From Candidatus Rifleibacteriota bacterium (GTDB taxonomy: Bacteria; Muiribacteriota; Ozemobacteria; Ozemobacterales; Ozemobacteraceae), in assembly GCA_017417215.1 (NCBI GenBank), contig JAFPZP010000050.1, positions 1-64,000 on the forward strand: a stretch of 64,000 nucleotides of DNA. Reading direction: 5' to 3'. The translations under genes were made by a program, and so were the position numbers. Positions 1-64,000 of the stretch are shown in pieces. Under the pieces are notes generated by a model, which was not told the DNA's origin, did no database searches, and saw only the letters and a program-made list of their open reading frames with translations. The stretch's first letter is position 1; each line of letters starts with the position of its first letter.

Positions 1-41
1 ATAAGATATAAGATAGAAGATAGAAGATAGAAGAGGGAAGA
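1..41. repeat. Short AGATAGA-type tandem repeat at the window edge
   Basis: This is a purine-rich stretch built from repeats of AGATAGA/AGATATA. Bases 2-19 are an exact reverse complement of bases 22483-22500, in the gap between rsfS and rsmE. Two copies in opposite orientation suggest a dispersed intergenic repeat. The left end of this copy is cut by the window edge. No coding sense is seen. Confidence 0.5.
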
Positions 42-60
42 AGATGTTGTGCAAAAAGTG

Positions 61-85
61 CACCTCCTTTGTAGGGTGTTTTTTT
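61..85 (+). terminator. Possible intrinsic terminator of an upstream gene
   Basis: A short stem (CACC plus C after one bulged base, pairing with GGGTG) is followed by seven T. It would end a transcript coming from outside the window. The stem is short and bulged, so this is tentative. Confidence 0.3.
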
Positions 86-228
86 CACGGTGTACAGAAT
101 TTTGTTAAATTTTCTTAAGAAAAAAATCTAAAATCTTGACTATTTGGCTATTTTAATCTTATATATTTGCTGGCATATTTTATGCAATCATAAAGCAAAT
201 ATTGGTTTGCTAAAAATAGGAGATAATA

Positions 229-678
229 ATGATTTCGGAATTACTTCAGGATAGTTTCATTGATTTACATCTTGATGTTCCTGATAAAGCTGCTGCAATA
301 AATAAATTATCTGGAATGCTTTGCGGTTCAGGTCGTGTAAGCGATCAGAATCATTTTGTCAGTGCAGTTCTTGAAAGAGAAAAACTTGGGAGTACCGCAA
401 TAGGAGCAGGAATCGCAATACCTCATGCTCGTGCTAATACAGTAAATGAAGTTTCTATAGCTTTCGCACGTGCTTCACATGGTATAGATTTTAATTCTGT
501 TGATGGTGACCCTGTTAATTTGATTTTCTTGTTAGCTGCTCCTGTTGAATCTGGTAGCCTTTATTTGAAGCTTCTTGCTCGTATTTCACGCCTTCTTCGT
601 TATCAAGACCTTATTGATGATTTAAAGAAAGCTACAACTAAAGAAGAAGTTATAAAAATAATAGCTGCAAAAGAATAA
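229..678 (+). CDS. ptsN: PTS fructose-type EIIA / PtsN-like protein
   Basis: This 149-residue protein is a single PTS EIIA type-2 domain, about the usual length for PtsN (EIIANtr) or a free-standing fructose EIIA. The phosphorylation site is visible as IPHAR, with His66, after the typical GIAIPHA strand. In the family this His takes phosphate from HPr or NPr and either passes it to a sugar permease or works as a regulator. No EIIB/EIIC genes lie nearby, so a regulatory role is more likely. It has a clear ribosome site (GGAG) eight bases before the ATG. The next gene starts 90 bases later. The domain is certain; the regulatory role is inferred. Confidence 0.85.
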   Translation: MISELLQDSFIDLHLDVPDKAAAINKLSGMLCGSGRVSDQNHFVSAVLEREKLGSTAIGAGIAIPHARANTVNEVSIAFARASHGIDFNSVDGDPVNLIFLLAAPVESGSLYLKLLARISRLLRYQDLIDDLKKATTKEEVIKIIAAKE

Positions 679-768
679 TATAGTCTAATAAAGTCAAAGC
701 ACTATTTAATAAACTAATATATATATGTTGGCATAAAATGCTGACAGATAGGAAATATCGTATCAATT

Positions 769-1215
769 ATGGCAAATAACCGACAAGACGATTTGTCTTT
801 GCATATGCGAATACCTGCTGAAAAATGCTTTACAAATAACGCACTTCTTACTTTAGATGGCATTTGTGATCATTTTTGTTTTACCGAACCATCTAGAGAT
901 AGAATAAAGAAAGCATTGGAAATGGCTCTTAATGGTTCTATTGAGTTATCATACCAGAAAGAACCAGGCTTATTTGATTTGCAGATTTCTATTTACAAAA
1001 ATAAGCTGATGATTATGGTAGAAGATTATTTCCTAAATGATGATAAGAGTTCTGAATTAAAAACAAATGAAGATAGAGTCAGAAACATGTTAAGTCCAGT
1101 TGAAGAATTAACAGATGGCATGTCTTTTACTGGTAAATCAGGCAGAATAGGCTGTTATTCTATGTCCTTTGATGTTTCTTATATGGAAGAAAATAATGTT
1201 TCTGTACCCTCTTGA
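769..1215 (+). CDS. RsbW-like ATPase-fold protein (degenerate anti-sigma factor type)
   Basis: This 148-residue soluble protein resembles the GHKL ATPase fold of RsbW/SpoIIAB anti-sigma factors. The helix with E51, N55 and E59 (in EMALNGSIE) looks like the N-box that binds ATP and magnesium. The later VEDYF stretch sits where a G1 box is expected but lacks the usual glycines, so nucleotide binding may be weak. No anti-anti-sigma or sigma gene is adjacent. A GGAAA ribosome site lies upstream and a strong terminator follows. It may bind a partner protein rather than phosphorylate one. The family call is moderate and the function unknown. Confidence 0.55.
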   Translation: MANNRQDDLSLHMRIPAEKCFTNNALLTLDGICDHFCFTEPSRDRIKKALEMALNGSIELSYQKEPGLFDLQISIYKNKLMIMVEDYFLNDDKSSELKTNEDRVRNMLSPVEELTDGMSFTGKSGRIGCYSMSFDVSYMEENNVSVPS

Positions 1216-1258
1216 ACTCTAATTCCTGATGTACTAATCTATATATTCAGAAAATCAG

Positions 1259-1287
1259 AAACCCCGAATTGATTTTCGGGGTTTTTT
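1259..1287 (+). terminator. Intrinsic terminator
   Basis: A 10-bp perfect stem (AAACCCCGAA pairing with TTCGGGGTTT) with a six-base loop is followed by T residues. It ends the transcript of the RsbW-like gene. The next gene begins only about 25 bases later and must have its own promoter or depend on readthrough. Confidence 0.88.
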
Positions 1288-1311
1288 AGTTTTGGTAGAA
1301 AGCAGCCTAAA

Positions 1312-2928
1312 ATGGAAGTAAAGCCTAAGATATCAAGATATTTAATTCTTTTTGTTCTTTTGATTTTTACTATTTTAGCTATTGGTATATATGCTCTGCT
1401 TTCATCTGAAGAATTAACAAAATATGCTATTAATACGGCTATAGCTAACTTTATTCCCAATGAAAAAGCCAATCTTAAACTTGATAAAATTGAAGGCTGC
1501 TTATTGAGCGGAATTAAGATTGACAATATCGAAGTAAAGCATGTTAAACCTAATTTTGAAGCAAAAATAAAAGATTTTTATTTAAAACCATTATACGAAC
1601 AAGTTCTTAAAAAGGGAGCAGTTCATATTGTTGGCAGTGTTGGAAGCATTGAATGTAAGGGCACTCTTAAATTATCTCCTACTGTCGCTTCTGTTCCTGC
1701 CTTTATTGGAACTGAATGCTTTGCTGGATTACCCAATAATATACGAATAAAGAGCTTTGATATCAATAATATAAAGATTTTCCCTTGTGGAAATAGTGAC
1801 TTAGAGGTTTTATCTAATTCTGTGACTCTTAAGTCGGTTGAAGCTTCAGATAATCTTGATGTCAAAGCTGATGTTAAAGTGGATTGGAAAAGCAAACCCT
1901 TTGCTAAAGCTTTATTTGGCGGTGTTTATGACCAACGTCGAAATAAACTTAATGGTAATATCAAGTTAAATGTTGCTAAGCAGGTTGTTGTCTCGGAACT
2001 GACTTTGGCTAACGGGAAAAAAGGATTAGAGGTTAGCGGATATATAGCATCAGACACTATTATAGATCTTCAGCCTTTATCTCAATGGTTAGGAGGTTTC
2101 TGGCAGTTGGATTATCCTTATGCTTTAAGCGGTAAGCTATATTGCTATGGTTCCTGGCTCTATAACTCAGATATTGGATTCTTAGGCAACCTGAATGGAA
2201 GGTATGAAAAACTTGATATTTCTGTAATGGGTGTTTTTTTCAGTTTGTTGGAATTAAGTGGAGACTGGAAACTTTTTGACGGCAATCTAACTTTAAATGA
2301 TAAGGGAAGTCGTTTATTGGGATTTCCTGCTTCTTTAAATGGAAGTATTGAATCTGTAACTACGCCGACTCGCAAGTATAATATTTCTTTTGTTTCCAAT
2401 TCTCTACCATTAGATAAATTAACTGCCTCACTTCCTTGGATGCTTAAATACTCAAATGGTATTCCTGAATTAGGCGGATTAGCGAGTATTTCAATCAATC
2501 TAATGGGGAACAAACCTACTACAAATGCTAAAATAGAATTAGAAAACCTTTCTCAGGTTTCTAACTCAGCTTCAAAAATCAGTGGAAAAGCTTTGTATGT
2601 TATGCCTGAAACAGGGAGCGGAACTATTAACGCTAACTTTGAGGTATCTACTAATAACGGTCTGCCAGTATTCTTTAAAAGATTTTATAATAATTTTTAT
2701 TCCATTGAAAACAATAACAAGATAAAAAGTGGTTATAGATATTCTGTTAATGGTTCTTTTAATGATAAAGTAATTCTCAAAGGCAAGTTAAGTCTAGGTG
2801 AAGGGAAAAATTTTGAGACAAACGGTGAATTGCTTGATAATAAATTTAATATAGGTGTTATTACAAATGAAAATCGGGTCTACAAATGTTATTATGCAGA
2901 CCCGATAGACTTAATTCTTATGAGATAA
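1312..2928 (+). CDS. AsmA/TamB-like membrane-anchored protein
   Basis: This 538-residue protein has one N-terminal membrane segment (about residues 9-31). It is followed by the pattern LKLDKIEGCLLSGIKIDNIEV, which matches the start of AsmA/TamB proteins. The rest is rich in alternating beta strands, as in proteins that bridge the inner and outer membranes and carry lipids. It is much shorter than TamB. No partner barrel gene is adjacent. The stop codon touches the stop of the convergent next gene, and the last coding bases contain a 9-bp hairpin that may end the opposite transcript. The family assignment rests on pattern resemblance and is moderate. Confidence 0.55.
   Translation: MEVKPKISRYLILFVLLIFTILAIGIYALLSSEELTKYAINTAIANFIPNEKANLKLDKIEGCLLSGIKIDNIEVKHVKPNFEAKIKDFYLKPLYEQVLKKGAVHIVGSVGSIECKGTLKLSPTVASVPAFIGTECFAGLPNNIRIKSFDINNIKIFPCGNSDLEVLSNSVTLKSVEASDNLDVKADVKVDWKSKPFAKALFGGVYDQRRNKLNGNIKLNVAKQVVVSELTLANGKKGLEVSGYIASDTIIDLQPLSQWLGGFWQLDYPYALSGKLYCYGSWLYNSDIGFLGNLNGRYEKLDISVMGVFFSLLELSGDWKLFDGNLTLNDKGSRLLGFPASLNGSIESVTTPTRKYNISFVSNSLPLDKLTASLPWMLKYSNGIPELGGLASISINLMGNKPTTNAKIELENLSQVSNSASKISGKALYVMPETGSGTINANFEVSTNNGLPVFFKRFYNNFYSIENNNKIKSGYRYSVNGSFNDKVILKGKLSLGEGKNFETNGELLDNKFNIGVITNENRVYKCYYADPIDLILMR
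2873..2906 (-). terminator. Hairpin inside the 3' end of the AsmA-like gene; likely terminator for the convergent gene
   Basis: Nine bases (ATCGGGTCT, 2873-2881) pair perfectly with AGACCCGAT (2898-2906) across a 16-base loop. Read on the minus strand the stem is followed by TTTT, so it can end the transcript of the Big_5/SLH gene. It lies wholly inside the last codons of the plus-strand gene. Confidence 0.55.
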
Positions 2929-5709
2929 TCAGCTATTTAACTGTCGAACTTTGGTTTCAACCTGATTAAGATTTACGCCCTGACCCTGTAGGAAGGTTTC
3001 AAACCAGGCGGTATTGACACCATAAGATTTTAGTTCGTTTCTATATTCGATTATGAGTTGTTCAAGTTCAATCATATCTGCAACTCTTAGCTTTTTGGAG
3101 TTAGCATTTTGCATTGCCTTTAAGTTATTGAGTGCATTATTGATTGCGCTTGCAAATTCATATCTTGTGACATTATCAGTAAAGGTAAATGGATATGAAT
3201 TGAGAATTCCCTTATTGGTAATGTGTTTCATTGATTTGAAAGACCAGTGTTTTGAAGATACATAAGTAAATGATGAAGTAGATGTATTAGTTGCATTAGA
3301 TTTCTGAGCGGCTAATGCAGCACTTTGACCTGGAGTCATCTTTACTTTGCTATCTACGAGAGGAATATAAAAAGCTGAGTCTGCTTCTGCAGTCTTGGCA
3401 ATAGTCGGCATATATTGATTTCTTGTATCAGATGTAGTTGAGAATGTCCAAGAAAATCTCTGTGACAACTGTTCTCCAGATTTGCTTAATATTTTGTCGC
3501 TAACAATAACTTTATGTTCTGTTTTGGCTTCAAGAGGTCTTGAAGGTTCGAATATCGCTCTATTATTGCGTTTATCGTAAGTAACCTTACCGTCAACTCT
3601 TGTCTGATTAGCAAATACAGATATATTTATATTATTAACGGTCTTAGGATCACAGGGTTCTGAGAAGTGTATTGCAATTTTAGACTTTCTAGAAATGTTA
3701 TCTGAATTAAGACCAGGATAAATAGAAGCTACTTTAAAATTATTGAGAGCTTTTACTTCTTCTTTTACAGAAGTTCTAACAGTTCTGTCAGCCCTAGACA
3801 TATAGGGGTTGTTGGTATGTTCGTTCTGTGGCTGTTTATATGCCATAGTTTGGTTATAGTTGTTCTGAGCTGCTTTGTTGGAATTATTATACTGTGGTGC
3901 AACACTTGCTCTTGCATTATCAAAGCTTTCTAATTCCTGAGCTTCTCTTTGTGGACTAACATTTGCTGCAATACTCTGAGGAACTGTCATATTGGGAACA
4001 GCAGGAGCGCTTGTTGGAGTAGTGGTTGCAAACATAGAATTTATACCACTTTTAATTGGTCTACCGCTTAGGTCGGTAATTCCTTGGGTTACTATGACTC
4101 TATAGTTCTTTTCTGCTTCAAGTAAACCAATAGGTGTTAGTGTGGCCTGTTTATTGCCTTTGAAATAGTGAATCTTCGCGGGAACAGGACCAAAATCATC
4201 TTCTAGTCTGAAAGTAAATTCGTTCAGGGTTTCTGGTTTGATTTCTTCGCTGAATCCTATTGTAATTGGTTGAGCGAGATTAGTTACCTTTGAACCATTC
4301 TGTGGAGCTAATCCGATAAGCTTAACCTGTTCTGCAACTGGTGCTTGCTGCTGTAATTGCTGTTGGGCACGAGCAACCTGAAGCTGATTTACAGAATAGT
4401 TGGTCATGTTTGGTTTAAATGCTGTAGAATTTTGATTATCGAATGGATTTTCGATATTGGACTGCATTGCTTGGCCAACTGTTCCTAGGTTTTTATTGAG
4501 ATTCTGCTGCATAGCTGCATAGTTTTGTCTTGCATTCTGCTGATAGCCATTCAAAGCTTGATTAGCATTCTGCTGCATACCAGCTAAGTTTTGATTAATG
4601 TTCTGTTGATAACCATTCAAAGCCTGATTGGCATTCTGTTGCATAGCTGCATAGTTTTGGCTTGCATTCTGCTGATAGCCATTTAAAGCTTGATTGGCAT
4701 TCTGTTGCATAGCAGCCAAATTTTGATTGGCGTTCTGCTGATAACCATTCAAAGCCTGATTGATATTTTGCTGTCCCTGTTGATATAGGGCTTGTCCTTG
4801 CTGAAGACCATTGTTTATATTATTGGCTATTGCTGCTTTTGGTGCAGGACGTTCTTCCAATTCATACTGGCTTACTGCACTTTCTGAAGCATTATCAGAT
4901 AGTTTAAATGGAATCAGGGTCTTCTTTGCTAACTTTTTCCCTGAAGTTGAAGCAATAGTTTTATCAATGGTTATTGCATAAGAAGCATTAGCTTTTAAAG
5001 CATTGCGCGGACTGACTGTGATTGTTTTCATATCTTTTGACAATCTATAGTCAATACCTACAGGACGATTGTTTTCAAAAAGCTGAACTGGTGCAGATTT
5101 TAGAGAAGCGACATCCAAAGCTTCTGAAAAACTTACTTCCATTGGGGCATCAGAACGTATTGTTCCTATACCCATACTTGCATTTGTTAAAACTAAATTT
5201 TTATTTGAAGCATTTTGTTCTTGAGATGAAGGGGTATTAGCTTTAGAGATATTATTGGAATTGTTGTTTGTATTGTTATTGGTGGTGGCACTGCCTAAAT
5301 TGGCTGTCTGAAAACTCCAGACTTTTTCAGAGGTTCTGCCTAATCCATCATAGAATGAAACTTGAGCAGTATAGGTTTGCCCTTGATTCAAAGGCTTGCT
5401 AGCCTTAAACATTATCTGTCTGGCTGCAGGATTATAGAATAATTCCCCATTTACTGGTTCTGTACCATTAAATAGATTAAAACTAACATTCTGATAAAAA
5501 GACTGATTTAATGCTCCGCCAAACTCAACTGTCAATGGAGTTTCTGGCGAAATACCAACTGCCATATTGTCTGGAAAATGATTAACCACATTAATAGCAG
5601 TAGTTTCTGCTATATATTGTCCGTTACTTATTGCTGCATTGACTGGTGAACTGTGGCAAACGGCAGCTATTAGTGCACAGAGAAAAGCCGTTCTTATCCA
5701 ACGTTTCAT
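2929..5709 (-). CDS. Secreted Big_5 (SbsA Ig-like) protein with Gln/Asn repeats and C-terminal SLH domain
   Basis: This 926-residue exported protein has a signal peptide of about 25 residues. Four Ig-like domains of the SbsA/Big_5 type can be seen (around residues 45-135, 170-270, 455-560 and 680-785). They share strands such as PLTVEF, PITIGFSEE and KIAIHFSEP and end in WSF or similar. Residues 306-410 hold a 22-residue repeat (QQNANQALNGY-like) copied about four times. Residues 821-860 look like an SLH domain (HWSFKSM, GIL, VTRYEFA), followed by a helical coil. SLH domains fix proteins to the cell wall, and in some diderms link it to the outer membrane. A strong AGGAGG site precedes the ATG. 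The domains are fairly clear; the role is inferred. Confidence 0.75.
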   Translation of the reverse strand: MKRWIRTAFLCALIAAVCHSSPVNAAISNGQYIAETTAINVVNHFPDNMAVGISPETPLTVEFGGALNQSFYQNVSFNLFNGTEPVNGELFYNPAARQIMFKASKPLNQGQTYTAQVSFYDGLGRTSEKVWSFQTANLGSATTNNNTNNNSNNISKANTPSSQEQNASNKNLVLTNASMGIGTIRSDAPMEVSFSEALDVASLKSAPVQLFENNRPVGIDYRLSKDMKTITVSPRNALKANASYAITIDKTIASTSGKKLAKKTLIPFKLSDNASESAVSQYELEERPAPKAAIANNINNGLQQGQALYQQGQQNINQALNGYQQNANQNLAAMQQNANQALNGYQQNASQNYAAMQQNANQALNGYQQNINQNLAGMQQNANQALNGYQQNARQNYAAMQQNLNKNLGTVGQAMQSNIENPFDNQNSTAFKPNMTNYSVNQLQVARAQQQLQQQAPVAEQVKLIGLAPQNGSKVTNLAQPITIGFSEEIKPETLNEFTFRLEDDFGPVPAKIHYFKGNKQATLTPIGLLEAEKNYRVIVTQGITDLSGRPIKSGINSMFATTTPTSAPAVPNMTVPQSIAANVSPQREAQELESFDNARASVAPQYNNSNKAAQNNYNQTMAYKQPQNEHTNNPYMSRADRTVRTSVKEEVKALNNFKVASIYPGLNSDNISRKSKIAIHFSEPCDPKTVNNINISVFANQTRVDGKVTYDKRNNRAIFEPSRPLEAKTEHKVIVSDKILSKSGEQLSQRFSWTFSTTSDTRNQYMPTIAKTAEADSAFYIPLVDSKVKMTPGQSAALAAQKSNATNTSTSSFTYVSSKHWSFKSMKHITNKGILNSYPFTFTDNVTRYEFASAINNALNNLKAMQNANSKKLRVADMIELEQLIIEYRNELKSYGVNTAWFETFLQGQGVNLNQVETKVRQLNS
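4490..4795 (-). repeat. 66-bp coding tandem repeats (22-residue Gln/Asn units)
   Basis: About four to five imperfect 66-bp units lie inside the Big_5/SLH gene. Each encodes two 11-residue half units ending in LNGY or AAM. The units differ mostly at silent positions, so the protein repeat is being kept. A flexible or coiled linker between Ig-like domains is likely. Confidence 0.85.
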
Positions 5710-5873
5710 AGTTTACCTCCTAAAGCTTATACTCTTCATCTAAAATAATCGGCTAATAGGAGAATAAATTTACTTTTTTTTGTTTTTATTGAAGTATCTT
5801 ACCAATCATACCCTTAAAATATAATCTATAAGCTAAAATTAATAGGATTTTTCTTGGCTTAAAAGTTAAATGG

Positions 5874-5902
5874 TTGACAAATAATCAAGTAAATGTTATC
5901 TA
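5874..5902 (+). promoter_or_regulatory. Probable promoter of the V-ATPase operon
   Basis: A perfect -35 box (TTGACA, 5874-5879) is followed after 17 bases by TATCTA as a poor -10 box. It lies 44 bases before the first ATPase gene, in the 236-bp gap between divergent genes. The rest of the gap is AT-rich and shows no other gene. Confidence 0.5.
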
Positions 5903-5945
5903 CTCATGATTAAAATCGAAAGTTAGACCTAAGGAGAAATTAATA

Positions 5946-6536
5946 ATGGGAACGGATGTTGCCTCTTTTGCAAAACAACTCAGAGAAGATGGCATTGAAG
6001 CCGCTAAGGAAGAAGCTGCCAAAATTCTCGCCGATGCCCGCAAAGAAGCTGAAAAAATAGTCAATTCTGCAAAGTCTGATGCTGCTAAAGTTGAAAAAGA
6101 AGCTCAGACACGTATTTCTCAAAATCAGAGTTCTTCTGAATCTGAAATGCGTATGGTTGCTAGAGATATTATTATTGGTTTAAAGAAAAAGATAGAAGAA
6201 ATAGGAACAGCTCTCCTTAAAAATAAAGTTGCTGAATCTTTAGAAAATAAAGATGTTCTTAAGGTAGCTATTACTGAGCTATTAAAAAATCAACAAAATG
6301 GAAAGAATTGGGAAGTAACTTTAAGCGAAAAAGTAGCAAAACCATTAGCAGATACTGTTGTTGCTTTATTCAAAGAAAATGGTTCTACTGTAAAATTGGT
6401 TTCTGGCTTAAAGAAAGCTGGTTTTGAAGCTCATATTGATGGTGAAAATGAAGTATTTGAAGTTACAGATGAATCTTTAACTGAATCATTTAGAAAACTA
6501 CTTTCACCAGAACTTAAGAAATTACTAGAAGCTTAA
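5946..6536 (+). CDS. atpE: V-type ATPase subunit E
   Basis: This 196-residue protein has the long charged N-terminal helix of peripheral-stalk subunits. Residues 15-60 are rich in Ala, Glu and Lys (AAKEEAAKILADARKEAEK). A mixed C-terminal domain follows. In V/A-type ATPases subunit E links the catalytic head to the membrane part. Weak sequence resemblance is normal for this subunit, so its place as first gene of a complete V-ATPase operon carries much of the evidence. A GGAG ribosome site precedes the ATG. Confidence 0.8.
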   Translation: MGTDVASFAKQLREDGIEAAKEEAAKILADARKEAEKIVNSAKSDAAKVEKEAQTRISQNQSSSESEMRMVARDIIIGLKKKIEEIGTALLKNKVAESLENKDVLKVAITELLKNQQNGKNWEVTLSEKVAKPLADTVVALFKENGSTVKLVSGLKKAGFEAHIDGENEVFEVTDESLTESFRKLLSPELKKLLEA

Positions 6537-6556
6537 TTAAGAAAGCGGTTGGTATT

Positions 6557-7264
6557 GTGGCAAGTTTAGAATACTTATTGACTTTGTTGCCCTCTCTTCC
6601 CAATAATCTAGGCGATAAGGTCTCTATTGAAGAAGCATATAGACTAATTAAATTTGAAGATGATGCTCATCTTGATTATTTGGTCGATGTATTAAGTGCT
6701 GAAGACGAAATCATAAAATGTGGTTTACAATACTTTGTATTGAAGAATAAATCATATATTCCAGAATTACCACAAAGTTTGCCTTCAAATTTTCAAGAAG
6801 TTTTTTTAAGCTTTAATACAAAAACCGAATCTGAATGGATGACAGCAATTTATGCTGCTTGGCTGGATATGCTGACCAAAACCAGCAGACAGCTAGGTTC
6901 CTCAATATTGGCCAAGTGGGCCAAATGGGAATATTCTTTACGTATTAATTTAATGATTTATCGTTTAAAGACTGCTGGAATTGAATATGATGAATCAGAA
7001 TTGATTCCAGAATTTTTACGATATGATAATGAATACAATACTGATTATATAGTTGAAGCTTACAAGAAATGTTCTGAACCTATGAAAGCTGAAAAAACTA
7101 TTGATCAGTATAGATTAGATTTTATAAGAAGTTTGGCGATCAGTTATTCTTTTTCTGCTGATGAACTGATTGCTTATATGCTTGAATTGCGCATTTTCGC
7201 TCGTTATGCGCGCCTAGACCTTGAAAAAGGTCGCAAAATCCTACAGGAGGTGACAGCAATATGA
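6557..7264 (+). CDS. V-type ATPase-associated DUF2764 protein
   Basis: This mostly helical 235-residue protein sits between subunits E and A. In bacterial V-ATPase operons of the chlamydial/spirochaetal type this slot holds the DUF2764 family, thought to take the place of subunit C as part of the central stalk or its socket. The protein starts with GTG and has no good ribosome site, so it may depend on translation of the gene before it. It ends in an ATGA overlap with subunit A. No catalytic motif is seen. The family is recognised mainly from position and length. Confidence 0.65.
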   Translation: MASLEYLLTLLPSLPNNLGDKVSIEEAYRLIKFEDDAHLDYLVDVLSAEDEIIKCGLQYFVLKNKSYIPELPQSLPSNFQEVFLSFNTKTESEWMTAIYAAWLDMLTKTSRQLGSSILAKWAKWEYSLRINLMIYRLKTAGIEYDESELIPEFLRYDNEYNTDYIVEAYKKCSEPMKAEKTIDQYRLDFIRSLAISYSFSADELIAYMLELRIFARYARLDLEKGRKILQEVTAI

Positions 7265-8991
7265 GCTTAACCGGTAGAATTGTAACGGTTTACGGCAATA
7301 TGGTTACAGCAGAAGTTGATGGTTCTGTTTGCCAGAACGCGGTTGCTTATTGTCTGCGTTCCGACGGTGTAAAACTAATGTCGGAAATTATTAGAATTAG
7401 AGGAAACCTGATTGATATGCAGGTTTTTGAATTGACTCGTGGTCTTATGGTCGGCGATGTCGTCGAAGTTACTGACGATCTGCTTTCTGTTGAATTAGGC
7501 CCTGGTCTTATCGGAATGGTTTATGATGGTCTTCAGAACCCATTGGTTGAAATGGCAGCCAAGGTTGGTAATTTTCTTGAACCTGGTCACTATCTTAAAG
7601 CCTTAGATCGCAAAAAAGAATGGGATTTCACTCCTACAGCTAAGGTTGGAGATGTTTTAACAGCTGCTGAAAACCTGGGTTTTGTTAAAGAAAATATATT
7701 TGACCACAATATTATGGTTCCCTTTACTCTTCGCGGTGAATGGACTGTAAAGACTATTGCTCCTGCTGGCAAATATACTGTTGAACATGAAATTGCAACA
7801 TTAGAAAAAGACGGCGAAACTGTTTCTGTAAATATGATTCAGAAATGGCCCGTTCGTATGCCTCTTGGCATTTATAAAGAACGCTTGTTGCCGACTACTC
7901 CAATGGTTACAAAACAGAGAATTATCGATACTTTCTTCCCTGTAATGCTGGGCGGAACCTATTGTATTCCTGGACCTTTCGGAGCTGGCAAGACTGTTTT
8001 GCAGTCAAATACAAGCCGTTATGCTGATGTTGACCTTGTTATTATAGCAGCCTGCGGTGAACGTGCCGGTGAAGTTGTTGAAACTCTACGTGAATTCCCG
8101 CATTTGTCTGACCCAAGAACTGGCAGAACACTGATTGAAAGAACAATCATTATTTGTAATACTTCAAGTATGCCTGTTGCAGCTCGTGAATCTTCTGTTT
8201 ATACAGCAGTTACTCTGGGTGAATACTACAGACAGGTTGGCTTGAACGTTCTTCTCCTTGCTGACTCAACTTCTCGTTGGGCACAGGCTTTACGTGAAAT
8301 GTCAGGCCGCTTGGAAGAAATACCTGGTGAAGAAGCTTTCCCAGCATATCTCGAAAGCTCAATCGCTCGTTTCTATGAACGTGGCGGTATTGTCGAATTA
8401 AAGAATGGTAAAAAAGCTTCTCTTACTATTGGCGGAACAGTAAGCCCTGCTGGTGGTAACTTCGAAGAACCTGTTACTCAAGGTACCATTAAGGTTGTTG
8501 GAGCTTTCTTAGGTTTGTCATATGCCCGTTCTTATGCTAGACGTTTCCCCGCTATTGACCCTCTGGAATCATGGTCTAAATATAAGGGAATCATTGATAC
8601 TGAAAAAGTTGACTGGGCTCATGACTTCTTGAAACGTGGTAAAACAGTTAACGAAATGATGCAGGTTGTTGGTGAAGAAGGTACTTCTATTGAAGACTTC
8701 ATCGTTTACCTTAAATCTGAATTCTTAGATAACGTTTATTTGCAGCAGAACTCCTTCGACGAAGTTGACGCTGCCTGCCCAGTTGAAAGACAGAAATATC
8801 TGTTTGAATTAGTAACAAGCGTTTTGGCTCATGAATTTGCTTTTACAAGTAAAGCTGATGCTCGTGACACTTTCTTTACTCTTACTGATCAGGTTAGAAA
8901 CTGGAACTACACTCCATGGGGCAGTGAAAAGCTTGCCGAAATAGAAAAATCTATTAAAGAAACTCTTGCAGCTAAGGGGGCAGCTAAATGA
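7261..8991 (+). CDS. atpA: V-type ATPase catalytic subunit A
   Basis: This 576-residue protein is the ATP-hydrolysing subunit. The P-loop GPFGAGKT is at residues 238-245, and the sequence also shows [28 protein letters not shown] and the [12 protein letters not shown] motif of the family. The length is normal for bacterial A subunits and the non-homologous region (about residues 110-190) is present. The gene overlaps the stop of the DUF2764 gene by four bases and has a strong AGGAGGTGA ribosome site, so it should be made in larger amounts than its neighbours. It forms an A3B3 ring with the next gene product. Confidence 0.97.
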
Positions 8992-10289
8992 ATAAGTATT
9001 ATACAAAAATAGATAGTTTAGCAGGAAACGTAGCAACTCTTAAGGCTAAGGGTGTTGGCTATGACGAATTAGCTGTAGTTGAAGGAAAATGGGGCAAATC
9101 TCTTGCTCAGGTCATCAGAGTTAACGGTGATTCTGCTACTATTCAGATTTTTGCTGGAACTCGTGGTGTTTCAACAGGAGATAAAGTTTCTTTTCTTGGC
9201 TCTTCAATGAAATTCAGTTTCTCAGAAGATTTGTTCGGAAGAGTTTTTTCAGGCAGTGGTGAAGCTAGAGATGGCAGAGGCGAACTTACTGAAAACATGG
9301 TTGAAGTAGGCGGACCTGCTGTTAACCCAGCTATAAGACTTATGCCAAACCGCATGATTCCAACTAATATTCCAATGATTGATGTATTCAATACTTTGGT
9401 TGAAGGTCAGAAACTGCCTATTTTCTCTATTCCAGGTGAACCTTATAATGAACTTCTTGCTAGAATAGCTTTACAGGCTGAAGCAGATGTTATCATTCTT
9501 GGTGGAATGGGTTTAAAATACGATGAATACTTGTTCTTTAAGAATAAGCTTGAACAGGGTGGTGCTATGGATCATACCATCATGTTTATTCATACTGCTT
9601 CTGACCCTGTTGTTGAATGCTTGCAAACTCCTGATATAGCTTTGACTGTAGCTGAACAATTTGCATTACAAGGCAAGAAGGTTCTTTGTCTGCTTACTGA
9701 TATGACAAACTTTGCTAACGCTTTGAAGGAAATCTCAATCACTATGGAACAGATTCCTTCTAATCGTGGTTATCCTGGCGACCTTTATTCTCAGCTAGCT
9801 TCCCGCTATGAAAAAGCTGTTGTTTTTGAAGACGGTGGTTCTATTACCTTGATAGCAGTTACAACTATGCCTGGTGATGATGTTACTCACCCTGTTCCAG
9901 ATAATACCGGATACATTACTGAGGGTCAGTTCTATCTGAAAGGTGGAGTTATTGACCCATTCGGTTCATTGTCTCGTTTGAAACAGCAGGTTAATGGTAA
10001 GACAAGAGACGACCACCGTGCAATAATGGATGGTTGTATTCAGCTTTATTCAAAATGTCGTGAAACACGTGAAAAACGCGCTATGGGTTTTGAAATGTCT
10101 GAATGGGATAATAAACTTTTGTCTTATGGTGACGATTTTGAAAAGAGCATTATGAGCTTCTCTAATAATATTGGTTTGTTTGACGCTTTAGATCAATGCT
10201 GGAAGCTTTTGGCAGACCATTTTGAACCTAGAGAAACTGGTATTCGTTCTAACCTTTGTGAAAAATACTGGGTTAAAAAACAGGCGTGA
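8988..10289 (+). CDS. atpB: V-type ATPase subunit B
   Basis: This 433-residue non-catalytic partner of subunit A has the expected [15 protein letters not shown] in place of a P-loop. It also carries [30 protein letters not shown] and the arginine region [11 protein letters not shown]. It alternates with A in the hexameric head. It overlaps subunit A by four bases and has an AAGGGGG ribosome site. Length and motifs are normal. Confidence 0.97.
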
Positions 10290-10295
10290 TAAATT

Positions 10296-10889
10296 ATGGC
10301 TGATAAAATCAAAAAAACTCGGCCTGAGTTACTGAAACAAAGACAGCAACTTTCTCGATTTGAGAGATTTTTGCCGACTTTGGTTCTGAAAAAACAACAG
10401 ATTCAAGCTGAAATACTTAGAGTTCGAAATGAAGTTAAAAAGCTTGATAAACAAATGGCTGAAATTATTGCTCACAGCGAAGAATGGTCTTTGTTATTCA
10501 GTGAGTCAATGCCAGGCCCAGTAACTAGATTTGTTAATGTTAAGAGTATTCAACGCGGAGTTCGTAATGTTGCAGGTATAGATTTACCCGTAGTTTCTGG
10601 CGTTGAATATGAAATTAGTGATTTTTCCAGATTGGCAACTCCACCTTGGCTTGATGCAGGGTTAGATTTCGTTAAGAATCTTATGGAATTGCGTGAAAAG
10701 GTAAAAATCCTTCACGAACAGGAAAATCTTTTGCAACAGGAATTACGTAAGGTTACACAGCGTGTAAATCTATTTGAAAAAGTTATGATTCCTAATGCTA
10801 AGAATAATATAAAACTGATTCGTATCGCTTTGGCTGAAGAACAGACTTCTGCAGTATGTCGTTCTAAGATAGCAAAGAGCAAGAGCTAA
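10296..10889 (+). CDS. atpD: V-type ATPase subunit D
   Basis: This 197-residue protein consists of two long helical stretches (about residues 15-65 and 130-190) joined by a small middle region. That is the shape of the central shaft subunit D. The start TRPELLKQRQQLSRFERFLPTLVLKK matches the usual N-terminal helix. It rotates inside the A3B3 ring and passes torque to the membrane rotor. It follows atpB after six bases. No subunit F gene is found in the operon, as in other bacterial operons of this type. Confidence 0.9.
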   Translation: MADKIKKTRPELLKQRQQLSRFERFLPTLVLKKQQIQAEILRVRNEVKKLDKQMAEIIAHSEEWSLLFSESMPGPVTRFVNVKSIQRGVRNVAGIDLPVVSGVEYEISDFSRLATPPWLDAGLDFVKNLMELREKVKILHEQENLLQQELRKVTQRVNLFEKVMIPNAKNNIKLIRIALAEEQTSAVCRSKIAKSKS

Positions 10890-10901
10890 GGAGAATACAT
10901 C

Positions 10902-12713
10902 ATGATATCAAAAATGAAAAAGATTCTTCTCGCTGGTAAAATAGAAGACAGAGAAAAAGTATTAACTATACTACGTTCTACTGAATTAGTTCATGTTGAT
11001 GCTGCTGTCCCTGAAAAAATAAAAATACCAGAAGCTTTAAACTCTGAATACGAAGATTGTGCTCAGGCTTTGTCTATTCTTGCTCAATTAAAAGTTGAAG
11101 ATGATAATGACTTATTAGAAACTCCAGGAACTCCAACTAGACTTGTTGAAGAAACTCTTAATCATAACAAGGCTATAGGAGAGCTGAAGAATAAACTTAA
11201 TATAGTAAACAGAGAATTGGATGAAGTTGAAAAATGGGGTAATCTAGGTTTAAAGAACTTAGAATATCTTAAACAGAACGGAATCAATTACGCATTCTTA
11301 AAGGGTCCTTCTAAGTTTATCGAAGAAATTGAGTCTGAATGCATAGAAACTGTAACTTTAGCTGATAAAACAGAAGTTATAGGTTGTTTTTCTCGTAAGC
11401 CAATCAAATTCTCTGAAAAATTTACTCAGTTGGCTGTTCCAAAGAGAGAATTTGCTCAGGTATCTGATGAAAAACAAGTTTTGAACAAGTCTATTGAAGA
11501 CAATGTTCATGCTTTGCACTGCTTGAAACAGAGATATTCAGATATAGAAGCTCATTTCAATAAACTTGGAAATAAGAGGACTTTCAAAGAAGTTGAAACA
11601 GGTGTTTTCTGTGAAGATAAACTCTTTGTTTTAACTGGTTGGTGTCCTCAAAACAAAACACAGCAGTTACTAGATTCTTTTGAAGAATCTGGTATTTCAG
11701 TAGGTATAAACTTTTATGACCCAGGTTATAATGACATACCTCCTACAAAGTTGGAAAATGGTTCATATGCAGCAAGTTTGCAGCCTTTATTGAAATTCAT
11801 GGGTATGACACCCAGTTATTATGAACCAGATACAAGCTTTTTGTTTTTATCATCTTTGATTCTTTTTGCTTCATTTATATTGGCTGATTTTGGATATGGC
11901 TTACTAATGCTTATTCCATTGTTAGTTTTTTATAAAAAACTCTTGGCAAAGGGATTTGATGCTAAATTACTCAAATTGCTAATTTTCATTACTGCAGGAA
12001 CTACAGTATACGGAATCGTAACAAATTCATTCTTTGGATATAGGCCATTTAATTTCGGTTATGACCCGGCGGCAGATGATATGCTGTTGTGGCAGAAGCT
12101 TTGCTTCTTTATAGGAGCTATTCACTTGACTATAGCTCATGTTATGAAGATGTTAAGAAATTCAAAAGATGCTTCTCTTCTTGGAGAGGCTGGTTGGCTT
12201 GTGTTCTTATGGGCTATGTATGGATTAATTTGTCAGTTGGTAACTGGAGGCGACTTGGGTGTCTTCAAATTCTCTGATAAATTATCTTTATTTGGTTATG
12301 AGCAGGTATTGTATGTCTGGATGTTTGAGCTTTCAGCTATATTGATTTTGTTCTTTACAAAACCATCTTTGAATATTGTAGATTCATTGATAGCTGGGCT
12401 TGGATCAATAGCTTCCAACGCTTCTGGTATGTTTTCTGATATTTTGAGTTATATCAGACTCTGGGCCGTTGGACTTGCAGGTGGCAAGGTTGCCAGTGCC
12501 TTTAACAGTATAGGTGGAATAGTTGCTTCTATTCCTGTAATAGGCGTTGTCATACAGATAATTATATTTGTAGCCGGTCACTTGTTAAATATTGCTCTAA
12601 GCTGTATTTCAGTTCTTGCTCATGCTGTGCGTCTAAATCTATTGGAATTCTCTAGTCATCTTGGACTAGAATGGGCTGGTCGTGAATACGATCCATTTAA
12701 GGAAAAAAATTAA
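10902..12713 (+). CDS. atpI: V-type ATPase subunit I (membrane stator)
   Basis: This 603-residue protein has a soluble N-terminal half with coiled coil and a C-terminal half of seven or eight membrane segments (from about residue 315). The family features FMGMTPSYYEPDT, DFGYGLL and the DILSYIRLWAVGLAGGKVA helix are present. That last helix carries the arginine (in YIRLWA) that faces the rotor glutamate during ion movement. It makes the ion path with subunit K. It has its own AAGGAG ribosome site. Confidence 0.95.
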   Translation: MISKMKKILLAGKIEDREKVLTILRSTELVHVDAAVPEKIKIPEALNSEYEDCAQALSILAQLKVEDDNDLLETPGTPTRLVEETLNHNKAIGELKNKLNIVNRELDEVEKWGNLGLKNLEYLKQNGINYAFLKGPSKFIEEIESECIETVTLADKTEVIGCFSRKPIKFSEKFTQLAVPKREFAQVSDEKQVLNKSIEDNVHALHCLKQRYSDIEAHFNKLGNKRTFKEVETGVFCEDKLFVLTGWCPQNKTQQLLDSFEESGISVGINFYDPGYNDIPPTKLENGSYAASLQPLLKFMGMTPSYYEPDTSFLFLSSLILFASFILADFGYGLLMLIPLLVFYKKLLAKGFDAKLLKLLIFITAGTTVYGIVTNSFFGYRPFNFGYDPAADDMLLWQKLCFFIGAIHLTIAHVMKMLRNSKDASLLGEAGWLVFLWAMYGLICQLVTGGDLGVFKFSDKLSLFGYEQVLYVWMFELSAILILFFTKPSLNIVDSLIAGLGSIASNASGMFSDILSYIRLWAVGLAGGKVASAFNSIGGIVASIPVIGVVIQIIIFVAGHLLNIALSCISVLAHAVRLNLLEFSSHLGLEWAGREYDPFKEKN

Positions 12714-12765
12714 TATATATAACTTTTTAATTAATTAAGTATAAAAAAGAATAGGAGAAATCAAA

Positions 12766-13266
12766 ATGGAACCTTCTACAATGTTATTTCTTGGTAAACT
12801 TTCTTTAGGACTTGTTATGGGGTTTGGCGGACTTGGCAGCGCTCTTGGTGTTTTGGCTGCTGGACAGGCTGCAGCTGGTGCCTGGGCAAAACAGGGTAAA
12901 GAAGGCAAGTCTCTCGGTTCTTATACTATTATGATTGGTATGCCTCTTAGCCAGACTTTGTATTGTTTAGTTCTTTATTTTGCTATGCTTAATTCTGCTA
13001 CTCAGCCAGAAAATGGTCCAATTCTTCTCGGTGTTTCTCTTGGAGTTGGTTTCTGTCAGTTTATCTCTGCTTATGCTCAGGGTAAAATTGGTGCTGCAGG
13101 TATTAGATGTTTAGCAGAAAACGAAGATAAGGGTAGAGGTGGTATTATCACCGCTATGGGTATTGCTGAAACTGTTGCTCTTATAGCACTTGCTGTTGGT
13201 ATTCTTCTTTTGAATTCTGATATTATGGTTAAGGCTATTACTGCAACTGCTCCTGCTGTTGGTTGA
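12766..13266 (+). CDS. atpK: V-type ATPase proteolipid subunit K
   Basis: This 166-residue double-hairpin rotor subunit has four membrane helices. The ion-carrying carboxylate is present only in the second hairpin (E135 in GIAETVAL). The first hairpin has Q63 in PLSQTLY instead, as in other V-type 16-kDa subunits. S62, Q63, Q105 and E135 sit where the Enterococcus hirae sodium ligands (T64, Q65, Q110, E139) would fall, so sodium coupling is possible. That match is from memory of the family, not from a structural alignment. It is the last gene of the operon and is followed by a strong terminator. Confidence 0.93.
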   Translation: MEPSTMLFLGKLSLGLVMGFGGLGSALGVLAAGQAAAGAWAKQGKEGKSLGSYTIMIGMPLSQTLYCLVLYFAMLNSATQPENGPILLGVSLGVGFCQFISAYAQGKIGAAGIRCLAENEDKGRGGIITAMGIAETVALIALAVGILLLNSDIMVKAITATAPAVG

Positions 13267-13293
13267 TTGACCAATAATAGTATTTAAGCTGGT

Positions 13294-13328
13294 AAAAAAG
13301 CTCTCGATTAGATTTCGAGAGCTTTTTT
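13294..13328 (+). terminator. Intrinsic terminator of the V-ATPase operon
   Basis: A 14-bp perfect stem (AAAAAAGCTCTCGA and its complement) with a seven-base loop ends in six T. It closes the ATPase operon. Confidence 0.92.
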
Positions 13329-13378
13329 GCTAAATACTGAATAGCTGATTTGATTAATTCGCAAATATTAATGTTTTA

Positions 13379-13387
13379 TGCTATACT
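13379..13387 (+). promoter_or_regulatory. Probable extended -10 promoter of glmM
   Basis: TGCTATACT is an extended -10 element 40 bases before the glmM start. A weak -35 (TTCGCA, 13358-13363) lies 18 bases upstream of the TATACT. Its position directly after the operon terminator supports it. Confidence 0.45.
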
Positions 13388-13426
13388 GCTAAAAATAAAG
13401 TCTGAAAAATAGGAGTAACAAACCCT

Positions 13427-14776
13427 ATGGGTCGCTTTTTTGGAACTGATGGTGTTCGTGGTCTTGCTAACCGTTTCCCATTAGACGGAAACACTGCTTA
13501 CAGAATTGCTCAGCTTGCTTCAAAGCATTTACTGGCAAATCACAAAAAGCATGGACGACCTTTTTTTGTTGCAAAGGACACTAGACGATCCGGTGATTTG
13601 TTAGAACATGCTGTTGCTGCTGGCGCTGCTTCTATGGGAGCAGAAGTAAGACTTTTGGGTGTAATTCCAACACCTGCATTGGCCTTTATTACAAAAGAAC
13701 TTCAGGGAATGGGCGCTATAATGATAAGTGCTTCTCATAACCCATTCCAAGACAATGGTATTAAAGTTTTTGGTCCTGATGGCTACAAAATCAGTGATGA
13801 TATCGAAGAAGCTATTGAAAAAGACCTTATTGGCAATGTCAGAACAGAAATGCCTACAGGTGAAGGTGTTGGTGTTATAAATACTGATACCACTTCTGTT
13901 AAGTTCTGGTTGAATCACTTGGCAAAAGTAGCCGGTGAAAACTCTTCTCAGCGAAGAATGAAAATAGCTTTAGATTGTGCTAACGGTGCTCTTTCTAATT
14001 GGGCTCCGAAGTTCTTTTCTGAACTTGGTTATTCTGTAGACGCTATCGGAATAAATCCTGACGGTATCAATATTAATAAGGGTGTTGGTTCAACCTGTAT
14101 CAATTCTTTGGTTTCTATGATGAAGAAGGAACGCTTCGATATAGGTTTTGCTTTTGATGGCGATGCAGATAGACTTATTGCAGTTTCTAGCGATGGTGAA
14201 GTAGTTGACGGTGACTTTATTCTTGCTTTAACAGCAAAATTCTTGAAGGACAAAGGCAAACTGCCTGGCAATACCCTTGTAACAACTGTTATGGCAAACC
14301 TTGGTCTTGATATTGCTATGCGTAATAATGATATCAAGGTTCTAAAAACAAAGGTTGGAGACAGATTTGTTCTGGAAGAAATGCTTAAAGGCGGTTATGT
14401 TGTTGGCGGAGAACAAAGTGGTCATATTATTTTGACAGAGTTTTCTACAACTGGTGATGGTTTGCTGACTGCTTGCAATCTTTTAAGAATAATGAGGGAA
14501 ACAGGTTCTTCATTAAAAGAATTGAGCAGTATAATGTATAAACTTCCACAAGTTCTAGTTAATATCAAGGTTAAAAATAAAGATTATGCATCTGTTCCTG
14601 CAATAACTGACAGTATTAAAGAAGCAGATTCTGTTCTTTCTGGCAGAGGTAGAATTCTTGTTAGACCTTCTGGTACAGAAAACTTAATAAGAGTTATGGC
14701 TGAAGGACCTGATGAAGCTGAAATTAAGAAGCTTGTTGAAGGCGTAGCCAATGTTGTTGCAAAACATCTTTGTTAA
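13427..14776 (+). CDS. glmM: Phosphoglucosamine mutase GlmM
   Basis: This enzyme turns glucosamine-6-phosphate into glucosamine-1-phosphate for peptidoglycan and lipid A precursors. It has 449 residues, the usual length. It begins with RFFGTDGVRG and has the phosphoserine loop ISASHNPFQDNGIK (catalytic Ser103). The magnesium loop DGDADR holds D244, D246 and D248, the sugar loop is GGEQSGH, and the C-terminal phosphate loop is RPSGTENLIRVM. AGGAG lies ten bases before the ATG. The following lipoprotein gene starts 15 bases later, so the two may be cotranscribed. Confidence 0.97.
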   Translation: MGRFFGTDGVRGLANRFPLDGNTAYRIAQLASKHLLANHKKHGRPFFVAKDTRRSGDLLEHAVAAGAASMGAEVRLLGVIPTPALAFITKELQGMGAIMISASHNPFQDNGIKVFGPDGYKISDDIEEAIEKDLIGNVRTEMPTGEGVGVINTDTTSVKFWLNHLAKVAGENSSQRRMKIALDCANGALSNWAPKFFSELGYSVDAIGINPDGININKGVGSTCINSLVSMMKKERFDIGFAFDGDADRLIAVSSDGEVVDGDFILALTAKFLKDKGKLPGNTLVTTVMANLGLDIAMRNNDIKVLKTKVGDRFVLEEMLKGGYVVGGEQSGHIILTEFSTTGDGLLTACNLLRIMRETGSSLKELSSIMYKLPQVLVNIKVKNKDYASVPAITDSIKEADSVLSGRGRILVRPSGTENLIRVMAEGPDEAEIKKLVEGVANVVAKHLC

Positions 14777-14791
14777 AAAATAATTGTTTTT

Positions 14792-15370
14792 ATGAAGAGG
14801 CTATTTATAAGAAAAGCTTTATTGTTCTTATTTATTACTGTTCTTCTTTTTCAAACAACTGGCTGTTGTAAAAAGAAAGAACAGAAAAGCCCTATTTCAA
14901 GAGAGTCTAAAAACAAAGTTGAAACAGAAAAGCCAGACATTTCTGTCCCTGATGAATCTTCTAAACTCCTAGATAAGACTGGTTTAAGTTATTCTATTGA
15001 TAGAAGACCAGCTCCTAATCCACCTGTTTATAGTAGTTTTTCTGTATTTGAGAAACAGTATTTAGATGGAGTAAATAAGTTGGAAGCAGGTGAATTAGAT
15101 AAGGCCTTAGTCGTTTTTCAAGAAATTCTTAAGGAGTATCCTGAAGGTGAAGAAGCTAGTATAGCAGCTTTATGTATTGCAGAAATTTATTTTAGAAATA
15201 AAAATAATGAAGCGGCCTTAAAAATGTACCAAGAAATAATAAAAAAATATCCTGGTTCCCAAGCTGCACAGAATGCATTAGAAGGAATTAAATATCTTCA
15301 AAGCTTTGATAAGCATGAAAAATCTTTTGTTTCTCCTGAAGTTGAAGATAGGAAAAGGAGGGGTAGATGA
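14792..15370 (+). CDS. TPR lipoprotein
   Basis: This 192-residue protein has a lipoprotein-type signal peptide ending TTGC, with Cys near residue 26, although the -3 residue is Thr rather than Leu. A low-complexity linker follows, then two to three TPR-like helix pairs (around residues 85-170, such as LEAGELDKALVVFQEILKEY). It resembles BamD/YbgF-type periplasmic TPR lipoproteins. It ends in an ATGA overlap with the first of three prepilin-like genes, so it may act as a pilotin or assembly factor for them. That role is inferred from context only. Confidence 0.7.
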   Translation: MKRLFIRKALLFLFITVLLFQTTGCCKKKEQKSPISRESKNKVETEKPDISVPDESSKLLDKTGLSYSIDRRPAPNPPVYSSFSVFEKQYLDGVNKLEAGELDKALVVFQEILKEYPEGEEASIAALCIAEIYFRNKNNEAALKMYQEIIKKYPGSQAAQNALEGIKYLQSFDKHEKSFVSPEVEDRKRRGR

Positions 15371-15858
15371 TTTCTCTTAGAGGATTTAAAAAAGCAAAAC
15401 GGGCTTTCACTTTTGTTGAAGTTCTTTTGGCTATTTTTATAATCGGAGTTGGAGTTTTACCTGTTTTAACTCTTTTCCTTACAGGAACTAGAACTATTGA
15501 GAGTGGTGGTCTTATATTTCAGGTTGCAGTAGCTGCTCAGAATATTATGGATACAGTTAGAAGCGATACTTTTTTATGGCAGGGTCTTCCTGTAGATATA
15601 AAAATTCCTTCTGATGAAGACAGAGGATTGTATTTGCCAACAGAACTTGTAAAAAAATACAAAGCTCAAGCTTTTTTAAAAATTGATGTTGCTAAGGGGC
15701 ATACCATTCTTAATACAGGTGAACCTGAAGAAAACCTGTATCAGATTGATATACTAGTTACCTGGGAAGAAAACGGCATTAAAAAGCAGTATAGTTTGAC
15801 TAATTATCGTGCTAATATAAATTGGCAAACAATGAAGACTTCAACGAGGTTTGAATAA
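15367..15858 (+). CDS. Prepilin-like protein, GspI/PilV type
   Basis: This 163-residue protein has a class III prepilin signal. A short basic leader (KKAKRA) is followed by FTFVEVLLAIFIIGVGVLP, with Glu at +5 and a long hydrophobic helix. The GVGVLP ending of the helix and the later AAQNIMDTVRSD resemble minor pseudopilin GspI or PilV. It would be cut by a prepilin peptidase and join a type IV pilus or type II secretion pseudopilus. It overlaps its neighbours on both sides. Confidence 0.8.
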   Translation: MISLRGFKKAKRAFTFVEVLLAIFIIGVGVLPVLTLFLTGTRTIESGGLIFQVAVAAQNIMDTVRSDTFLWQGLPVDIKIPSDEDRGLYLPTELVKKYKAQAFLKIDVAKGHTILNTGEPEENLYQIDILVTWEENGIKKQYSLTNYRANINWQTMKTSTRFE

Positions 15859-15859
15859 T

Positions 15860-16459
15860 ATGAAAAAGTCGGGTTTTACTTTAGTTGAATTGTCTGTAAC
15901 TGTATTTATTATTGCCTGTATTTCCGTTGTATTAGTAATTGTTTTAAGAAGTAATCTTACAACTATGAAATTTGGTCAGAAGCATATGGATTTTAATCAG
16001 AAGGTTCTTCTGGCGATAAGAAGAGTTTTTTATGATATAAAAAGAATCAACCCGATTTTAACGAAAAGTTTAGCTTATGGGTACGCTTTGAAAAATGAAC
16101 TTGCAGGGGAACCAAAGCCAAGAATTATATTTATTCGTAAGTCTAAAGACCCAAAAGATAGAGATGAACTTGAGTTTGTAATAGACTCAAATCTTGATGT
16201 AGAAGATATTTATAACATTAAATACTATCTTGAGGACAAAGCTTTAAAAAGAGAGGTTAGAGACAAAGCTGCTCAAGTAAAAGTAGATACAGTTTTAGAA
16301 AATACAACAGCTTTTTCTGTAGATAAAGATGATTTAGATATTAAGCAAATATTTGTAAAGATTAGTGTGGATGATCCTAAAAGTGGTATTAAAAGAGATG
16401 TCGATTTCGCTGTTAGACTGGAAACAGACTTTGTTTATGTAGACAAGCGGGATTTATAA
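15860..16459 (+). CDS. Prepilin-like protein, GspJ type
   Basis: This protein of about 199 residues starts MKKSGFTLVELSVTVFIIA, a textbook prepilin N-terminus with cleavage after Gly and Glu at +5. A TTG codon nine bases upstream could also serve, but it lies only two bases from GAGG, while this ATG is eleven bases away and gives the normal short leader. The size and gene order (I, J, K-like) suggest GspJ/PilW. The globular part has no known catalytic motif. Confidence 0.8.
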   Translation: MKKSGFTLVELSVTVFIIACISVVLVIVLRSNLTTMKFGQKHMDFNQKVLLAIRRVFYDIKRINPILTKSLAYGYALKNELAGEPKPRIIFIRKSKDPKDRDELEFVIDSNLDVEDIYNIKYYLEDKALKREVRDKAAQVKVDTVLENTTAFSVDKDDLDIKQIFVKISVDDPKSGIKRDVDFAVRLETDFVYVDKRDL

Positions 16460-16461
16460 AA

Positions 16462-16938
16462 ATGATGTATAATAAAAGAAGAAAAGGTTTTATTGCATTT
16501 GTAACTTTATTCTTGCTGGCAATATTTGGCTTAATGGGTATAGCTTATTGGTTCAGCTCAAGAATGAATACTGATATGCTTTGGGTTGAATCTCAGCGTC
16601 TTAGAGCAAGAAACTTTGCTCAGGCTGGTATAGAAAAAGCAAGGCTTCACATGTGCAATGTTTGTCAGCGTTCTGATAAATATGATATGAAAAAAAGCTC
16701 TTATAAAAAAGAAGAGTTTGAGAAAGAATTTGAAGATGGCGGTTATAGAATAACATCTATAGAACCGTTTAAATTTGAAGGTAAAGAGTACTTAAACGTA
16801 GATCACGTAGTTAAGGGCAGAGTTATTGGCAAGTTTGACGTATGGGAAGTAACTTCTGAAGGCTATACAACAAAGACAAAACAGATTGTTGAAATTAAGA
16901 CCATAATAAGAGTTTTCCGTGATAATGTCGTCTATTAA
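16462..16938 (+). CDS. PilX/GspK-like pilin-associated protein
   Basis: This 158-residue protein has a basic start (YNKRRKG) and one hydrophobic helix (FIAFVTLFLLAIFGLMGIAYWF). It lacks the Glu at +5, as GspK/PilX proteins do. The region after the helix contains the RARNFAQAGIEKAR pattern typical of PilX N-termini. A pair of Cys (CNVC) follows. It is the third pilin-like gene in the row and probably caps or seeds the fibre. It has no strong ribosome site. Confidence 0.7.
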   Translation: MMYNKRRKGFIAFVTLFLLAIFGLMGIAYWFSSRMNTDMLWVESQRLRARNFAQAGIEKARLHMCNVCQRSDKYDMKKSSYKKEEFEKEFEDGGYRITSIEPFKFEGKEYLNVDHVVKGRVIGKFDVWEVTSEGYTTKTKQIVEIKTIIRVFRDNVVY

Positions 16939-16950
16939 GGAAGGACAGCT

Positions 16951-18252
16951 ATGAGAATCAATATAAAACATATTTATTTGGCAGTAGGTCTGGTTCTTTT
17001 TGGAAATTTATGCGAATTACGTGCAGAAATTAACGAATTTTCGGCAAAAGTTAACGGCGATATTTATGGGCAGGTTCGTGTAATAGATGATGTAGACGGC
17101 GATGGCAATAAAGATATTATTTTCGGCGGAACGGATGGCAAGGTACACATTTTTTCTTCTAACGGAAGTGAGATATTCAGGCCACCTTATTGGCCTAAAC
17201 AGGTTGATGCTCCTGTCACTGCAGGAATTGAAGTAACCGATCTTGATGGAAAAGGAAATCCAAATATACTAGTATCTACTATGAATGGTACAGTATATTG
17301 TTTAAATTCAAAAGGTAAAGAACTCTGGAATTACAAGACCGGTGGCAAAATTCTTATTGCTCCTCCTGTAGTAGCAGATTTAGGCGGTAATGAAGGAAAA
17401 GGTATCGTTGTCAGTTCTGCTTCTGGTCGTGTTGTTTTATTGACTTCTGATGGTCGTGAGGAAATGGTTTTTAGTAGCGATCATCCAGTAAATGCTACTC
17501 CTGTTGTTGCAGATATTACTCATGATGGTCAAAAAGATATTTTAATAAAAGATAATACTGGTAAGATATCTATTTATAATAGGAGTGGAAGTGCTATTAA
17601 TGAATGGTTTTCTGGAAATTATTCTACAGGAGCATCGGATTGGCCATTTAATATAGATGTGGCAGATATTAACGGTGATGGTATTCCAGAAATATTTACA
17701 ACAGATCCGAGCAATTCTAATGGTACTTTCAAAATGTGGGATAATGAAGGAAAGCTCTTATCTTCTTTCCCTATTACTGAAGCTGCTCATGGAGCTCCGA
17801 AAATTGCAGACATAGATGGTGATGGGATAGATGATATAATTATTGCACAATGTGATGGCAAGGTTATGGTTTGCGATAAAAATGGAAAACCTAAAAAGGG
17901 CTGGCCATTTGAAAATGATTATATGATTTACAGTGCCCCTTCAATTATTGATATTGATGGAGACGGTAATCCTGAAATAGTTTTTACATGTAATAAAAGT
18001 GGTAATCAAGGTCTGCAGGCTGGTTGTATCGTTGCCTTGAATAGTAAGGGGCAAATGATGGAGGATTACCCGAAGTATATAGGTAAAACCATTGCGCCAT
18101 TAACTTTTGCTGATCTTGACGGAGATGGTACTCTTGAAATAATTGCCGCTGGTGGAATAGGTTATACTGGTCCACAGCTACATGTTTTCAAGACAAAAGC
18201 CAAACTTAAATTTAAAATTGTAACAATCAGGCAGCAGACAAATTTTAAATGA
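16951..18252 (+). CDS. Exported FG-GAP/VCBS beta-propeller protein
   Basis: This 433-residue protein has a signal peptide (about residues 1-26). It has seven or eight repeats holding an Asp-rich loop, such as DVDGDGNKD, DLDGKGNPN, DINGDGIPE, DIDGDGIDD, DIDGDGNPE and DLDGDGTLE. These loops match calcium-binding FG-GAP/VCBS repeats, and the count fits a seven- or eight-blade propeller. No protease or other catalytic domain is seen. It is cotranscribed with prepilin genes and overlaps the following TPR gene by four bases, so it may be a surface or pilus-associated protein. Confidence 0.85.
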   Translation: MRINIKHIYLAVGLVLFGNLCELRAEINEFSAKVNGDIYGQVRVIDDVDGDGNKDIIFGGTDGKVHIFSSNGSEIFRPPYWPKQVDAPVTAGIEVTDLDGKGNPNILVSTMNGTVYCLNSKGKELWNYKTGGKILIAPPVVADLGGNEGKGIVVSSASGRVVLLTSDGREEMVFSSDHPVNATPVVADITHDGQKDILIKDNTGKISIYNRSGSAINEWFSGNYSTGASDWPFNIDVADINGDGIPEIFTTDPSNSNGTFKMWDNEGKLLSSFPITEAAHGAPKIADIDGDGIDDIIIAQCDGKVMVCDKNGKPKKGWPFENDYMIYSAPSIIDIDGDGNPEIVFTCNKSGNQGLQAGCIVALNSKGQMMEDYPKYIGKTIAPLTFADLDGDGTLEIIAAGGIGYTGPQLHVFKTKAKLKFKIVTIRQQTNFK

Positions 18253-19628
18253 AAAATTTTAAACATATACTTGCTTTAGGTGTTATTGGTGTTTTATCTG
18301 CCAATTCTCTTTTATTGGCCCATACAGATGAAGATGTCGAAGATTTCCTTAAGGCAGGAAGAGCTTGTTACAAAAAAGGTTTGCTCAAAGAAGCTGCTCT
18401 TGAATTTGAAAATGTTCTAATAATTGATAAAAGTAATTTCCAGGCTAGAATATGGCTTGCACAAATATATATTGATAGAAGAGATTTTGTAAATGCTAGA
18501 AAGCTTTTAACAGAAGCTTCTTTGCAAGCCCCTGACCACCCAAGAGTAAAAGACCTTCAAAAATTACTGGGTGAAGCTGGAACCAACGTTAAGCAAGAAC
18601 TTGTTGATCCAGTAATAGCAGAAACTATCGCTGGAATTGCTTCTGCAACTAAACATAGAAAATACGGGCTAGTTATTCCTGAAAATAAAGTAATAGAAGA
18701 AAATCTTGAAAAGAAATTGCTCGTTTCTAGTGATGAAGCTTTTAATGAAAGAAGAGAAATCCTAAATAACATAGAAAAAAGTAGAGAAGAAGTAAATTTA
18801 GGATTAACCAGGCATTTTGGAAATGAAAACTCTCCTTTGGCTCCTGTTTTTGATGCTTATAGAAATCAAGGATTAAATGCAGCTCTTGATAAGTATTATG
18901 ATTTATTGATGAGAGACCCTACATTAGCTTCTAGAGATGACAAAGGGTTAATAGATGATGGCAACAAAGTATATTCGATAAGATTTGCTGATAGTCCAAA
19001 TGACCCTGAATCCAGGTATTATTATGGAACTCTACAATACATTAATGGACTTTATGAAGAAGCCGATGCTGTGCTAAAACCTTTCCGTAAGAATCCTGGG
19101 AAATATGAAGAAAAACTTGTTCCATTTTTTGAAGGACTCGATCAATGGCGTGAACAAGAAAAAGTCAGACTTGCAGCTTTGAAATATGAAGAGGAGCAAC
19201 GTTTGGAAAGAGAAGCCAAGGAACGAGAAAAAGCTGAAGCAGAAAAGAACGATGTTTGGGCAAAAGTTAAAAATAGAGGTAACAACAAGGGAAATGATAA
19301 AAATCAGGATCTAGCTCTTGAGGCAAAAACTCAGGCTTCCGAAGCTCATAATGAGGGATTCAAACTTTATAAAAAAGGGAAGCTTGATGACGCTATTGCA
19401 AAATATGAAGAAGCCTTAGCTAAAGATAGCGAAAACTTAGAATACAATTATCATTTAGCACTTGCCTGGATGGATAAAGGATTGGCCGGTGATATTTCAG
19501 CTTACGAAAAAGCTATCATCGCTTATCAAAAGGTTATTAGTATCGATCCTAACAGTAAATTAGCCAAAGATGCTAATAATATGATTAATGATATACAACA
19601 GGCAAAACATTCACTAGGAGAACGTTAA
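18249..19628 (+). CDS. Exported TPR protein
   Basis: This 459-residue protein has a signal peptide (cut near LLAHTDE). It has TPR pairs near the N-terminus (residues 30-110) and again near the C-terminus (about 360-450, EGFKLYKKGKLDDAIAKYEEAL). Between them lies a charged helical stretch rich in Glu, Lys and Arg (about residues 295-350), likely a coiled coil. It overlaps the FG-GAP gene and closes the operon. It probably works as a periplasmic scaffold for the pilin-like proteins made from the same transcript; this is inference. Confidence 0.75.
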   Translation: MKNFKHILALGVIGVLSANSLLLAHTDEDVEDFLKAGRACYKKGLLKEAALEFENVLIIDKSNFQARIWLAQIYIDRRDFVNARKLLTEASLQAPDHPRVKDLQKLLGEAGTNVKQELVDPVIAETIAGIASATKHRKYGLVIPENKVIEENLEKKLLVSSDEAFNERREILNNIEKSREEVNLGLTRHFGNENSPLAPVFDAYRNQGLNAALDKYYDLLMRDPTLASRDDKGLIDDGNKVYSIRFADSPNDPESRYYYGTLQYINGLYEEADAVLKPFRKNPGKYEEKLVPFFEGLDQWREQEKVRLAALKYEEEQRLEREAKEREKAEAEKNDVWAKVKNRGNNKGNDKNQDLALEAKTQASEAHNEGFKLYKKGKLDDAIAKYEEALAKDSENLEYNYHLALAWMDKGLAGDISAYEKAIIAYQKVISIDPNSKLAKDANNMINDIQQAKHSLGER

Positions 19629-19667
19629 TCTAGTGTACACAAAATAATAGATACTTCCTTGCAGATA

Positions 19668-19676
19668 TGCTATAAT
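19668..19676 (+). promoter_or_regulatory. Probable extended -10 promoter of the oxidoreductase-like operon
   Basis: TGCTATAAT is a consensus extended -10 element. A partial -35 (TAGATA, 19648-19653) lies 17 bases upstream. It is placed 48 bases before the first gene. Confidence 0.6.
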
Positions 19677-19723
19677 CTAAGGTTGAAACTTTACCTATTA
19701 GTATATCCTAAGGAGTTTTATCA

Positions 19724-20806
19724 ATGGCTAAGCGATTGATGAAAGGTTGTGAAGCATTAGCTGAAGCAGCCATTCTTGCAGGTTGTAGATATTATTTTGG
19801 CTCTCCTGTTGCACAGCAAGCAGAATTGTCTGCTTATTTATCTAAGCATCTTCCATTAGTGGATGGAACATATGTTCAAGCAGCAGATGAAATTTCAGCA
19901 ATTAACATGGTTTATGGTGCTGCCGCTGCTGGTGCTAGAGTAATGACATCAGGATCTAGCACTGGAATGAGTCTTAAGCAGGAAGGAATTTCTGGTATAG
20001 CTGCATCTGAACTTCCATGTGTAATTGTAAATACCATGTGTGGTGGTTCTGTTGCTGGCGCTTCTTGCCCGGCTCAGGCAGATTATTGGCAGGCTACCAG
20101 AGGTGGTACACACGGAGACTACAGAAATATAGTTTTTGCACCCTGTTCCGTTCAAGAAATGGCAGACATGACTATTGCTGGCTTTAATTATGCTGATCGT
20201 TTTAGAACTCCAGTGTTAATATTAGCAGACAGCATAGTGTCTCAAATGATGGAACCTGTAGAATTGCCTAAAGTTCCTTTTGATTATGACTTAGATAGTA
20301 AAAAATGGGCTTTGGGATTGCCTGGAACAAATAAACACAACAAAAATGTTTGTGCTTCAACTTTTACTGTTCAAGATGAGCTTGAAGAACATAACTGGCA
20401 TCTTTATCAAAAATATCAAGTAATAGGAAACCATTTTAATCAAGAAAATAAAGAATTAGCTATTGAAGAATATATGTGTGATGATGCCGAAATAGTTCTT
20501 GTTGGTTATGGTATTATTGCAAGATTACTGAAAACTGTAGTAGAAAAATGCAGAAAACGTGGTGTTAAAGCTGGTCTTGCTAGACCTAAAATTTTATGGC
20601 CTTTCCCAACTCAGGCATTTAAGAAGCTTTCTCAGAATACTGAAAAATTCATGGTAATTGAAATGTCCTGCGGTCAGATGGTTGAAGATGTTAAGATGGC
20701 TGTTAATGGTGCTAAACCAGTATACTTCTTTGGTAGAACTGGTGGAGCTGTTCCATCTGATTTTGAAATCTTCAACGAAGTAAGCAAATTAGTTTGCTTA
20801 GATTGA
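19724..20806 (+). CDS. 2-oxoacid:ferredoxin oxidoreductase-like alpha subunit (VorB/KorA type, divergent)
   Basis: This 360-residue protein aligns by eye along its whole length with VorB/KorA alpha subunits. It has GCEALAEAAILAG, EISAINMVYGAAAAGARVMTSGSSTGMSLKQEG and PVLILADSI. The Glu of DEISA, equivalent to the cofactor-activating Glu, is kept. Other signatures are changed: the usual GYPITP reads GSPVAQ, and RGGPSTG reads CGGSVAGAS. It is first in a three-gene set with beta- and gamma-like genes; no ferredoxin-type delta gene is present. It may no longer act as a normal thiamine-diphosphate enzyme. AAGGAG ribosome site. Confidence 0.8.
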   Translation: MAKRLMKGCEALAEAAILAGCRYYFGSPVAQQAELSAYLSKHLPLVDGTYVQAADEISAINMVYGAAAAGARVMTSGSSTGMSLKQEGISGIAASELPCVIVNTMCGGSVAGASCPAQADYWQATRGGTHGDYRNIVFAPCSVQEMADMTIAGFNYADRFRTPVLILADSIVSQMMEPVELPKVPFDYDLDSKKWALGLPGTNKHNKNVCASTFTVQDELEEHNWHLYQKYQVIGNHFNQENKELAIEEYMCDDAEIVLVGYGIIARLLKTVVEKCRKRGVKAGLARPKILWPFPTQAFKKLSQNTEKFMVIEMSCGQMVEDVKMAVNGAKPVYFFGRTGGAVPSDFEIFNEVSKLVCLD

Positions 20807-20819
20807 AAGGAGCAGAAAA

Positions 20820-21425
20820 ATGACTATGAATTTTCAACCAGATTCAGTTCAAACTATGATTGTTGAAGCAGTAGATGAAGTTGCTCCAAAATCAGGTATT
20901 GTAGGAGTTGCTCCTGTAAGTTGTGGGGCATTTATTTATGATGGCTTTGACTTCGATTTCTGCCAATCTGTTCCAGGTTGTGCTCCAGCAGTTGCTTCTG
21001 GAATAAAAAGAGTTAGACCAAATGCCTTAGTATTTACATATCAGAACAGTATCGACCTAGCAGCAGCAGGTATTTCAGAAGTATTGCATGCAGCTAATCG
21101 CGGAGAAAATATAAGCGTTATTTATGCTAATTCAGATAATAGTGAAACTAATAGCAGCGAAGAAAGCAGAATAAAAATATGTGAACTGCTGTCTGGTATA
21201 AATAATCCTGTATATATAACAAGAGTCGTTGCTACAGAAAAAGATAATAAGGCTGCTATAAAAGCAATTAAAAATGCTTTTAAGCTCCAGCTTGAAAACA
21301 AAGGTTTCTCTTTTATTGAGATTCTTACCGTTGTAGGAGATGAAGAAAGCAAAGAAGTAAAAGATTTGCTTGCTGAATTCCCTCCTAAAGTTTTTGTAGA
21401 TAAATGCGGCGTTGAAAAAGCCTGA
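20820..21425 (+). CDS. Oxidoreductase-like beta subunit lacking TPP and Fe-S motifs
   Basis: This 201-residue protein is shorter than normal (about 250-280). It matches the VorA/KorB family in APAVASGIKR, the FTYQ...DLAAAG frame, EVLHAANRGENISVIYAN and NAFKLQLENKGFSFIEIL. The decisive motifs are missing. The magnesium/thiamine-diphosphate loop YQGDGDL reads YQNSIDL. The NNAIYGMTGGQ segment is replaced by a short Ser/Asn/Glu stretch. The N-terminal CPGCGHG iron-sulfur motif and the later CPTNW are absent. It is therefore probably inactive in oxoacid cleavage and may be structural or serve another reaction. It is not a random pseudogene: the frame is intact and has an AAGGAG site. Confidence 0.75.
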   Translation: MTMNFQPDSVQTMIVEAVDEVAPKSGIVGVAPVSCGAFIYDGFDFDFCQSVPGCAPAVASGIKRVRPNALVFTYQNSIDLAAAGISEVLHAANRGENISVIYANSDNSETNSSEESRIKICELLSGINNPVYITRVVATEKDNKAAIKAIKNAFKLQLENKGFSFIEILTVVGDEESKEVKDLLAEFPPKVFVDKCGVEKA

Positions 21426-21448
21426 CAATAGAAAAAGGAGAAATTAAA

Positions 21449-22042
21449 ATGTCTTCAACAGTAGAAAGAGTTATATTAGCAGGCTTCAGCGGACATGGCA
21501 TTTTCTTTATGGGTAATGTCTTGGCAGAAGCTGGAATGCGTGCAGGTAAAAATGTTTCATTGGTTCCTTCATATAGTTCTGAACCAAAGGGCGGTCTTAT
21601 TAATTGTGCTTTATTAATGTCTGAAAAAGAGATTGCCTCTCCAATGATAACTGTTCCTGATACTGTTATTGCGATGAATAGAACTTCTGTTAATAAATTT
21701 AACCAGAAAATCAAAGGTGGCGGAATGTTAATGTATAACTCTTCATTAATAGATCGTCAGGAATTTCGTGATGATATCAGACTGGTAGAAATCCCAGCAA
21801 CTGAAATTGCCGCTGATCTTGGTGAACAGAAAGCTGCCAATATGGTTATGGCAGGTGCTTATGCTAAGTTTAGCAAACTAGTAATAGTAGAAGAAATCGA
21901 AAATTCCATAAGATATTTATTGAAGGACGAAAACAAAGAAGTAATCGAACTCAATATTGAAGCTGTTAAGAAGGGTTACGATTACGTTGAAGAAAAGAAA
22001 TATATGTTTGGTCGTTATGTACACTCTGTATTCAGAGTTTAA
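21449..22042 (+). CDS. Oxidoreductase-like gamma subunit (divergent)
   Basis: This 197-residue protein of the pyruvate/ketoisovalerate oxidoreductase gamma family aligns well with VorC-type proteins: VILAGFSGHGIFFMG, VLAEAGM, PDTVIAMN, YNSSLI and EIPATEIAADLG. The invariant GGQG reads SGHG, and YGPEMRGG reads YSSEPKGG. Those motifs shape the coenzyme A and cofactor site, so the change parallels the losses in the beta subunit. A strong AAGGAG ribosome site is present. It closes the trio and is followed by rsfS. Confidence 0.78.
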   Translation: MSSTVERVILAGFSGHGIFFMGNVLAEAGMRAGKNVSLVPSYSSEPKGGLINCALLMSEKEIASPMITVPDTVIAMNRTSVNKFNQKIKGGGMLMYNSSLIDRQEFRDDIRLVEIPATEIAADLGEQKAANMVMAGAYAKFSKLVIVEEIENSIRYLLKDENKEVIELNIEAVKKGYDYVEEKKYMFGRYVHSVFRV

Positions 22043-22062
22043 GAATGATAAGGTAATTATAA

Positions 22063-22401
22063 ATGGCTGATATTCCAGAATTATTGAAAATAGTTATAGA
22101 AACTTTGAAAGATAAAAAGGCTGAAGACCTTGTAGTGTTAGATGTAAAAAAACTAGTTAATTATACTGATTATTTTATAATTGCAACTGGTAATTCTACA
22201 ACACATGTTCAAACTTTGGCTGATGCAGTTGGTAAGCTTTTAAAGAAACCTGAAGAAGGTTTAAAACAGGAAGATGATCCTCAGGCTAATTGGTTGCTGA
22301 TCGATGGTGGCGACTTCGTTTTACATGTTTTCCAACCAAATGCTAGAAAATTCTATGGTTTGGAAGAACTTTGGGAAGACGCTGAAAGAGTTGAAATATA
22401 A
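22063..22401 (+). CDS. rsfS: Ribosomal silencing factor RsfS
   Basis: This 112-residue Iojap/RsfS-family protein shows DVKKLVNYTDYFIIATGNSTTHVQTLAD, followed by W-LLIDGGDFVLHVF and the C-terminal FYGLEELW. It binds uL14 on the large ribosomal subunit and blocks joining of subunits during starvation. The length is normal. It follows the gamma-like gene after 20 bases, likely in the same transcript. The repeat region starts at its stop codon. Confidence 0.95.
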   Translation: MADIPELLKIVIETLKDKKAEDLVVLDVKKLVNYTDYFIIATGNSTTHVQTLADAVGKLLKKPEEGLKQEDDPQANWLLIDGGDFVLHVFQPNARKFYGLEELWEDAERVEI

Positions 22402-22500
22402 GATATAAGACCAAAAATGTAGATATAAGATTAAATAGTTCTTCAATCTTATATCTATATTTCTCAATTCTCAATTCTCAATCTTCTATCTTATATCTTA
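22399..22500. repeat. Intergenic inverted and tandem repeat block
   Basis: A 13-bp perfect inverted repeat (TAGATATAAGATT, 22420-22432, with 22445-22457) has a 12-base loop. Three copies of a 7-bp unit (TTCTCAA) follow at about 22461-22482. An 18-base stretch (22483-22500) is repeated in reverse at 2-19. The stems may fold as RNA, but there is no T-run like a normal terminator. It looks like a dispersed intergenic element. Confidence 0.6.
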
Positions 22501-22513
22501 AAGCTTAATAAAC

Positions 22514-23218
22514 ATGGTTCCACATTGCAGAATAATAGAAACTGAGCCAAATGGCTGTTTATCTAAAGATAATCGTCATCGAATAGAGCGAGTTCTAAGA
22601 TTAGGACCGGGTGACAAGTTTATTGTTACTGACGGATGCGGCAGAGAAGGCGAAGCTATATTAAGCAGAAATGGTGAATATTCTGTTGAATCCTGGTATG
22701 AGCCAAAGCGTGAACCTGATTTAGATGTAACATTGTTTGTTGCTCTATCGAAGGGTGATAGGCTAGAATGGATTATTGAAAAAGCTGTAGAAATGGGGGT
22801 TAAGAAAATTGTTCCCCTTATTTCTGAAAGATGTATAGTTAAAGAACCTGGCAAAAATAAAATCGAGCGTTGGCAGAAAATCGCTGAAGCTGCGATGATA
22901 CAATGTGGTGGTTGTTTGCTTCCAGATGTTGCGAGCCCATTAGAGCTTTATTCTATTCCGAAGCCAGACGCAAACGTATTGCCTCTTTTTTTGTATGAAG
23001 AAAACCTTAATTATTCTATTGAGGGCTTAAAAGATATTCCTTCCAATATAAATAAAATATGGGTGGTTTCTGGTCCGGAAGGTGGTTTTTCAGATAAAGA
23101 AGTAAGTTTCTTTAAAGATTCTGGTTGGAAAACTGTTTGGCTAGGAAAAAGATTGTTTCGTATGGATACAGCCCCTATTGTTGTCTTGGCAAATTTACTT
23201 GCTCCTTATTGGTTATAA
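22514..23218 (+). CDS. rsmE: 16S rRNA (uracil-1498-N3)-methyltransferase RsmE
   Basis: This 234-residue SPOUT-class methyltransferase has an N-terminal PUA-like part (RHRIERVLRLGPGDKF). The SAM-binding knot region shows KMG-like KAVEMGVKKIVPLISERC, VSGPEGGFSDKEV and the C-terminal LGKRLFRMDTAPIVVLANL. The family signature is usually LG-RILR-ETA, so a slight variant is seen. It methylates U1498 of 16S rRNA. There is no clear ribosome site, and the gene lies just after the repeat block. Confidence 0.92.
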   Translation: MVPHCRIIETEPNGCLSKDNRHRIERVLRLGPGDKFIVTDGCGREGEAILSRNGEYSVESWYEPKREPDLDVTLFVALSKGDRLEWIIEKAVEMGVKKIVPLISERCIVKEPGKNKIERWQKIAEAAMIQCGGCLLPDVASPLELYSIPKPDANVLPLFLYEENLNYSIEGLKDIPSNINKIWVVSGPEGGFSDKEVSFFKDSGWKTVWLGKRLFRMDTAPIVVLANLLAPYWL

Positions 23219-23257
23219 TGTACAGTTTTTTTAAACCAAATTACTAATAAAAAGGTA

Positions 23258-23263
23258 TATAAT
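23258..23263 (+). promoter_or_regulatory. Possible -10 box
   Basis: TATAAT lies 19 bases before the start of the first of two secreted paralogues. A matching -35 is not clear. Confidence 0.35.
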
Positions 23264-23282
23264 TATAGTATAGGAGAGTAAT

Positions 23283-24662
23283 ATGAAAACTATTTTTTCA
23301 AGGTCGATTATTGTTCTAGCTGCAATGACTCTTTTAAATGGTTCGTCTTGTAGTATTTATGCTTCTCCCTTTGATGAAGATGCTATAATTGAAACCACAC
23401 AGACTGTTAAAAGTTCGAGTAAATCTGAAGAATCTGAAATTATTGATAGTTCTTCCGAAAAAGAAGAAAAGAGCGGAGGCTTTTTATCTTCATTGGGAAG
23501 CAAGTTTAAAAAGGGTGTAAAGGCTGCTAAAAAGATTGTTGTTGGCGGTTATGAAAAAGCTACTAGTACAATCAATAATATAGCAAATAAAAAGAAAACA
23601 GCTTCTTATATCGTTGAATCTATTTTCTTACCAGGACACGAAAGTAAGGAAATGGTTTGTCAGGGTATCGCATATTTGCCTGACAAAATTATGGAAGCTA
23701 GCCAACAGGGAAATGGCGCTTATTGCCAGTATGTTCTCCTGTCTTATTACCCTAAAGATAGTGACCAGCCATCTCAAATTGTAGTTGTTGATAGAAAAAC
23801 AGAAAAAGCAGTTAAACGTTTTGCTTTATATAAGAGCAACGGAAAGGCTTATACCGGTCATGCAGGTGGAATTGCTGTGGCAGGCAAGTATTTGTGGGTT
23901 GCTTCTGGTAATACACTCTATGGTTATGATTTACAGGAAATAATTGATTTTATTGGTAATAAAACCGCAGAAGCTACTGATGTTTCTGGTTTACCAAAGA
24001 GTTTAGATAAATTGCCTGGTAAGAATATAACTACTGTAAAAACTTATAAAGTAGACAGTAAAGCTAGCTTTGTAAGTTTTGATGGAAAATATATTTGGGT
24101 TGGCGATTTTACAAAAGGCAAAAGTTACAAACCTGTAAAACACCACAAGATTATGGGTAGAAATTGTTGGATAGCTGGTTATCTAGTTGATTCAGATGGC
24201 TATCCTACATCAAATGTTGAGTATTCTTATAAAGATGGTGATGATACAGAAAGTGTTCATAAACCCGATGCTGTAATTGCAATGCGTGATTCTGTTCAGG
24301 GTATGGCTGTATGTGGCGATTATGTGGCTTTAACTGTTTCATATGGGGCAACTAATTCAAAGCTTGCAATCTATAATAATCCATTAAAAACAGATAGTGA
24401 AAGGGTAACATATAAGCCAGAAGGTCAGTCTAAGAGCTTTACTGTTGATGCTTGGGAATTAGCAGATAAAAAGAACTGGTTAGAAACAGTTAAGATAGCT
24501 GCTGGCGCTGAAGACCTTGAATATGACGGAAAGAATCTTTATGTAACCTTTGAATGTTCTTCTAAAAACTATAAACAGAAGTGGAAAAATATTAATCCTA
24601 CTATAAAAATGACAGATGATTTTTATTTAATTAATCCGCAAAGTATAGTTTCTGATAAGTAA
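23283..24662 (+). CDS. Exported propeller-like protein, paralogue 1
   Basis: This 459-residue protein has a signal peptide and a Ser/Glu/Lys-rich spacer (residues 38-75). A conserved domain starts near PGHESKEMVCQGIAYLPDK. Repeated strands such as GGIAVAGKYLWVASGNTLYGYDL and ASFVSFDGKYIWVGDF suggest a beta-propeller. The next gene encodes a close paralogue with the same domain but a different spacer. No catalytic motif is recognised. Its own terminator follows, so the two copies are separate units. Confidence 0.6.
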   Translation: MKTIFSRSIIVLAAMTLLNGSSCSIYASPFDEDAIIETTQTVKSSSKSEESEIIDSSSEKEEKSGGFLSSLGSKFKKGVKAAKKIVVGGYEKATSTINNIANKKKTASYIVESIFLPGHESKEMVCQGIAYLPDKIMEASQQGNGAYCQYVLLSYYPKDSDQPSQIVVVDRKTEKAVKRFALYKSNGKAYTGHAGGIAVAGKYLWVASGNTLYGYDLQEIIDFIGNKTAEATDVSGLPKSLDKLPGKNITTVKTYKVDSKASFVSFDGKYIWVGDFTKGKSYKPVKHHKIMGRNCWIAGYLVDSDGYPTSNVEYSYKDGDDTESVHKPDAVIAMRDSVQGMAVCGDYVALTVSYGATNSKLAIYNNPLKTDSERVTYKPEGQSKSFTVDAWELADKKNWLETVKIAAGAEDLEYDGKNLYVTFECSSKNYKQKWKNINPTIKMTDDFYLINPQSIVSDK

Positions 24663-24674
24663 TTATTGTAGAAA

Positions 24675-24710
24675 AAATGAGCAGTCTTAATGACTGCTCA
24701 TTTCATTTTT
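24675..24710 (+). terminator. Intrinsic terminator
   Basis: A 12-bp stem (AAATGAGCAGTC and its complement) with a five-base loop is followed by a T-rich tail. It separates the two paralogues. Confidence 0.88.
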
Positions 24711-24768
24711 AGAAATATAAATGTTTGTGATTATTGTACATAATTATAAAAACTAAAATTAATAATTA

Positions 24769-24777
24769 TGGTATAAT
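24769..24777 (+). promoter_or_regulatory. Probable extended -10 promoter
   Basis: TGGTATAAT is an extended -10 element 20 bases before the ATG of the second paralogue, placed after the terminator of the first. Confidence 0.55.
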
Positions 24778-24797
24778 AAGTATTAAGGAGAAAAAAG

Positions 24798-26228
24798 ATG
24801 AAGAAATGTTATTCTAAGGCATTATTGGCGGCAGCCGTATTTATGCTTCTTAATACTTCTTGCACTAATTGTTTTGCTTCACCTTTTGATGAAGATGGTT
24901 TAATAACCAAAATAAAAAATGGTGCTAAGGAAAAGCTTAGTGATGCAAAAGATTTTGTTGTAGATAAAGCTGGAGATGTAAAAGATTTCGTAGTCGATAA
25001 AGCTAAAGATGCGAAAGACTTTGTTGTAGATAAGGCTAAAGACACAAAAGATTTTGTTAAAGAAAAAGCAAGTGATGTAAAAGAAGGTATTAAAGATTGC
25101 TATAGTAAAGCTACATCTAAGATTAATACCTTGTTTAATAAAGGTAAACTGCCTTCTTATGTAAAAGAAGCTATTTTTATACCTGGTCATGAAAGTAAAG
25201 AAATGGTTTGTCAGGGTATTGCTTATTTGCCTGACAAAGTCATGGAACCAAGTGAACAACCAGATGGTTCATACTACAGATATGTTCTTTTATCTTATTA
25301 TCCGAAAGAAAGCGAACAACCTTCTCAGCTAGTTGTTATAGACAGACAAACAGGAAAACCTGTTAAGCGTTTCCCTCTCTATAAGAAAAGTGGAAAGCCC
25401 TATACCGGTCATGCTGGTGGCGTAGCTGTTGTAGGTAGATATGTCTGGGTTGTTTCTGGTAGATGTCTATATGGTTTCAGTACTCAAGAAATAATCAACT
25501 TTATTTCTGATAAAAATACTAAGGCTAAGGCAGAAGAAGGTTTACCGGATAGTTTCGACGCTTTGCCAGCTTATAGACTTACTGCCATGGCTGATTACGA
25601 CGTAGACAGTAAAGCAAGCTTTATAAGCTTTGATGGAAAATACATTTGGGTTGGCGATTTCGCAAAAGGAATCGGCAAAGAATATAGCCCAATAAAGCAT
25701 CATAAGATTATGGGCAAAAATGCATGGGTTGCTGGTTATTTGGTTGATTCTGAAGGTTATCCTACATCAACAGAAGAATACTCTTATAAAGATGGCGATG
25801 ATACAGAATATGCCCATAAACCAGATGTTGTTGTAGCAATACGTGATTTTGTTCAGGGATTAGCTTTCTGTGATAAATATGTTGCTTTATCAATATCTAT
25901 GGGACCAATTAATTCTAGATTAGCAATGTATAAAAATCCATTGGATACAAAGAGTAAAAAGATCACTTATTCTCCTGAAGGATGCGATAAAAGCTTTACT
26001 GTTGATGCCTGGGGTCTCGGAAGTGGTCTGTTGAAATCTTCGGTTAAAACTGTTAAATATTCTTGTGGTTCTGAAGATATGGAATATGATGGCAAATATC
26101 TTTATGTTGCTTTTGAATGCTCATCAAAGAATTATTGCCAATCTTGGAAAAATATAAATCCGACTGTTAAAATGACAGAAGATTTTTATATTATTGATCC
26201 TGAAATAGTCGTTAAAAAAGGTAAATAA
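24798..26228 (+). CDS. Exported propeller-like protein, paralogue 2, with 11-residue repeats
   Basis: This 476-residue protein has a signal peptide, then four copies of an 11-residue unit (DKAKDAKDFVV-like, residues about 46-90). The same propeller-like domain as in its neighbour follows. The 11-mers resemble LEA or apolipoprotein helices, which form amphipathic rods and may lie on a membrane. The domain keeps PGHESKEMVCQG, GGVAVVGRYVWVVSG and SFDGKYIWVGDF. The two genes look like a tandem duplication in which only the spacer differs strongly. Function is unknown. The AAGGAG ribosome site is good. Confidence 0.62.
   Translation: MKKCYSKALLAAAVFMLLNTSCTNCFASPFDEDGLITKIKNGAKEKLSDAKDFVVDKAGDVKDFVVDKAKDAKDFVVDKAKDTKDFVKEKASDVKEGIKDCYSKATSKINTLFNKGKLPSYVKEAIFIPGHESKEMVCQGIAYLPDKVMEPSEQPDGSYYRYVLLSYYPKESEQPSQLVVIDRQTGKPVKRFPLYKKSGKPYTGHAGGVAVVGRYVWVVSGRCLYGFSTQEIINFISDKNTKAKAEEGLPDSFDALPAYRLTAMADYDVDSKASFISFDGKYIWVGDFAKGIGKEYSPIKHHKIMGKNAWVAGYLVDSEGYPTSTEEYSYKDGDDTEYAHKPDVVVAIRDFVQGLAFCDKYVALSISMGPINSRLAMYKNPLDTKSKKITYSPEGCDKSFTVDAWGLGSGLLKSSVKTVKYSCGSEDMEYDGKYLYVAFECSSKNYCQSWKNINPTVKMTEDFYIIDPEIVVKKGK
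24940..25075 (+). repeat. 33-bp coding tandem repeat
   Basis: About four imperfect 33-bp units encode the DKA-D-KDFVV helix repeats of the second secreted paralogue. Confidence 0.75.
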
Positions 26229-26253
26229 GGCTATTTAAAAAGAGACAAAAACA

Positions 26254-26291
26254 ATAAACCCCAGGGTTTCATATGAAACCCTGGGGTTTAT
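26254..26291. terminator. Perfect 38-bp palindrome, bidirectional terminator
   Basis: The half ATAAACCCCAGGGTTTCAT is followed directly by its exact complement. T-rich tracts lie on both sides. It sits between convergent genes and should end both transcripts. Confidence 0.88.
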
Positions 26292-26312
26292 AATTTTTAG
26301 ATTTAATTGCGT

Positions 26313-29300
26313 TTACTTCTTGGTAAGTCCGCCATTTCTGCCGTATTTAGCATGTGCATTAGTGAATTCATCAGATGCCATAGCACCAGTAATTGATATT
26401 TCACCTGCAAGAACTGTTGCTGCAAGAATTTCAGCCAGTTTCTTTGCTTTGCCAGGACCAGAACACTGCATTAATTCCAAGCACTTCTTCTGGGTTGGGA
26501 GTCTTGTTCCACCACCAACTGTACCTACCATTACGTCAGGCAGAGTTACGCTAACTTGTAAAGCAACATCGATAAGCTTCATGTAGGTTACACCACAAGC
26601 AGATTCAGCGACACAGGCTGGGTCTTGACCAGCTGCTATGTATACTGCAGCAAGCATATTTGCATAATGTGCTTGAACACCATAAGAATGAGCCTGTAGA
26701 GAAGTAATCATTGTCAATTCACCAAGTCTGATAATTCTTTCTGGTGTTGTATGTAAGAACTGTTTAACTATATCTGCTGGTATTCTTACAACTGCGACTA
26801 CTTTCTTCCCGCGGTTTCTTGTGAAGTTGACCGCGTTGACTTTCTTATCGCCTGAAAGATTTGATTCTAGGAACCAATCATAAATAGAACCGTCATAGGT
26901 GTTGAGAATGTATTCTATAGCTGCTCTTGTTGCAATAGTGGTCATATTCTGACCAGAAGCATCACCAGTTGAATAAACCATTCTTAGAACGAGCTGAGTT
27001 CCTATTGGATACTGTTCTATAGTGAGCATTTTGCCAAACTTTGTAGTACTGTCAGCAACTTTTTTAATACCAGCAAAGTTATTGGATATCCAAGCTGAGA
27101 ATTTTTCTAAGTCGGAAAGAGTTGCAAATTCAAATACTGGTGTTCTGATAAGGCTATCTTCTAGTATACGAACTTCTGCACCACCAGACATGGTTATTAT
27201 CTGGCAACCACGAGCTACTGAAGAAACCAGAGCACCTTCAGTGGTAGCTAATGGAATATAGAAATCGCCGTCAGCATGTTCGCCTTTTACTTTTAAAGGA
27301 CCGCAAATACCTATTGGTAAAGTTACAAATCCGGCAAAACCTTCGATGTTACCGCAATAAGCTTCTGGATCATCTGGTTTTGGTAAAGCAAAATTCTGAT
27401 TACCAGTGTAGTTTCTAATGAATTTCTGTCTAGCTTCAATAGCTTCTAATGAGTAGTCTAATAGCGGAGGCATATCTTCGCTTGTAGCTGTTTCAGAACG
27501 ATTTACTTCTGACATCTTGCTTGTATCTACTTTAGTTGCTAAGAAAGAGAACAAATCATCAAAAGTTTCTACAGAGCTACCAATCAATTCTTTAAAAGAA
27601 ATGCCGAAACGTTTTTCTAGCTTAAGAAGCATTGCTATAACGCCAAGAGAATCAAGCTGTATAAAAGAATCTAGTCTTGTTGTCAGCTTAATCTTGTGAT
27701 AGTCAGCTTTTAAGAAATTTGCTATTTCCTGTCGGAATGCTTCGAAAAGCTGTTCATTTCTTGGGGCGGAGCTTATTTCTTCGTGCTTTGGTCCGATTTC
27801 CGGCTGTTTACGTTCTTTGTTGCTTAAAGCTTCTGCTAATTCAAAACGTTTAACTTTAGTGCTGGCAGAACGTGGTAACGGTGAGCCAAGCATGAATATC
27901 TTTCTGATTTTTTCTGTTTCTGGCCAATCTTCTGTCTTTGAGCGAAGATCTGCTTCAACAAAGTTAAGTATATCTTCTGAGGCTTTACCTTCAAATACGC
28001 CTTTTCTTGGAACGAAAGCAAAGGCTGGAACTTCAAGATCATCTAGAACAATACCAAAAATAGAATATTCTTCAGCATATTTTAAAGTACCCAATCTAAC
28101 TTCAAGTTCATCAGGATAAACATTTACACCTGAACCAGAAATAATTACTTCTTTTGCTCTTCCGCGTATGTATAGGTTGCCTTTTTCATCTATTGAAGCC
28201 AAGTCGCCAGTTTTGAAAAATCCATTTTCGAATAGAGTCTGGTCAAGTTCTGGCTGGTTATAGATGCCAGATAACAATGTTGGTGAAGATACAAGGAGTT
28301 CGCCAACGCCGTCAGTAGGATTGTTAAGTTTTACTTTAACAACATCTAAGGGTTTACCTATAGAATCCGGAGGACAATCGCCACTGTTGAAAATAATGCC
28401 AGCAGCTGTTTCTGTCATACCAAAACCTTGAGAAATCTTAACGCCTTTGCTAGCTAAGAACATTATTGTTTTTGGACTGGGAGCTGCGCCACCAACAACG
28501 ATATCTATTGGGGGAAGCTTGAAGTCTGGGTTCTGCATGAATGACAAAGCGAGAAGATCACAGAGTCTTGGAACTGCTAATAAGAATCTGGACTGGTATT
28601 TTAATATAAGACCAAACATTTCTGCTGGGTTAAGAGTGTTGCATAATATGTTGGTGCAGTGCCAATACAAAGGTGCAATACCTGAGTCTACCAATGCAAA
28701 TACATGGCTGAAGGGTAAAATTGTAACAATCTTGTCTTTGGGATTACAGTGAACAAGATCTTTTGCAATTCTTGCAGACTCAATAATTGCTCTGTGACTG
28801 AGCATTATTCCTTTGGGTCTGCCAGTTGTGCCTGATGTATACATTAATGTAGCTATATCATGAGGCTTTATTTCTCTATCAGCAGGTGCATGAGCAGTGC
28901 TGTTCCCTTTTACCAATATTTCATATTCGTCTTCAAAGATAAATTTGGCTTTATATTCGTTAGGAATATATTGGCTAAATCTTTGAGAATATTTGCGCAT
29001 CATGATTATGACGGCAGGATTACTGTCTGCTAGAACAGATTGGAATCTATCTAAGGCGGTATTTCCATCTAATGGAACTGCTATTTTGCCAGAGCTTGCA
29101 ATTCCTATAAAAATTGGTAGCCAATAAAGGTGATTTTCTGTTACCATCAGGACTCTTTCGCCTCTATTGATGGCAACTTTATTAAGTAAATCTGCTATTT
29201 CTTGTGTCTTTTCTTCAAACTGCTGATAAGTTAGTTTAGAAATCTTACCTGCTTGTTCAAATATAATAGCATCAAGGTCAGCAATTTCGCTGATATTCTG

Positions 29301-29324
29301 TATTTTCAGAGTATCTCCAAACAT
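26313..29324 (-). CDS. Fusion: AMP-forming acyl-CoA/ACP ligase - acyl carrier domain - class I HMG-CoA reductase
   Basis: This 1003-residue protein has three domains in one frame. Residues 1-510 are an AMP-forming ligase with YTSGTTGRPKG (162-172), GFGMTETAAG (301-310), GDL and the C-terminal Lys490. Residues 525-600 are an acyl carrier domain with LDSLGV, where Ser559 should carry phosphopantetheine. Residues 620-1003 match class I HMG-CoA reductase: ATTEGALVSS (Glu696), GDASGQNM, GDKKVNAVNF (Lys827), GQDPA (Asp901), VGGGT and His991. All four catalytic residues are present. The ligase could load an acid onto the carrier and the reductase could reduce that thioester to an alcohol. Normal HMG-CoA reductases stand alone. 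No other mevalonate genes lie here. The domains are sure; the joint reaction is inferred. Confidence 0.9.
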   Translation of the reverse strand: MFGDTLKIQNISEIADLDAIIFEQAGKISKLTYQQFEEKTQEIADLLNKVAINRGERVLMVTENHLYWLPIFIGIASSGKIAVPLDGNTALDRFQSVLADSNPAVIIMMRKYSQRFSQYIPNEYKAKFIFEDEYEILVKGNSTAHAPADREIKPHDIATLMYTSGTTGRPKGIMLSHRAIIESARIAKDLVHCNPKDKIVTILPFSHVFALVDSGIAPLYWHCTNILCNTLNPAEMFGLILKYQSRFLLAVPRLCDLLALSFMQNPDFKLPPIDIVVGGAAPSPKTIMFLASKGVKISQGFGMTETAAGIIFNSGDCPPDSIGKPLDVVKVKLNNPTDGVGELLVSSPTLLSGIYNQPELDQTLFENGFFKTGDLASIDEKGNLYIRGRAKEVIISGSGVNVYPDELEVRLGTLKYAEEYSIFGIVLDDLEVPAFAFVPRKGVFEGKASEDILNFVEADLRSKTEDWPETEKIRKIFMLGSPLPRSASTKVKRFELAEALSNKERKQPEIGPKHEEISSAPRNEQLFEAFRQEIANFLKADYHKIKLTTRLDSFIQLDSLGVIAMLLKLEKRFGISFKELIGSSVETFDDLFSFLATKVDTSKMSEVNRSETATSEDMPPLLDYSLEAIEARQKFIRNYTGNQNFALPKPDDPEAYCGNIEGFAGFVTLPIGICGPLKVKGEHADGDFYIPLATTEGALVSSVARGCQIITMSGGAEVRILEDSLIRTPVFEFATLSDLEKFSAWISNNFAGIKKVADSTTKFGKMLTIEQYPIGTQLVLRMVYSTGDASGQNMTTIATRAAIEYILNTYDGSIYDWFLESNLSGDKKVNAVNFTRNRGKKVVAVVRIPADIVKQFLHTTPERIIRLGELTMITSLQAHSYGVQAHYANMLAAVYIAAGQDPACVAESACGVTYMKLIDVALQVSVTLPDVMVGTVGGGTRLPTQKKCLELMQCSGPGKAKKLAEILAATVLAGEISITGAMASDEFTNAHAKYGRNGGLTKK

Positions 29325-29455
29325 GGGAAATTTTGCACTCCTATGCTAATTGATTTTTGCATAAGATTATATCAGAATTTTGGTTGTTTTGCTGAACTTT
29401 TTTAGAGAATGTGCATAGTTTCACAAAGTTTAGTTAAGAAAATTGTTAAGATAAA

Positions 29456-30703
29456 TTATAGATTTTTTTCAACTATTAATTCATTCTCTTCAGCTTTAAT
29501 ACCTGTTACAGTCATCAGTTTATTTTTCAACGAAGTGTCATCTGATTTTAATTTACAGGGCACATATTCTTTTGAATAGCCTTTAAGCCAACCATCTTCC
29601 AAGGTTTCCCAAAGAACTTCAACTTTGTGACCTTCAAAATGCTTAGCAAAATTGTTGGCATATTTTTTCCAAACTTTTTCAACTCTATCTGAACGGGCTA
29701 TTTTTATTTCATTGCTTATTTGGTTTGGCATAACAGCGGCTGGTGTGCCATCTCGCTTTGAATACCTGAAGATATGAAATCTTGAAAATTGTATTTCATC
29801 TAAAAAATTCAAAGTTTCCTGGAAGTCTTCTTCTGTTTCACCAGGGAAACCAACAATCAAGTCGGTAGTAATAGCGGCTTCTGGCATTGATTCTCTGATA
29901 TGTTCAACAACAGCTTTGAAATCTTTTGCTAAATAAGGGCGATGCATAGCTTTTAAAATCTTGTCGCATCCTGATTGTAATGGCAAATGGAAATGATGAC
30001 AGGCTTTGGGGGAATTGGCAACCCAGTCAATCAGCTCATCTTTGACTTCAACTGATTCTATCGAGCTTAAACGTATTCTTTCCAGTCCATCAAGCTTTTC
30101 TAGCTCTTTCAACAAAGGAACCAAAGAAGGTTTATAGTGACCAACATGAATGCCGGTCAGCACTATTTCTTTGTGACCTTCATCTATTAGTTCTTTTGCT
30201 TCTTTTATTGCATCATCTATAGGTCTTGACCATTCCGGACCACGCAGATGGGCGACAATACAATATGAGCAAAACTGGCTGCATCCATCTTGAACTTTAA
30301 GATAGGCTCTGGTCATGCCTGTATGCTGTATTTTTGTTGCTGACTCTGTGTTATCACATTTTATATCTAGCGAAAGAGCTGACATCATTTCGTTTATTGA
30401 GTCTATATCGCTATATGGAAGAAGCCAATCAACTTCTGGAACAGTTTCGTTATGCTTTTTTACCAGTCTTGCTTCACAACCGGCTAAAACTATTTTTGAA
30501 TCGTTTTTTTTGCGTTTGACAGCTCTTATAAGCTGTCTTGCTTTTTGAGAGGCTCTGCCTGTTACAGAACAGCCGTTAAGTATAAAAACATCAGGACATT
30601 CTTCCTGTTCTTCCAAACCATATTCTTTAAGCTTTTCAGCTATTCTTTCACCGTCATATTGGCTTACTTTACAGCCTAACGAACGTATATAAAATGTTGT
30701 CAT
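29456..30703 (-). CDS. mtaB: MtaB-like tRNA methylthiotransferase (radical SAM)
   Basis: This 415-residue protein has the three parts of the family. An N-terminal UPF0004 domain carries C11, C45 and C76 for one [4Fe-4S] cluster. A radical SAM domain has CSQFCSYC (C141, C145, C148), and a C-terminal TRAM-like part follows. The start SLGCKVSQYD is typical of MtaB, which adds a methylthio group to t6A37 in tRNA; MiaB-type proteins usually read GCQMN. A clear AGGAAA ribosome site is present. Nothing nearby is functionally linked. Confidence 0.88.
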   Translation of the reverse strand: MTTFYIRSLGCKVSQYDGERIAEKLKEYGLEEQEECPDVFILNGCSVTGRASQKARQLIRAVKRKKNDSKIVLAGCEARLVKKHNETVPEVDWLLPYSDIDSINEMMSALSLDIKCDNTESATKIQHTGMTRAYLKVQDGCSQFCSYCIVAHLRGPEWSRPIDDAIKEAKELIDEGHKEIVLTGIHVGHYKPSLVPLLKELEKLDGLERIRLSSIESVEVKDELIDWVANSPKACHHFHLPLQSGCDKILKAMHRPYLAKDFKAVVEHIRESMPEAAITTDLIVGFPGETEEDFQETLNFLDEIQFSRFHIFRYSKRDGTPAAVMPNQISNEIKIARSDRVEKVWKKYANNFAKHFEGHKVEVLWETLEDGWLKGYSKEYVPCKLKSDDTSLKNKLMTVTGIKAEENELIVEKNL

Positions 30704-30751
30704 TTTGTTTCCTAAGACCAGAGATAATAATTTATCTAATATAATTGCCTA

Positions 30752-30934
30752 TTATTTTATAATCTCTATATTCTTTCTTTTAGTATAGTTAATACCATAT
30801 AACCCATTAAAAACTGTAATTTTAATTTGGTTATCCTTTTTTACTTTAGATAATAAATCTTTATTCACATAGACTTCTTGGGTGACATTGATTGTAGGAT
30901 TTATGGTTAATACACCATAAATAATAAAAAAACA
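30752..30934 (-). pseudogene. Possible remnant of a small gene with a poly-T frameshift
   Basis: A 60-codon reading frame without stops ends at a TAA, yet has no usable start. Its product reads like real protein (NVTQEVYVNKDLLSKVK, then ITVFNGLYGINYTKR). If the run of seven T near its start had six, it would begin with ATG and form a 60-residue protein. It lies in the 312-base gap between the divergent mtaB-like and M20 peptidase genes. The rest of that gap is AT-rich and seems to hold only promoters. It may also be chance. No family is recognised. Confidence 0.35.
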
Positions 30935-31015
30935 TTATTCTTATCTTTCAAGTCATTTATAATATATTATATTATTCAGCATTTTATTAATCAATATAAT
31001 AATCGGAGCATAAAT

Positions 31016-32311
31016 ATGGAAGAAAAACTGGTAGAAAAGATAAATGGCATTTGTGAAGAATATTATGAAAAAACAGTGGATTTGCTTTCAAGGGTAATTG
31101 CCTGTAAATCATATTCAGGTCATGAAGGTGACTGTGCAGATTTGTTAAAAGACTTTTTTAAAGAAAATGAGATTCCTGTTTTTGTTGATTCAAGAGGTAG
31201 TTTGTTAGCTGTATCAACACCATTTAGCGAATATACTAATAATGAAGATAACGCAAAGCAATGGGTGACAAAGGCTATTGAAGATGCTTCTAATAATAAT
31301 GCCAAGATTTTGATTTATAATGCTCATATGGATGTGGTTTCTGCAGATAACTCTGAAGAATGGACTGATGACCCATTTAAGGCTGTTAGAAGAGAAGGGA
31401 AAATATTTGGGCGAGGAACCTGCGATATGAAGGGTGCTTTGGCGGCAATGGCCTATTCTTTGGTTCTAACAAAAGCTTTAGACAAAGTATTCAAAAGAAA
31501 AGTAGTGTTGCTTGGTTGCTTTGTTACAGAAGAAGAAGTCAGCGAAGGAATGGCTTTTAAAGATATTTTTGAAGAATTTGGTTTAAAGGCTGATATGGTT
31601 TTGCTTGGTGAACCTTCTAAAATGCAGATTTCCAGAGGACAACGAGGAAAATTGGAAATGTGTGTTGAAACAACGGGGGTATGTTCTCATACCTCTGTTC
31701 CAGAAACGGCTGTTAGTGCCGTTTATAAACTAGCTGACGTATTAAAGTCCGTTGAAAAATATGAATTGGACGAAAGAGCAAAGTATGGTTTAGATGCAGA
31801 AAACACACTAAATAGAACTACTTTGGCGGTTGCATCCATAGAAAGTTGGCCTAAGAATCGAAGTTTCGTTCCAGACAGAGCTGCTGCTTATGTTACAGGC
31901 AGATTAGCGCTAGGTCAAAGCATGAAAAGTATTTGTGATACTTTAGAAAAACACTATAATTGGCCAGAAGGAACGAAATGCTCTCAGTTCGTATATCGTG
32001 GGGAATCATATAAGGGAAAGAAAAGCGAATGGGTTTCTGAGCACCAGGGCTGGGAAACCAAAAAGGATTCTGCCTTTTTTAAGTTGGTTTCCGAGGCTTT
32101 TAAGGCTATAACAGGGAAAGAGCCAATTAATAAAATATGGCCGTTTTCCACAGATGGTGTGTATAGCGCAAGCAGAGCTGGTATCCCAACATTAGGTCTG
32201 GGACCTGGTTATGAAGAAATGGCTCACAAAATTGACGAATGGGTAAAAGAAGAAGATTTTAAACTTGCTTTGAAGCTCTATACGCTGATTCCTTTCTATA
32301 GCGAAGAATAA
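31016..32311 (+). CDS. M20-family metallohydrolase (YgeY-like)
   Basis: This 431-residue peptidase or deacylase of the ArgE/DapE/CPG2 group has visible metal ligands: H104 and D106 (NAHMD), D137 (RGTCDMKG) and the E172/E173 pair (TEEE). The C-terminal WPFSTDGVYSASRAGIPTLGLGPG resembles YgeY, a hydrolase linked to selenium and purine metabolism in other bacteria. No such genes are seen here. It should be a cytosolic two-zinc enzyme acting on a small amide. It has a GGAG ribosome site and stops five bases before a convergent gene. Confidence 0.85.
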   Translation: MEEKLVEKINGICEEYYEKTVDLLSRVIACKSYSGHEGDCADLLKDFFKENEIPVFVDSRGSLLAVSTPFSEYTNNEDNAKQWVTKAIEDASNNNAKILIYNAHMDVVSADNSEEWTDDPFKAVRREGKIFGRGTCDMKGALAAMAYSLVLTKALDKVFKRKVVLLGCFVTEEEVSEGMAFKDIFEEFGLKADMVLLGEPSKMQISRGQRGKLEMCVETTGVCSHTSVPETAVSAVYKLADVLKSVEKYELDERAKYGLDAENTLNRTTLAVASIESWPKNRSFVPDRAAAYVTGRLALGQSMKSICDTLEKHYNWPEGTKCSQFVYRGESYKGKKSEWVSEHQGWETKKDSAFFKLVSEAFKAITGKEPINKIWPFSTDGVYSASRAGIPTLGLGPGYEEMAHKIDEWVKEEDFKLALKLYTLIPFYSEE

Positions 32312-32316
32312 AAATA

Positions 32317-33096
32317 CTATATTCTTCTCATGATGAAATACCAGGCTAAGCCTATCCATTCATGCATGGCGGCTCTAAACATAGAGAGGTTTTCATTTGC
32401 GTATACAGTTGTTTCTTTATTGTGGCAGGGTGCAGGCAGCACTTTGAAACCTAATTTGCTGAATGTTAAGCAAGAGCGATAAATATGAGCGTTGCTTGTT
32501 GTCAGTAAGATTGTGTTAATTCCTTTTGCTTCTAACTGTATTTTGGCATAAGCGGCTTCTGTTGCTGTTGTTTTTATGTCTTCGCTTTTGAAAATAGTTA
32601 ATTTATCTTTGGGAATTTCTAGCATCTGGGTTAGAGAAGCTACTGCGTCATATTCTTTAAAACCGTTAGTTTCGCTAAAACCCGTGCTAATATATAAATG
32701 TTTGGCTTGGCCTTCTTTTAATAGTTTTGCACCATGTATTACTCTTTGATAGCAAGAGAAAGAGGGTTCTCCAGCAGGACTGACTCCGGAAGCTAGTACT
32801 AAAACAGCATCAGCAGATTCAGTAGAGTGGGGGAGTATTAGAGGAACAGTCATATAACCGCCTATTGGAAAGGCTATAAGTAATATTATAATGGCTAAGG
32901 TTATTGTGCTTCCTGTCTTAAAAGCATTTCTATATTTCCTTAAAATTTTGGGTAATTGTTTTTTGGGAGCTAAACAATAATAAATACAGAATAATAAGTA
33001 AATTGTTGCATAAAAATAAGAGTAGACTCTGTGAAGTTGGTGAAAAACGATAAAGCCAAGGAATGGCAGAAATAAAGCTATAAGTTTTCCTAACAT
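32317..33096 (-). CDS. YdcF/DUF218-family membrane protein
   Basis: This 259-residue protein has three N-terminal membrane segments (about residues 1-18, 27-45 and 68-88) and a DUF218 domain. The pattern ADAVLVLASGVSP, then HGAKLLKEGQAKHLYISTG, ESEDIKTTATEAAYAK-like and LLTTSNAHIYRS matches SanA/ElyC/YdcF proteins, linked to envelope integrity and lipid carrier use. It follows comEC by seven bases and may be in that operon. Confidence 0.85.
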   Translation of the reverse strand: MLGKLIALFLPFLGFIVFHQLHRVYSYFYATIYLLFCIYYCLAPKKQLPKILRKYRNAFKTGSTITLAIIILLIAFPIGGYMTVPLILPHSTESADAVLVLASGVSPAGEPSFSCYQRVIHGAKLLKEGQAKHLYISTGFSETNGFKEYDAVASLTQMLEIPKDKLTIFKSEDIKTTATEAAYAKIQLEAKGINTILLTTSNAHIYRSCLTFSKLGFKVLPAPCHNKETTVYANENLSMFRAAMHEWIGLAWYFIMRRI

Positions 33097-33103
33097 TTAA
33101 TGA

Positions 33104-35329
33104 TTACCTAAGATTTTTCTTTTTTCTAAGTTTTGAGATATTATCATACTTTATAAATTTCCAACACCATTTTACAAGTTCTTCGCGTAATATTAAGTGT
33201 TTCTCAATTGAACCGTTGAAGTCTTTATCATCTAGTATTTGTTTTAATAGGTTTTGAGCTTCTAAATATAGAGCTTGTCCTTCTTTTATTATTTCTTTCA
33301 GTTGAGGGTTACTAACTCTAGGCTGTAAATCTGAAGCCATTATAAAGTCAGATAATATAGCAATTGCTAAGTATTTATCGTTAACTTTTATATCTATGTT
33401 GATACTATCTATAGATAGAGGGGGCTCTAGATTGTTATTTATTCTGTTCAGCAATTCAAAACCTATTATGGCCAGCGTAAAAATATGAGCTTGAAGCAGG
33501 CGTTCAGGTTCTTTTATAAAAAGGTCTTTATCCATGGAAAATAGACGGTAGTATAAATTCTGACCGTCAACATTCAGAATGTTAACCGGAATAACATCTT
33601 CTAAATCTTTGGAATTATTGGTCTTTATTCTTTTTAAGTTTGATATCAGATCATCTATTGCTTCAACTATATATGTATTTTGGAAAGGGTTTTCGATTTT
33701 TGCAGTTGCTTGCTTTTTTATAGTTGAATCCATTAGTGCAGTTTTGCCTAAGAGAGTGGGGGTAGCTTTTGAATCTTTATCTATGTGTATTTTTATAGCT
33801 TTCTTTTTTGGTAGCCTTGTTTCTGGAATTCTATCTAATTCATGTTTATGGTTTAATGCTTCAACATATTTCATCTGCCATTTGTTAAAGATAGAGATTA
33901 AAAACAGTAGGGTTGCATATATGCAGAGGATGGTAAAACTGCTGATATTGCCAACATAAAAATATAAGCCAGGAATACCTTTAACATATTCCAAGAATTG
34001 TATTAACGAGTCTAATAAAATTGAATAACCTGAATTTAAGAGCAAAGTAGATATAGAGAAAATAGAAAGGAAGGCTATTATAAAACCTAAGGGCAAGATA
34101 AAAGTAAAGGTCCAGAGAATAAGAGGATTTACAAATAAGCTGGAAAGAGAAACTGTTCCGAAAATATAAGCCGACATAGGCATAATTCCTAGATTTGCTG
34201 CAAAAGTAACAGCTAAGTACCGGCTAATAGATTCAGGCAAATATATTTTTGAAAGTAAGAATTTAATAGGTGAACTAAGGAATATTATTGATAAAACTGC
34301 AGTAAAGGAAAGAATAAAAGAGGCATTGTGCAAGAGAGATGGGTCATGTAGCAGCATAAAAAAAGCAGCTATAGAAACAGGCTTCATAGGAGATGATGAT
34401 GATTCCAGAAGAAAAGTTATTGAAACAGAAAGATACATTATTAATGCACGCCATACAGAAGGACTTCCAACAGTAATCATTGCATAAAAAGTTAGTATTA
34501 GCGAGGTTAAGACAAATCTTGATATAGGCGGAATCTTAAACCAATGTAAAATAGCTGTTGTAAAAAGAATGATAATCATTATGTGTTGACCAGATATCGC
34601 TAAAACATGGCTAATACCTGTTTCAATAAAAATACTTTTGTCTGAAATCTGGCTTGTATCACCTAATAAAAAGCCTGTTACTATTGCAGAATGTTCTTTT
34701 TTCAGCTCAGATGTAAGACTATCTTTTATTTTTGTTTGTAATTCTTTGAAGGTAGTTTTTATAGATGGAAGTTTGGGTTGAGTAACACTAAAACTGGCAA
34801 CTTCAAAAACAGGTAGAGTATCAAAAGATATTATTCTCATTTTTCCTGTTAATGAATAGTATTGTTCAGGATAAAGTCTTTGTCTGTTTATTGTCGTCTT
34901 ACAGTTAATTTTAAAAGGTATATCTATGGTTTGGTTATCTATGGAATAGGTTACTTCTTTAAATGAATATAATATTTTATTGTTTTTCTGAATTGTTGAC
35001 TCACCGGTATACCTGCCGTAAATAGTTCCAGAAGTGTTATCTAAGGTCAATAAATCAGAATAACCTGAAACAGGTTTGAATCTTGCTGTTCCATAAAACA
35101 TTGAAGCAAATAAAGCTGCTACTAGCAGACTAATAGTTTGAGCTTTTGCAGTTTTCAGGAAAAATGAAGCAGATAAAGCTGCGACTGAAATACTAATCCA
35201 AACTATAAATAAATCACTGGAAAATTGTTCTGAAATTATTATTCCAACTATAAACAGAGCAACAAAAACTGGTAGTAATTCAAAATGAGATTTTACTATT
35301 TTAGGCTCTTTTTTTCCCTTTTTTTTCAT
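33104..35329 (-). CDS. comEC: ComEC/Rec2-type DNA uptake channel with unusual C-terminus
   Basis: This 741-residue protein has an N-terminal soluble part between membrane segments (about residues 80-200). It is followed by the competence domain with GFLLGDTSQISDKS and ETGISHVLAISGQH, and many membrane helices to about residue 475. ComEC moves single-stranded DNA across the inner membrane. Most family members end in a metallo-beta-lactamase nuclease domain. Here that is missing; instead a mostly helical, charged cytoplasmic region of about 255 residues of unknown type follows. The gene overlaps comEA by four bases, which supports the call. Confidence 0.88.
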   Translation of the reverse strand: MKKKGKKEPKIVKSHFELLPVFVALFIVGIIISEQFSSDLFIVWISISVAALSASFFLKTAKAQTISLLVAALFASMFYGTARFKPVSGYSDLLTLDNTSGTIYGRYTGESTIQKNNKILYSFKEVTYSIDNQTIDIPFKINCKTTINRQRLYPEQYYSLTGKMRIISFDTLPVFEVASFSVTQPKLPSIKTTFKELQTKIKDSLTSELKKEHSAIVTGFLLGDTSQISDKSIFIETGISHVLAISGQHIMIIILFTTAILHWFKIPPISRFVLTSLILTFYAMITVGSPSVWRALIMYLSVSITFLLESSSSPMKPVSIAAFFMLLHDPSLLHNASFILSFTAVLSIIFLSSPIKFLLSKIYLPESISRYLAVTFAANLGIMPMSAYIFGTVSLSSLFVNPLILWTFTFILPLGFIIAFLSIFSISTLLLNSGYSILLDSLIQFLEYVKGIPGLYFYVGNISSFTILCIYATLLFLISIFNKWQMKYVEALNHKHELDRIPETRLPKKKAIKIHIDKDSKATPTLLGKTALMDSTIKKQATAKIENPFQNTYIVEAIDDLISNLKRIKTNNSKDLEDVIPVNILNVDGQNLYYRLFSMDKDLFIKEPERLLQAHIFTLAIIGFELLNRINNNLEPPLSIDSINIDIKVNDKYLAIAILSDFIMASDLQPRVSNPQLKEIIKEGQALYLEAQNLLKQILDDKDFNGSIEKHLILREELVKWCWKFIKYDNISKLRKKKNLR

Positions 35330-35760
35330 AAATCAGCGTTATCCTTGGGTGGAAAAAGTCTTACACCAGATTGTTTAAGGGCTTCAATTTGAAGAGTTGA
35401 GATTCCAGTAATTCTATCACGAAAATTTCGCCAATCATCAAATTGGCTTATTTGTCTTTCTTCTATTATTCTAGTTGCTGTTTTAGGTCCTATTCCAGGA
35501 CAAGTAATCAATACTTCATATGGTGATGTATTTAAAAAGACTCTTTCGGGCGAGAATTTCTTTACTTGCTCTACTTTCTTAAGCTCATCACTTGAAGTTG
35601 GTACATCAATAGTGATTTCTATCTGGCTATTTCCATCTAATACTGCTTTTTTGGGTGGCAAATTATTTGGTGCAGAAATCATATAGATAACACCAATTAT
35701 AAGCACTAAACTAGTGAGGATTTTAATTTTTATCTGTTCTTCTCTTGTTAGGAAAAACAA
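35326..35760 (-). CDS. comEA: ComEA-like helix-hairpin-helix DNA-binding protein
   Basis: This 144-residue protein has one N-terminal membrane segment and a C-terminal pair of helix-hairpin-helix motifs (NTSPYEVLITCPGIGPKTATRIIEER, then IEALKQSGVRLFPP). ComEA binds double-stranded DNA outside the inner membrane and hands it to ComEC, encoded directly downstream. The length suits the family. The start overlaps the end of the previous gene by 13 bases. Confidence 0.88.
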   Translation of the reverse strand: MFFLTREEQIKIKILTSLVLIIGVIYMISAPNNLPPKKAVLDGNSQIEITIDVPTSSDELKKVEQVKKFSPERVFLNTSPYEVLITCPGIGPKTATRIIEERQISQFDDWRNFRDRITGISTLQIEALKQSGVRLFPPKDNADL

Positions 35761-36518
35761 ATTTTAATGCCTCCATCCTCTTTTTTTAATATAGTTTTTT
35801 TATTGATAGTTGCTTTCTTTATCCATTTTATTTTGGAAAGCTCAGAAAGTGGATTGCTTTCAAATATAGTTCTTTGAAAAACATGCCAGTGCCAACCACC
35901 TTTTTCAAGAGCTATTTTAACACAGGTATATTCTTTAAAGCTCGTGATAATTTCATTTATTGATTTTTTTTCTATATTATTGGAAAAATAAGCTGAAAGA
36001 ATTGGCATAAAAGGGGTAATACAGCCTAAAACCAAAATTTTTTCGCTTTCAGAAATATCAATGTTAGGTGGAGAGATTTTGAATGCTTTCATTACTAGTG
36101 CAAGAGCTAGTCGTTCTGATTTTCTGGCAATAATATGGTCTTGCATTTGAATAAGAGCTTCTAACCAAGGTATAGGAGTAAAAGAAGTTTTACCTTTTTT
36201 ACTATATGTATCATAAAACTTGGCTATCCACTTAAAGGCAGGTTCAAGAAATGATTCTGAATCGTTTTTGAAATTGGAATTGATTGTGGCTAATCGACAA
36301 GCATCTATTCCATATTCGTAAATAATATCCTGGTCGAAAGGTAGTTCAACAGAAAAAGGATCACACCAGCCCTTAGATGAAATGCCAAGAAGTTGTTCAA
36401 GCCTTTCTACTATATCTTTGCGTAAATTAGTTTCTGAAAATAAAACAGGCCATTTTCTGACCTGTTTTTCAAATGATTGCGGATTATAACGAAAAGTCAA
36501 TTTCTGAGTAAACTCCAA
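35748..36518 (-). CDS. Unknown protein resembling the C-terminal part of leucyl-tRNA synthetase
   Basis: This 256-residue protein starts with TTG in the frame overlapping the previous gene. The stretch GISSKGWCDPF, then IIYEYGIDACRLA and FLEPAFKWIAKFYDTYSK, resembles the KMSKS loop and the EYGADTLRL helix of LeuRS. The later CITPFMPILSAYF fits its anticodon-binding helices. The catalytic N-terminal half (HIGH motif, editing domain) is missing. It may be a captured LeuRS fragment with a new role in the comEA operon, or the likeness may be accidental. It is cotranscribed with comEA and comEC. Confidence 0.45.
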   Translation of the reverse strand: MEFTQKLTFRYNPQSFEKQVRKWPVLFSETNLRKDIVERLEQLLGISSKGWCDPFSVELPFDQDIIYEYGIDACRLATINSNFKNDSESFLEPAFKWIAKFYDTYSKKGKTSFTPIPWLEALIQMQDHIIARKSERLALALVMKAFKISPPNIDISESEKILVLGCITPFMPILSAYFSNNIEKKSINEIITSFKEYTCVKIALEKGGWHWHVFQRTIFESNPLSELSKIKWIKKATINKKTILKKEDGGIKICFS

Positions 36519-37231
36519 AGAATTTTGGTTTTTTCATCTTCACCTTTGGCTTGGGTTATATCAAACAATTGCTGACGAGCTTCAGCTATGAGGACTGGCT
36601 CTTCAAAAGATTTTCCGCAGGCGATTAAGAAACGAATTTCAAAAATGGTATAATCATAATCGTTGGCACTAACAGCTTGTGTTCCAACTTTTAATGAATT
36701 TTTAACCAATTCTTGATATTCTGAGTCTTCTAGATTTTCTTTTTTAATATATTCTCTGTAGGTTTTACAGAATTTGTCGGCTGCTTCAGCTCTAGAAATA
36801 TAATTAGCCAATTCTAATCTTGTTTCGCCGTCATCTACGTATTCTATTTCCATTTTTGCTTTCTGAATCCAGCTTTCAGCTGATTCAAGATTAAAAAGGT
36901 TGTCGTAGGCTTCAGATTGACAAATAAGAACTATAGCTTCGTTTACTTCTTCCTTGGTTAAATATGTTCCTGTTGCTATTTTTCGATAAAAATTCAGACT
37001 TTCATTAAAGGTTGAACGAGTTTTTATCAACTCTAAATATGCAAATTCAGGTTGTTTTTGGCTAAATAATGTAAATGCCTTATTCCAATATTCTGTTTGA
37101 TTTTCTTGTAATTCTTTACCAGTAACATAAGTATAGCCTAATGAACCACCAGCAATTACAAGTATTAGAATAACTGCTATTACAATACCAGTTGCTCCGC
37201 CAAAACGGTTATTTAATGCTTTATTCTTCAT
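36497..37231 (-). CDS. Membrane-anchored helical protein
   Basis: This protein of about 244 residues has one membrane segment (GIVIAVILILVIAGGSLGYTYV) and a helical periplasmic part with TPR-like character. A longer frame exists upstream, but the extra 47 codons lie inside the preceding gene in another frame and read poorly. This ATG has GGAG nearby and gives a normal positive-inside start. It overlaps the preceding DUF2225 gene by 11 bases and the next gene by 22. No known function. Confidence 0.65.
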   Translation of the reverse strand: MKNKALNNRFGGATGIVIAVILILVIAGGSLGYTYVTGKELQENQTEYWNKAFTLFSQKQPEFAYLELIKTRSTFNESLNFYRKIATGTYLTKEEVNEAIVLICQSEAYDNLFNLESAESWIQKAKMEIEYVDDGETRLELANYISRAEAADKFCKTYREYIKKENLEDSEYQELVKNSLKVGTQAVSANDYDYTIFEIRFLIACGKSFEEPVLIAEARQQLFDITQAKGEDEKTKILWSLLRN

Positions 37232-38219
37232 CGTTTTCTTCTTCTCCGTCGAAATCATCACCCTCGGTTTCATTACTTGCATCTGTTTGCATATTTGATG
37301 ATTCTTCATGACGCATTTCACGAGCTTGATTAACGAACCAAAGAATAACACCTTGAGCACCATTAGCACCATAAATTATCTGTTCAAGGAATTTATTACT
37401 TTCTGGAATATTACCAAGAATTCTATTGGCACCAGCGAGAATGTACATTATTTCGAATACACGTGACTGAGGAATGTTTTCTTTGGGTATTCTAGTGCCA
37501 TCCGGCATGAATGCATCGTCTACGCCAGTAGCTAAGTTGGTGATATTCAAAAAGGAAATAGCTTCTTTTAAATAGGCAATTTCAAAAGCTTTGTATCTTT
37601 GTTTTAAAGCAGGATCTTCTGTTTCGTCATAGGCATCTCTGGCTGTCCAAGCTGCTTGTAGATAAGTATAACCAAGGATTCTATGATTGGCTCTTCTTGC
37701 TTTATAACAAATTGCAGCAAGTTCCCATGAACGTATTGCGGTTTCAAGGTCGCCTTCTTTTTGTAATTCGTTAACGGGTTTGTTTTTCTTTTTAAGATCT
37801 GTTGCAACTCTGTCTAGAAGAGGTTTTATCTGTCTCAAAATAGAAATGTTTACCGGAGTAAGCTCTTTCAGTTTTTCTGATTCAACGTCTTTCCAGATTT
37901 GTTGCCCATTAGATGCTGCTCTAACACGATTTGCAGCTTCCCACTGTGAACGGTGACTTTCTAGAAGAGCATGTTTTCTTGCTTCTTCAGCAGTCATAGA
38001 TGGACAAAAATATTTGTCTTCTGCAGCGTAATAGCAGTTCGGACAAACACAAACATTGTAATAACGAGGTGTAATAGAACCTAAGTAAGTTGGACGATAA
38101 TCTATATCACGTTTATTCAGACTGAATTGTTTCTTTCTGAGGTTATAACGTGTAAATGATGTTCCACAAATAGGGCATGCTATATTTTTAGGGATAAAAA
38201 GTTTTTCATTTAAAGCCAT
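37221..38219 (-). CDS. DUF2225-family zinc-binding protein
   Basis: This 332-residue cytosolic protein has a zinc-ribbon N-terminus: CPICGTSF at 15-22, then a second pair CVCPNCYYAAEDK around residues 55-65. It is followed by helices with TPR-like repeats (LAAICYKARRANHRILG, FLNITNLA). This layout matches DUF2225 proteins found in anaerobes. The C-terminal tail is very acidic. It starts an operon that runs on to the membrane protein, the LeuRS-like gene, comEA and comEC. Confidence 0.8.
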   Translation of the reverse strand: MALNEKLFIPKNIACPICGTSFTRYNLRKKQFSLNKRDIDYRPTYLGSITPRYYNVCVCPNCYYAAEDKYFCPSMTAEEARKHALLESHRSQWEAANRVRAASNGQQIWKDVESEKLKELTPVNISILRQIKPLLDRVATDLKKKNKPVNELQKEGDLETAIRSWELAAICYKARRANHRILGYTYLQAAWTARDAYDETEDPALKQRYKAFEIAYLKEAISFLNITNLATGVDDAFMPDGTRIPKENIPQSRVFEIMYILAGANRILGNIPESNKFLEQIIYGANGAQGVILWFVNQAREMRHEESSNMQTDASNETEGDDFDGEEENDEE

Positions 38220-38308
38220 AAATACACCATTCTGTTATTAGTTTAATATACTCTATAACAAAATACAGCAATTTTGTTTATTCTGCAACTTTATTAAAAA
38301 TCTTAAAA

Positions 38309-40336
38309 TTATTTAAGAGTATCTATATTGACATCAACCATATTGCAAAGTTCAAATTCATTAATAATAGGCTTCCCAAGTTGAATCGCCTTAGTTTTTT
38401 TATTTGAAACAAAGTCTTCATTTTCTAATGAGCCTATTACAAGATAATCTGTTTTGACTGAAACAGAGCTTTTGGTTTGTCCGCCAGATTGTTTTATCAA
38501 ATCTTCAAGTTTCCTTCTGGGAACAATAGCTTCTCCTGTTACTACAAAAGATTTGCCTTCAAGCTTGTTGCTTGCTTTTTGAGCAGCAAGTTCAACTGGG
38601 CTTGGACCCTGCCACCATGCTTTAATAGCATTAATAAAAGGCTGATTATTTGGATTGTTTATAAATTCTATAATATTATTGGCTATTTTTTCCTGAACAC
38701 CCTCAATATTTTTTAGCTTTTCTGAAGATACCTCGAGAAACTCTTCTAATGATTGGTGGACAGCCTTAGAAATATTTTCACTGACTACTGGTCCCACATT
38801 GCTGATGCCAAAAGCAGAAATGAGTCTAAATAAAGGTTTTTCAGAAGCTTTCTTTATGTTAGCGACAATCTTTGAAGCTGATTTTATTCCCATTCTGTCT
38901 ATAGATGCTAATTCTGCTTCGGTAAGCTTTAGAATATCTTCAGGATGGTTAATGATTTTGTTTTCTAGTAAGCGGTCAATGAGCTGAGGACCTATATTTT
39001 CTATTTCAAGTTGAGTTATGAAATGAGTTGTTCTTCTCGCTTTAACTCCAAAACAATTTTCGTTATCGCATCTGACTATGGTTGAACCGTCTTCGTCGTC
39101 TTTGGTCGTTGTGGTTTTGCCACCGCAAACAGGGCAAAATTCAGGTATTTTTATTTCTTTTTCGTTGCCGGTTCTATCTTCTTTAACAGAACTGACTACA
39201 TAAGGAATAATATAAGCGGCTTTTTCTACTAGAAGATAGTCGCCAAGCCTAATGTCTTTTTCTCTGATTTGGTCTATGTTATGTAAACTAGCTCTGGAAA
39301 CAGTTGTTCCGCATAACTGCACAGGTTCTATCCAGGCAACTGGAGTTATTCTTGAACGACCAACTCTCCATTCAACATTTATCAGTTTTGATTTTGCTCT
39401 TGGCTGAGGAAATTTGTATGCTATAACCCATCGCGGAGCCTTAGCTGTTGAGCCTAATTCCTCTTGTTTATCCAAGTCGTCTATTTTTAAGACAACTCCG
39501 TCGATATCAAATTGAAAGTTGTTCCTTTCCACATCTATTCTGTCGATAAAAGCCTTCACTTCTTCAACAGAGTTACAGACTTGTATTTCTTGATTAAGCT
39601 TAAAACCTTGCTGTTTTAAAAACTCTAAAGCTTCAGAATGCTTTTTAAAACCGAGTTCTTTGGCTTGAGCTATTCCATAAACCATAACTCCAAGCTTTCT
39701 TTCAGCGGCAACTACAGGGTTAAGTGATTTAATAGTGCCTGAAGTAAGATTTCTGCAGTTCTTAAATGGTTCTAAACCTTCGTCTAATCTTTTTTGATTA
39801 AGCTCTTCTAAGACAATACGAGGAGTATATATTTCTCCTCTAACGTCTATGTCTAAATTGCTGGAAATCTTTAACGGAAGAGATTTAATTGTTTTGGCAT
39901 TGCTTGTTATTATGTCGCCCTTTTGCCCGTCACCTCTTGTAGCACCGCTTACTAAAAGTCCATTATTGTAGTTGAAAGACCCGGAAACTCCATCTATTTT
40001 TAATTCTGCTACAACAGGAAAAGGCGATCTGTTCAACTGCTTTTCGCATCTAACCACCCAATCCATTATATCTGGCAGGGAATAGGAGTTTTCTATGCTT
40101 AACATTGGAACACGATGAACTATAGTTTCAAAAGAAGTAACTGAACCTCCTACTCTTTGGGTTGGTGAATCTGCTGTTATTAGTTCTGGATGCTCTTTTT
40201 CTAAGGCTTCCAACTCTTTTAACAACATGTCAAATTCAGTATCAGATATTTCTGGGTCTGATTTGACATAATAAAGATATTCGTGTCTACGTATTTGTTT
40301 TCGTAAATTTTCTATTTTTTCAGTTATTTCATCCAT
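38309..40336 (-). CDS. ligA: NAD-dependent DNA ligase LigA
   Basis: This 675-residue ligase has the full domain set. The N-terminal NAD-binding part carries the YY pair (residues 22-23). The adenylation site is Lys113 in ELKIDGVSG. It also has an OB fold, a four-Cys zinc finger (CPVCGGK and CDNENC), helix-hairpin-helix repeats and a C-terminal BRCT domain (KLEGKSFVVTGEA). It seals nicks in replication and repair using NAD. It begins four bases after the stop of the propeller gene, so it is cotranscribed with three membrane-linked genes, an unusual partnership. Confidence 0.97.
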   Translation of the reverse strand: MDEITEKIENLRKQIRRHEYLYYVKSDPEISDTEFDMLLKELEALEKEHPELITADSPTQRVGGSVTSFETIVHRVPMLSIENSYSLPDIMDWVVRCEKQLNRSPFPVVAELKIDGVSGSFNYNNGLLVSGATRGDGQKGDIITSNAKTIKSLPLKISSNLDIDVRGEIYTPRIVLEELNQKRLDEGLEPFKNCRNLTSGTIKSLNPVVAAERKLGVMVYGIAQAKELGFKKHSEALEFLKQQGFKLNQEIQVCNSVEEVKAFIDRIDVERNNFQFDIDGVVLKIDDLDKQEELGSTAKAPRWVIAYKFPQPRAKSKLINVEWRVGRSRITPVAWIEPVQLCGTTVSRASLHNIDQIREKDIRLGDYLLVEKAAYIIPYVVSSVKEDRTGNEKEIKIPEFCPVCGGKTTTTKDDEDGSTIVRCDNENCFGVKARRTTHFITQLEIENIGPQLIDRLLENKIINHPEDILKLTEAELASIDRMGIKSASKIVANIKKASEKPLFRLISAFGISNVGPVVSENISKAVHQSLEEFLEVSSEKLKNIEGVQEKIANNIIEFINNPNNQPFINAIKAWWQGPSPVELAAQKASNKLEGKSFVVTGEAIVPRRKLEDLIKQSGGQTKSSVSVKTDYLVIGSLENEDFVSNKKTKAIQLGKPIINEFELCNMVDVNIDTLK

Positions 40337-40339
40337 AGT

Positions 40340-41560
40340 TTAATCTGCCATCTGAGTATTTATAAATTGAACTCCTGACTTTGTTCCTATCCATAAAAGA
40401 GTAATGTTATCGCCTTCGCCTTGAATTGCTAGTTTTCTAATGCTTTCAGGCTTTTTCCCAGATATATCTGAAATTGTCTGAATATTGTTATTGCGAATTC
40501 TTGCAAGTCCGTTATTGGTTCCAAGCCAAATTGCATTTTTATGGAAAATCATGGAATTAATGTTATTTGATGGTAAACCATGAAGCTCAGAATAGCTTAT
40601 AAGTTCTGTTGAAAAACGGCTGTCAAAATATTTCAATTCTGTATTAATCATCATTAAGCCAGTTGGAGTGCCTATCCAAATGTTTTTCCCATCAAATGCC
40701 ATATCGTTGATTGGTCTTGAAATAGATAATTTGGTATGGTCAAGATTTTTCCAGGCGTTGGGGCTACCTACTGGGAATCCGATATTTAATACGCTTAGAC
40801 CGTTGTCATGAATTACTGCAAGGAAATTTAAGTATCTTGCAATTTTGGTGCACCATGAGCTTCTTAAGCCGTTGTTAGTAGTCTTATTATCTATAAGAAT
40901 TCTATTGTCTTTGTTAGAACTATAATCAGGAGATTCATCATCCGAATCTATTGATTTATAGAAAACCACACCTTTTTGAGTAGAAATCCAAAGGTTATTT
41001 CTATCTGACTTTATATCCCAGACGATGTTTGAAGGCAGAGAAAACTTACTTGTTTGATCAACAAACTTTCCAGAATCATTATATTTACAAATTCCAAATA
41101 GGCTTCCTATCCATAGATTTTTGCCGTCTGTTTCTATGCATGAAGCTTGGGGAAAGGGATATTTGCCATTCTTTATCGTGAATTCTGTTATTTCATCGTT
41201 TTCTAGTTTGTATACCCCATTTTCTGTAGCTATCCAGACTCTTTTATACTGATCTATTTTTATATCATTTACAGGAGGGGTTGGTATAAGCTGACTGAAA
41301 GCAATAGGAATATTTTTTTGTCCACGAGCATCTGATGATATTTGTTTTATATTTTCTATATCATTTTTGTTACTGCTGGTCTCAATATTATTTGTAAATG
41401 ATTTGTACTGAGTGACAGGAAGATTTACATTCTTTTTATTGTTTGTGGATTTTACTATAAATACAAGTATTGCAATAACCAATATGGTTACAAATATTTT
41501 TGTTGTAGGCTTGTTAATATTATTGCTTTTTTTGCTATTGCCTTTTGGAGTATTTGTCAA
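40340..41560 (-). CDS. Membrane-anchored beta-propeller protein (Reg_prop-like)
   Basis: This 406-residue protein has one N-terminal membrane segment (about residues 22-40), a low-complexity linker and a propeller. Repeats such as RVWIATENGVYKL, NLWIGSLFGICKY, NLWISTQKGVVFY and NIWIGTPTGLMMI are the two-component regulator propeller type. No kinase domain follows, so it would only sense or bind. It overlaps the upstream binding-protein gene by four bases. Confidence 0.8.
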   Translation of the reverse strand: MTNTPKGNSKKSNNINKPTTKIFVTILVIAILVFIVKSTNNKKNVNLPVTQYKSFTNNIETSSNKNDIENIKQISSDARGQKNIPIAFSQLIPTPPVNDIKIDQYKRVWIATENGVYKLENDEITEFTIKNGKYPFPQASCIETDGKNLWIGSLFGICKYNDSGKFVDQTSKFSLPSNIVWDIKSDRNNLWISTQKGVVFYKSIDSDDESPDYSSNKDNRILIDNKTTNNGLRSSWCTKIARYLNFLAVIHDNGLSVLNIGFPVGSPNAWKNLDHTKLSISRPINDMAFDGKNIWIGTPTGLMMINTELKYFDSRFSTELISYSELHGLPSNNINSMIFHKNAIWLGTNNGLARIRNNNIQTISDISGKKPESIRKLAIQGEGDNITLLWIGTKSGVQFINTQMAD

Positions 41561-42729
41561 AATAGTTCCTCCATCGAAATAGGTATTGTTTGCCTTTCTT
41601 TAATAATAGCTATTTCTGCTGGTCTGACCTGATTTCCGTCTTCATCGAAGCCTCCAGAACCAATAATGCTGTCCCAGACCTTAAGAGATGCTAAAGACTC
41701 TCTTAGGCTAAGATTCTTTTCAGACATAGTTTTTAAAGCTAAAGTTACTATCATAAGGGCTTCGTAACCTGTTTCCGCGTCTGAATCAGCTTTTAATCCG
41801 TATTTTTCCTGATATGCATTTAAGAAAGTATCTAATTTCTGACCACCAGCTCTTGGGTTATATGGAAGAGTAGTGATTATTGATTCCGAATAGATTCCTG
41901 CTAGACGAAGGAATTCACTGGAAGCACACTGATTAGCTCCAAGTATAGGTTTGTTAAACTTCATTTCTCTTGCCTGTCTGACTATTAAAGCAGAGTCGGC
42001 TGCTGGAGCAAGTATTACTAGAGAATCTGGATTGGTTTTAAATAATGCTTCTAGTTGTTCCCTGAAATTAATTGTTCCTTTTGGGAAGGATAAGGCATTA
42101 GTGACTTGCTGAGAATGCTTTGAACATATTTCAATGTATCTTTGAGCACTTTCAGCACCGTAAAGATTGGTATCGTAAATTATTGCAGGACGTTTTGCCT
42201 GATACCTGTTGGAGGAAAGTGAGGATAGAGCTTCAAATTGCTGCTGGTCATCAGTAATACTTCTAAAAGTATAAGAAGCAGATTTTGCTATTTCAAAATG
42301 AGTGCAAATAGCTGTTAGAAAAGGTATAAGAGCTTTTTCTGAAAGATACTGAATTGTCCTTGTTTCTTCAGATGAAAAGCCACCAATTATCATTGAGACT
42401 TTTTCTTTATATATAAGATCTCTTGTTGCTTCTGCAGGATCTATTAAGTTGCTGTCTTTAACTATTATTCTGAGTCGGCTATTGTTTATGCCGCCACTTT
42501 CATTAATGTTTTTAACAGCTAGTTTGATGCCGTTTAAGTGGCTTTGAGTTCTATATGCAAAATTCCCTGTTAATGGTAGGATTATTCCTATGTTAATGTC
42601 ATTACTTTTGAAGTCTATAGAAAAATAAACCAATATTAGTAATACTGGAATAGCTAATAACTGAAAACGATCAAATTTTCCGAAGTATCTTTTTAATCTT
42701 TTATATGATTTTGTAATGTTACTCTTCAT
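41557..42729 (-). CDS. LivK-like periplasmic binding protein with membrane anchor
   Basis: This 390-residue protein has a basic start, one membrane segment (about residues 21-38) and a type 1 periplasmic binding fold: IGIILPLTGNFAYRTQSHLNG, VKDSNLIDPAEATRDLI, IIGGFSSEET. It belongs with branched-chain amino acid receptors (LivJ/LivK). The permease genes are absent and the anchor may not be cut, so a sensing role beside the propeller protein is possible. Four-base overlaps link it to the genes on both sides. Confidence 0.85.
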   Translation of the reverse strand: MKSNITKSYKRLKRYFGKFDRFQLLAIPVLLILVYFSIDFKSNDINIGIILPLTGNFAYRTQSHLNGIKLAVKNINESGGINNSRLRIIVKDSNLIDPAEATRDLIYKEKVSMIIGGFSSEETRTIQYLSEKALIPFLTAICTHFEIAKSASYTFRSITDDQQQFEALSSLSSNRYQAKRPAIIYDTNLYGAESAQRYIEICSKHSQQVTNALSFPKGTINFREQLEALFKTNPDSLVILAPAADSALIVRQAREMKFNKPILGANQCASSEFLRLAGIYSESIITTLPYNPRAGGQKLDTFLNAYQEKYGLKADSDAETGYEALMIVTLALKTMSEKNLSLRESLASLKVWDSIIGSGGFDEDGNQVRPAEIAIIKERQTIPISMEELF

Positions 42730-43091
42730 ATACAGCTGTTCTTAATATAATTTAAAATAAGCATAAAAAGCCCAACATATACTGATAAAGTGAAAAAGTA
42801 GAGTAGGGCAAAGAATAAAAATGGAAGTTCTCTGATAACCTTATTAAAAAATTCGTTGTCTACGTCTTTTAATATTGGTTCCATATTTGAGAGTTTATCA
42901 AATAAAAAGAAAATAATACCGCCAAGTCCAAAGAAACCTATGGCAAAACCAAAACCTGAAGCAAATACAGGCGTGTATTCGTTGTTGGGAGCCGTGGTAT
43001 ATAGCAAATAAGCTATTATTAAGCTAATGCTCAATAAAGAACAAAATACCAGTGACGACCAGAAAAGCCACTTCCAAATAAATACTTTCAT
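42726..43091 (-). CDS. Small integral membrane protein
   Basis: This 121-residue protein has three or four membrane segments (about residues 7-30, 42-63 and 90-117) and a charged loop between the last two. No family is recognised. It is first in the operon with the LivK-like, propeller and ligase genes and overlaps the next by four bases. It may anchor or partner the binding protein. Confidence 0.6.
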   Translation of the reverse strand: MKVFIWKWLFWSSLVFCSLLSISLIIAYLLYTTAPNNEYTPVFASGFGFAIGFFGLGGIIFFLFDKLSNMEPILKDVDNEFFNKVIRELPFLFFALLYFFTLSVYVGLFMLILNYIKNSCI

Positions 43092-43199
43092 TTAATAATG
43101 CCTCAAAATGCTGTTAAAAGATTTTATACCATAAATGCAATAATTTTTGTTAAAAATTATTATGTATCTTTTCATTTACTGAAACAGCAATTTAATGAT

Positions 43200-43217
43200 A
43201 ACCTATATATATAGGTT
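43200..43217. promoter_or_regulatory. 18-bp perfect palindrome upstream of a prepilin cluster
   Basis: AACCTATATATATAGGTT is self-complementary and lies 32 bases before the first prepilin gene, in the gap between divergent operons. It could be an operator or a weak terminator, as TTT follows on the plus strand. No regulator is identified. Confidence 0.4.
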
Positions 43218-43249
43218 TTTCAAAAATTTGATTAAGTTTTTGGTTAATT

Positions 43250-43711
43250 ATGGATAGAACTAGTATTAAAAAGGCTTATACACTGCCAGAATTATTGATA
43301 ACTATTCTACTTATGGCTATTCTTTTCACTTTAGCAATAATTCTAACTTCTGGCTTTGATCACTCTAAAAAACTCAGAGATTACAACGTTGCTGTTGCAT
43401 TGGCTCAACAAGCATTAGAAATTGCTCGTTCTTCTCCTTATGATCTTCTTGATGATGAAACTGCTGGCTCAAACAGTCTAGAAACAGATTTCAACTCCGT
43501 TAACGGTGATAACGACTTAATCGTTCCTGATTATGATTCCGGCTTTGTAAAATATCATAGGAATGTTGAAATCCGTGATATTAAAGCATCAACTGATCAA
43601 AATCGCTCTATTGGGTTGAAGACCATTAAGGTAACTGTCGAATGGAAATCTCCTGAGACAGGTAAAAAAGAGGTATTTGTCGTTTCGTCATCTATAGCAG
43701 ATATAAATTAA
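43250..43711 (+). CDS. Prepilin-like protein (cluster 2, GspI/PilV type)
   Basis: This 153-residue protein has leader MDRTSIKKA followed by YTLPELLITILLMAILF, with Glu at +5 of the mature form. The later VALAQQALEIARS resembles GspI/PilV minor pilins. It starts a three-gene cluster with the same order as the one at 15.4-16.9 kb. There is no clear ribosome site; a palindrome lies upstream. The pilus type is not settled by the sequence. Confidence 0.78.
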   Translation: MDRTSIKKAYTLPELLITILLMAILFTLAIILTSGFDHSKKLRDYNVAVALAQQALEIARSSPYDLLDDETAGSNSLETDFNSVNGDNDLIVPDYDSGFVKYHRNVEIRDIKASTDQNRSIGLKTIKVTVEWKSPETGKKEVFVVSSSIADIN

Positions 43712-43728
43712 TAACTGGTTTAACTTAT

Positions 43729-44481
43729 ATGAATTTTAAATTTAAAAAAGGTTTTACTCTAGTTGAAATATTAGTAGTTGTTACATTGCTAATATTTATA
43801 CTTTATTTTGCTTATCAGATTTTCTTCTCACAGACTAGAGCTGTTACTCAAACCATAGATGCTTTACAGACCAATGAAGGTTTAAGAAGAGTTTTGGCTT
43901 TTATGGGTGATGATATTCGCGAATCGACAAGAATTGTTAAACCTACTCCTATAAAATTAGAAGATGTTCCATCAGTGGTTACCACTACTGGTAGTATTAT
44001 GATTTTGCAAAGCTCTGAAATAGATCCCCGCATCAAGTTTGACAGCCCATTAGGTGGTCAGATAAGTCAGATAACTACTATAGAATATGAATTGGAACCA
44101 ATGAATAAGTCTGCAAATGATGATGATAAAACAGAAGAAAATGTTCCAGTAAGATTCAGATTGATAAGAAATGCTACTATTGAAGAAAAAAGCGGTGAGA
44201 AGAATCGTCAGCGACAGATTATTGCTGATAATATAAAGGAACTTATGGTTTATAGAACTGTTAGACAGCCCTTTAAACCTATGAATGTTGGCTCTAAAGA
44301 CGACATCATTATTCAGCAGGTTCCTCTTAGCGAAGCTGGAACCGGTAATAGTCTGATACATCTTAAAATGGTAATGGAAAGACACAGAAACAAGAATGAG
44401 CTAAAGAAAGAACAGATATACACTGTTACGATGAATACAAGTTTTTATAAACGTGGGAAAGAGATTTTCTTACATCCATGA
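43729..44481 (+). CDS. Prepilin-like protein (cluster 2, GspJ/PilW type)
   Basis: This 250-residue protein has leader MNFKFKKG and FTLVEILVVVTLLIFIL, with Glu at +5. The region after the helix (LRRVLAFMGDDIRESTRIV) is like GspJ or PilW. It overlaps the next gene by four bases. It should be processed by a prepilin peptidase that is not encoded here. Confidence 0.8.
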   Translation: MNFKFKKGFTLVEILVVVTLLIFILYFAYQIFFSQTRAVTQTIDALQTNEGLRRVLAFMGDDIRESTRIVKPTPIKLEDVPSVVTTTGSIMILQSSEIDPRIKFDSPLGGQISQITTIEYELEPMNKSANDDDKTEENVPVRFRLIRNATIEEKSGEKNRQRQIIADNIKELMVYRTVRQPFKPMNVGSKDDIIIQQVPLSEAGTGNSLIHLKMVMERHRNKNELKKEQIYTVTMNTSFYKRGKEIFLHP

Positions 44482-46832
44482 AATACTATAGCAACAACTC
44501 AAAACGTGGTTCTGGATATTTAATAGTATTGGCTTTCGCTGCAATTCTATTGATCTTTTTCGCTATGTTTGCTCGTGTAAGAAGTGGTCATCATCAACTT
44601 CAATCAAAAGATGTCAGAAGGTTTATTGCTTCAAATCTTGGTGAAGCTGCATTGAACTGTATTGTTGCAGAATTGAATGCGAATAGAGCATTTAATACTC
44701 ATCTCCATTATTATCCATACTCTGGAAACAAATTGGGTTGGTATAAACCAATTAAAAGACGAGACTCTCTTATTGGAAAGATGGATAATCTGACATTAAA
44801 TGGAGTGAATAACGGCATATACAGCGGTTATACAGAACATGGTGAATTTAAGGCCAGGTTTGCACAGAATTATGGCTCTAGAGAAAACATCAAGACCAAG
44901 GCTCTTAGAGAGTCAGAAATGTATACTAGAGTTGAGATTGTTGTAAAAGTTGGCGGTGGCTGGGGAATCAAAGAACAAACTTATCGAAAAATATCTGCAA
45001 TTCTAGAAAGAAGATACCCAGCTACAGAATACCTTCTTTTTGATGGTGAAATGCTAGACTTAGGCGGGTTAGGTCCTTTCCCGGGACGCGAAAACCAGCT
45101 TAAACGCTCCAGATTATACGGTTATAACTGGATAACTTTCAATACAGCTGGCGGTGCATGTAAAGGCAATGAAATTATAGAAGGAGAAAAAATAGAAACT
45201 CCTGGCCTAATAAGGGCTTTAGTAGATACCGATATTGAATTTTCCAATAAAGAAAGACATAAACTTACAAAAGAAAATGATTCAATGTTTGTTTCTAAAT
45301 TTGAAGATTTTGATGGCTATATTGTAGATGGACCTCATGGAGCTCATCCGATAAAATTTACCAGATTGCCTCGTGAACGTATAAAAAAGTCTGTTGAATC
45401 CTATAAAAAGACTTATGGAATCACTATAACAGACAAGACTTTGCCTGCTAGCAGCTATTCTAACCCCTATGACCCAGGCACAAAATACTATGACCTTAAT
45501 TTTGGAGAATATAGAGCTGTTGCTGTTCCTAAGGATGATGATGAAAAATCAGTTCGTTCAACTAGAGCCGATGATGACGACGACGATGATGAAGAAAACT
45601 CTGTTCCTGGTGATGCAGAAGAGGAAGTTGATGATATAGATACTAAAGATTCTGATGACCCAGAAATTATTAAAGAAAAACATGGAAGAAAACTGCTTGT
45701 TTATTCTGAAGTTCCTCTTAGAATATGGGGTTGTCCAGACAAAAGCATAACTATATATAGTACAAAAGATATAGTAATTGCTGGTGATTTTAATCAGAAC
45801 CCCGAAACTTCACAAGTTTATAAAGATAAGAATTATCTAGAGTATAAAAAAGTTTTAAGAAATGGGAAAAACAATAATAAAGTTGGCGCTATGATAATGT
45901 CAGAAGGGCGTATCTTTATTGATGTGTCTTCTCCAAGTAAATTTGCTAAAAATGAGGTTAAACCCTATTTCTTTTATTGTCTTGGCATGAGCATGCACCC
46001 ATCTTCTGTAGAAATAGAAGAGGAATTAAAAAGAACTGTATGCCCACCAGAACCTCGTGACAGAGGCACGATTTTAGGTGTTAATAGTTCTATGGGTAGC
46101 GGTATTGCAGAAGCAAGATTTGGAACAATGGCTTATTTGTATAATTACCCAGATGTAAATTCTGGCGGTAGTTATGAAGCAAATATTGAAGATTTGAAGA
46201 ACTTTTTTATGCCCGGTGGTACTGCCTTAGACCCAAGATTTGGTATAAAGGACCCAAGAGTTAGAGATGGTATTATTGAGTATATTAAGCAGGCTATAAG
46301 AAGAGGAAGCGGAGACTTAACCAAAGAAGAACAAGACAATATTTTTAATATGGCTTGGGAACAGGCTCTCATAGAAGAAGAAAAAGATTATGATCCTGGA
46401 TGTGGCGCTTCTGGTTTAATGTCTGGTCTTTTTAACGAAGCCGTTAAGAAAGAATCAGATGGTATTTTTATTCCTGAAATAACAATAAATGCAACCTTGA
46501 TTAGTTCATGCAGGAGAGCTTCAAATTGGCATATTGGCAATTCTAATGTTAAAGTCAAAGAAGAAATTGGCAATCCTGAAGAATATCTTAAGAAACCTGG
46601 TTTTATTATACAGAGAATTTATGGTGGTGAAATCAGAATTGGTAGAGCTAAACCAAATTATTTTGTTGATGGTTCTCATAGCGGTGGTAATATTTTAAGA
46701 AGAAGAATTTGGGATAATACAAATCTGACAAATCGCGATTTTAAACCTTTAGAAGCTCCCGCTGTTCATAATATTTTAACTTTTACAGATGAACAGATTT
46801 CCGAAAAAGAATACAATAACTTTAAAGGGTAA
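44478..46832 (+). CDS. Large PilX/GspK-like pilin-associated protein
   Basis: This very long 784-residue protein has one N-terminal hydrophobic helix (GYLIVLAFAAILLIFFAMFA) without Glu at +5. The region after it (RRFIASNLGEAALNCIVAEL) resembles GspK/PilX. The remaining 700 residues have no recognised domain. Residues about 350-400 hold a strong acidic run (seven Asp in a row and DAEEEVDD), which may bind calcium. Typical PilX is near 160 residues, so this may be a tip adhesin like PilY1-type proteins. Its stop codon lies within the T-run of an opposite-strand terminator. Confidence 0.65.
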   Translation: MKYYSNNSKRGSGYLIVLAFAAILLIFFAMFARVRSGHHQLQSKDVRRFIASNLGEAALNCIVAELNANRAFNTHLHYYPYSGNKLGWYKPIKRRDSLIGKMDNLTLNGVNNGIYSGYTEHGEFKARFAQNYGSRENIKTKALRESEMYTRVEIVVKVGGGWGIKEQTYRKISAILERRYPATEYLLFDGEMLDLGGLGPFPGRENQLKRSRLYGYNWITFNTAGGACKGNEIIEGEKIETPGLIRALVDTDIEFSNKERHKLTKENDSMFVSKFEDFDGYIVDGPHGAHPIKFTRLPRERIKKSVESYKKTYGITITDKTLPASSYSNPYDPGTKYYDLNFGEYRAVAVPKDDDEKSVRSTRADDDDDDDEENSVPGDAEEEVDDIDTKDSDDPEIIKEKHGRKLLVYSEVPLRIWGCPDKSITIYSTKDIVIAGDFNQNPETSQVYKDKNYLEYKKVLRNGKNNNKVGAMIMSEGRIFIDVSSPSKFAKNEVKPYFFYCLGMSMHPSSVEIEEELKRTVCPPEPRDRGTILGVNSSMGSGIAEARFGTMAYLYNYPDVNSGGSYEANIEDLKNFFMPGGTALDPRFGIKDPRVRDGIIEYIKQAIRRGSGDLTKEEQDNIFNMAWEQALIEEEKDYDPGCGASGLMSGLFNEAVKKESDGIFIPEITINATLISSCRRASNWHIGNSNVKVKEEIGNPEEYLKKPGFIIQRIYGGEIRIGRAKPNYFVDGSHSGGNILRRRIWDNTNLTNRDFKPLEAPAVHNILTFTDEQISEKEYNNFKG

Positions 46833-47008
46833 AAAAAAAGGCCACACTTCTATGAGGTAGCCTTGATCAAGGAAAGGAATGATTGAAGACAACTGACGAA
46901 TAAGTCGTGCAGTGTTGCCATAGTATGAGCAACATTCATGCCAACCTTAAAATTTATTTTGTTCTTTAAGGTTCAATCTTCCCAAATCCTTTGTGACTCA
47001 CGTTTTTA
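46831..47008 (-). ncRNA. Candidate structured small RNA downstream of hfq
   Basis: This stretch folds as a multi-branched RNA on the minus strand. A long closing stem pairs 46987-46992 with 46873-46878 and 46972-46978 with 46881-46887. Inside are hairpins 46945-46951/46965-46971, 46913-46918/46929-46934 and 46896-46899/46905-46908. It ends in an 8-bp terminator stem (46857-46864 with 46838-46845) and a U-run. The 5' end is a guess; TATACA lies just upstream (47015-47020). It is separate from hfq, which has its own terminator. It lacks the hallmarks of SRP RNA, RNase P RNA or tmRNA. The rest of the 370-base gap (47016-47156) is AT-rich with nothing seen. Confidence 0.5.
46838..46864 (-). terminator. 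Intrinsic terminator of the candidate small RNA
   Basis: On the minus strand AAGGCTAC pairs with GTGGCCTT (one G-U pair) across an 11-base loop and is followed by a long T-run. The facing plus-strand gene has no T-run here, so the signal belongs to a minus-strand transcript. Confidence 0.75.
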
Positions 47009-47156
47009 ACTAGGTGTATAATTTTTTTAAGGCACAAAATTATTTTGTTTTAAAATTAGAAGTCTTTTTATTCTTGATGATTTTTTAAACAAAGGGAATA
47101 AACTGTATAAAAATTAAACACTAAAATGCACAATAATAAAAACACTAAAATAATAA

Positions 47157-47188
47157 AAGACCACATTTAAGTTAATAAATGTGGTCTT
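47157..47188 (-). terminator. Intrinsic terminator of hfq
   Basis: A 13-bp stem with a six-base loop is followed on the minus strand by TTATTATTTT. It starts 15 bases after the hfq stop codon. Confidence 0.85.
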
Positions 47189-47202
47189 CCGGACTATGTT
47201 AA

Positions 47203-47427
47203 TTAATTGCCTGTTGGAAGATTAAAGTTATCAGGGAGTTGAAGAGTTGAAATAGCATGTTTGTATATTAGTTGTTTCTTCCCTTCTGATTCTAATAAAA
47301 TAACAAATGTATCAAAATCTAAAACTGTCCCTTGAATCTGGAAACCTTTCATTAAAAAAATCTTAACAGCTTCTTTTTCTTCTTTTAAATATTGAAGAAT
47401 ATTGTCTTGAATGTTAATAGCCGGCAT
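47203..47427 (-). CDS. hfq: RNA chaperone Hfq
   Basis: This 74-residue Sm-like protein begins NIQDNILQYLKEEKEAVKIFLMKG and has the Sm1 strand GFQIQGTVLDFDTFVILL. The Hfq signature YKHAIST is at residues 55-61. It forms a hexamer that pairs small RNAs with mRNAs. A TTG one codon upstream could be used, but this ATG sits nine bases after GGAGGG. A candidate structured RNA lies just downstream on the same strand. Confidence 0.95.
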   Translation of the reverse strand: MPAINIQDNILQYLKEEKEAVKIFLMKGFQIQGTVLDFDTFVILLESEGKKQLIYKHAISTLQLPDNFNLPTGN

Positions 47428-47511
47428 CAATAAGTCCCTCCATTTTTTGCTATTTATTTGCTTATTCTATAAAAAAATACAAATCTTTTCAAGAGTTTGA
47501 TTCTTTTATCT

Positions 47512-50142
47512 TTAATAATTTGATAAAGTTTTTAATAATTTAATATATGAATCAAGTCTATTGGTTAGTGAGTCAACTTTTTTAGTTAACCACTCAATTA
47601 TATTTTCAAAGTCTGTTGAAATATAAACCAAATCTTCTTCAGGTTTCATTTTTATACTCGTAATAAGCCCCTTTCTGTTGGCTCTCATTTTGAATCTAAA
47701 AAGTCTACCTGCTATTCTTCTTAAGAAATCGTCGTTTTCTTTTTTCCCGGTTGTTCCTATGATTAATTCATTAATACTAGTATCGCTTAGTTTATATGAA
47801 GCTTGAAGTTTAATGAATGGTCTAAAAGGATTCTTTATAAAACCATTCATCAACTTAGGAAATCTTTTTAGAAGAGCTTCGTTATCATAATAAATTTCCA
47901 TAAGACAGTCTTCTTTATAAGGTAAAAGATTTGCTAGACTTTTAATTGTCGCTTCATCTAAAGGTTTTTCAGAAAAATAGATTTCATGGTCTGTAGTTTT
48001 GCAATAGAATTTCCCGCAAGGAAATATATAGAAATCAGGTTCTTTTTCAGTCGGTTTTTTGAAACATCCATAAGCAGTTAAAATACCTTCTTTTAAATCC
48101 TTGCCAGATAGTTTATCAGATGAAATTCTGATTATGGCTGTTTCATAAAAGCCAAGAACTCTATCTATTATTATGGTTACATTGCATTGACATAAATCTT
48201 TTAGATGTGGAAAGTATTTCTGAAGGTTTTTGAAAAAATCTGAACAGAAGCTAACTGCTACAGGATAATCTATACCTTTCGGGAATGTAAATTGTTGAGA
48301 TTTGGTTTCTTGTACTGATTCAGGTTCTTGGACCTCAGTTTCGGGTTGTTTTAAATTGCTTGAATCGTTTTCGTTAGAATCTAAAGCCGAGGTTTTTTCT
48401 ACGGAATCAATTTTTAAATCTTTGTTCTTTTCATTTTTATGAATCTTATATGTATTTAATAGAGGTTCATTTAAAGTTTTTTCACCGGAATTGAGTTGAG
48501 AACATATTTGAGTTATTTCTATTGATTTTTTAAATTGTCCGACTTCTTGATATAGTCTTGAAATATCCATCAAAATACTCAAAACTTTTGCTTTTTCTGC
48601 CTTTTCTCCCAATAATCCATGATAATTAGCTATAGATTCATAATATGATTTTAAGCGAATAGCAAGATAAAGGGTTTCATCCGGATCATTTAAATTTGGA
48701 TTAGCTTTGAAAGCTTCTTTAATGTAGCTAAGTGCATTTTCAAATTCGTTCTTGTCTAAATAAACTCTTCCAATATGGAGCAATATTTCGCTTTGAGCCG
48801 GAACAAGAGTATTGGCTTTTAGTAATTGTGTCAAAGCATTGTCTAAATCGCCATTTCTGTAATAGGCCCAACCTAATGTATCAACATAAGATGCATTGTT
48901 GGGTTCTAGTCTATTGGCTAGTTTAGCCATTGTTAGAGATTTTTCGTTATTTATATTCAGCTCTGTGTATAGATAAGCTAAATTATTCAGTGCTTCTGCA
49001 GATTCGGGTCTGTAAGTAATTGCCTTTTCATATTGTTCCGCAGCTTTTTCATAATTATTTAAACTATAATATAAAGTGGCAAGATGATATCTTGATTCAT
49101 AAATATTGCCTTTTATTGCAATAGACTTTAAAAGAGAATCTTCTGCCAATTTGTAGTTCTTGTTTTTGAAAGCTGCCCAACCAAGACTGTCAAGAAAACC
49201 AGGATTGTCAGGTGATTGGTTTACTGCTTTCTGGCAAAGGTCTTCAGCTATTTGGGTATTAACACCATATTCTGCATAAAGATAACCAAGATTATTAAGA
49301 GCATAAGGGTTATTAGGAGCAATTTCTATAATTTTCTTGTAAACCGCTTCTTCCAACCAGAAAGGTTCATGTTTGCCTTTTGCCTGGTATTCTTCATGCA
49401 AACCCATATAAATACTTAAAAGAGAATTTTGTAATTTTTGATTTCTCGGGTCTAATGAAGCAGCTTTTTCATAGGAAGCTATAGAAAGAAATAGTGCTGA
49501 ATCAGAATTACCAAGATATCTGAAACATTGACCCATTACATAGTAATATTGAGAGGTTCTTGGAATAAGTGTTAAAGCTATTTTTAAATCTTCTTCAGGT
49601 TTCATCAAAACAAAATAATTGTTTGTGCGGCTCTTTAAGGTCTGAAAAAGAATTCCTTTAGCAATCCAATATTCTGCTTTTTCATGTAAATCATCTTCAT
49701 ATTCAAGAAGGATTTCTTCAAATTTTTGATCTTCTTTGCATTCTGGGTCTTCGTTTTTATTGTTGCAAAGCATTATGCCAGTATAGAAAATATTTCTGAG
49801 CTTTTCTTCAGCATCAGCTTTCTTTTTGTCTTTTATAGCAAAATATTCATTTCCAACTTTTAATAATGCAGCATGCTTAGGAGTGTCTGATAGTTTTATT
49901 AAATTGAACCATCTGTTAATAGCATGAAACTGAGCTATTACATTGCCCTTATGTTCTAGAATATATTTTTTTAGTAATTGGAGGTTGTAATCAACAGTTT
50001 TTGTTTTCTCAAAGTTAATTTCACTTTGTCTGTAAAGAGGAAGACCAAAATCGAAATTGATTTCAGCCTTCAATTCTATAATTATTGAAAAAAGAAAAAA
50101 TACAGTTAATGCAAAAACTGTATAAAAAGACTTCTTAAACAT
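47512..50142 (-). CDS. Large exported TPR protein
   Basis: This 876-residue protein has a signal peptide or anchor (about residues 5-26). Many TPR units lie between residues 150 and 500, with classic runs such as ALNNLGYLYAEYG, FLDSLGWAAFKNKNYKLAEDSL and YHLATLYYSLNNYEKAAEQYEKAI. A charged linker follows, then a C-terminal domain of about 260 residues with no known family. It may scaffold an envelope complex. GGAGG ribosome site. It follows the tubulin-like gene, but a terminator lies between them. Confidence 0.85.
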   Translation of the reverse strand: MFKKSFYTVFALTVFFLFSIIIELKAEINFDFGLPLYRQSEINFEKTKTVDYNLQLLKKYILEHKGNVIAQFHAINRWFNLIKLSDTPKHAALLKVGNEYFAIKDKKKADAEEKLRNIFYTGIMLCNNKNEDPECKEDQKFEEILLEYEDDLHEKAEYWIAKGILFQTLKSRTNNYFVLMKPEEDLKIALTLIPRTSQYYYVMGQCFRYLGNSDSALFLSIASYEKAASLDPRNQKLQNSLLSIYMGLHEEYQAKGKHEPFWLEEAVYKKIIEIAPNNPYALNNLGYLYAEYGVNTQIAEDLCQKAVNQSPDNPGFLDSLGWAAFKNKNYKLAEDSLLKSIAIKGNIYESRYHLATLYYSLNNYEKAAEQYEKAITYRPESAEALNNLAYLYTELNINNEKSLTMAKLANRLEPNNASYVDTLGWAYYRNGDLDNALTQLLKANTLVPAQSEILLHIGRVYLDKNEFENALSYIKEAFKANPNLNDPDETLYLAIRLKSYYESIANYHGLLGEKAEKAKVLSILMDISRLYQEVGQFKKSIEITQICSQLNSGEKTLNEPLLNTYKIHKNEKNKDLKIDSVEKTSALDSNENDSSNLKQPETEVQEPESVQETKSQQFTFPKGIDYPVAVSFCSDFFKNLQKYFPHLKDLCQCNVTIIIDRVLGFYETAIIRISSDKLSGKDLKEGILTAYGCFKKPTEKEPDFYIFPCGKFYCKTTDHEIYFSEKPLDEATIKSLANLLPYKEDCLMEIYYDNEALLKRFPKLMNGFIKNPFRPFIKLQASYKLSDTSINELIIGTTGKKENDDFLRRIAGRLFRFKMRANRKGLITSIKMKPEEDLVYISTDFENIIEWLTKKVDSLTNRLDSYIKLLKTLSNY

Positions 50143-50195
50143 AATTTGCCTCCAAAGATTTCTTTTATTTATTCTATATTTATATAATAAATTAA

Positions 50196-50216
50196 GGGCG
50201 GTTAATTTAACCGCCC
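50196..50216 (-). terminator. Intrinsic terminator of the tubulin-like gene
   Basis: Ten bases (GGGCGGTTAA) pair with their complement with almost no spacer, forming a strong hairpin. On the minus strand it is followed by TTAATTTATT. It lies eight bases after the stop codon. Confidence 0.75.
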
Positions 50217-50224
50217 ATTAATTG

Positions 50225-53200
50225 TTAGCCAAGCGTAGTTGTTTGTCGCTGACTTAATATTGTATTGAACTGGTCATTGTAATCTTGTAGTATCTTTAAA
50301 ATACCACGTTTAATAGAAAGCAATTCATCGCTTGAAGCTTTAACTTCGTGATTCTTCTTGATTTCTTGTTCAATTGCTTCTTCGATTCTCTTGACCTTAG
50401 CAGCTATAAACGGCAGATAACGTCTTACAAATTCACACTGTTTCGGGAATGGTAAGGTCTTCCAGTATTCACTGTATACAGTTCTTATCAAATAGAGACC
50501 CATTGTATTATTCTTGAGGTAATCAAAGAGTTCTATCAAAGTTCTTCCCATTGGTTGCGGTTTATCCTGCTGATACCAGAGTTCGAACTGGACTAGTTCA
50601 GAGTTGAATTCAATACCATGCTTTTTAAGCTTTTCATTGGCCATCAATTCATATCTGAGAAGCAGGTATACCATGTAGTGTTCTTCTAGCTTCTTAGCAG
50701 GAATCAAGCTGTAACTTGCCCATAATATCGGGTAAGCGTCATTGTTCATTATGGCATGGCAGTTGATTTTTGCATTGTTCTTACGATAAAGTGTGTGCCA
50801 CTGTGCTATTGAACTCAGATTGTATGGGGCAATACCGTGAAGAGTCTGTAAAAGACTAATTTCGTAAGGATTTCTAGTTGGAGCAATAGATACACCAATA
50901 TCACCTTTACGTAAAGAATCTTTTATTTCACCTGCTAATTGGCTGTTTTCATCAGCAATACCAAGAGTTACTATGTTCATTCTTTGTGGCTGGTTGTTTC
51001 CACGGTCATTTAAAGTAACCAAAGGTGTTGCCTGATTCATCAGACTTTCAACAAGGCTCTTCTTGAAGCCTTTCTTTTCTGAATCTTTCCAGTGAATGAA
51101 GTCTTCTATGCCACCGAAAAGTCTGCGCTGAATGATAGTATTGCTGTATTTAACAATTTCTTCTTCAAGATTGCAGGTTTCATGATTTGTATACTTATCC
51201 CAATTCTTCTTGAGATCAAGTTTAACCAAGAAATCACCTTCGATGTCATTATTGGTTAAATCACCTAATAGATATTTGTAGAAAGGTTCTATGTCTTTGT
51301 CTTCAAAAATGTAGGTTCTAATGAATTTCTGGATTTTTGAATAAGGTTTAATCTGTTCTAAGCATCTTTCATAGGCACGTTCTAGATTACCATCCTTAGA
51401 AATCTGATTAAGCTTAAAGTTGAATACTTCCAGTTTTTTACGAATATTCTGTGCTTGAACATTCAGATATTTCAAGAAGTCTTCTACGCAAGACATACAG
51501 AACATTTCGTATTCCATATCGTTTGCTTCTTTGCTTTCTTTTAAGAAGGATTCTTTGTCGTCTTTTAGCTGTGCTCCAAAGAAAGCTGTAACTTTTAAAC
51601 CAAGACCGGTTAGTCCTGTAAGCTTAGATTTTAAACGGCTGCATTCTTCAACAAATTCACGTTTTTCTTTATCCAGTTTCCCTCTGATTTCTGTAACTTT
51701 GCGTGCCATCTGGTCTTTTGGATATCTAGTCAGATACTTTTCAAAAGCGACTAAGAAATCTATGGCTACCTGTGTACCTAAATCAGGATTATTTACTATT
51801 TCTATGACTTTATCTTTCAGACTTTCACCAGCTTTGCCTGCTGCTTCTTCAAATTTAACACGAAGAGCGGCTCGCATATCGTCTTTTTTGATTCTGTCAT
51901 TATTGGCTTCTTCAATTTGTCTGAGAAGGAAATCCTGGTCTTTTTCTTTTGGTTTTGGTTTTGTAGAAATCTTAATAGAATGGAAACGAGGATTGTCCCA
52001 ATAATCTTTTCTATTAACTATTTCTTTACTTAATACTAATAGTCCTTCTGGAGTCAGGTCTAATACACTTGGATTATTTTCAGCAAAGTCCTGAACCATT
52101 GAATCTAAGAGAATTCTATCCATAGAGAGCTTCAACCAGTAGGTTACATCCATAGAAAGCTTATAAGTGTATAAGTCTCTAATGATATCTAAAGGATAAT
52201 AGAAGCTCTTGAAACCTGCAGAACTGAAACATTTAAGCTGTTTTCCTTCAAGGTCAGAGTTTAATTGACCAAGAATCTGTGAAGCATTGTCCAGCATTGA
52301 GTTCTGAGCTTGGCGGAGCTGTGTGGCTAACTTTGTAAAAATAAGTTCTGAAGCAATGGCGTAATAAGTTGGAATATCATCCATATTGCTTGTGCCAAGC
52401 AGATAGCACTGGTCAAATGGAGGTTCTTCTGCAATGGTGCCGAATGTGGTTGAGTCGTTGCTCTTGCCTATTGGACCATAGTTAACCATAAACTTATTTC
52501 TTCTGTCTTGAGCAATAATGTCTTTGGCAGACTGAGTTGGCGGGAACTTTTCTTTGTTCATGAAATAGTAAGTTTCTGCTAAAGCAGCATAACCATTGCC
52601 TTCTATTCTGCCTGTAGAGTTAACATTGGGGTCGATGGCTATTTGTGTAAAAGCTTCTGGAGTCAGTTCAATACCTATGATTGAAGGCTTGCCCTTACCG
52701 CCAGATAACTGATAATAAGCCATCTTTAATAGGTAAGCCATATCCATGAACATACCAGCACCTGAACCACCACACATAGAGCCAACTACATAAAATTCAG
52801 GGGTTAAAATCTGACCTTGTTTATTAGTTAATGGAACAATTATATCGTCTTGATTAACATTGCCACGTGCCATGATTTTACTGATTTTGCTCTTTAATAA
52901 AGAGAAAATTTTCTGAATATCTACAAATATCCCAAAACGACCAGTAAATCTGAATTGATGAGCACCTTGGCTAATTTGGCCAATGTAAGATTTTAGCTTC
53001 TGAGGGAACCATTCGTAAAGATAGCCATAAGTATCTGTATCCAAATTATTTGTAATTTGACCTGCATTCTGAATGTTAATCTGATGGTATTCACTTTCTG
53101 TCAGCTTTATGGCGGGATCAGCTTCTTCTTTTTCTGACTGACTTGCATCGAAAATGTCTGTATCAATGCAGAGCAAGTCTATGAAATCTGGTAAAGCTGG

Positions 53201-53350
53201 TTCACTTCCAATTTGTTCATAAGCTTTTCGAATCTGTGGACTCTTTAAAAATGTTTCCTTAAAATTCATTAAGGCTTTTTTGCCAGTTCCGCCAAGACCT
53301 ACGATTAAAGCTGGATTTAAAGCAATTCTGTTTTCAAAGTTAACACTCAT
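50225..53350 (-). CDS. Large tubulin/FtsZ-like GTPase family protein (Tubulin_2)
   Basis: This 1041-residue protein starts with ALIVGLGGTGKKAL (residues 14-27). It shows the tubulin-type loop GSMCGGSGAGMFMD (190-203), a variant of GGGTGSG. Similar large proteins of the Tubulin-like (Tubulin_2) family occur scattered in bacteria. Residues about 480-680 are charged helices, perhaps a coiled coil, far longer than in FtsZ. It should bind GTP, and may polymerise; neither is shown here. No adjacent gene of the usual vWA or tubulin-associated partners is seen. It stands alone between a terminator and a 227-base gap with promoter-like AT-rich sequence. Confidence 0.8.
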   Translation of the reverse strand: MSVNFENRIALNPALIVGLGGTGKKALMNFKETFLKSPQIRKAYEQIGSEPALPDFIDLLCIDTDIFDASQSEKEEADPAIKLTESEYHQINIQNAGQITNNLDTDTYGYLYEWFPQKLKSYIGQISQGAHQFRFTGRFGIFVDIQKIFSLLKSKISKIMARGNVNQDDIIVPLTNKQGQILTPEFYVVGSMCGGSGAGMFMDMAYLLKMAYYQLSGGKGKPSIIGIELTPEAFTQIAIDPNVNSTGRIEGNGYAALAETYYFMNKEKFPPTQSAKDIIAQDRRNKFMVNYGPIGKSNDSTTFGTIAEEPPFDQCYLLGTSNMDDIPTYYAIASELIFTKLATQLRQAQNSMLDNASQILGQLNSDLEGKQLKCFSSAGFKSFYYPLDIIRDLYTYKLSMDVTYWLKLSMDRILLDSMVQDFAENNPSVLDLTPEGLLVLSKEIVNRKDYWDNPRFHSIKISTKPKPKEKDQDFLLRQIEEANNDRIKKDDMRAALRVKFEEAAGKAGESLKDKVIEIVNNPDLGTQVAIDFLVAFEKYLTRYPKDQMARKVTEIRGKLDKEKREFVEECSRLKSKLTGLTGLGLKVTAFFGAQLKDDKESFLKESKEANDMEYEMFCMSCVEDFLKYLNVQAQNIRKKLEVFNFKLNQISKDGNLERAYERCLEQIKPYSKIQKFIRTYIFEDKDIEPFYKYLLGDLTNNDIEGDFLVKLDLKKNWDKYTNHETCNLEEEIVKYSNTIIQRRLFGGIEDFIHWKDSEKKGFKKSLVESLMNQATPLVTLNDRGNNQPQRMNIVTLGIADENSQLAGEIKDSLRKGDIGVSIAPTRNPYEISLLQTLHGIAPYNLSSIAQWHTLYRKNNAKINCHAIMNNDAYPILWASYSLIPAKKLEEHYMVYLLLRYELMANEKLKKHGIEFNSELVQFELWYQQDKPQPMGRTLIELFDYLKNNTMGLYLIRTVYSEYWKTLPFPKQCEFVRRYLPFIAAKVKRIEEAIEQEIKKNHEVKASSDELLSIKRGILKILQDYNDQFNTILSQRQTTTLG

Positions 53351-53577
53351 TTTTATGACGCTCCAAAAATATGACTATATAAAAAGGTAGTATATCAATT
53401 TTATGCTATTCTAGCAATTATTAGTTTTTTTTATTGTTAATATCTATTTTGGAAGCTTTATTATAAAATTCTAACTTTTAAAGTTTGTCATTTATTGTTT
53501 AATGTTGTAAACTATAAAAGTTACTAACACAAAATTTCTTTAGTAAAAAGAGACTATCTTAATTTGGAGTGATAGAA

Positions 53578-54528
53578 ATGAAATTGAGATTGATTCTTGC
53601 AATCACATTACTTGTTGCTTTGATGTCTGGTTCTTTGTGTGCAGCTCCTTTGACTATCGGTATTGTTCTCTCTACTGGTGGTCTTAATGACGGATCTTTC
53701 AACGATGCTGCTTATGAAGGCGTAATGCTTCTTAGAAAAGAAGGAGCATTGGTAGAAGTCGTAGATCCAGGTTCTATTAGCGGTATTGAACCTGCTTTAA
53801 GATATTTCTGCAAAAGAAAACTTGATATGGTTTGCGCAGTTGGTCTTTTTGCTAACGAAGCTGTAAGACATGTTTCTAACGAATTTCCTGATACAAAAAT
53901 AGTTCTTATAGATTCTGTTGTTTCTGCTCCGAATGTTCTTTCTATTCTTTTTGATGAAGAACAGGGCTCTTTTTTCGCAGGTGCATTTGCTGCTCTTGTA
54001 AGTAAAAAAGAATGTGTTGGATTCTTAGGTGGAATGGAATCTCCAATGATAGCTGGTTTTGAAAAAGGTTTCAAAAGCGGCGCTACATTTGTAAATCCAA
54101 AGATTAAATTGGTTTCCAAATACTTGGGAACTACTCCAGATGCTTTTGATATGGTTGATAAGGCAGAAAAAGTTGGCACTGAAATCAATCAAGAAGGTGC
54201 AGATATTATTTATCATGCTGCAGGAAAAAGTGGATTGGGTTTGATTACTGCTGCTAGAAGAGGTGATTTCTTCGTAATCGGTGTTGACTCTGATCAGAGT
54301 AAAACTGCTCCTGGTAAAGTAGCTGCAAGCGTTGTAAAAAGAATCGATATTGCTTTGGTTAAAGCAGTAGAAGTTCTTAAGAAGGGTAGCTTCAATGGCG
54401 GCGTTTGGACATTAGGTCTTCAGGATCATGGTATTGAATTGGCTTATTCTAGATTCAACCGTGATTTGATTACTCATGAAATCAGCCTTAAACTTGACGA
54501 AATTGAAGATTTCTTAATTAACAAATAA
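53578..54528 (+). CDS. BMP/Med-family substrate-binding protein
   Basis: This protein of about 316 residues starts MKLRLILAITLLVALMSG with a cleavable signal peptide. A BMP/PnrA fold follows: GLNDGSFNDAAYEG, GFLGGMESPMIAGFEKGF, GADIIYHAAGKSGLG and VIGVDSDQS. These proteins bind purine nucleosides for ABC uptake or act in signalling. A GTG three codons upstream is possible, but this ATG sits eight bases after GGAG. No permease genes follow. It lacks a lipoprotein Cys. Confidence 0.9.
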   Translation: MKLRLILAITLLVALMSGSLCAAPLTIGIVLSTGGLNDGSFNDAAYEGVMLLRKEGALVEVVDPGSISGIEPALRYFCKRKLDMVCAVGLFANEAVRHVSNEFPDTKIVLIDSVVSAPNVLSILFDEEQGSFFAGAFAALVSKKECVGFLGGMESPMIAGFEKGFKSGATFVNPKIKLVSKYLGTTPDAFDMVDKAEKVGTEINQEGADIIYHAAGKSGLGLITAARRGDFFVIGVDSDQSKTAPGKVAASVVKRIDIALVKAVEVLKKGSFNGGVWTLGLQDHGIELAYSRFNRDLITHEISLKLDEIEDFLINK

Positions 54529-54540
54529 TATATTTGAAAT

Positions 54541-54598
54541 AAAAAAACACCCTGTGTACAAAAAATATAATGAAAACTCTTGCGGGGTGTTTTTTTTA
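54541..54598 (+). terminator. Intrinsic terminator
   Basis: ACACCC with an upstream A-run pairs with GGGTGT and a T-run across a 32-base loop. It closes the BMP-family gene. Confidence 0.6.
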
Positions 54599-54663
54599 TC
54601 TATATAATTATAGTAATTATTATAAGTATTTTTTATAAGTCTATAAGCTAGGAGGTCTCTATT

Positions 54664-55392
54664 ATGTTGACTTTGACTTATAACAGACGCCAAGGTTTAT
54701 CTATTCTCTTGGTTCTCTCAATGATTTTCTCTATGTGGTTAACTGTTTCTCCAATGAATCAAGCTGATGCTGGTATTCTTAGTGCTGTCGGCGGAATAGC
54801 AAAATCCTTGTTCGTAAATGTCGGAGCTTTAGCAGCTGGTGCAATGACTGCTGTTGTTGGTGCCGCTGTAGGTGGTGGACCTCTTGGTATGGCTATAGGT
54901 GGTGTAGCAGGCTTCTTTATCGGCAAAAAAGTTTTGAATTGGACAACTTCAAGCGTTGCTAATTTTGCTACTGTAGCAGGTGCTATTGGTGGTGGCTTGC
55001 TTTGTGCCGGTATGGGTTTCCCAATGTTGGCTATTGGTATACTTGGCGGTGGTTTAGTTTCTAGACTTCTTGTTAAAGGCGTTAGTGCTCTTGTTAAAAA
55101 AGTAACAGGTGGAAAATCTTTACTTATCAAGAAATCTGATGTTGTAACAGAAGAAGCTTTGGAAGAAAATGCTAAAATCGCTGCTTATGTTAATTCTCTT
55201 GAAAAGAATACTCCAGCTGCAGACCCAAATAAAGTAGAAGACTCTCAGACTGCTTATAATAATTATCTTGAAGCTTATGAAAAATACGTAGAATGCACTC
55301 AAAAAGGTGATCAGAAGGGCGCTCAGGCCGCTTTTGAATCATATAGAACTAATATGAGTCTTTACCATGCTTTGATTAAAGAAGGTAAATAA
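54664..55392 (+). CDS. Glycine-rich (glycine zipper) membrane protein
   Basis: This 242-residue protein has a signal peptide ending near NQADA. Several Gly/Ala-rich hydrophobic stretches follow (GALAAGAMTAVVGAAVGGG, GGVAGFFIG, GAIGGGLL). The C-terminal 80 residues are charged and helical. The repeated small residues fit glycine-zipper membrane proteins. Function unknown. It has an AGGAGG ribosome site and its own terminator, so it forms a single-gene unit. Confidence 0.6.
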   Translation: MLTLTYNRRQGLSILLVLSMIFSMWLTVSPMNQADAGILSAVGGIAKSLFVNVGALAAGAMTAVVGAAVGGGPLGMAIGGVAGFFIGKKVLNWTTSSVANFATVAGAIGGGLLCAGMGFPMLAIGILGGGLVSRLLVKGVSALVKKVTGGKSLLIKKSDVVTEEALEENAKIAAYVNSLEKNTPAADPNKVEDSQTAYNNYLEAYEKYVECTQKGDQKGAQAAFESYRTNMSLYHALIKEGK

Positions 55393-55421
55393 TTACCTAG
55401 CCAAAATCTATTTAAGTAGAT

Positions 55422-55455
55422 AAAAACCGACTTGAATTTCAAGTCGGTTTTTTTT
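55422..55455 (+). terminator. Intrinsic terminator
   Basis: AAAAACCGACTTGAA pairs with its complement over a very short loop and ends in a T-run. Confidence 0.9.
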
Positions 55456-55529
55456 AATCGAAAAAAGGTTGAATTTTTTCTCTGCTAGTACTATACTTCA
55501 AACGATTGTTTATAAGCTTTGGAGTTATT

Positions 55530-55715
55530 ATGGCAGTTAATTTAGACTTCATCTCTGATATTGCTTGTATTGAATGCGGTGGTAATTTAGATTACATTCA
55601 AAAACAAGAATGTCTAAGATGTAAAAAATGCCATAAAGAATATGCCATAATAGAAGGTATTCCTATTATGGGGGGCATTGATGATCGTGTAGATGACCCT
55701 GAGGCTTATAAATAA
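55530..55715 (+). CDS. Trm112/YcaR-like zinc ribbon protein
   Basis: This 61-residue protein has two Cys pairs (CIEC and CKKC) and the ending EGIPIMGGIDDR. That fits Trm112p-like/UPF0434 proteins, which serve as small zinc partners of methyltransferases. A TTG 24 bases upstream gives a longer form, but this ATG has GGAG six bases before it and matches the family's short N-terminus. It lies 42 bases before asnS. Confidence 0.75.
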   Translation: MAVNLDFISDIACIECGGNLDYIQKQECLRCKKCHKEYAIIEGIPIMGGIDDRVDDPEAYK

Positions 55716-55757
55716 TATATTTCTGGCTATAAAAGCTTTGTAAACAAAGGAAATTCT

Positions 55758-57107
55758 ATGAAAGAATACACCCCAATAGCTGATTTTAAAAATCATGTTG
55801 GCGAAGAAGTAACAATCGCTGGTTGGTGTTACAACAAGCGTAGCTCTAAAAAGCTTTACTTCATCATCGTAAGAGATGGTAGTGCAATGTGCCAGTGTGT
55901 TGCTTTCCTACCAAATCTTTCTGAAGAAATCGCTAAAATTTGTGAAGAAATCAACCAAGAAACCTCTGTTATCGTTACTGGTAAAGTAAAAAAAGATGAC
56001 CGTCAAATTGGTGGTTATGAACTTGAATTAACTAATATTAAAATAGTTTCTCAGAGTGTTGATTATCCAATTAGTCCAAAAGAACATGGTGTTGCTTTCC
56101 TTATGGAAAACAGACATTTGTGGCTACGTTCTAAGAGACAGCATGCTATTCTTCGCATCCGCCATAATATTGTTATGGCAATTCGTAATTTCTTTAATGA
56201 ACGCGGTTTTATAAATGTTGATGCTCCAATATTTACTCCAAATGCTGCTGAAGGAACAACTAATCTTTTTGAAACAGAATATTTTGATCAGAAAGCTTAT
56301 TTGTCTCAGAGTGGTCAGCTTTATATGGAAGCTGCTGCTATGGCATTCGGTAAGGTTTACTGCTTCGGTCCTACATTCAGAGCAGAAAAGAGCAAAACCA
56401 GACGCCATCTTACTGAATTCTGGATGGTTGAACCAGAAGTTGCCTACATGGAACTCGCTGAAGATATGGAATTAGCTGAACAGTTCGTTGAAAGTGTTGT
56501 TCAACACGTTGTTAAGAACTGTGAAGAAGAACTTAAAACTCTGGAACGCGACGTTGAAAAACTCAAAAAGATTAAAGCCCCATTCTATAGAATGTCTTAT
56601 GATGAAGCTTGTGAATTTTTAGCTCAGAAGAAGAAAGAATACGCTGCTTCTGATGATGAAGAAAAACGCAAACTTGCTGAAGATATCCTTAAGGGCGGTG
56701 TTGGTGATGATCTTGGCGCTGCAGATGAAACAGTTATTGGTATCAATCATGACAAGCCAGTTATGATTCACCGTTATCCAAGTGAAGTTAAGGCTTTCTA
56801 TATGAAGGAAGATCCGGAACACAAAGGCCGTGTTCTCTGCTTCGATATGATTGCTCCTGAAGGTTATGGCGAAATAATTGGCGCTAGCGAACGTGAAGCT
56901 GATATAGAAGTTCTTGAATCAAAGATTAAAAAAGCTGGCATGAGCCTAGAACCATTCAAATGGTATCTTGATATAAGACGCTATGGCTCAGTTCCTCATT
57001 CTGGTTTCGGCTTAGGCATTGAAAGAACAGTAGCTTGGATTTGTAGCCTGACTCACGTTAGAGAAACAATCCCATTCCCCAGAATGATGGATAAGATTTG
57101 GCCGTGA
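55758..57107 (+). CDS. asnS: Asparaginyl-tRNA synthetase
   Basis: This 449-residue class IIb synthetase has an N-terminal OB anticodon domain ([16 protein letters not shown]). It also has motif 2 ([24 protein letters not shown]) and motif 3 ([16 protein letters not shown]). The ending [10 protein letters not shown] is typical of AsnRS and separates it from AspRS. It charges tRNA-Asn directly. An AAAGGAA ribosome site is present and two terminators follow. Confidence 0.95.
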
Positions 57108-57122
57108 TTTTAAATATCCGCT

Positions 57123-57160
57123 AAAAAAGCCTCAATCTATTTATGATTGAGGCTTTTTTA
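57123..57160 (+). terminator. Intrinsic terminator of asnS
   Basis: A 14-bp stem (AAAAAGCCTCAATC with its complement) with a seven-base loop ends in a T-run. Confidence 0.9.
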
Positions 57161-57190
57161 TGCTCGATTTTTGAATCTTTAAAAGCAATA

Positions 57191-57226
57191 AAAAAAGGCT
57201 TAGATAAGTTTATCTAAGCCTTTTTT
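57191..57226 (-). terminator. Intrinsic terminator of the leucine-rich protein gene
   Basis: A 16-bp perfect stem with a four-base loop and A/T runs on both sides can work in either direction. It lies 15 bases beyond the stop of the minus-strand gene. Confidence 0.85.
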
Positions 57227-57240
57227 AACGATTGCTTATT

Positions 57241-58650
57241 TTACCACATGTTTACATACATGCTCTTGGAATCTTTAAGTTCTTTAACTAAATCTTCGCT
57301 GATTGCGCCCTTAGATAAAGTAACTCTTGTTTTGTCTGGTAATTCTTTTAAGAAATCGTAATTAGCTATACCTTCGCATTTTTGGATGGTAAGACTTTCT
57401 AATTTTGGAAAACTCTTAGCTATGCTTGCTACATTAGCAACTTTCATTTCTCTGAGTTCAAGTTTTCTAGTTTGAGGAGCAACGATTGTAGCAACATCAA
57501 ATGCTTTATCGTTATTAGTATTTACTTTGTTAAGAATGATTTCTTCTAAGTCTTCACCAGTTTTGCTCAAATCTTTGATTTCAACTTTTTCAAAGGATAC
57601 TTTTTTAAGATTTTTCATATTGGCAAGGATTGAAGTATCTATAGCGGTTTCTGGAGAATTGTGGTCTTTAATATCTTTAATATATAATTCTCTCATGTTG
57701 GTAAGATTGCCAAGACCGTCAATATTAGTCAATACGTCAATACCTTCAAGAGTTAATTCTTTCAAAGTTTTGGCTTTTCCTAACTTAGCACCGTCGATTT
57801 TCTTACGATGAGACCAGAATCTGATTTTTTCAATAGTTGAATTTTCTAAGGTTTCAAGGTCATCAATATCTTCGCCTAAGAACTTGAGTGATTTGATATT
57901 TGGTAGATCTTTCAGGAAAGCTACAGAAGTCATTTTTGTTAAACCAGCATGAATATTAACCAAAGATTTGATTTCTGCAAGTTTGTTATAGTCAAGTTCT
58001 GCACCTTCGTTTGGCTTTGTTGCATAAACACAAATATCTCTTAATTTGGTTAAAGGAGCTAAGTGGCTGAAATCATCTACGTTAGTTCCGTAAAGGTCTA
58101 AGTCTTCAACGTTAACCAAAGTCTTTAATGGGCTTATTGTATTGTTTTGAATAGTGCTCATATAAGTACTAACTTTTTTCAAATTAGTGCAAGTGGAAAG
58201 AGGAGTTAAGTCTTTTATTATTGTGCTGCTCATTCTGAATTCAACAAGTTTTGTGTTGCCAGTTAATGCAGATAAGTCCATTGGTTCTTTAAAATCCCAA
58301 GTTCCGCTGTAGCTTATTTCTTCAAGATTTGGCATTTCTTTGACAAAATCAAGGTTTGTAAGATTGACACTGTTAAAACTTAGCTTTTTTACATTTGGGA
58401 AAGTTTTAATAGCTTTTAAAGCTTGTTCTGCAGGAACTTTATAAAAAGATAAGGAAGCTTTAGCATAATCAGCACTTTTGTTGCTTTCAAATTTTTCTTT
58501 TACCTGAGCAATAATTTCATCTGAACAATCTTCATTTATGCTCATAGAAGTTGAGTAGGCACTCCAAGAAGGTGAAGCCTGAAGAGTAGAAGCACCAGCA
58601 AGAATTGCTGCTGAAACAAATGCTATTGCAGATAACTTTTTAAAATTCAT
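57241..58650 (-). CDS. Exported leucine-rich repeat protein
   Basis: This 469-residue protein has a signal peptide (cut near LQASPSW). About fifteen leucine-rich repeats of 20-25 residues follow: LSFNSVNLTNLDFV, LEEISYSG, LVEFRMSST, NVEDLDLYGTNVDDFSHLAPL, MRELYIKDI. Repeats of this kind resemble internalin-type, protein-binding LRRs. No anchor domain is seen at the C-terminus, so it may be periplasmic or secreted. TAGGAGA ribosome site. Confidence 0.85.
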   Translation of the reverse strand: MNFKKLSAIAFVSAAILAGASTLQASPSWSAYSTSMSINEDCSDEIIAQVKEKFESNKSADYAKASLSFYKVPAEQALKAIKTFPNVKKLSFNSVNLTNLDFVKEMPNLEEISYSGTWDFKEPMDLSALTGNTKLVEFRMSSTIIKDLTPLSTCTNLKKVSTYMSTIQNNTISPLKTLVNVEDLDLYGTNVDDFSHLAPLTKLRDICVYATKPNEGAELDYNKLAEIKSLVNIHAGLTKMTSVAFLKDLPNIKSLKFLGEDIDDLETLENSTIEKIRFWSHRKKIDGAKLGKAKTLKELTLEGIDVLTNIDGLGNLTNMRELYIKDIKDHNSPETAIDTSILANMKNLKKVSFEKVEIKDLSKTGEDLEEIILNKVNTNNDKAFDVATIVAPQTRKLELREMKVANVASIAKSFPKLESLTIQKCEGIANYDFLKELPDKTRVTLSKGAISEDLVKELKDSKSMYVNMW

Positions 58651-58804
58651 TTTCTTCTCCTAAAAAATATTTTTTATAGTTATATTACTAAGTTTAAATA
58701 ATATCAATATTTTTATTTTCGAAATCAAATATAATATTTCCGCTTGGAATTAGCACAAGATTTATCTTGCTATAATTGAATTAATGAAATAGAATACCAA
58801 CGTT

Positions 58805-60496
58805 ATGAATAATAAAGATTCTGCAGAAAATAATGGCTTTTTCGATAAGATTTATAGATTATTTGGCTCATTACCTTTTGGAATGTTGGTAATAGTAGCT
58901 ATTATTATTTCTTTATCTTTACTTTATGCAGAAACCTATATTTACAATCTTGTAGAAACCGTCCCACCTTGGATAGCACATATTAATGATTTCTTCACAT
59001 ATATTTTTGTTGTAGAAATTGTTTTGTTATTAATTAATATAGGGCAGAGAATAGACCAGCAACAGAAAAACAGAATTATAACAAAATTAAAGCATTTCGT
59101 TGATTCTCCTCAATTCGGTATAACCGTTATGGTCCTTATTTTGGTTTCCGTTGCTTTAATTTTTTCTGAATTATTTATTTATGGCGGGAATGAAGAAAAA
59201 GTTCCTAAATTAATAATTCAAATAAATGAATGGTTAACTTATATATTTATCGTAGAATTGATTTTGAGATGGATTGTTAGCTATTCTACTCATAATTTTT
59301 TGGCAAATTACTGGATAGATATGCTGGCTGTTATGCCTACATTCAGAATTTTCAGAATAGGACGTGTTTTAAGAATACTTAGAGTCTTAAGACTATTCCG
59401 TGTATTTTCAATCGGTTCCGAATTTACAAGAAAGTTCAGATTATTTGGTAGATTATTTGAAGGAAGATTAACCGAAATCGGTATTATTTCCAGTTTTGGT
59501 ATTTTTGCGATATTCTTTGGTGCTGTGGGCCTGTCTCAGTTTGAAATAGGTAAAGAATCTGAGATAAGTAGCGTTTCCGATGCTTTTTGGAAGTCTTTAT
59601 TCTCGTTAATGTCTGGCGAATATGCTGACTATCCACAGACTCTCGGCGGTAAAATCGTTTTCCTGATTCTTTTGATTTTCGAAATGGGCATCTTTGCAAT
59701 GCTCACAGGTACTTTTTCAGCTATTATGATGGATAAAATCAAGGAGACAACAATGCATAAACATACTGATCCTGAAGAATTAAATAATCATATTATTATT
59801 TGTGGCTTTGGACAAAAAACCATTATTCTCGCAAGAGAGTTTTTAATAGACCCTATTTTTGAAGATTCTGAAATCCTTATTATATCTGAAAAAGCAAATA
59901 TGATGGAAGAACTGGAACAGCATAACATCGATACTAATAGAGTTAGTATTCTTAACGAAGACTTTACTAGTATTTCTGCTTTAAATAAGGCTGGCGTAGA
60001 AAAAGCTAGACTGGCTGTTATTACATCAGAAAGCAATGGAGTTCGTTCAACTCAGGATGTAGATGCTAGAACAATTCTTGCTGCATTAACTATTGAAAAG
60101 CTTAACCCCAAAATCCATACTTCCGCAGAAATATATAACGAAGAATTTGCAAGCCATCTTAAAATGGGTGGTGTTGAAGATGTTGTTATTCAAGGTGAAG
60201 TTTCTGGTAAACTATTAGCAAGAATCTCAATGCATGAAGGTTTGCTGGCCTTTTTCAAAGACCTTCTTTCTACCGATTCTGGTAATACATTAGATTTTAT
60301 TCTTGCCACACAAGATTATGCAGGAAAAAGATATATTGATGTTGTCAGAGAACTTCACGAAACCAAAGGTTTCACACTTGTTGGAGTTAAACCGTATAAT
60401 CAGGAAGTAATCGTTAATCCTAAAGAAAGAATTATTGCTGCAAACGATGAACTTTTGGTTATAAGTCCTATTTCTTCTAGAAAGGAATTAAAATGA
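58805..60496 (+). CDS. Voltage-sensor ion channel with RCK (TrkA-N) domain
   Basis: This 563-residue protein has N-terminal membrane helices, a voltage-sensor helix rich in Arg (RVLRILRVLRLFR, about residues 190-205) and a pore region. A cytosolic RCK part begins at about residue 330 (HIIICGFGQKTIILAREF) with a TrkA-C-like end. Two similar helix hairpins lie before S3, suggesting a duplication. The selectivity filter is odd: where TTVGYGD is expected the sequence reads LMSGEYAD. RCK domains gate potassium channels in response to nucleotides or ions. It overlaps the following HD gene by four bases. No clear ribosome site is present. Confidence 0.82.
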   Translation: MNNKDSAENNGFFDKIYRLFGSLPFGMLVIVAIIISLSLLYAETYIYNLVETVPPWIAHINDFFTYIFVVEIVLLLINIGQRIDQQQKNRIITKLKHFVDSPQFGITVMVLILVSVALIFSELFIYGGNEEKVPKLIIQINEWLTYIFIVELILRWIVSYSTHNFLANYWIDMLAVMPTFRIFRIGRVLRILRVLRLFRVFSIGSEFTRKFRLFGRLFEGRLTEIGIISSFGIFAIFFGAVGLSQFEIGKESEISSVSDAFWKSLFSLMSGEYADYPQTLGGKIVFLILLIFEMGIFAMLTGTFSAIMMDKIKETTMHKHTDPEELNNHIIICGFGQKTIILAREFLIDPIFEDSEILIISEKANMMEELEQHNIDTNRVSILNEDFTSISALNKAGVEKARLAVITSESNGVRSTQDVDARTILAALTIEKLNPKIHTSAEIYNEEFASHLKMGGVEDVVIQGEVSGKLLARISMHEGLLAFFKDLLSTDSGNTLDFILATQDYAGKRYIDVVRELHETKGFTLVGVKPYNQEVIVNPKERIIAANDELLVISPISSRKELK

Positions 60497-61740
60497 GAAA
60501 TATTAAGTATATAGCCGCACTGTTTTTAACTTGTTTTGCAAATTATAGTCTTGCTGCAAATCTTCCAAATGATTTAAAAGCAATTAATGACAAAGCTTTA
60601 ACATTAACTAGTGATGATTATTCGGCTGGCAAGAAGACCGCAATTAAAGACGTTGAATACCTTAGTGATTTTACAAATCATACTCAGGAACACGTTTTGA
60701 TGGTTGCTGATAAATCATTAGAAATAATGGATTCTTTCGGAAAAGCTATTAGAATGGGAACTTTTCAAAAGAACAATAGCTTTAACAAAAATGCTCAAGA
60801 TCCTAATAGAGTTAATTTCGGCATTGGAACAATAAATAGTGCAACAGTATTGATGGCTTCATTATATCATGACTCAGGAATGAAAGCCGGCGGATATGTG
60901 TTAGATAAAGAAGGCAACGTTGTTCTTGATGAAAGTGGAAAACCTAAAAAAGCTTCCGATGGTAATGATGTAAGAAAAAATCACGCTTTAAATTCTTCTA
61001 TAATAGTTTTAACAGATAGAGAATTCTGGAAAGAATATGATGTAGATATAGACGTAGCTTGTTTACTTTGTTTTGCTCATAGTAAATCTACAAGCGGAGT
61101 AAGAGATTTAAGCAGTAAATCTGACTGGCTCAAAGGTTTTGACAAACTTGAAAGAACCATAAAAGCATATAATTCTGAACATGAAAATAAAATCTATTTC
61201 AATAGAAAAAGATTTGAAAATGATGATGAATTGCTTAGTGCTCTTTCTACAGCAGCTTTAGCTATTAGATTAGGCGATGTTAGCAGAGATTCTGGGAAAC
61301 ATGCTAAATCTCAGAGCGATGGAGAAATAGTAGTCTATAAATCAACTGTTAATTCTTTGGCTGATGATGCTCCAGGCGAAGCCCAGAATGCAAGAGTTTA
61401 TAACTACAGAACCGGTTTCGTTAAAAGCTTGTTCTCTAGACAAATTCATATTGGGGAACAAAACAATGTTTTGAATCATACCTTAGTAGATGAAAATGAT
61501 AAAGTTTACCATGAAATGACAATGGATGATGGTAATTACGCTCCTTATTCTACTTTCCAAAACGTTATTGAACATTGCGGTGAATTAGAATCAGCTCCAG
61601 ATGCAGATATTTATATAAGAATCGTCTTTAAAAACGATGTAACTCAGCATTATAAAAATGTATACAACAAGATGAGACAGGCTTATTATGATAACAAAGG
61701 CCCCAAGGCAATAAAAATTGTTTATGAATGGGAAAAATAA
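60493..61740 (+). CDS. Exported HD-domain protein
   Basis: This 415-residue protein has a signal peptide ending near LAANLP. An HD-type phosphohydrolase domain follows: H63/H67, SLYHDSG with H126 and D127, RKNHALNSS, AHSKSTSG and AIRLGDVSRDSG. The metal-ligand set looks complete. HD enzymes normally act on nucleotides in the cytosol, so an exported one is unusual. It is translationally coupled to the RCK channel gene. Substrate unknown. Confidence 0.72.
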   Translation: MRNIKYIAALFLTCFANYSLAANLPNDLKAINDKALTLTSDDYSAGKKTAIKDVEYLSDFTNHTQEHVLMVADKSLEIMDSFGKAIRMGTFQKNNSFNKNAQDPNRVNFGIGTINSATVLMASLYHDSGMKAGGYVLDKEGNVVLDESGKPKKASDGNDVRKNHALNSSIIVLTDREFWKEYDVDIDVACLLCFAHSKSTSGVRDLSSKSDWLKGFDKLERTIKAYNSEHENKIYFNRKRFENDDELLSALSTAALAIRLGDVSRDSGKHAKSQSDGEIVVYKSTVNSLADDAPGEAQNARVYNYRTGFVKSLFSRQIHIGEQNNVLNHTLVDENDKVYHEMTMDDGNYAPYSTFQNVIEHCGELESAPDADIYIRIVFKNDVTQHYKNVYNKMRQAYYDNKGPKAIKIVYEWEK

Positions 61741-61767
61741 TTAATATTTGTTATTATTTCTAAAATA

Positions 61768-61796
61768 AAAAAAACCGCTTAAAAAGCGGTTTTTTT
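61768..61796. terminator. Bidirectional intrinsic terminator
   Basis: A 13-bp stem (AAAAAAACCGCTT and its complement) with a three-base loop lies between the convergent HD-domain gene and trxA. Confidence 0.88.
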
Positions 61797-61811
61797 ATTG
61801 CTTGTCAGAAC

Positions 61812-62123
61812 TTATTTTATAAATTCTTCAAAAGCTTCTTTGGGTTTGAAACCTACAGAATTTCTAACAGCTTTGCCATTTTTAAATAGAATGACATTGG
61901 GAATACTTGATACTCCGAACATTGCTGCTAATTCTGGTTCTTCATCAACATTGACTTTGCCGACTTTTAAATCATTTTTATGTTCTTCAGCAATTTGTGA
62001 TATTACCGGACCTAACATCTGACATGGACCGCACCAAGCAGCCCAGAAATCGACCAATACTGGTTTGTCGGATTCTAAGACCTCTTTTTTGAAATTATTA
62101 TTAGTAATAGTTATTTCACTCAT
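61812..62123 (-). CDS. trxA: Thioredoxin
   Basis: This 103-residue thioredoxin has the active site WCGPC (C31, C34) and the cis-Pro loop SIPNVILFKNG. It reduces disulfides in the cytosol and may feed peroxide or superoxide defence. It lies near the desulfoferrodoxin gene on the same strand. Length is normal and no odd features are seen. Confidence 0.97.
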   Translation of the reverse strand: MSEITITNNNFKKEVLESDKPVLVDFWAAWCGPCQMLGPVISQIAEEHKNDLKVGKVNVDEEPELAAMFGVSSIPNVILFKNGKAVRNSVGFKPKEAFEEFIK

Positions 62124-62201
62124 TATTTTTACCTTTTCTTTTTAACAGCAATTAGAACCGCTTAAACAATTATGGCAATTCCAACAATTATAACCTAATT
62201 A

Positions 62202-62576
62202 TTATGCTTTCCAAAGAGAATGGAGGTTGCAGTAAGCGTAAACAGCTTCTACTTCATCACCTTCTAATAATGCAAATGTAACTTTTGGTGCCATTCCTGG
62301 TTTTAGAGCTTTGCGCTGATTGCCAAACTTGGTTTGAAGAGCTACCCATTCAATGTAGTGTTCTTCTGTCATTGGATGTTCAACTGAACCAACTGTAACA
62401 TTTACTTTGTTTTCTTTTACTTCATATACAGGTACATGCTTTTCTTGAGAAGCATCTGTTGTCCCTGGCTTTATTTCTTCCATTGCCTGACCGCAGCACA
62501 TAACTGGAACTCCAGTCTTTTTAACGATTGATATAATCTGACCGCAGCGAGCACATCTGTAAAACTTCATTTCCAT
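62202..62576 (-). CDS. dfx: Desulfoferrodoxin (class I superoxide reductase)
   Basis: This 124-residue protein has an N-terminal desulforedoxin domain with C8, C11, C27 and C28 binding one iron. The superoxide reductase domain follows, whose iron ligands appear as H47 (EKHVP), H67, H73, C116 and H119 (CNLHSLW). Lys46 next to H47 is also kept. It reduces superoxide without making oxygen, a trait of anaerobes. A strong AAAGGAG ribosome site is present. It lies upstream of trxA on the same strand. Confidence 0.96.
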   Translation of the reverse strand: MEMKFYRCARCGQIISIVKKTGVPVMCCGQAMEEIKPGTTDASQEKHVPVYEVKENKVNVTVGSVEHPMTEEHYIEWVALQTKFGNQRKALKPGMAPKVTFALLEGDEVEAVYAYCNLHSLWKA

Positions 62577-62719
62577 GTTAGTCTCTCCTTTTGTTGTTTT
62601 TAAGTCTAATTCATAATAGCATAACTTTATTCTTTTTTTAATGCTTTTTTATTTCTTTTGTTTTAAAATGAATATAAAATATTGGAATGAATATAAACTA
62701 TTTCTGTAAGAGGTATTAA

Positions 62720-63379
62720 ATGGGGCCTGAAGTAATTATATTGGTAATATTTACATTTTCAATTATATCTTTCATTTTTTTAGCAGCTGTTCCTTGGAAA
62801 GCTTATTTTTTAGGTCTTTTAGCAAAATATCCTATTAGTATATTTGAATTGATTGGAATGAGGATAAGAAAAATTGATCCAACTCCAATAGTTAATGCTG
62901 GTATTATTTTTCGTAATTCTGGTATGAATATTGATGTAAGAGAAATTGAAAGCCTTTATTTGTGTGGAGGTCATGTTGAAAATGTTGCCAAAGCTTTTGC
63001 AGCATTAAAAAAGGTGGGCATTGACACAAGCTTTAAACAGTTAGCTGCTATTGATTTATGTGGAAAAGATATAATGCAATCCATTGAAGATTGTATACAG
63101 CCAGTAGACTTCAATTCTGATTATGTATCATATAAATCGCTAGACGGAAAAGATTTTAGAGTTTCTATCAATATTACTCTTCAGGGTAATATTAATAAAA
63201 TTGTTGGTGGAGCATTAAACCAGGCTCTTATTGATAAAATTTTCGATTATATTGGTCAAGTAATCTCTAGAAGGAATTCTGACAATATTAGTCGAAGTTT
63301 ATTGGAAGAAGAAATATTAAAAGAAAGCTTTTCTGAAGGGTTTTCTTCCGATATAAAATCACTAAGAATAAACATGTAA
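62720..63379 (+). CDS. Short FloA-like (UPF0365, flotillin-like) protein
   Basis: This 219-residue protein has a membrane hairpin at the N-terminus and then the FloA pattern. It reads ELIGMRIRKIDPTPIVNAGI, LCGGHVENVAKAFAALKKVGI, FKQLAAIDLCGKDI and NINKIVGGALNQALIDKIFDYIG. FloA proteins are normally near 330 residues with a long C-terminal coiled tail that makes oligomers in membrane rafts. Here the protein stops just after the SPFH-like domain. There is no frameshift sign in the next 300 bases, so it seems a true short form. The start has no strong ribosome site. Confidence 0.72.
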   Translation: MGPEVIILVIFTFSIISFIFLAAVPWKAYFLGLLAKYPISIFELIGMRIRKIDPTPIVNAGIIFRNSGMNIDVREIESLYLCGGHVENVAKAFAALKKVGIDTSFKQLAAIDLCGKDIMQSIEDCIQPVDFNSDYVSYKSLDGKDFRVSINITLQGNINKIVGGALNQALIDKIFDYIGQVISRRNSDNISRSLLEEEILKESFSEGFSSDIKSLRINM

Positions 63380-63484
63380 AAAGACTGTTTATCGCTAATG
63401 ACCGCAATATTATTCCCTTTATAACCTCTAAGAATATTATTGTTCATTGACAGAGATGCCCAAAAATGATTCAATATTTAAAAA

Positions 63485-63630
63485 GTCAGAGTCTGGTGAC
63501 AGACTTGACTTGGCTTTTAAGCCAAATTTAATTAACGGTGATTTTGTTTGTTAAAAACAACAATAACAATGGATATTGTTCTCTGACCCAGGAGGTTTGA
63601 GAATAATGCCCGAACCTCCTTAATTATTTT
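63485..63630 (+). ncRNA. Candidate structured leader RNA with terminator, upstream of an acetyltransferase gene
   Basis: A closing stem pairs GTCAGAG (63485-63491) with CTCTGAC (63581-63587). Inside are four hairpins: TCTG-GTGA-CAGA (63492-63503), TTGGCTT/AAGCCAA (63510-63525), TTAAC/GTTAA (63532-63554) and AACAAT/ATTGTT (63565-63580). A terminator-like stem (63590-63597 with 63613-63620) then precedes a T-rich stretch. The gene starts 28 bases later. It may be a riboswitch-type leader or a small RNA. No known class is recognised. The rest of the 278-base gap shows no gene. Confidence 0.45.
63590..63630 (+). terminator. Terminator or anti-terminator-type stem
   Basis: AGGAGGTT pairs with AACCTCCT over a 15-base loop, followed by T-rich sequence. 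The 5' arm looks like a ribosome-binding sequence but has no gene directly after it. Confidence 0.55.
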
Positions 63631-63657
63631 TATAGTCGATAACCATAGGAGGAAAAA

Positions 63658-64000
63658 ATGAAAAAAGACTATATTATTCGTCAAGAAACAATATCTGACT
63701 ACTCTGAAGTGGAAAACCTTACAAGAGAAGCCTTTTGGAATGTTTACCGCCCAGGCTGTTTTGAGCATTTCGTTTTACATAGATACAGAAAACTTCCTGA
63801 TTTCATACCAGAATTAAGTCTCTGTCTGATAAAAAACAACCAGATTATTGGTCACGTAATGTACGCTCATTCTCACATTGATGCTGATGACGGCCGTAAA
63901 ATTCCAATAATGACTTTCGGCCCTATTAGTATTGCGCCTGAATACAAACGAAAAGGTTACGGAACCATTCTTTTAAGGTATTCTATGGAAAAGGCTAGAG
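63658..64000 (+). CDS. GNAT-family N-acetyltransferase (partial, runs off the window)
   Basis: The first 114 codons of a GNAT protein are visible: the start YIIRQETISDYSEVENLTREAF, then a strand LCLIKNNQIIGHVMY. The acetyl-CoA region follows, FGPISIAPEYKRKGYGTILLR, where RKGYGT fits the Q/R-x-x-G-x-G/A loop. The substrate is unknown. An AGGAGG site lies five bases before the ATG. The C-terminal part is beyond the window edge. Confidence 0.88.
   Translation, partial: MKKDYIIRQETISDYSEVENLTREAFWNVYRPGCFEHFVLHRYRKLPDFIPELSLCLIKNNQIIGHVMYAHSHIDADDGRKIPIMTFGPISIAPEYKRKGYGTILLRYSMEKAR

Follow-up and report, generated by a model that had tools for sequence, protein, structure and literature searches.

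HMG-CoA reductase (HMGR) is usually read as a mark of the mevalonate pathway. A gene of a Candidatus Rifleibacteriota bacterium, in which an HMGR-like domain is joined to an AMP-forming ligase and an acyl carrier domain, raises the question of whether the reductase still makes mevalonate or acts on another acyl group held by the carrier. We analyzed it within a 64,000-nucleotide stretch of contig JAFPZP010000050.1 (the window) and across related genomes. The gene is read on the minus strand, from an ATG at 29324 to a stop codon ending at 26313, and its translation contains no internal stops. The core of the original prediction was one frame with an AMP-forming ligase, a carrier with LDSL and Ser559, and the four catalytic residues of a class I HMGR-like domain; all of this was confirmed, with each residue as given there (Table 1).

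Table 1 Features of the fusion gene, with coordinates in the window and human HMGR equivalents where applicable.
Feature	Position	Strand	Basis
Whole fusion gene with its stop codon, encoding 1003 aa	26313..29324	-	Open frame and homologues
AMP-forming ligase domain, residues 1-505 (Pfam AMP-binding 18-355)	27810..29324	-	E 4.7e-60; Foldseek
Ligase P-loop motif YTSGTTGRPKG, residues 162-172	28809..28841	-	Sequence motif
Ligase A10 lysine Lys490 (PRSASTKVKR)	27855..27857	-	Alignment
Acyl carrier domain, residues 529-578	27591..27740	-	PP-binding match; three helices in model
Ser559, predicted phosphopantetheine attachment site (LDSLG)	27648..27650	-	Invariant in 19-row alignment
HMG-CoA-reductase-like domain, residues 628-996	26337..27443	-	Pfam HMG-CoA_red E 3e-108; 6hr7 match
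Catalytic Glu696 (human Glu559)	27237..27239	-	Alignment
Catalytic Lys827 (human Lys691)	26844..26846	-	Alignment
Catalytic Asp901 (human Asp767)	26622..26624	-	Alignment
Catalytic His991 (human His866)	26352..26354	-	Alignment
Variant cofactor motif GDASGQNM (classical GDAMGMNM), residues 787-794	26943..26966	-	Alignment
Glu820 at human Ser684 position (HMG carboxylate contact)	26865..26867	-	Alignment
Leu870 at human Lys735 position (HMG carboxylate salt bridge)	26715..26717	-	Alignment, uncertain by one residue

The ligase domain carries the marks of ANL adenylating enzymes, namely the A3 P-loop and the A10 lysine, the latter missing solely in the shortened homologue of one genome (G004). 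Its best NCBIfam subfamily, long-chain fatty acid, scored under its cut-off and is therefore weak evidence on the substrate. The PP-binding match in the window's protein was weak (E 0.006, under the Pfam gathering score), and the same family (PF00550) was found in 11 of 19 homologues (best 1.9e-6). A four-helix carrier with a DSL serine is thus recognizable from the invariant Ser559, the PF00550 matches in homologues and the helices of the predicted structure. This model is of modest confidence (pLDDT 74, pTM 0.47) and shows the carrier region as three helices, the second of which opens with Ser559. Foldseek matched the fusion to acyl-CoA ligases, A-PCP didomains (3rg2, 4r0m) and the archaeal HMGR 6hr7, to which the reductase domain is ~40% identical over its length.

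The same three-domain order recurs in other genomes as full-length, single-frame homologues. These were present in all three congeners searched (90–93% identity), in most other Ozemobacteraceae (Riflebacteria; 38–58%) and in four of four Wallbacteria genomes (41–43%), and two families of the phylum carry homologues with the ligase, carrier and reductase active-site residues in single frames. In a second collection, the named records with the fusion were Candidatus Riflebacteria, Candidatus Ozemobacter sibiricus and Candidatus Wallbacteria. Among the 80 best loci no ligase-HMGR frame occurred outside Riflebacteria and Wallbacteria, and the distribution of such frames may be wider. Ser559, Glu696, Lys827, Asp901 and His991 were invariant across the fusion homologues in a 19-row alignment. 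Within the window's genus, dN/dS was 0.05–0.07 for the ligase, 0.01–0.02 for the carrier and 0.02–0.03 for the reductase, values that are approximate because synonymous sites are near saturation (dS 1.0–1.9), and all three domains are under purifying selection.

Changes in the substrate pocket were assessed by aligning the fusion reductases with standalone relatives, archaeal enzymes and human HMGR, with human positions numbered as in 1dq8. In human and plant HMGR, Arg590, Ser684, Asp690, Lys691, Lys692 and Asn755 make polar contacts to the HMG moiety of statins, and Lys735 forms a salt bridge with its far carboxylate (PMC9500038). The classical rows, human and archaeal, have GDAMGMN, Ser684 and Lys735. 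DASGQN replaces DAMGMN in all fusions, and GDA[SAG]GQN, apart from one row with a different residue at the Asp, is common to the fusions and a large group of standalone bacterial proteins, as are an acidic residue (Glu or Asp) at 684 and the lack of a basic one at 735. All 14 fusions carry Glu or Asp at 684 and Leu, Val, Met or Thr at 735; the alignment around Leu870 is uncertain by one residue, yet there is no basic residue nearby. In a third group, of Pseudomonas type, the motif is GDAAGQN, position 684 is Ser or Glu and Lys735 is missing; the CoA-contact positions 567 and 571 vary in all groups. In an unrooted maximum-likelihood tree of the reductase domain, the fusion, standalone GQN, Pseudomonas-type and classical sequences each fell on one side of a branch (support 100/99–100), such that the fusion reductases form one clade. 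Because the catalytic residues stay while the HMG contacts at 684 and 735 are replaced, the reductase chemistry has probably been kept and the substrate changed to something other than HMG. It is speculative to read the acidic residue at 684 as the sign of a substrate with an amine.

We propose, and modestly favor, that the fusion is a carboxylate-reducing enzyme of the A-T-R type (adenylation, carrier, reductase) whose HMGR-fold domain turns an acid other than HMG, tethered to the carrier, into an alcohol. The ligase domain would adenylate a carboxylic acid, probably lipid-type, with ATP to give an acyl-AMP, from which the acyl group would pass to a phosphopantetheine arm on Ser559. Once the arm has delivered the thioester to the HMGR-like domain, Lys827, Asp901, Glu696 and His991 would use two NADPH to reduce it, first to an aldehyde that stays on the enzyme and then to a primary alcohol, in the manner of HMGR on HMG-CoA. 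Across most of the family this alcohol would enter a lipid pathway whose other members are a formyltransferase, a UbiA-type transferase, a PEP-synthase-like enzyme, a BtaA-type aminocarboxypropyltransferase and an RND exporter. We infer the activity, tethered reduction, cofactor choice, alcohol product and substrate class, the thioester-to-alcohol step from HMGR chemistry and the tethering from the conservation of the three-domain chain. The self-contained acid-to-alcohol machine of the original prediction, with a ligase that loads the carrier and a reductase that acts on the tethered acyl group, is supported at the level of anatomy (conserved active sites, and a PPTase gene in the window's genus), while transfer between the conserved domains of the one chain is a proposal from sequence. 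With the HMG-recognizing residues replaced, the protein probably converts an acid to an alcohol in an as yet unstudied lipid pathway.

Carboxylic acid reductases (CARs), which release aldehydes, and the A-T-R enzymes of NRPS and α-aminoadipate systems likewise have adenylation, carrier and NADPH reductase domains in this order in one chain, and work by the steps that we propose for the fusion, in which an acid is activated, tethered and released by reduction (PMC10168641, PMC2835699). Their R domain has a short-chain dehydrogenase/reductase (SDR) fold, whereas that of the fusion has the HMGR fold (PF00368, HMG-CoA_red), which should favor four-electron reduction. Since it has no SDR domain, the fusion does not belong to the CAR family. 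ElbD, a multidomain protein of ether lipid synthesis in Myxococcus xanthus, also joins a ligase and a carrier to a putative fatty acyl reductase, but that reductase is FAR1-like and N-terminal, and ElbD has an acyltransferase domain and no HMGR domain (PMC9131029). Class I HMGRs, human and archaeal, of which 6hr7 is the closest solved structure, have the fold and four catalytic residues in common with the fusion, and differ from it in the cofactor motif, the residues at 684 and 735 and the absence of a fused ligase and carrier. Because neither the motif nor the HMG contacts are those of a mevalonate-forming HMGR, it cannot be filed as one. We consider it a variant of the A-T-R kind with an HMGR-fold reductase, for which no earlier description was found in open-licence papers. 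To our knowledge no other A-T-R enzyme has an HMGR fold, and the fusion would be the first. It is also a possible one-protein catalyst for turning acids into alcohols, and its ligase domain offers a direct experimental handle on the substrate.

Standalone HMGR-like genes with GDA[SAG]GQN share with the fusion the motif, the pocket changes and the gene neighbors, although they are unfused to ligase and carrier and the fusion reductases form their own clade. They occur in a multi-phylum cluster with genes for UbiA, a PEP-synthase-like protein (PigC/RedH-like), BtaA/DUF3419, a membrane protein, GNAT or formyltransferase, and an OleC-like ligase (for example L086:7782-17041, L104:6270-15526, L111:958-10223 and L072:1689-12144). 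Among the 80 best loci, at least two of these genes lay near the standalone GQN reductase in 31 of 33 non-Vibrionaceae loci, and near the HMGR-like gene in none of 27 Vibrionaceae, 10 Pseudomonas-type and five archaeal loci. In the Verrucomicrobium locus L072, a single run comprises genes for formyltransferase, ligase, UbiA, PEP-synthase-like, HMGR-like, DUF3419 and membrane proteins but lacks the GNAT gene that most other clusters have. As far as one case can suggest, formyltransferase and GNAT may thus play equivalent parts in acting on an amine. Open-licence papers, including those on DUF3419, on Riflebacteria with HMGR and on HMGR with carrier proteins, yielded no description of the ligase-carrier-HMGR fusion or of the cluster. 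A broader reading, which we hold tentatively and stop just short of calling probable, is that the bacterial GQN-type ‘HMG-CoA reductases’ do not make mevalonate but reduce thioesters in a hitherto undescribed lipid pathway found in several phyla (HMGR-like, UbiA, PEP-synthase-like, BtaA-type, phytol-kinase-like, GNAT or formyltransferase, and OleC-like ligase), and that this reductase turned into an A-T-HMGR acid-to-alcohol enzyme in Riflebacteria and Wallbacteria. If the GQN group does reduce other thioesters, many bacterial annotations would be wrong (Vibrio, Ruegeria, Geobacter, Planctomycetota), and a conserved, probably lipid-making gene cluster would be open to discovery.

As these standalone relatives function without a fused carrier, the HMGR-like domain may use CoA thioesters. 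The reductase might then act on free acyl-CoA, with the ligase and carrier fused to it only for co-regulation and performing a separate or earlier step, such as providing the formyltransferase or another partner with a loaded acyl group. The proximity of standalone GQN-type reductases to a separate OleC-like ligase agrees with this, as does the G004 homologue (L050:6326-9097), in which the ligase P-loop is degenerate (YKSVTTGESKS) and the C-terminal ligase subdomain is gone, so the ligase is dispensable there, while the carrier Ser is intact and the reductase residues are mostly kept, with Ser at the Lys692 position. However, Ser559 is invariant and the three domains keep their order in one chain in all fusion genomes, including those of the window's genus, where the partners are lacking, and we regard action on free acyl-CoA as unlikely, though the most serious of the alternatives. 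In G004 a second UbiA gene adjoins the fusion (L050) and the main cluster is on another contig (L148).

The gene neighborhood bears on the product of the tethered reduction that we propose. Outside the window's genus, the gene immediately after the fusion usually encodes a 252-aa protein of formyltransferase fold, in which the Asn-His-Asp residues of that family are conserved. The model of this protein (pLDDT 93) most resembles the ArnA formyltransferase domain and methionyl-tRNA formyltransferase. Every fusion genome tested there has a UbiA-like gene, and all but one (76% complete) have DUF3419. The genes for UbiA, the PEP-synthase-like protein, RND/MMPL and DUF3419 stand together in a run, and in several genera this run adjoins the fusion. 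Since BtaA, which makes diacylglycerol-O-homoserine (PMC10685587), belongs to DUF3419, and since the RND protein has a weak resemblance to HpnN-type exporters, the product of the fusion-associated cluster is likely a lipid. Two genomes of family f7 without an HMGR match (G029 and G034; L143, L144) also have the UbiA, PEP-synthase-like and RND run, with DUF3419 elsewhere on the contig by family search.

No such formyltransferase and none of the cluster's UbiA-like, DUF3419 and PEP-synthase-like genes were found in the window's genus. Because the window's assembly is 69% complete, gene absences rest on relatives, here including two congeners that are 95–96% complete. We abandoned, as a general rule, a model in which the fusion would reduce the homoserine carboxylate that DUF3419 adds, since this genus keeps the fusion without DUF3419. 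Two genes near the fusion there, by our reading RsmE-like and MtaB-like, are the ones that lie next to the cluster in genera g2 and g5, and loss of the partners at an old locus is therefore more likely than recent arrival. Retention without partners, under purifying selection, suggests that the fusion's own reaction is self-contained.

Enzymes with the HMGR fold normally perform both hydride steps without releasing the aldehyde, and the catalytic residues are intact in the fusion. It is therefore improbable that the fusion, in the way of most carboxylic acid reductases, goes no further than the aldehyde and supplies this to a pathway, although its domain order is that of the aldehyde-releasing CARs (PMC10168641).

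The original prediction had also raised a carrier-bound route to mevalonate, and a related salvage version would have the ligase activate 3-hydroxy-3-methylglutarate and the reductase make mevalonate from it. The HMGR catalytic residues and the Arg590 equivalent are kept, as is the Lys692 equivalent in all but one fusion. However, the Ser684 and Lys735 equivalents are replaced, in the fusions as in the standalone relatives, and gene content rejects a classical mevalonate pathway: a separate HMG-CoA synthase (PF08540) was found in none of 37 relatives, and the mevalonate-diphosphate decarboxylase MvaD (TIGR01240) was over cut-off in none of them. HMG-CoA lyase (NF004283) passed its cut-off in no fusion-bearing genome and, among the 37 relatives, only in family f3, which is without the fusion. 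IspH of the MEP pathway was present in 31 of 37 relatives and in 17 of 17 high-quality genomes, so that fusion genomes are taken to use the MEP pathway, and we consider either mevalonate route highly improbable. A class I HMGR domain occurred at most once per genome and always within the fusion; no separate one was found in fusion genomes. The one other HMGR of the phylum, in G038 of another family (G038:C129, L163:1-1700), reads as class II (DAMGANAVN) and adjoins an apparent type 2 IPP isomerase, and that family possibly has a real mevalonate pathway.

HMGR chemistry is reversible in principle, and class II HMGR can run oxidatively in mevalonate degradation. For the fusion to oxidize an alcohol or aldehyde to a thioester in this way is very improbable, since an ATP-using ligase in the same chain fits acid activation rather than acid formation. 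That an assembly or sequencing error joined two genes is excluded for practical purposes by the same single frame in ~20 separately assembled genomes, with uninterrupted homologues at 38–93% identity.

Elsewhere among the HMGR-like genes, the ‘HMG-CoA reductases’ of Vibrio and Photobacterium (Vibrionaceae, L062-L130) have the GQN motif and Asp684 outside the cluster, and in L062 a YccS-family transporter gene lies near the HMGR-like gene. In the window, a gene run at 19724-22401 resembles 2-oxoacid:ferredoxin oxidoreductase, homologues of which are also near the fusion in G004 (L050). Neighboring paralogues at 23283-24662 and 24798-26228 encode putative secreted proteins, and are paired in G002 (L031) too.
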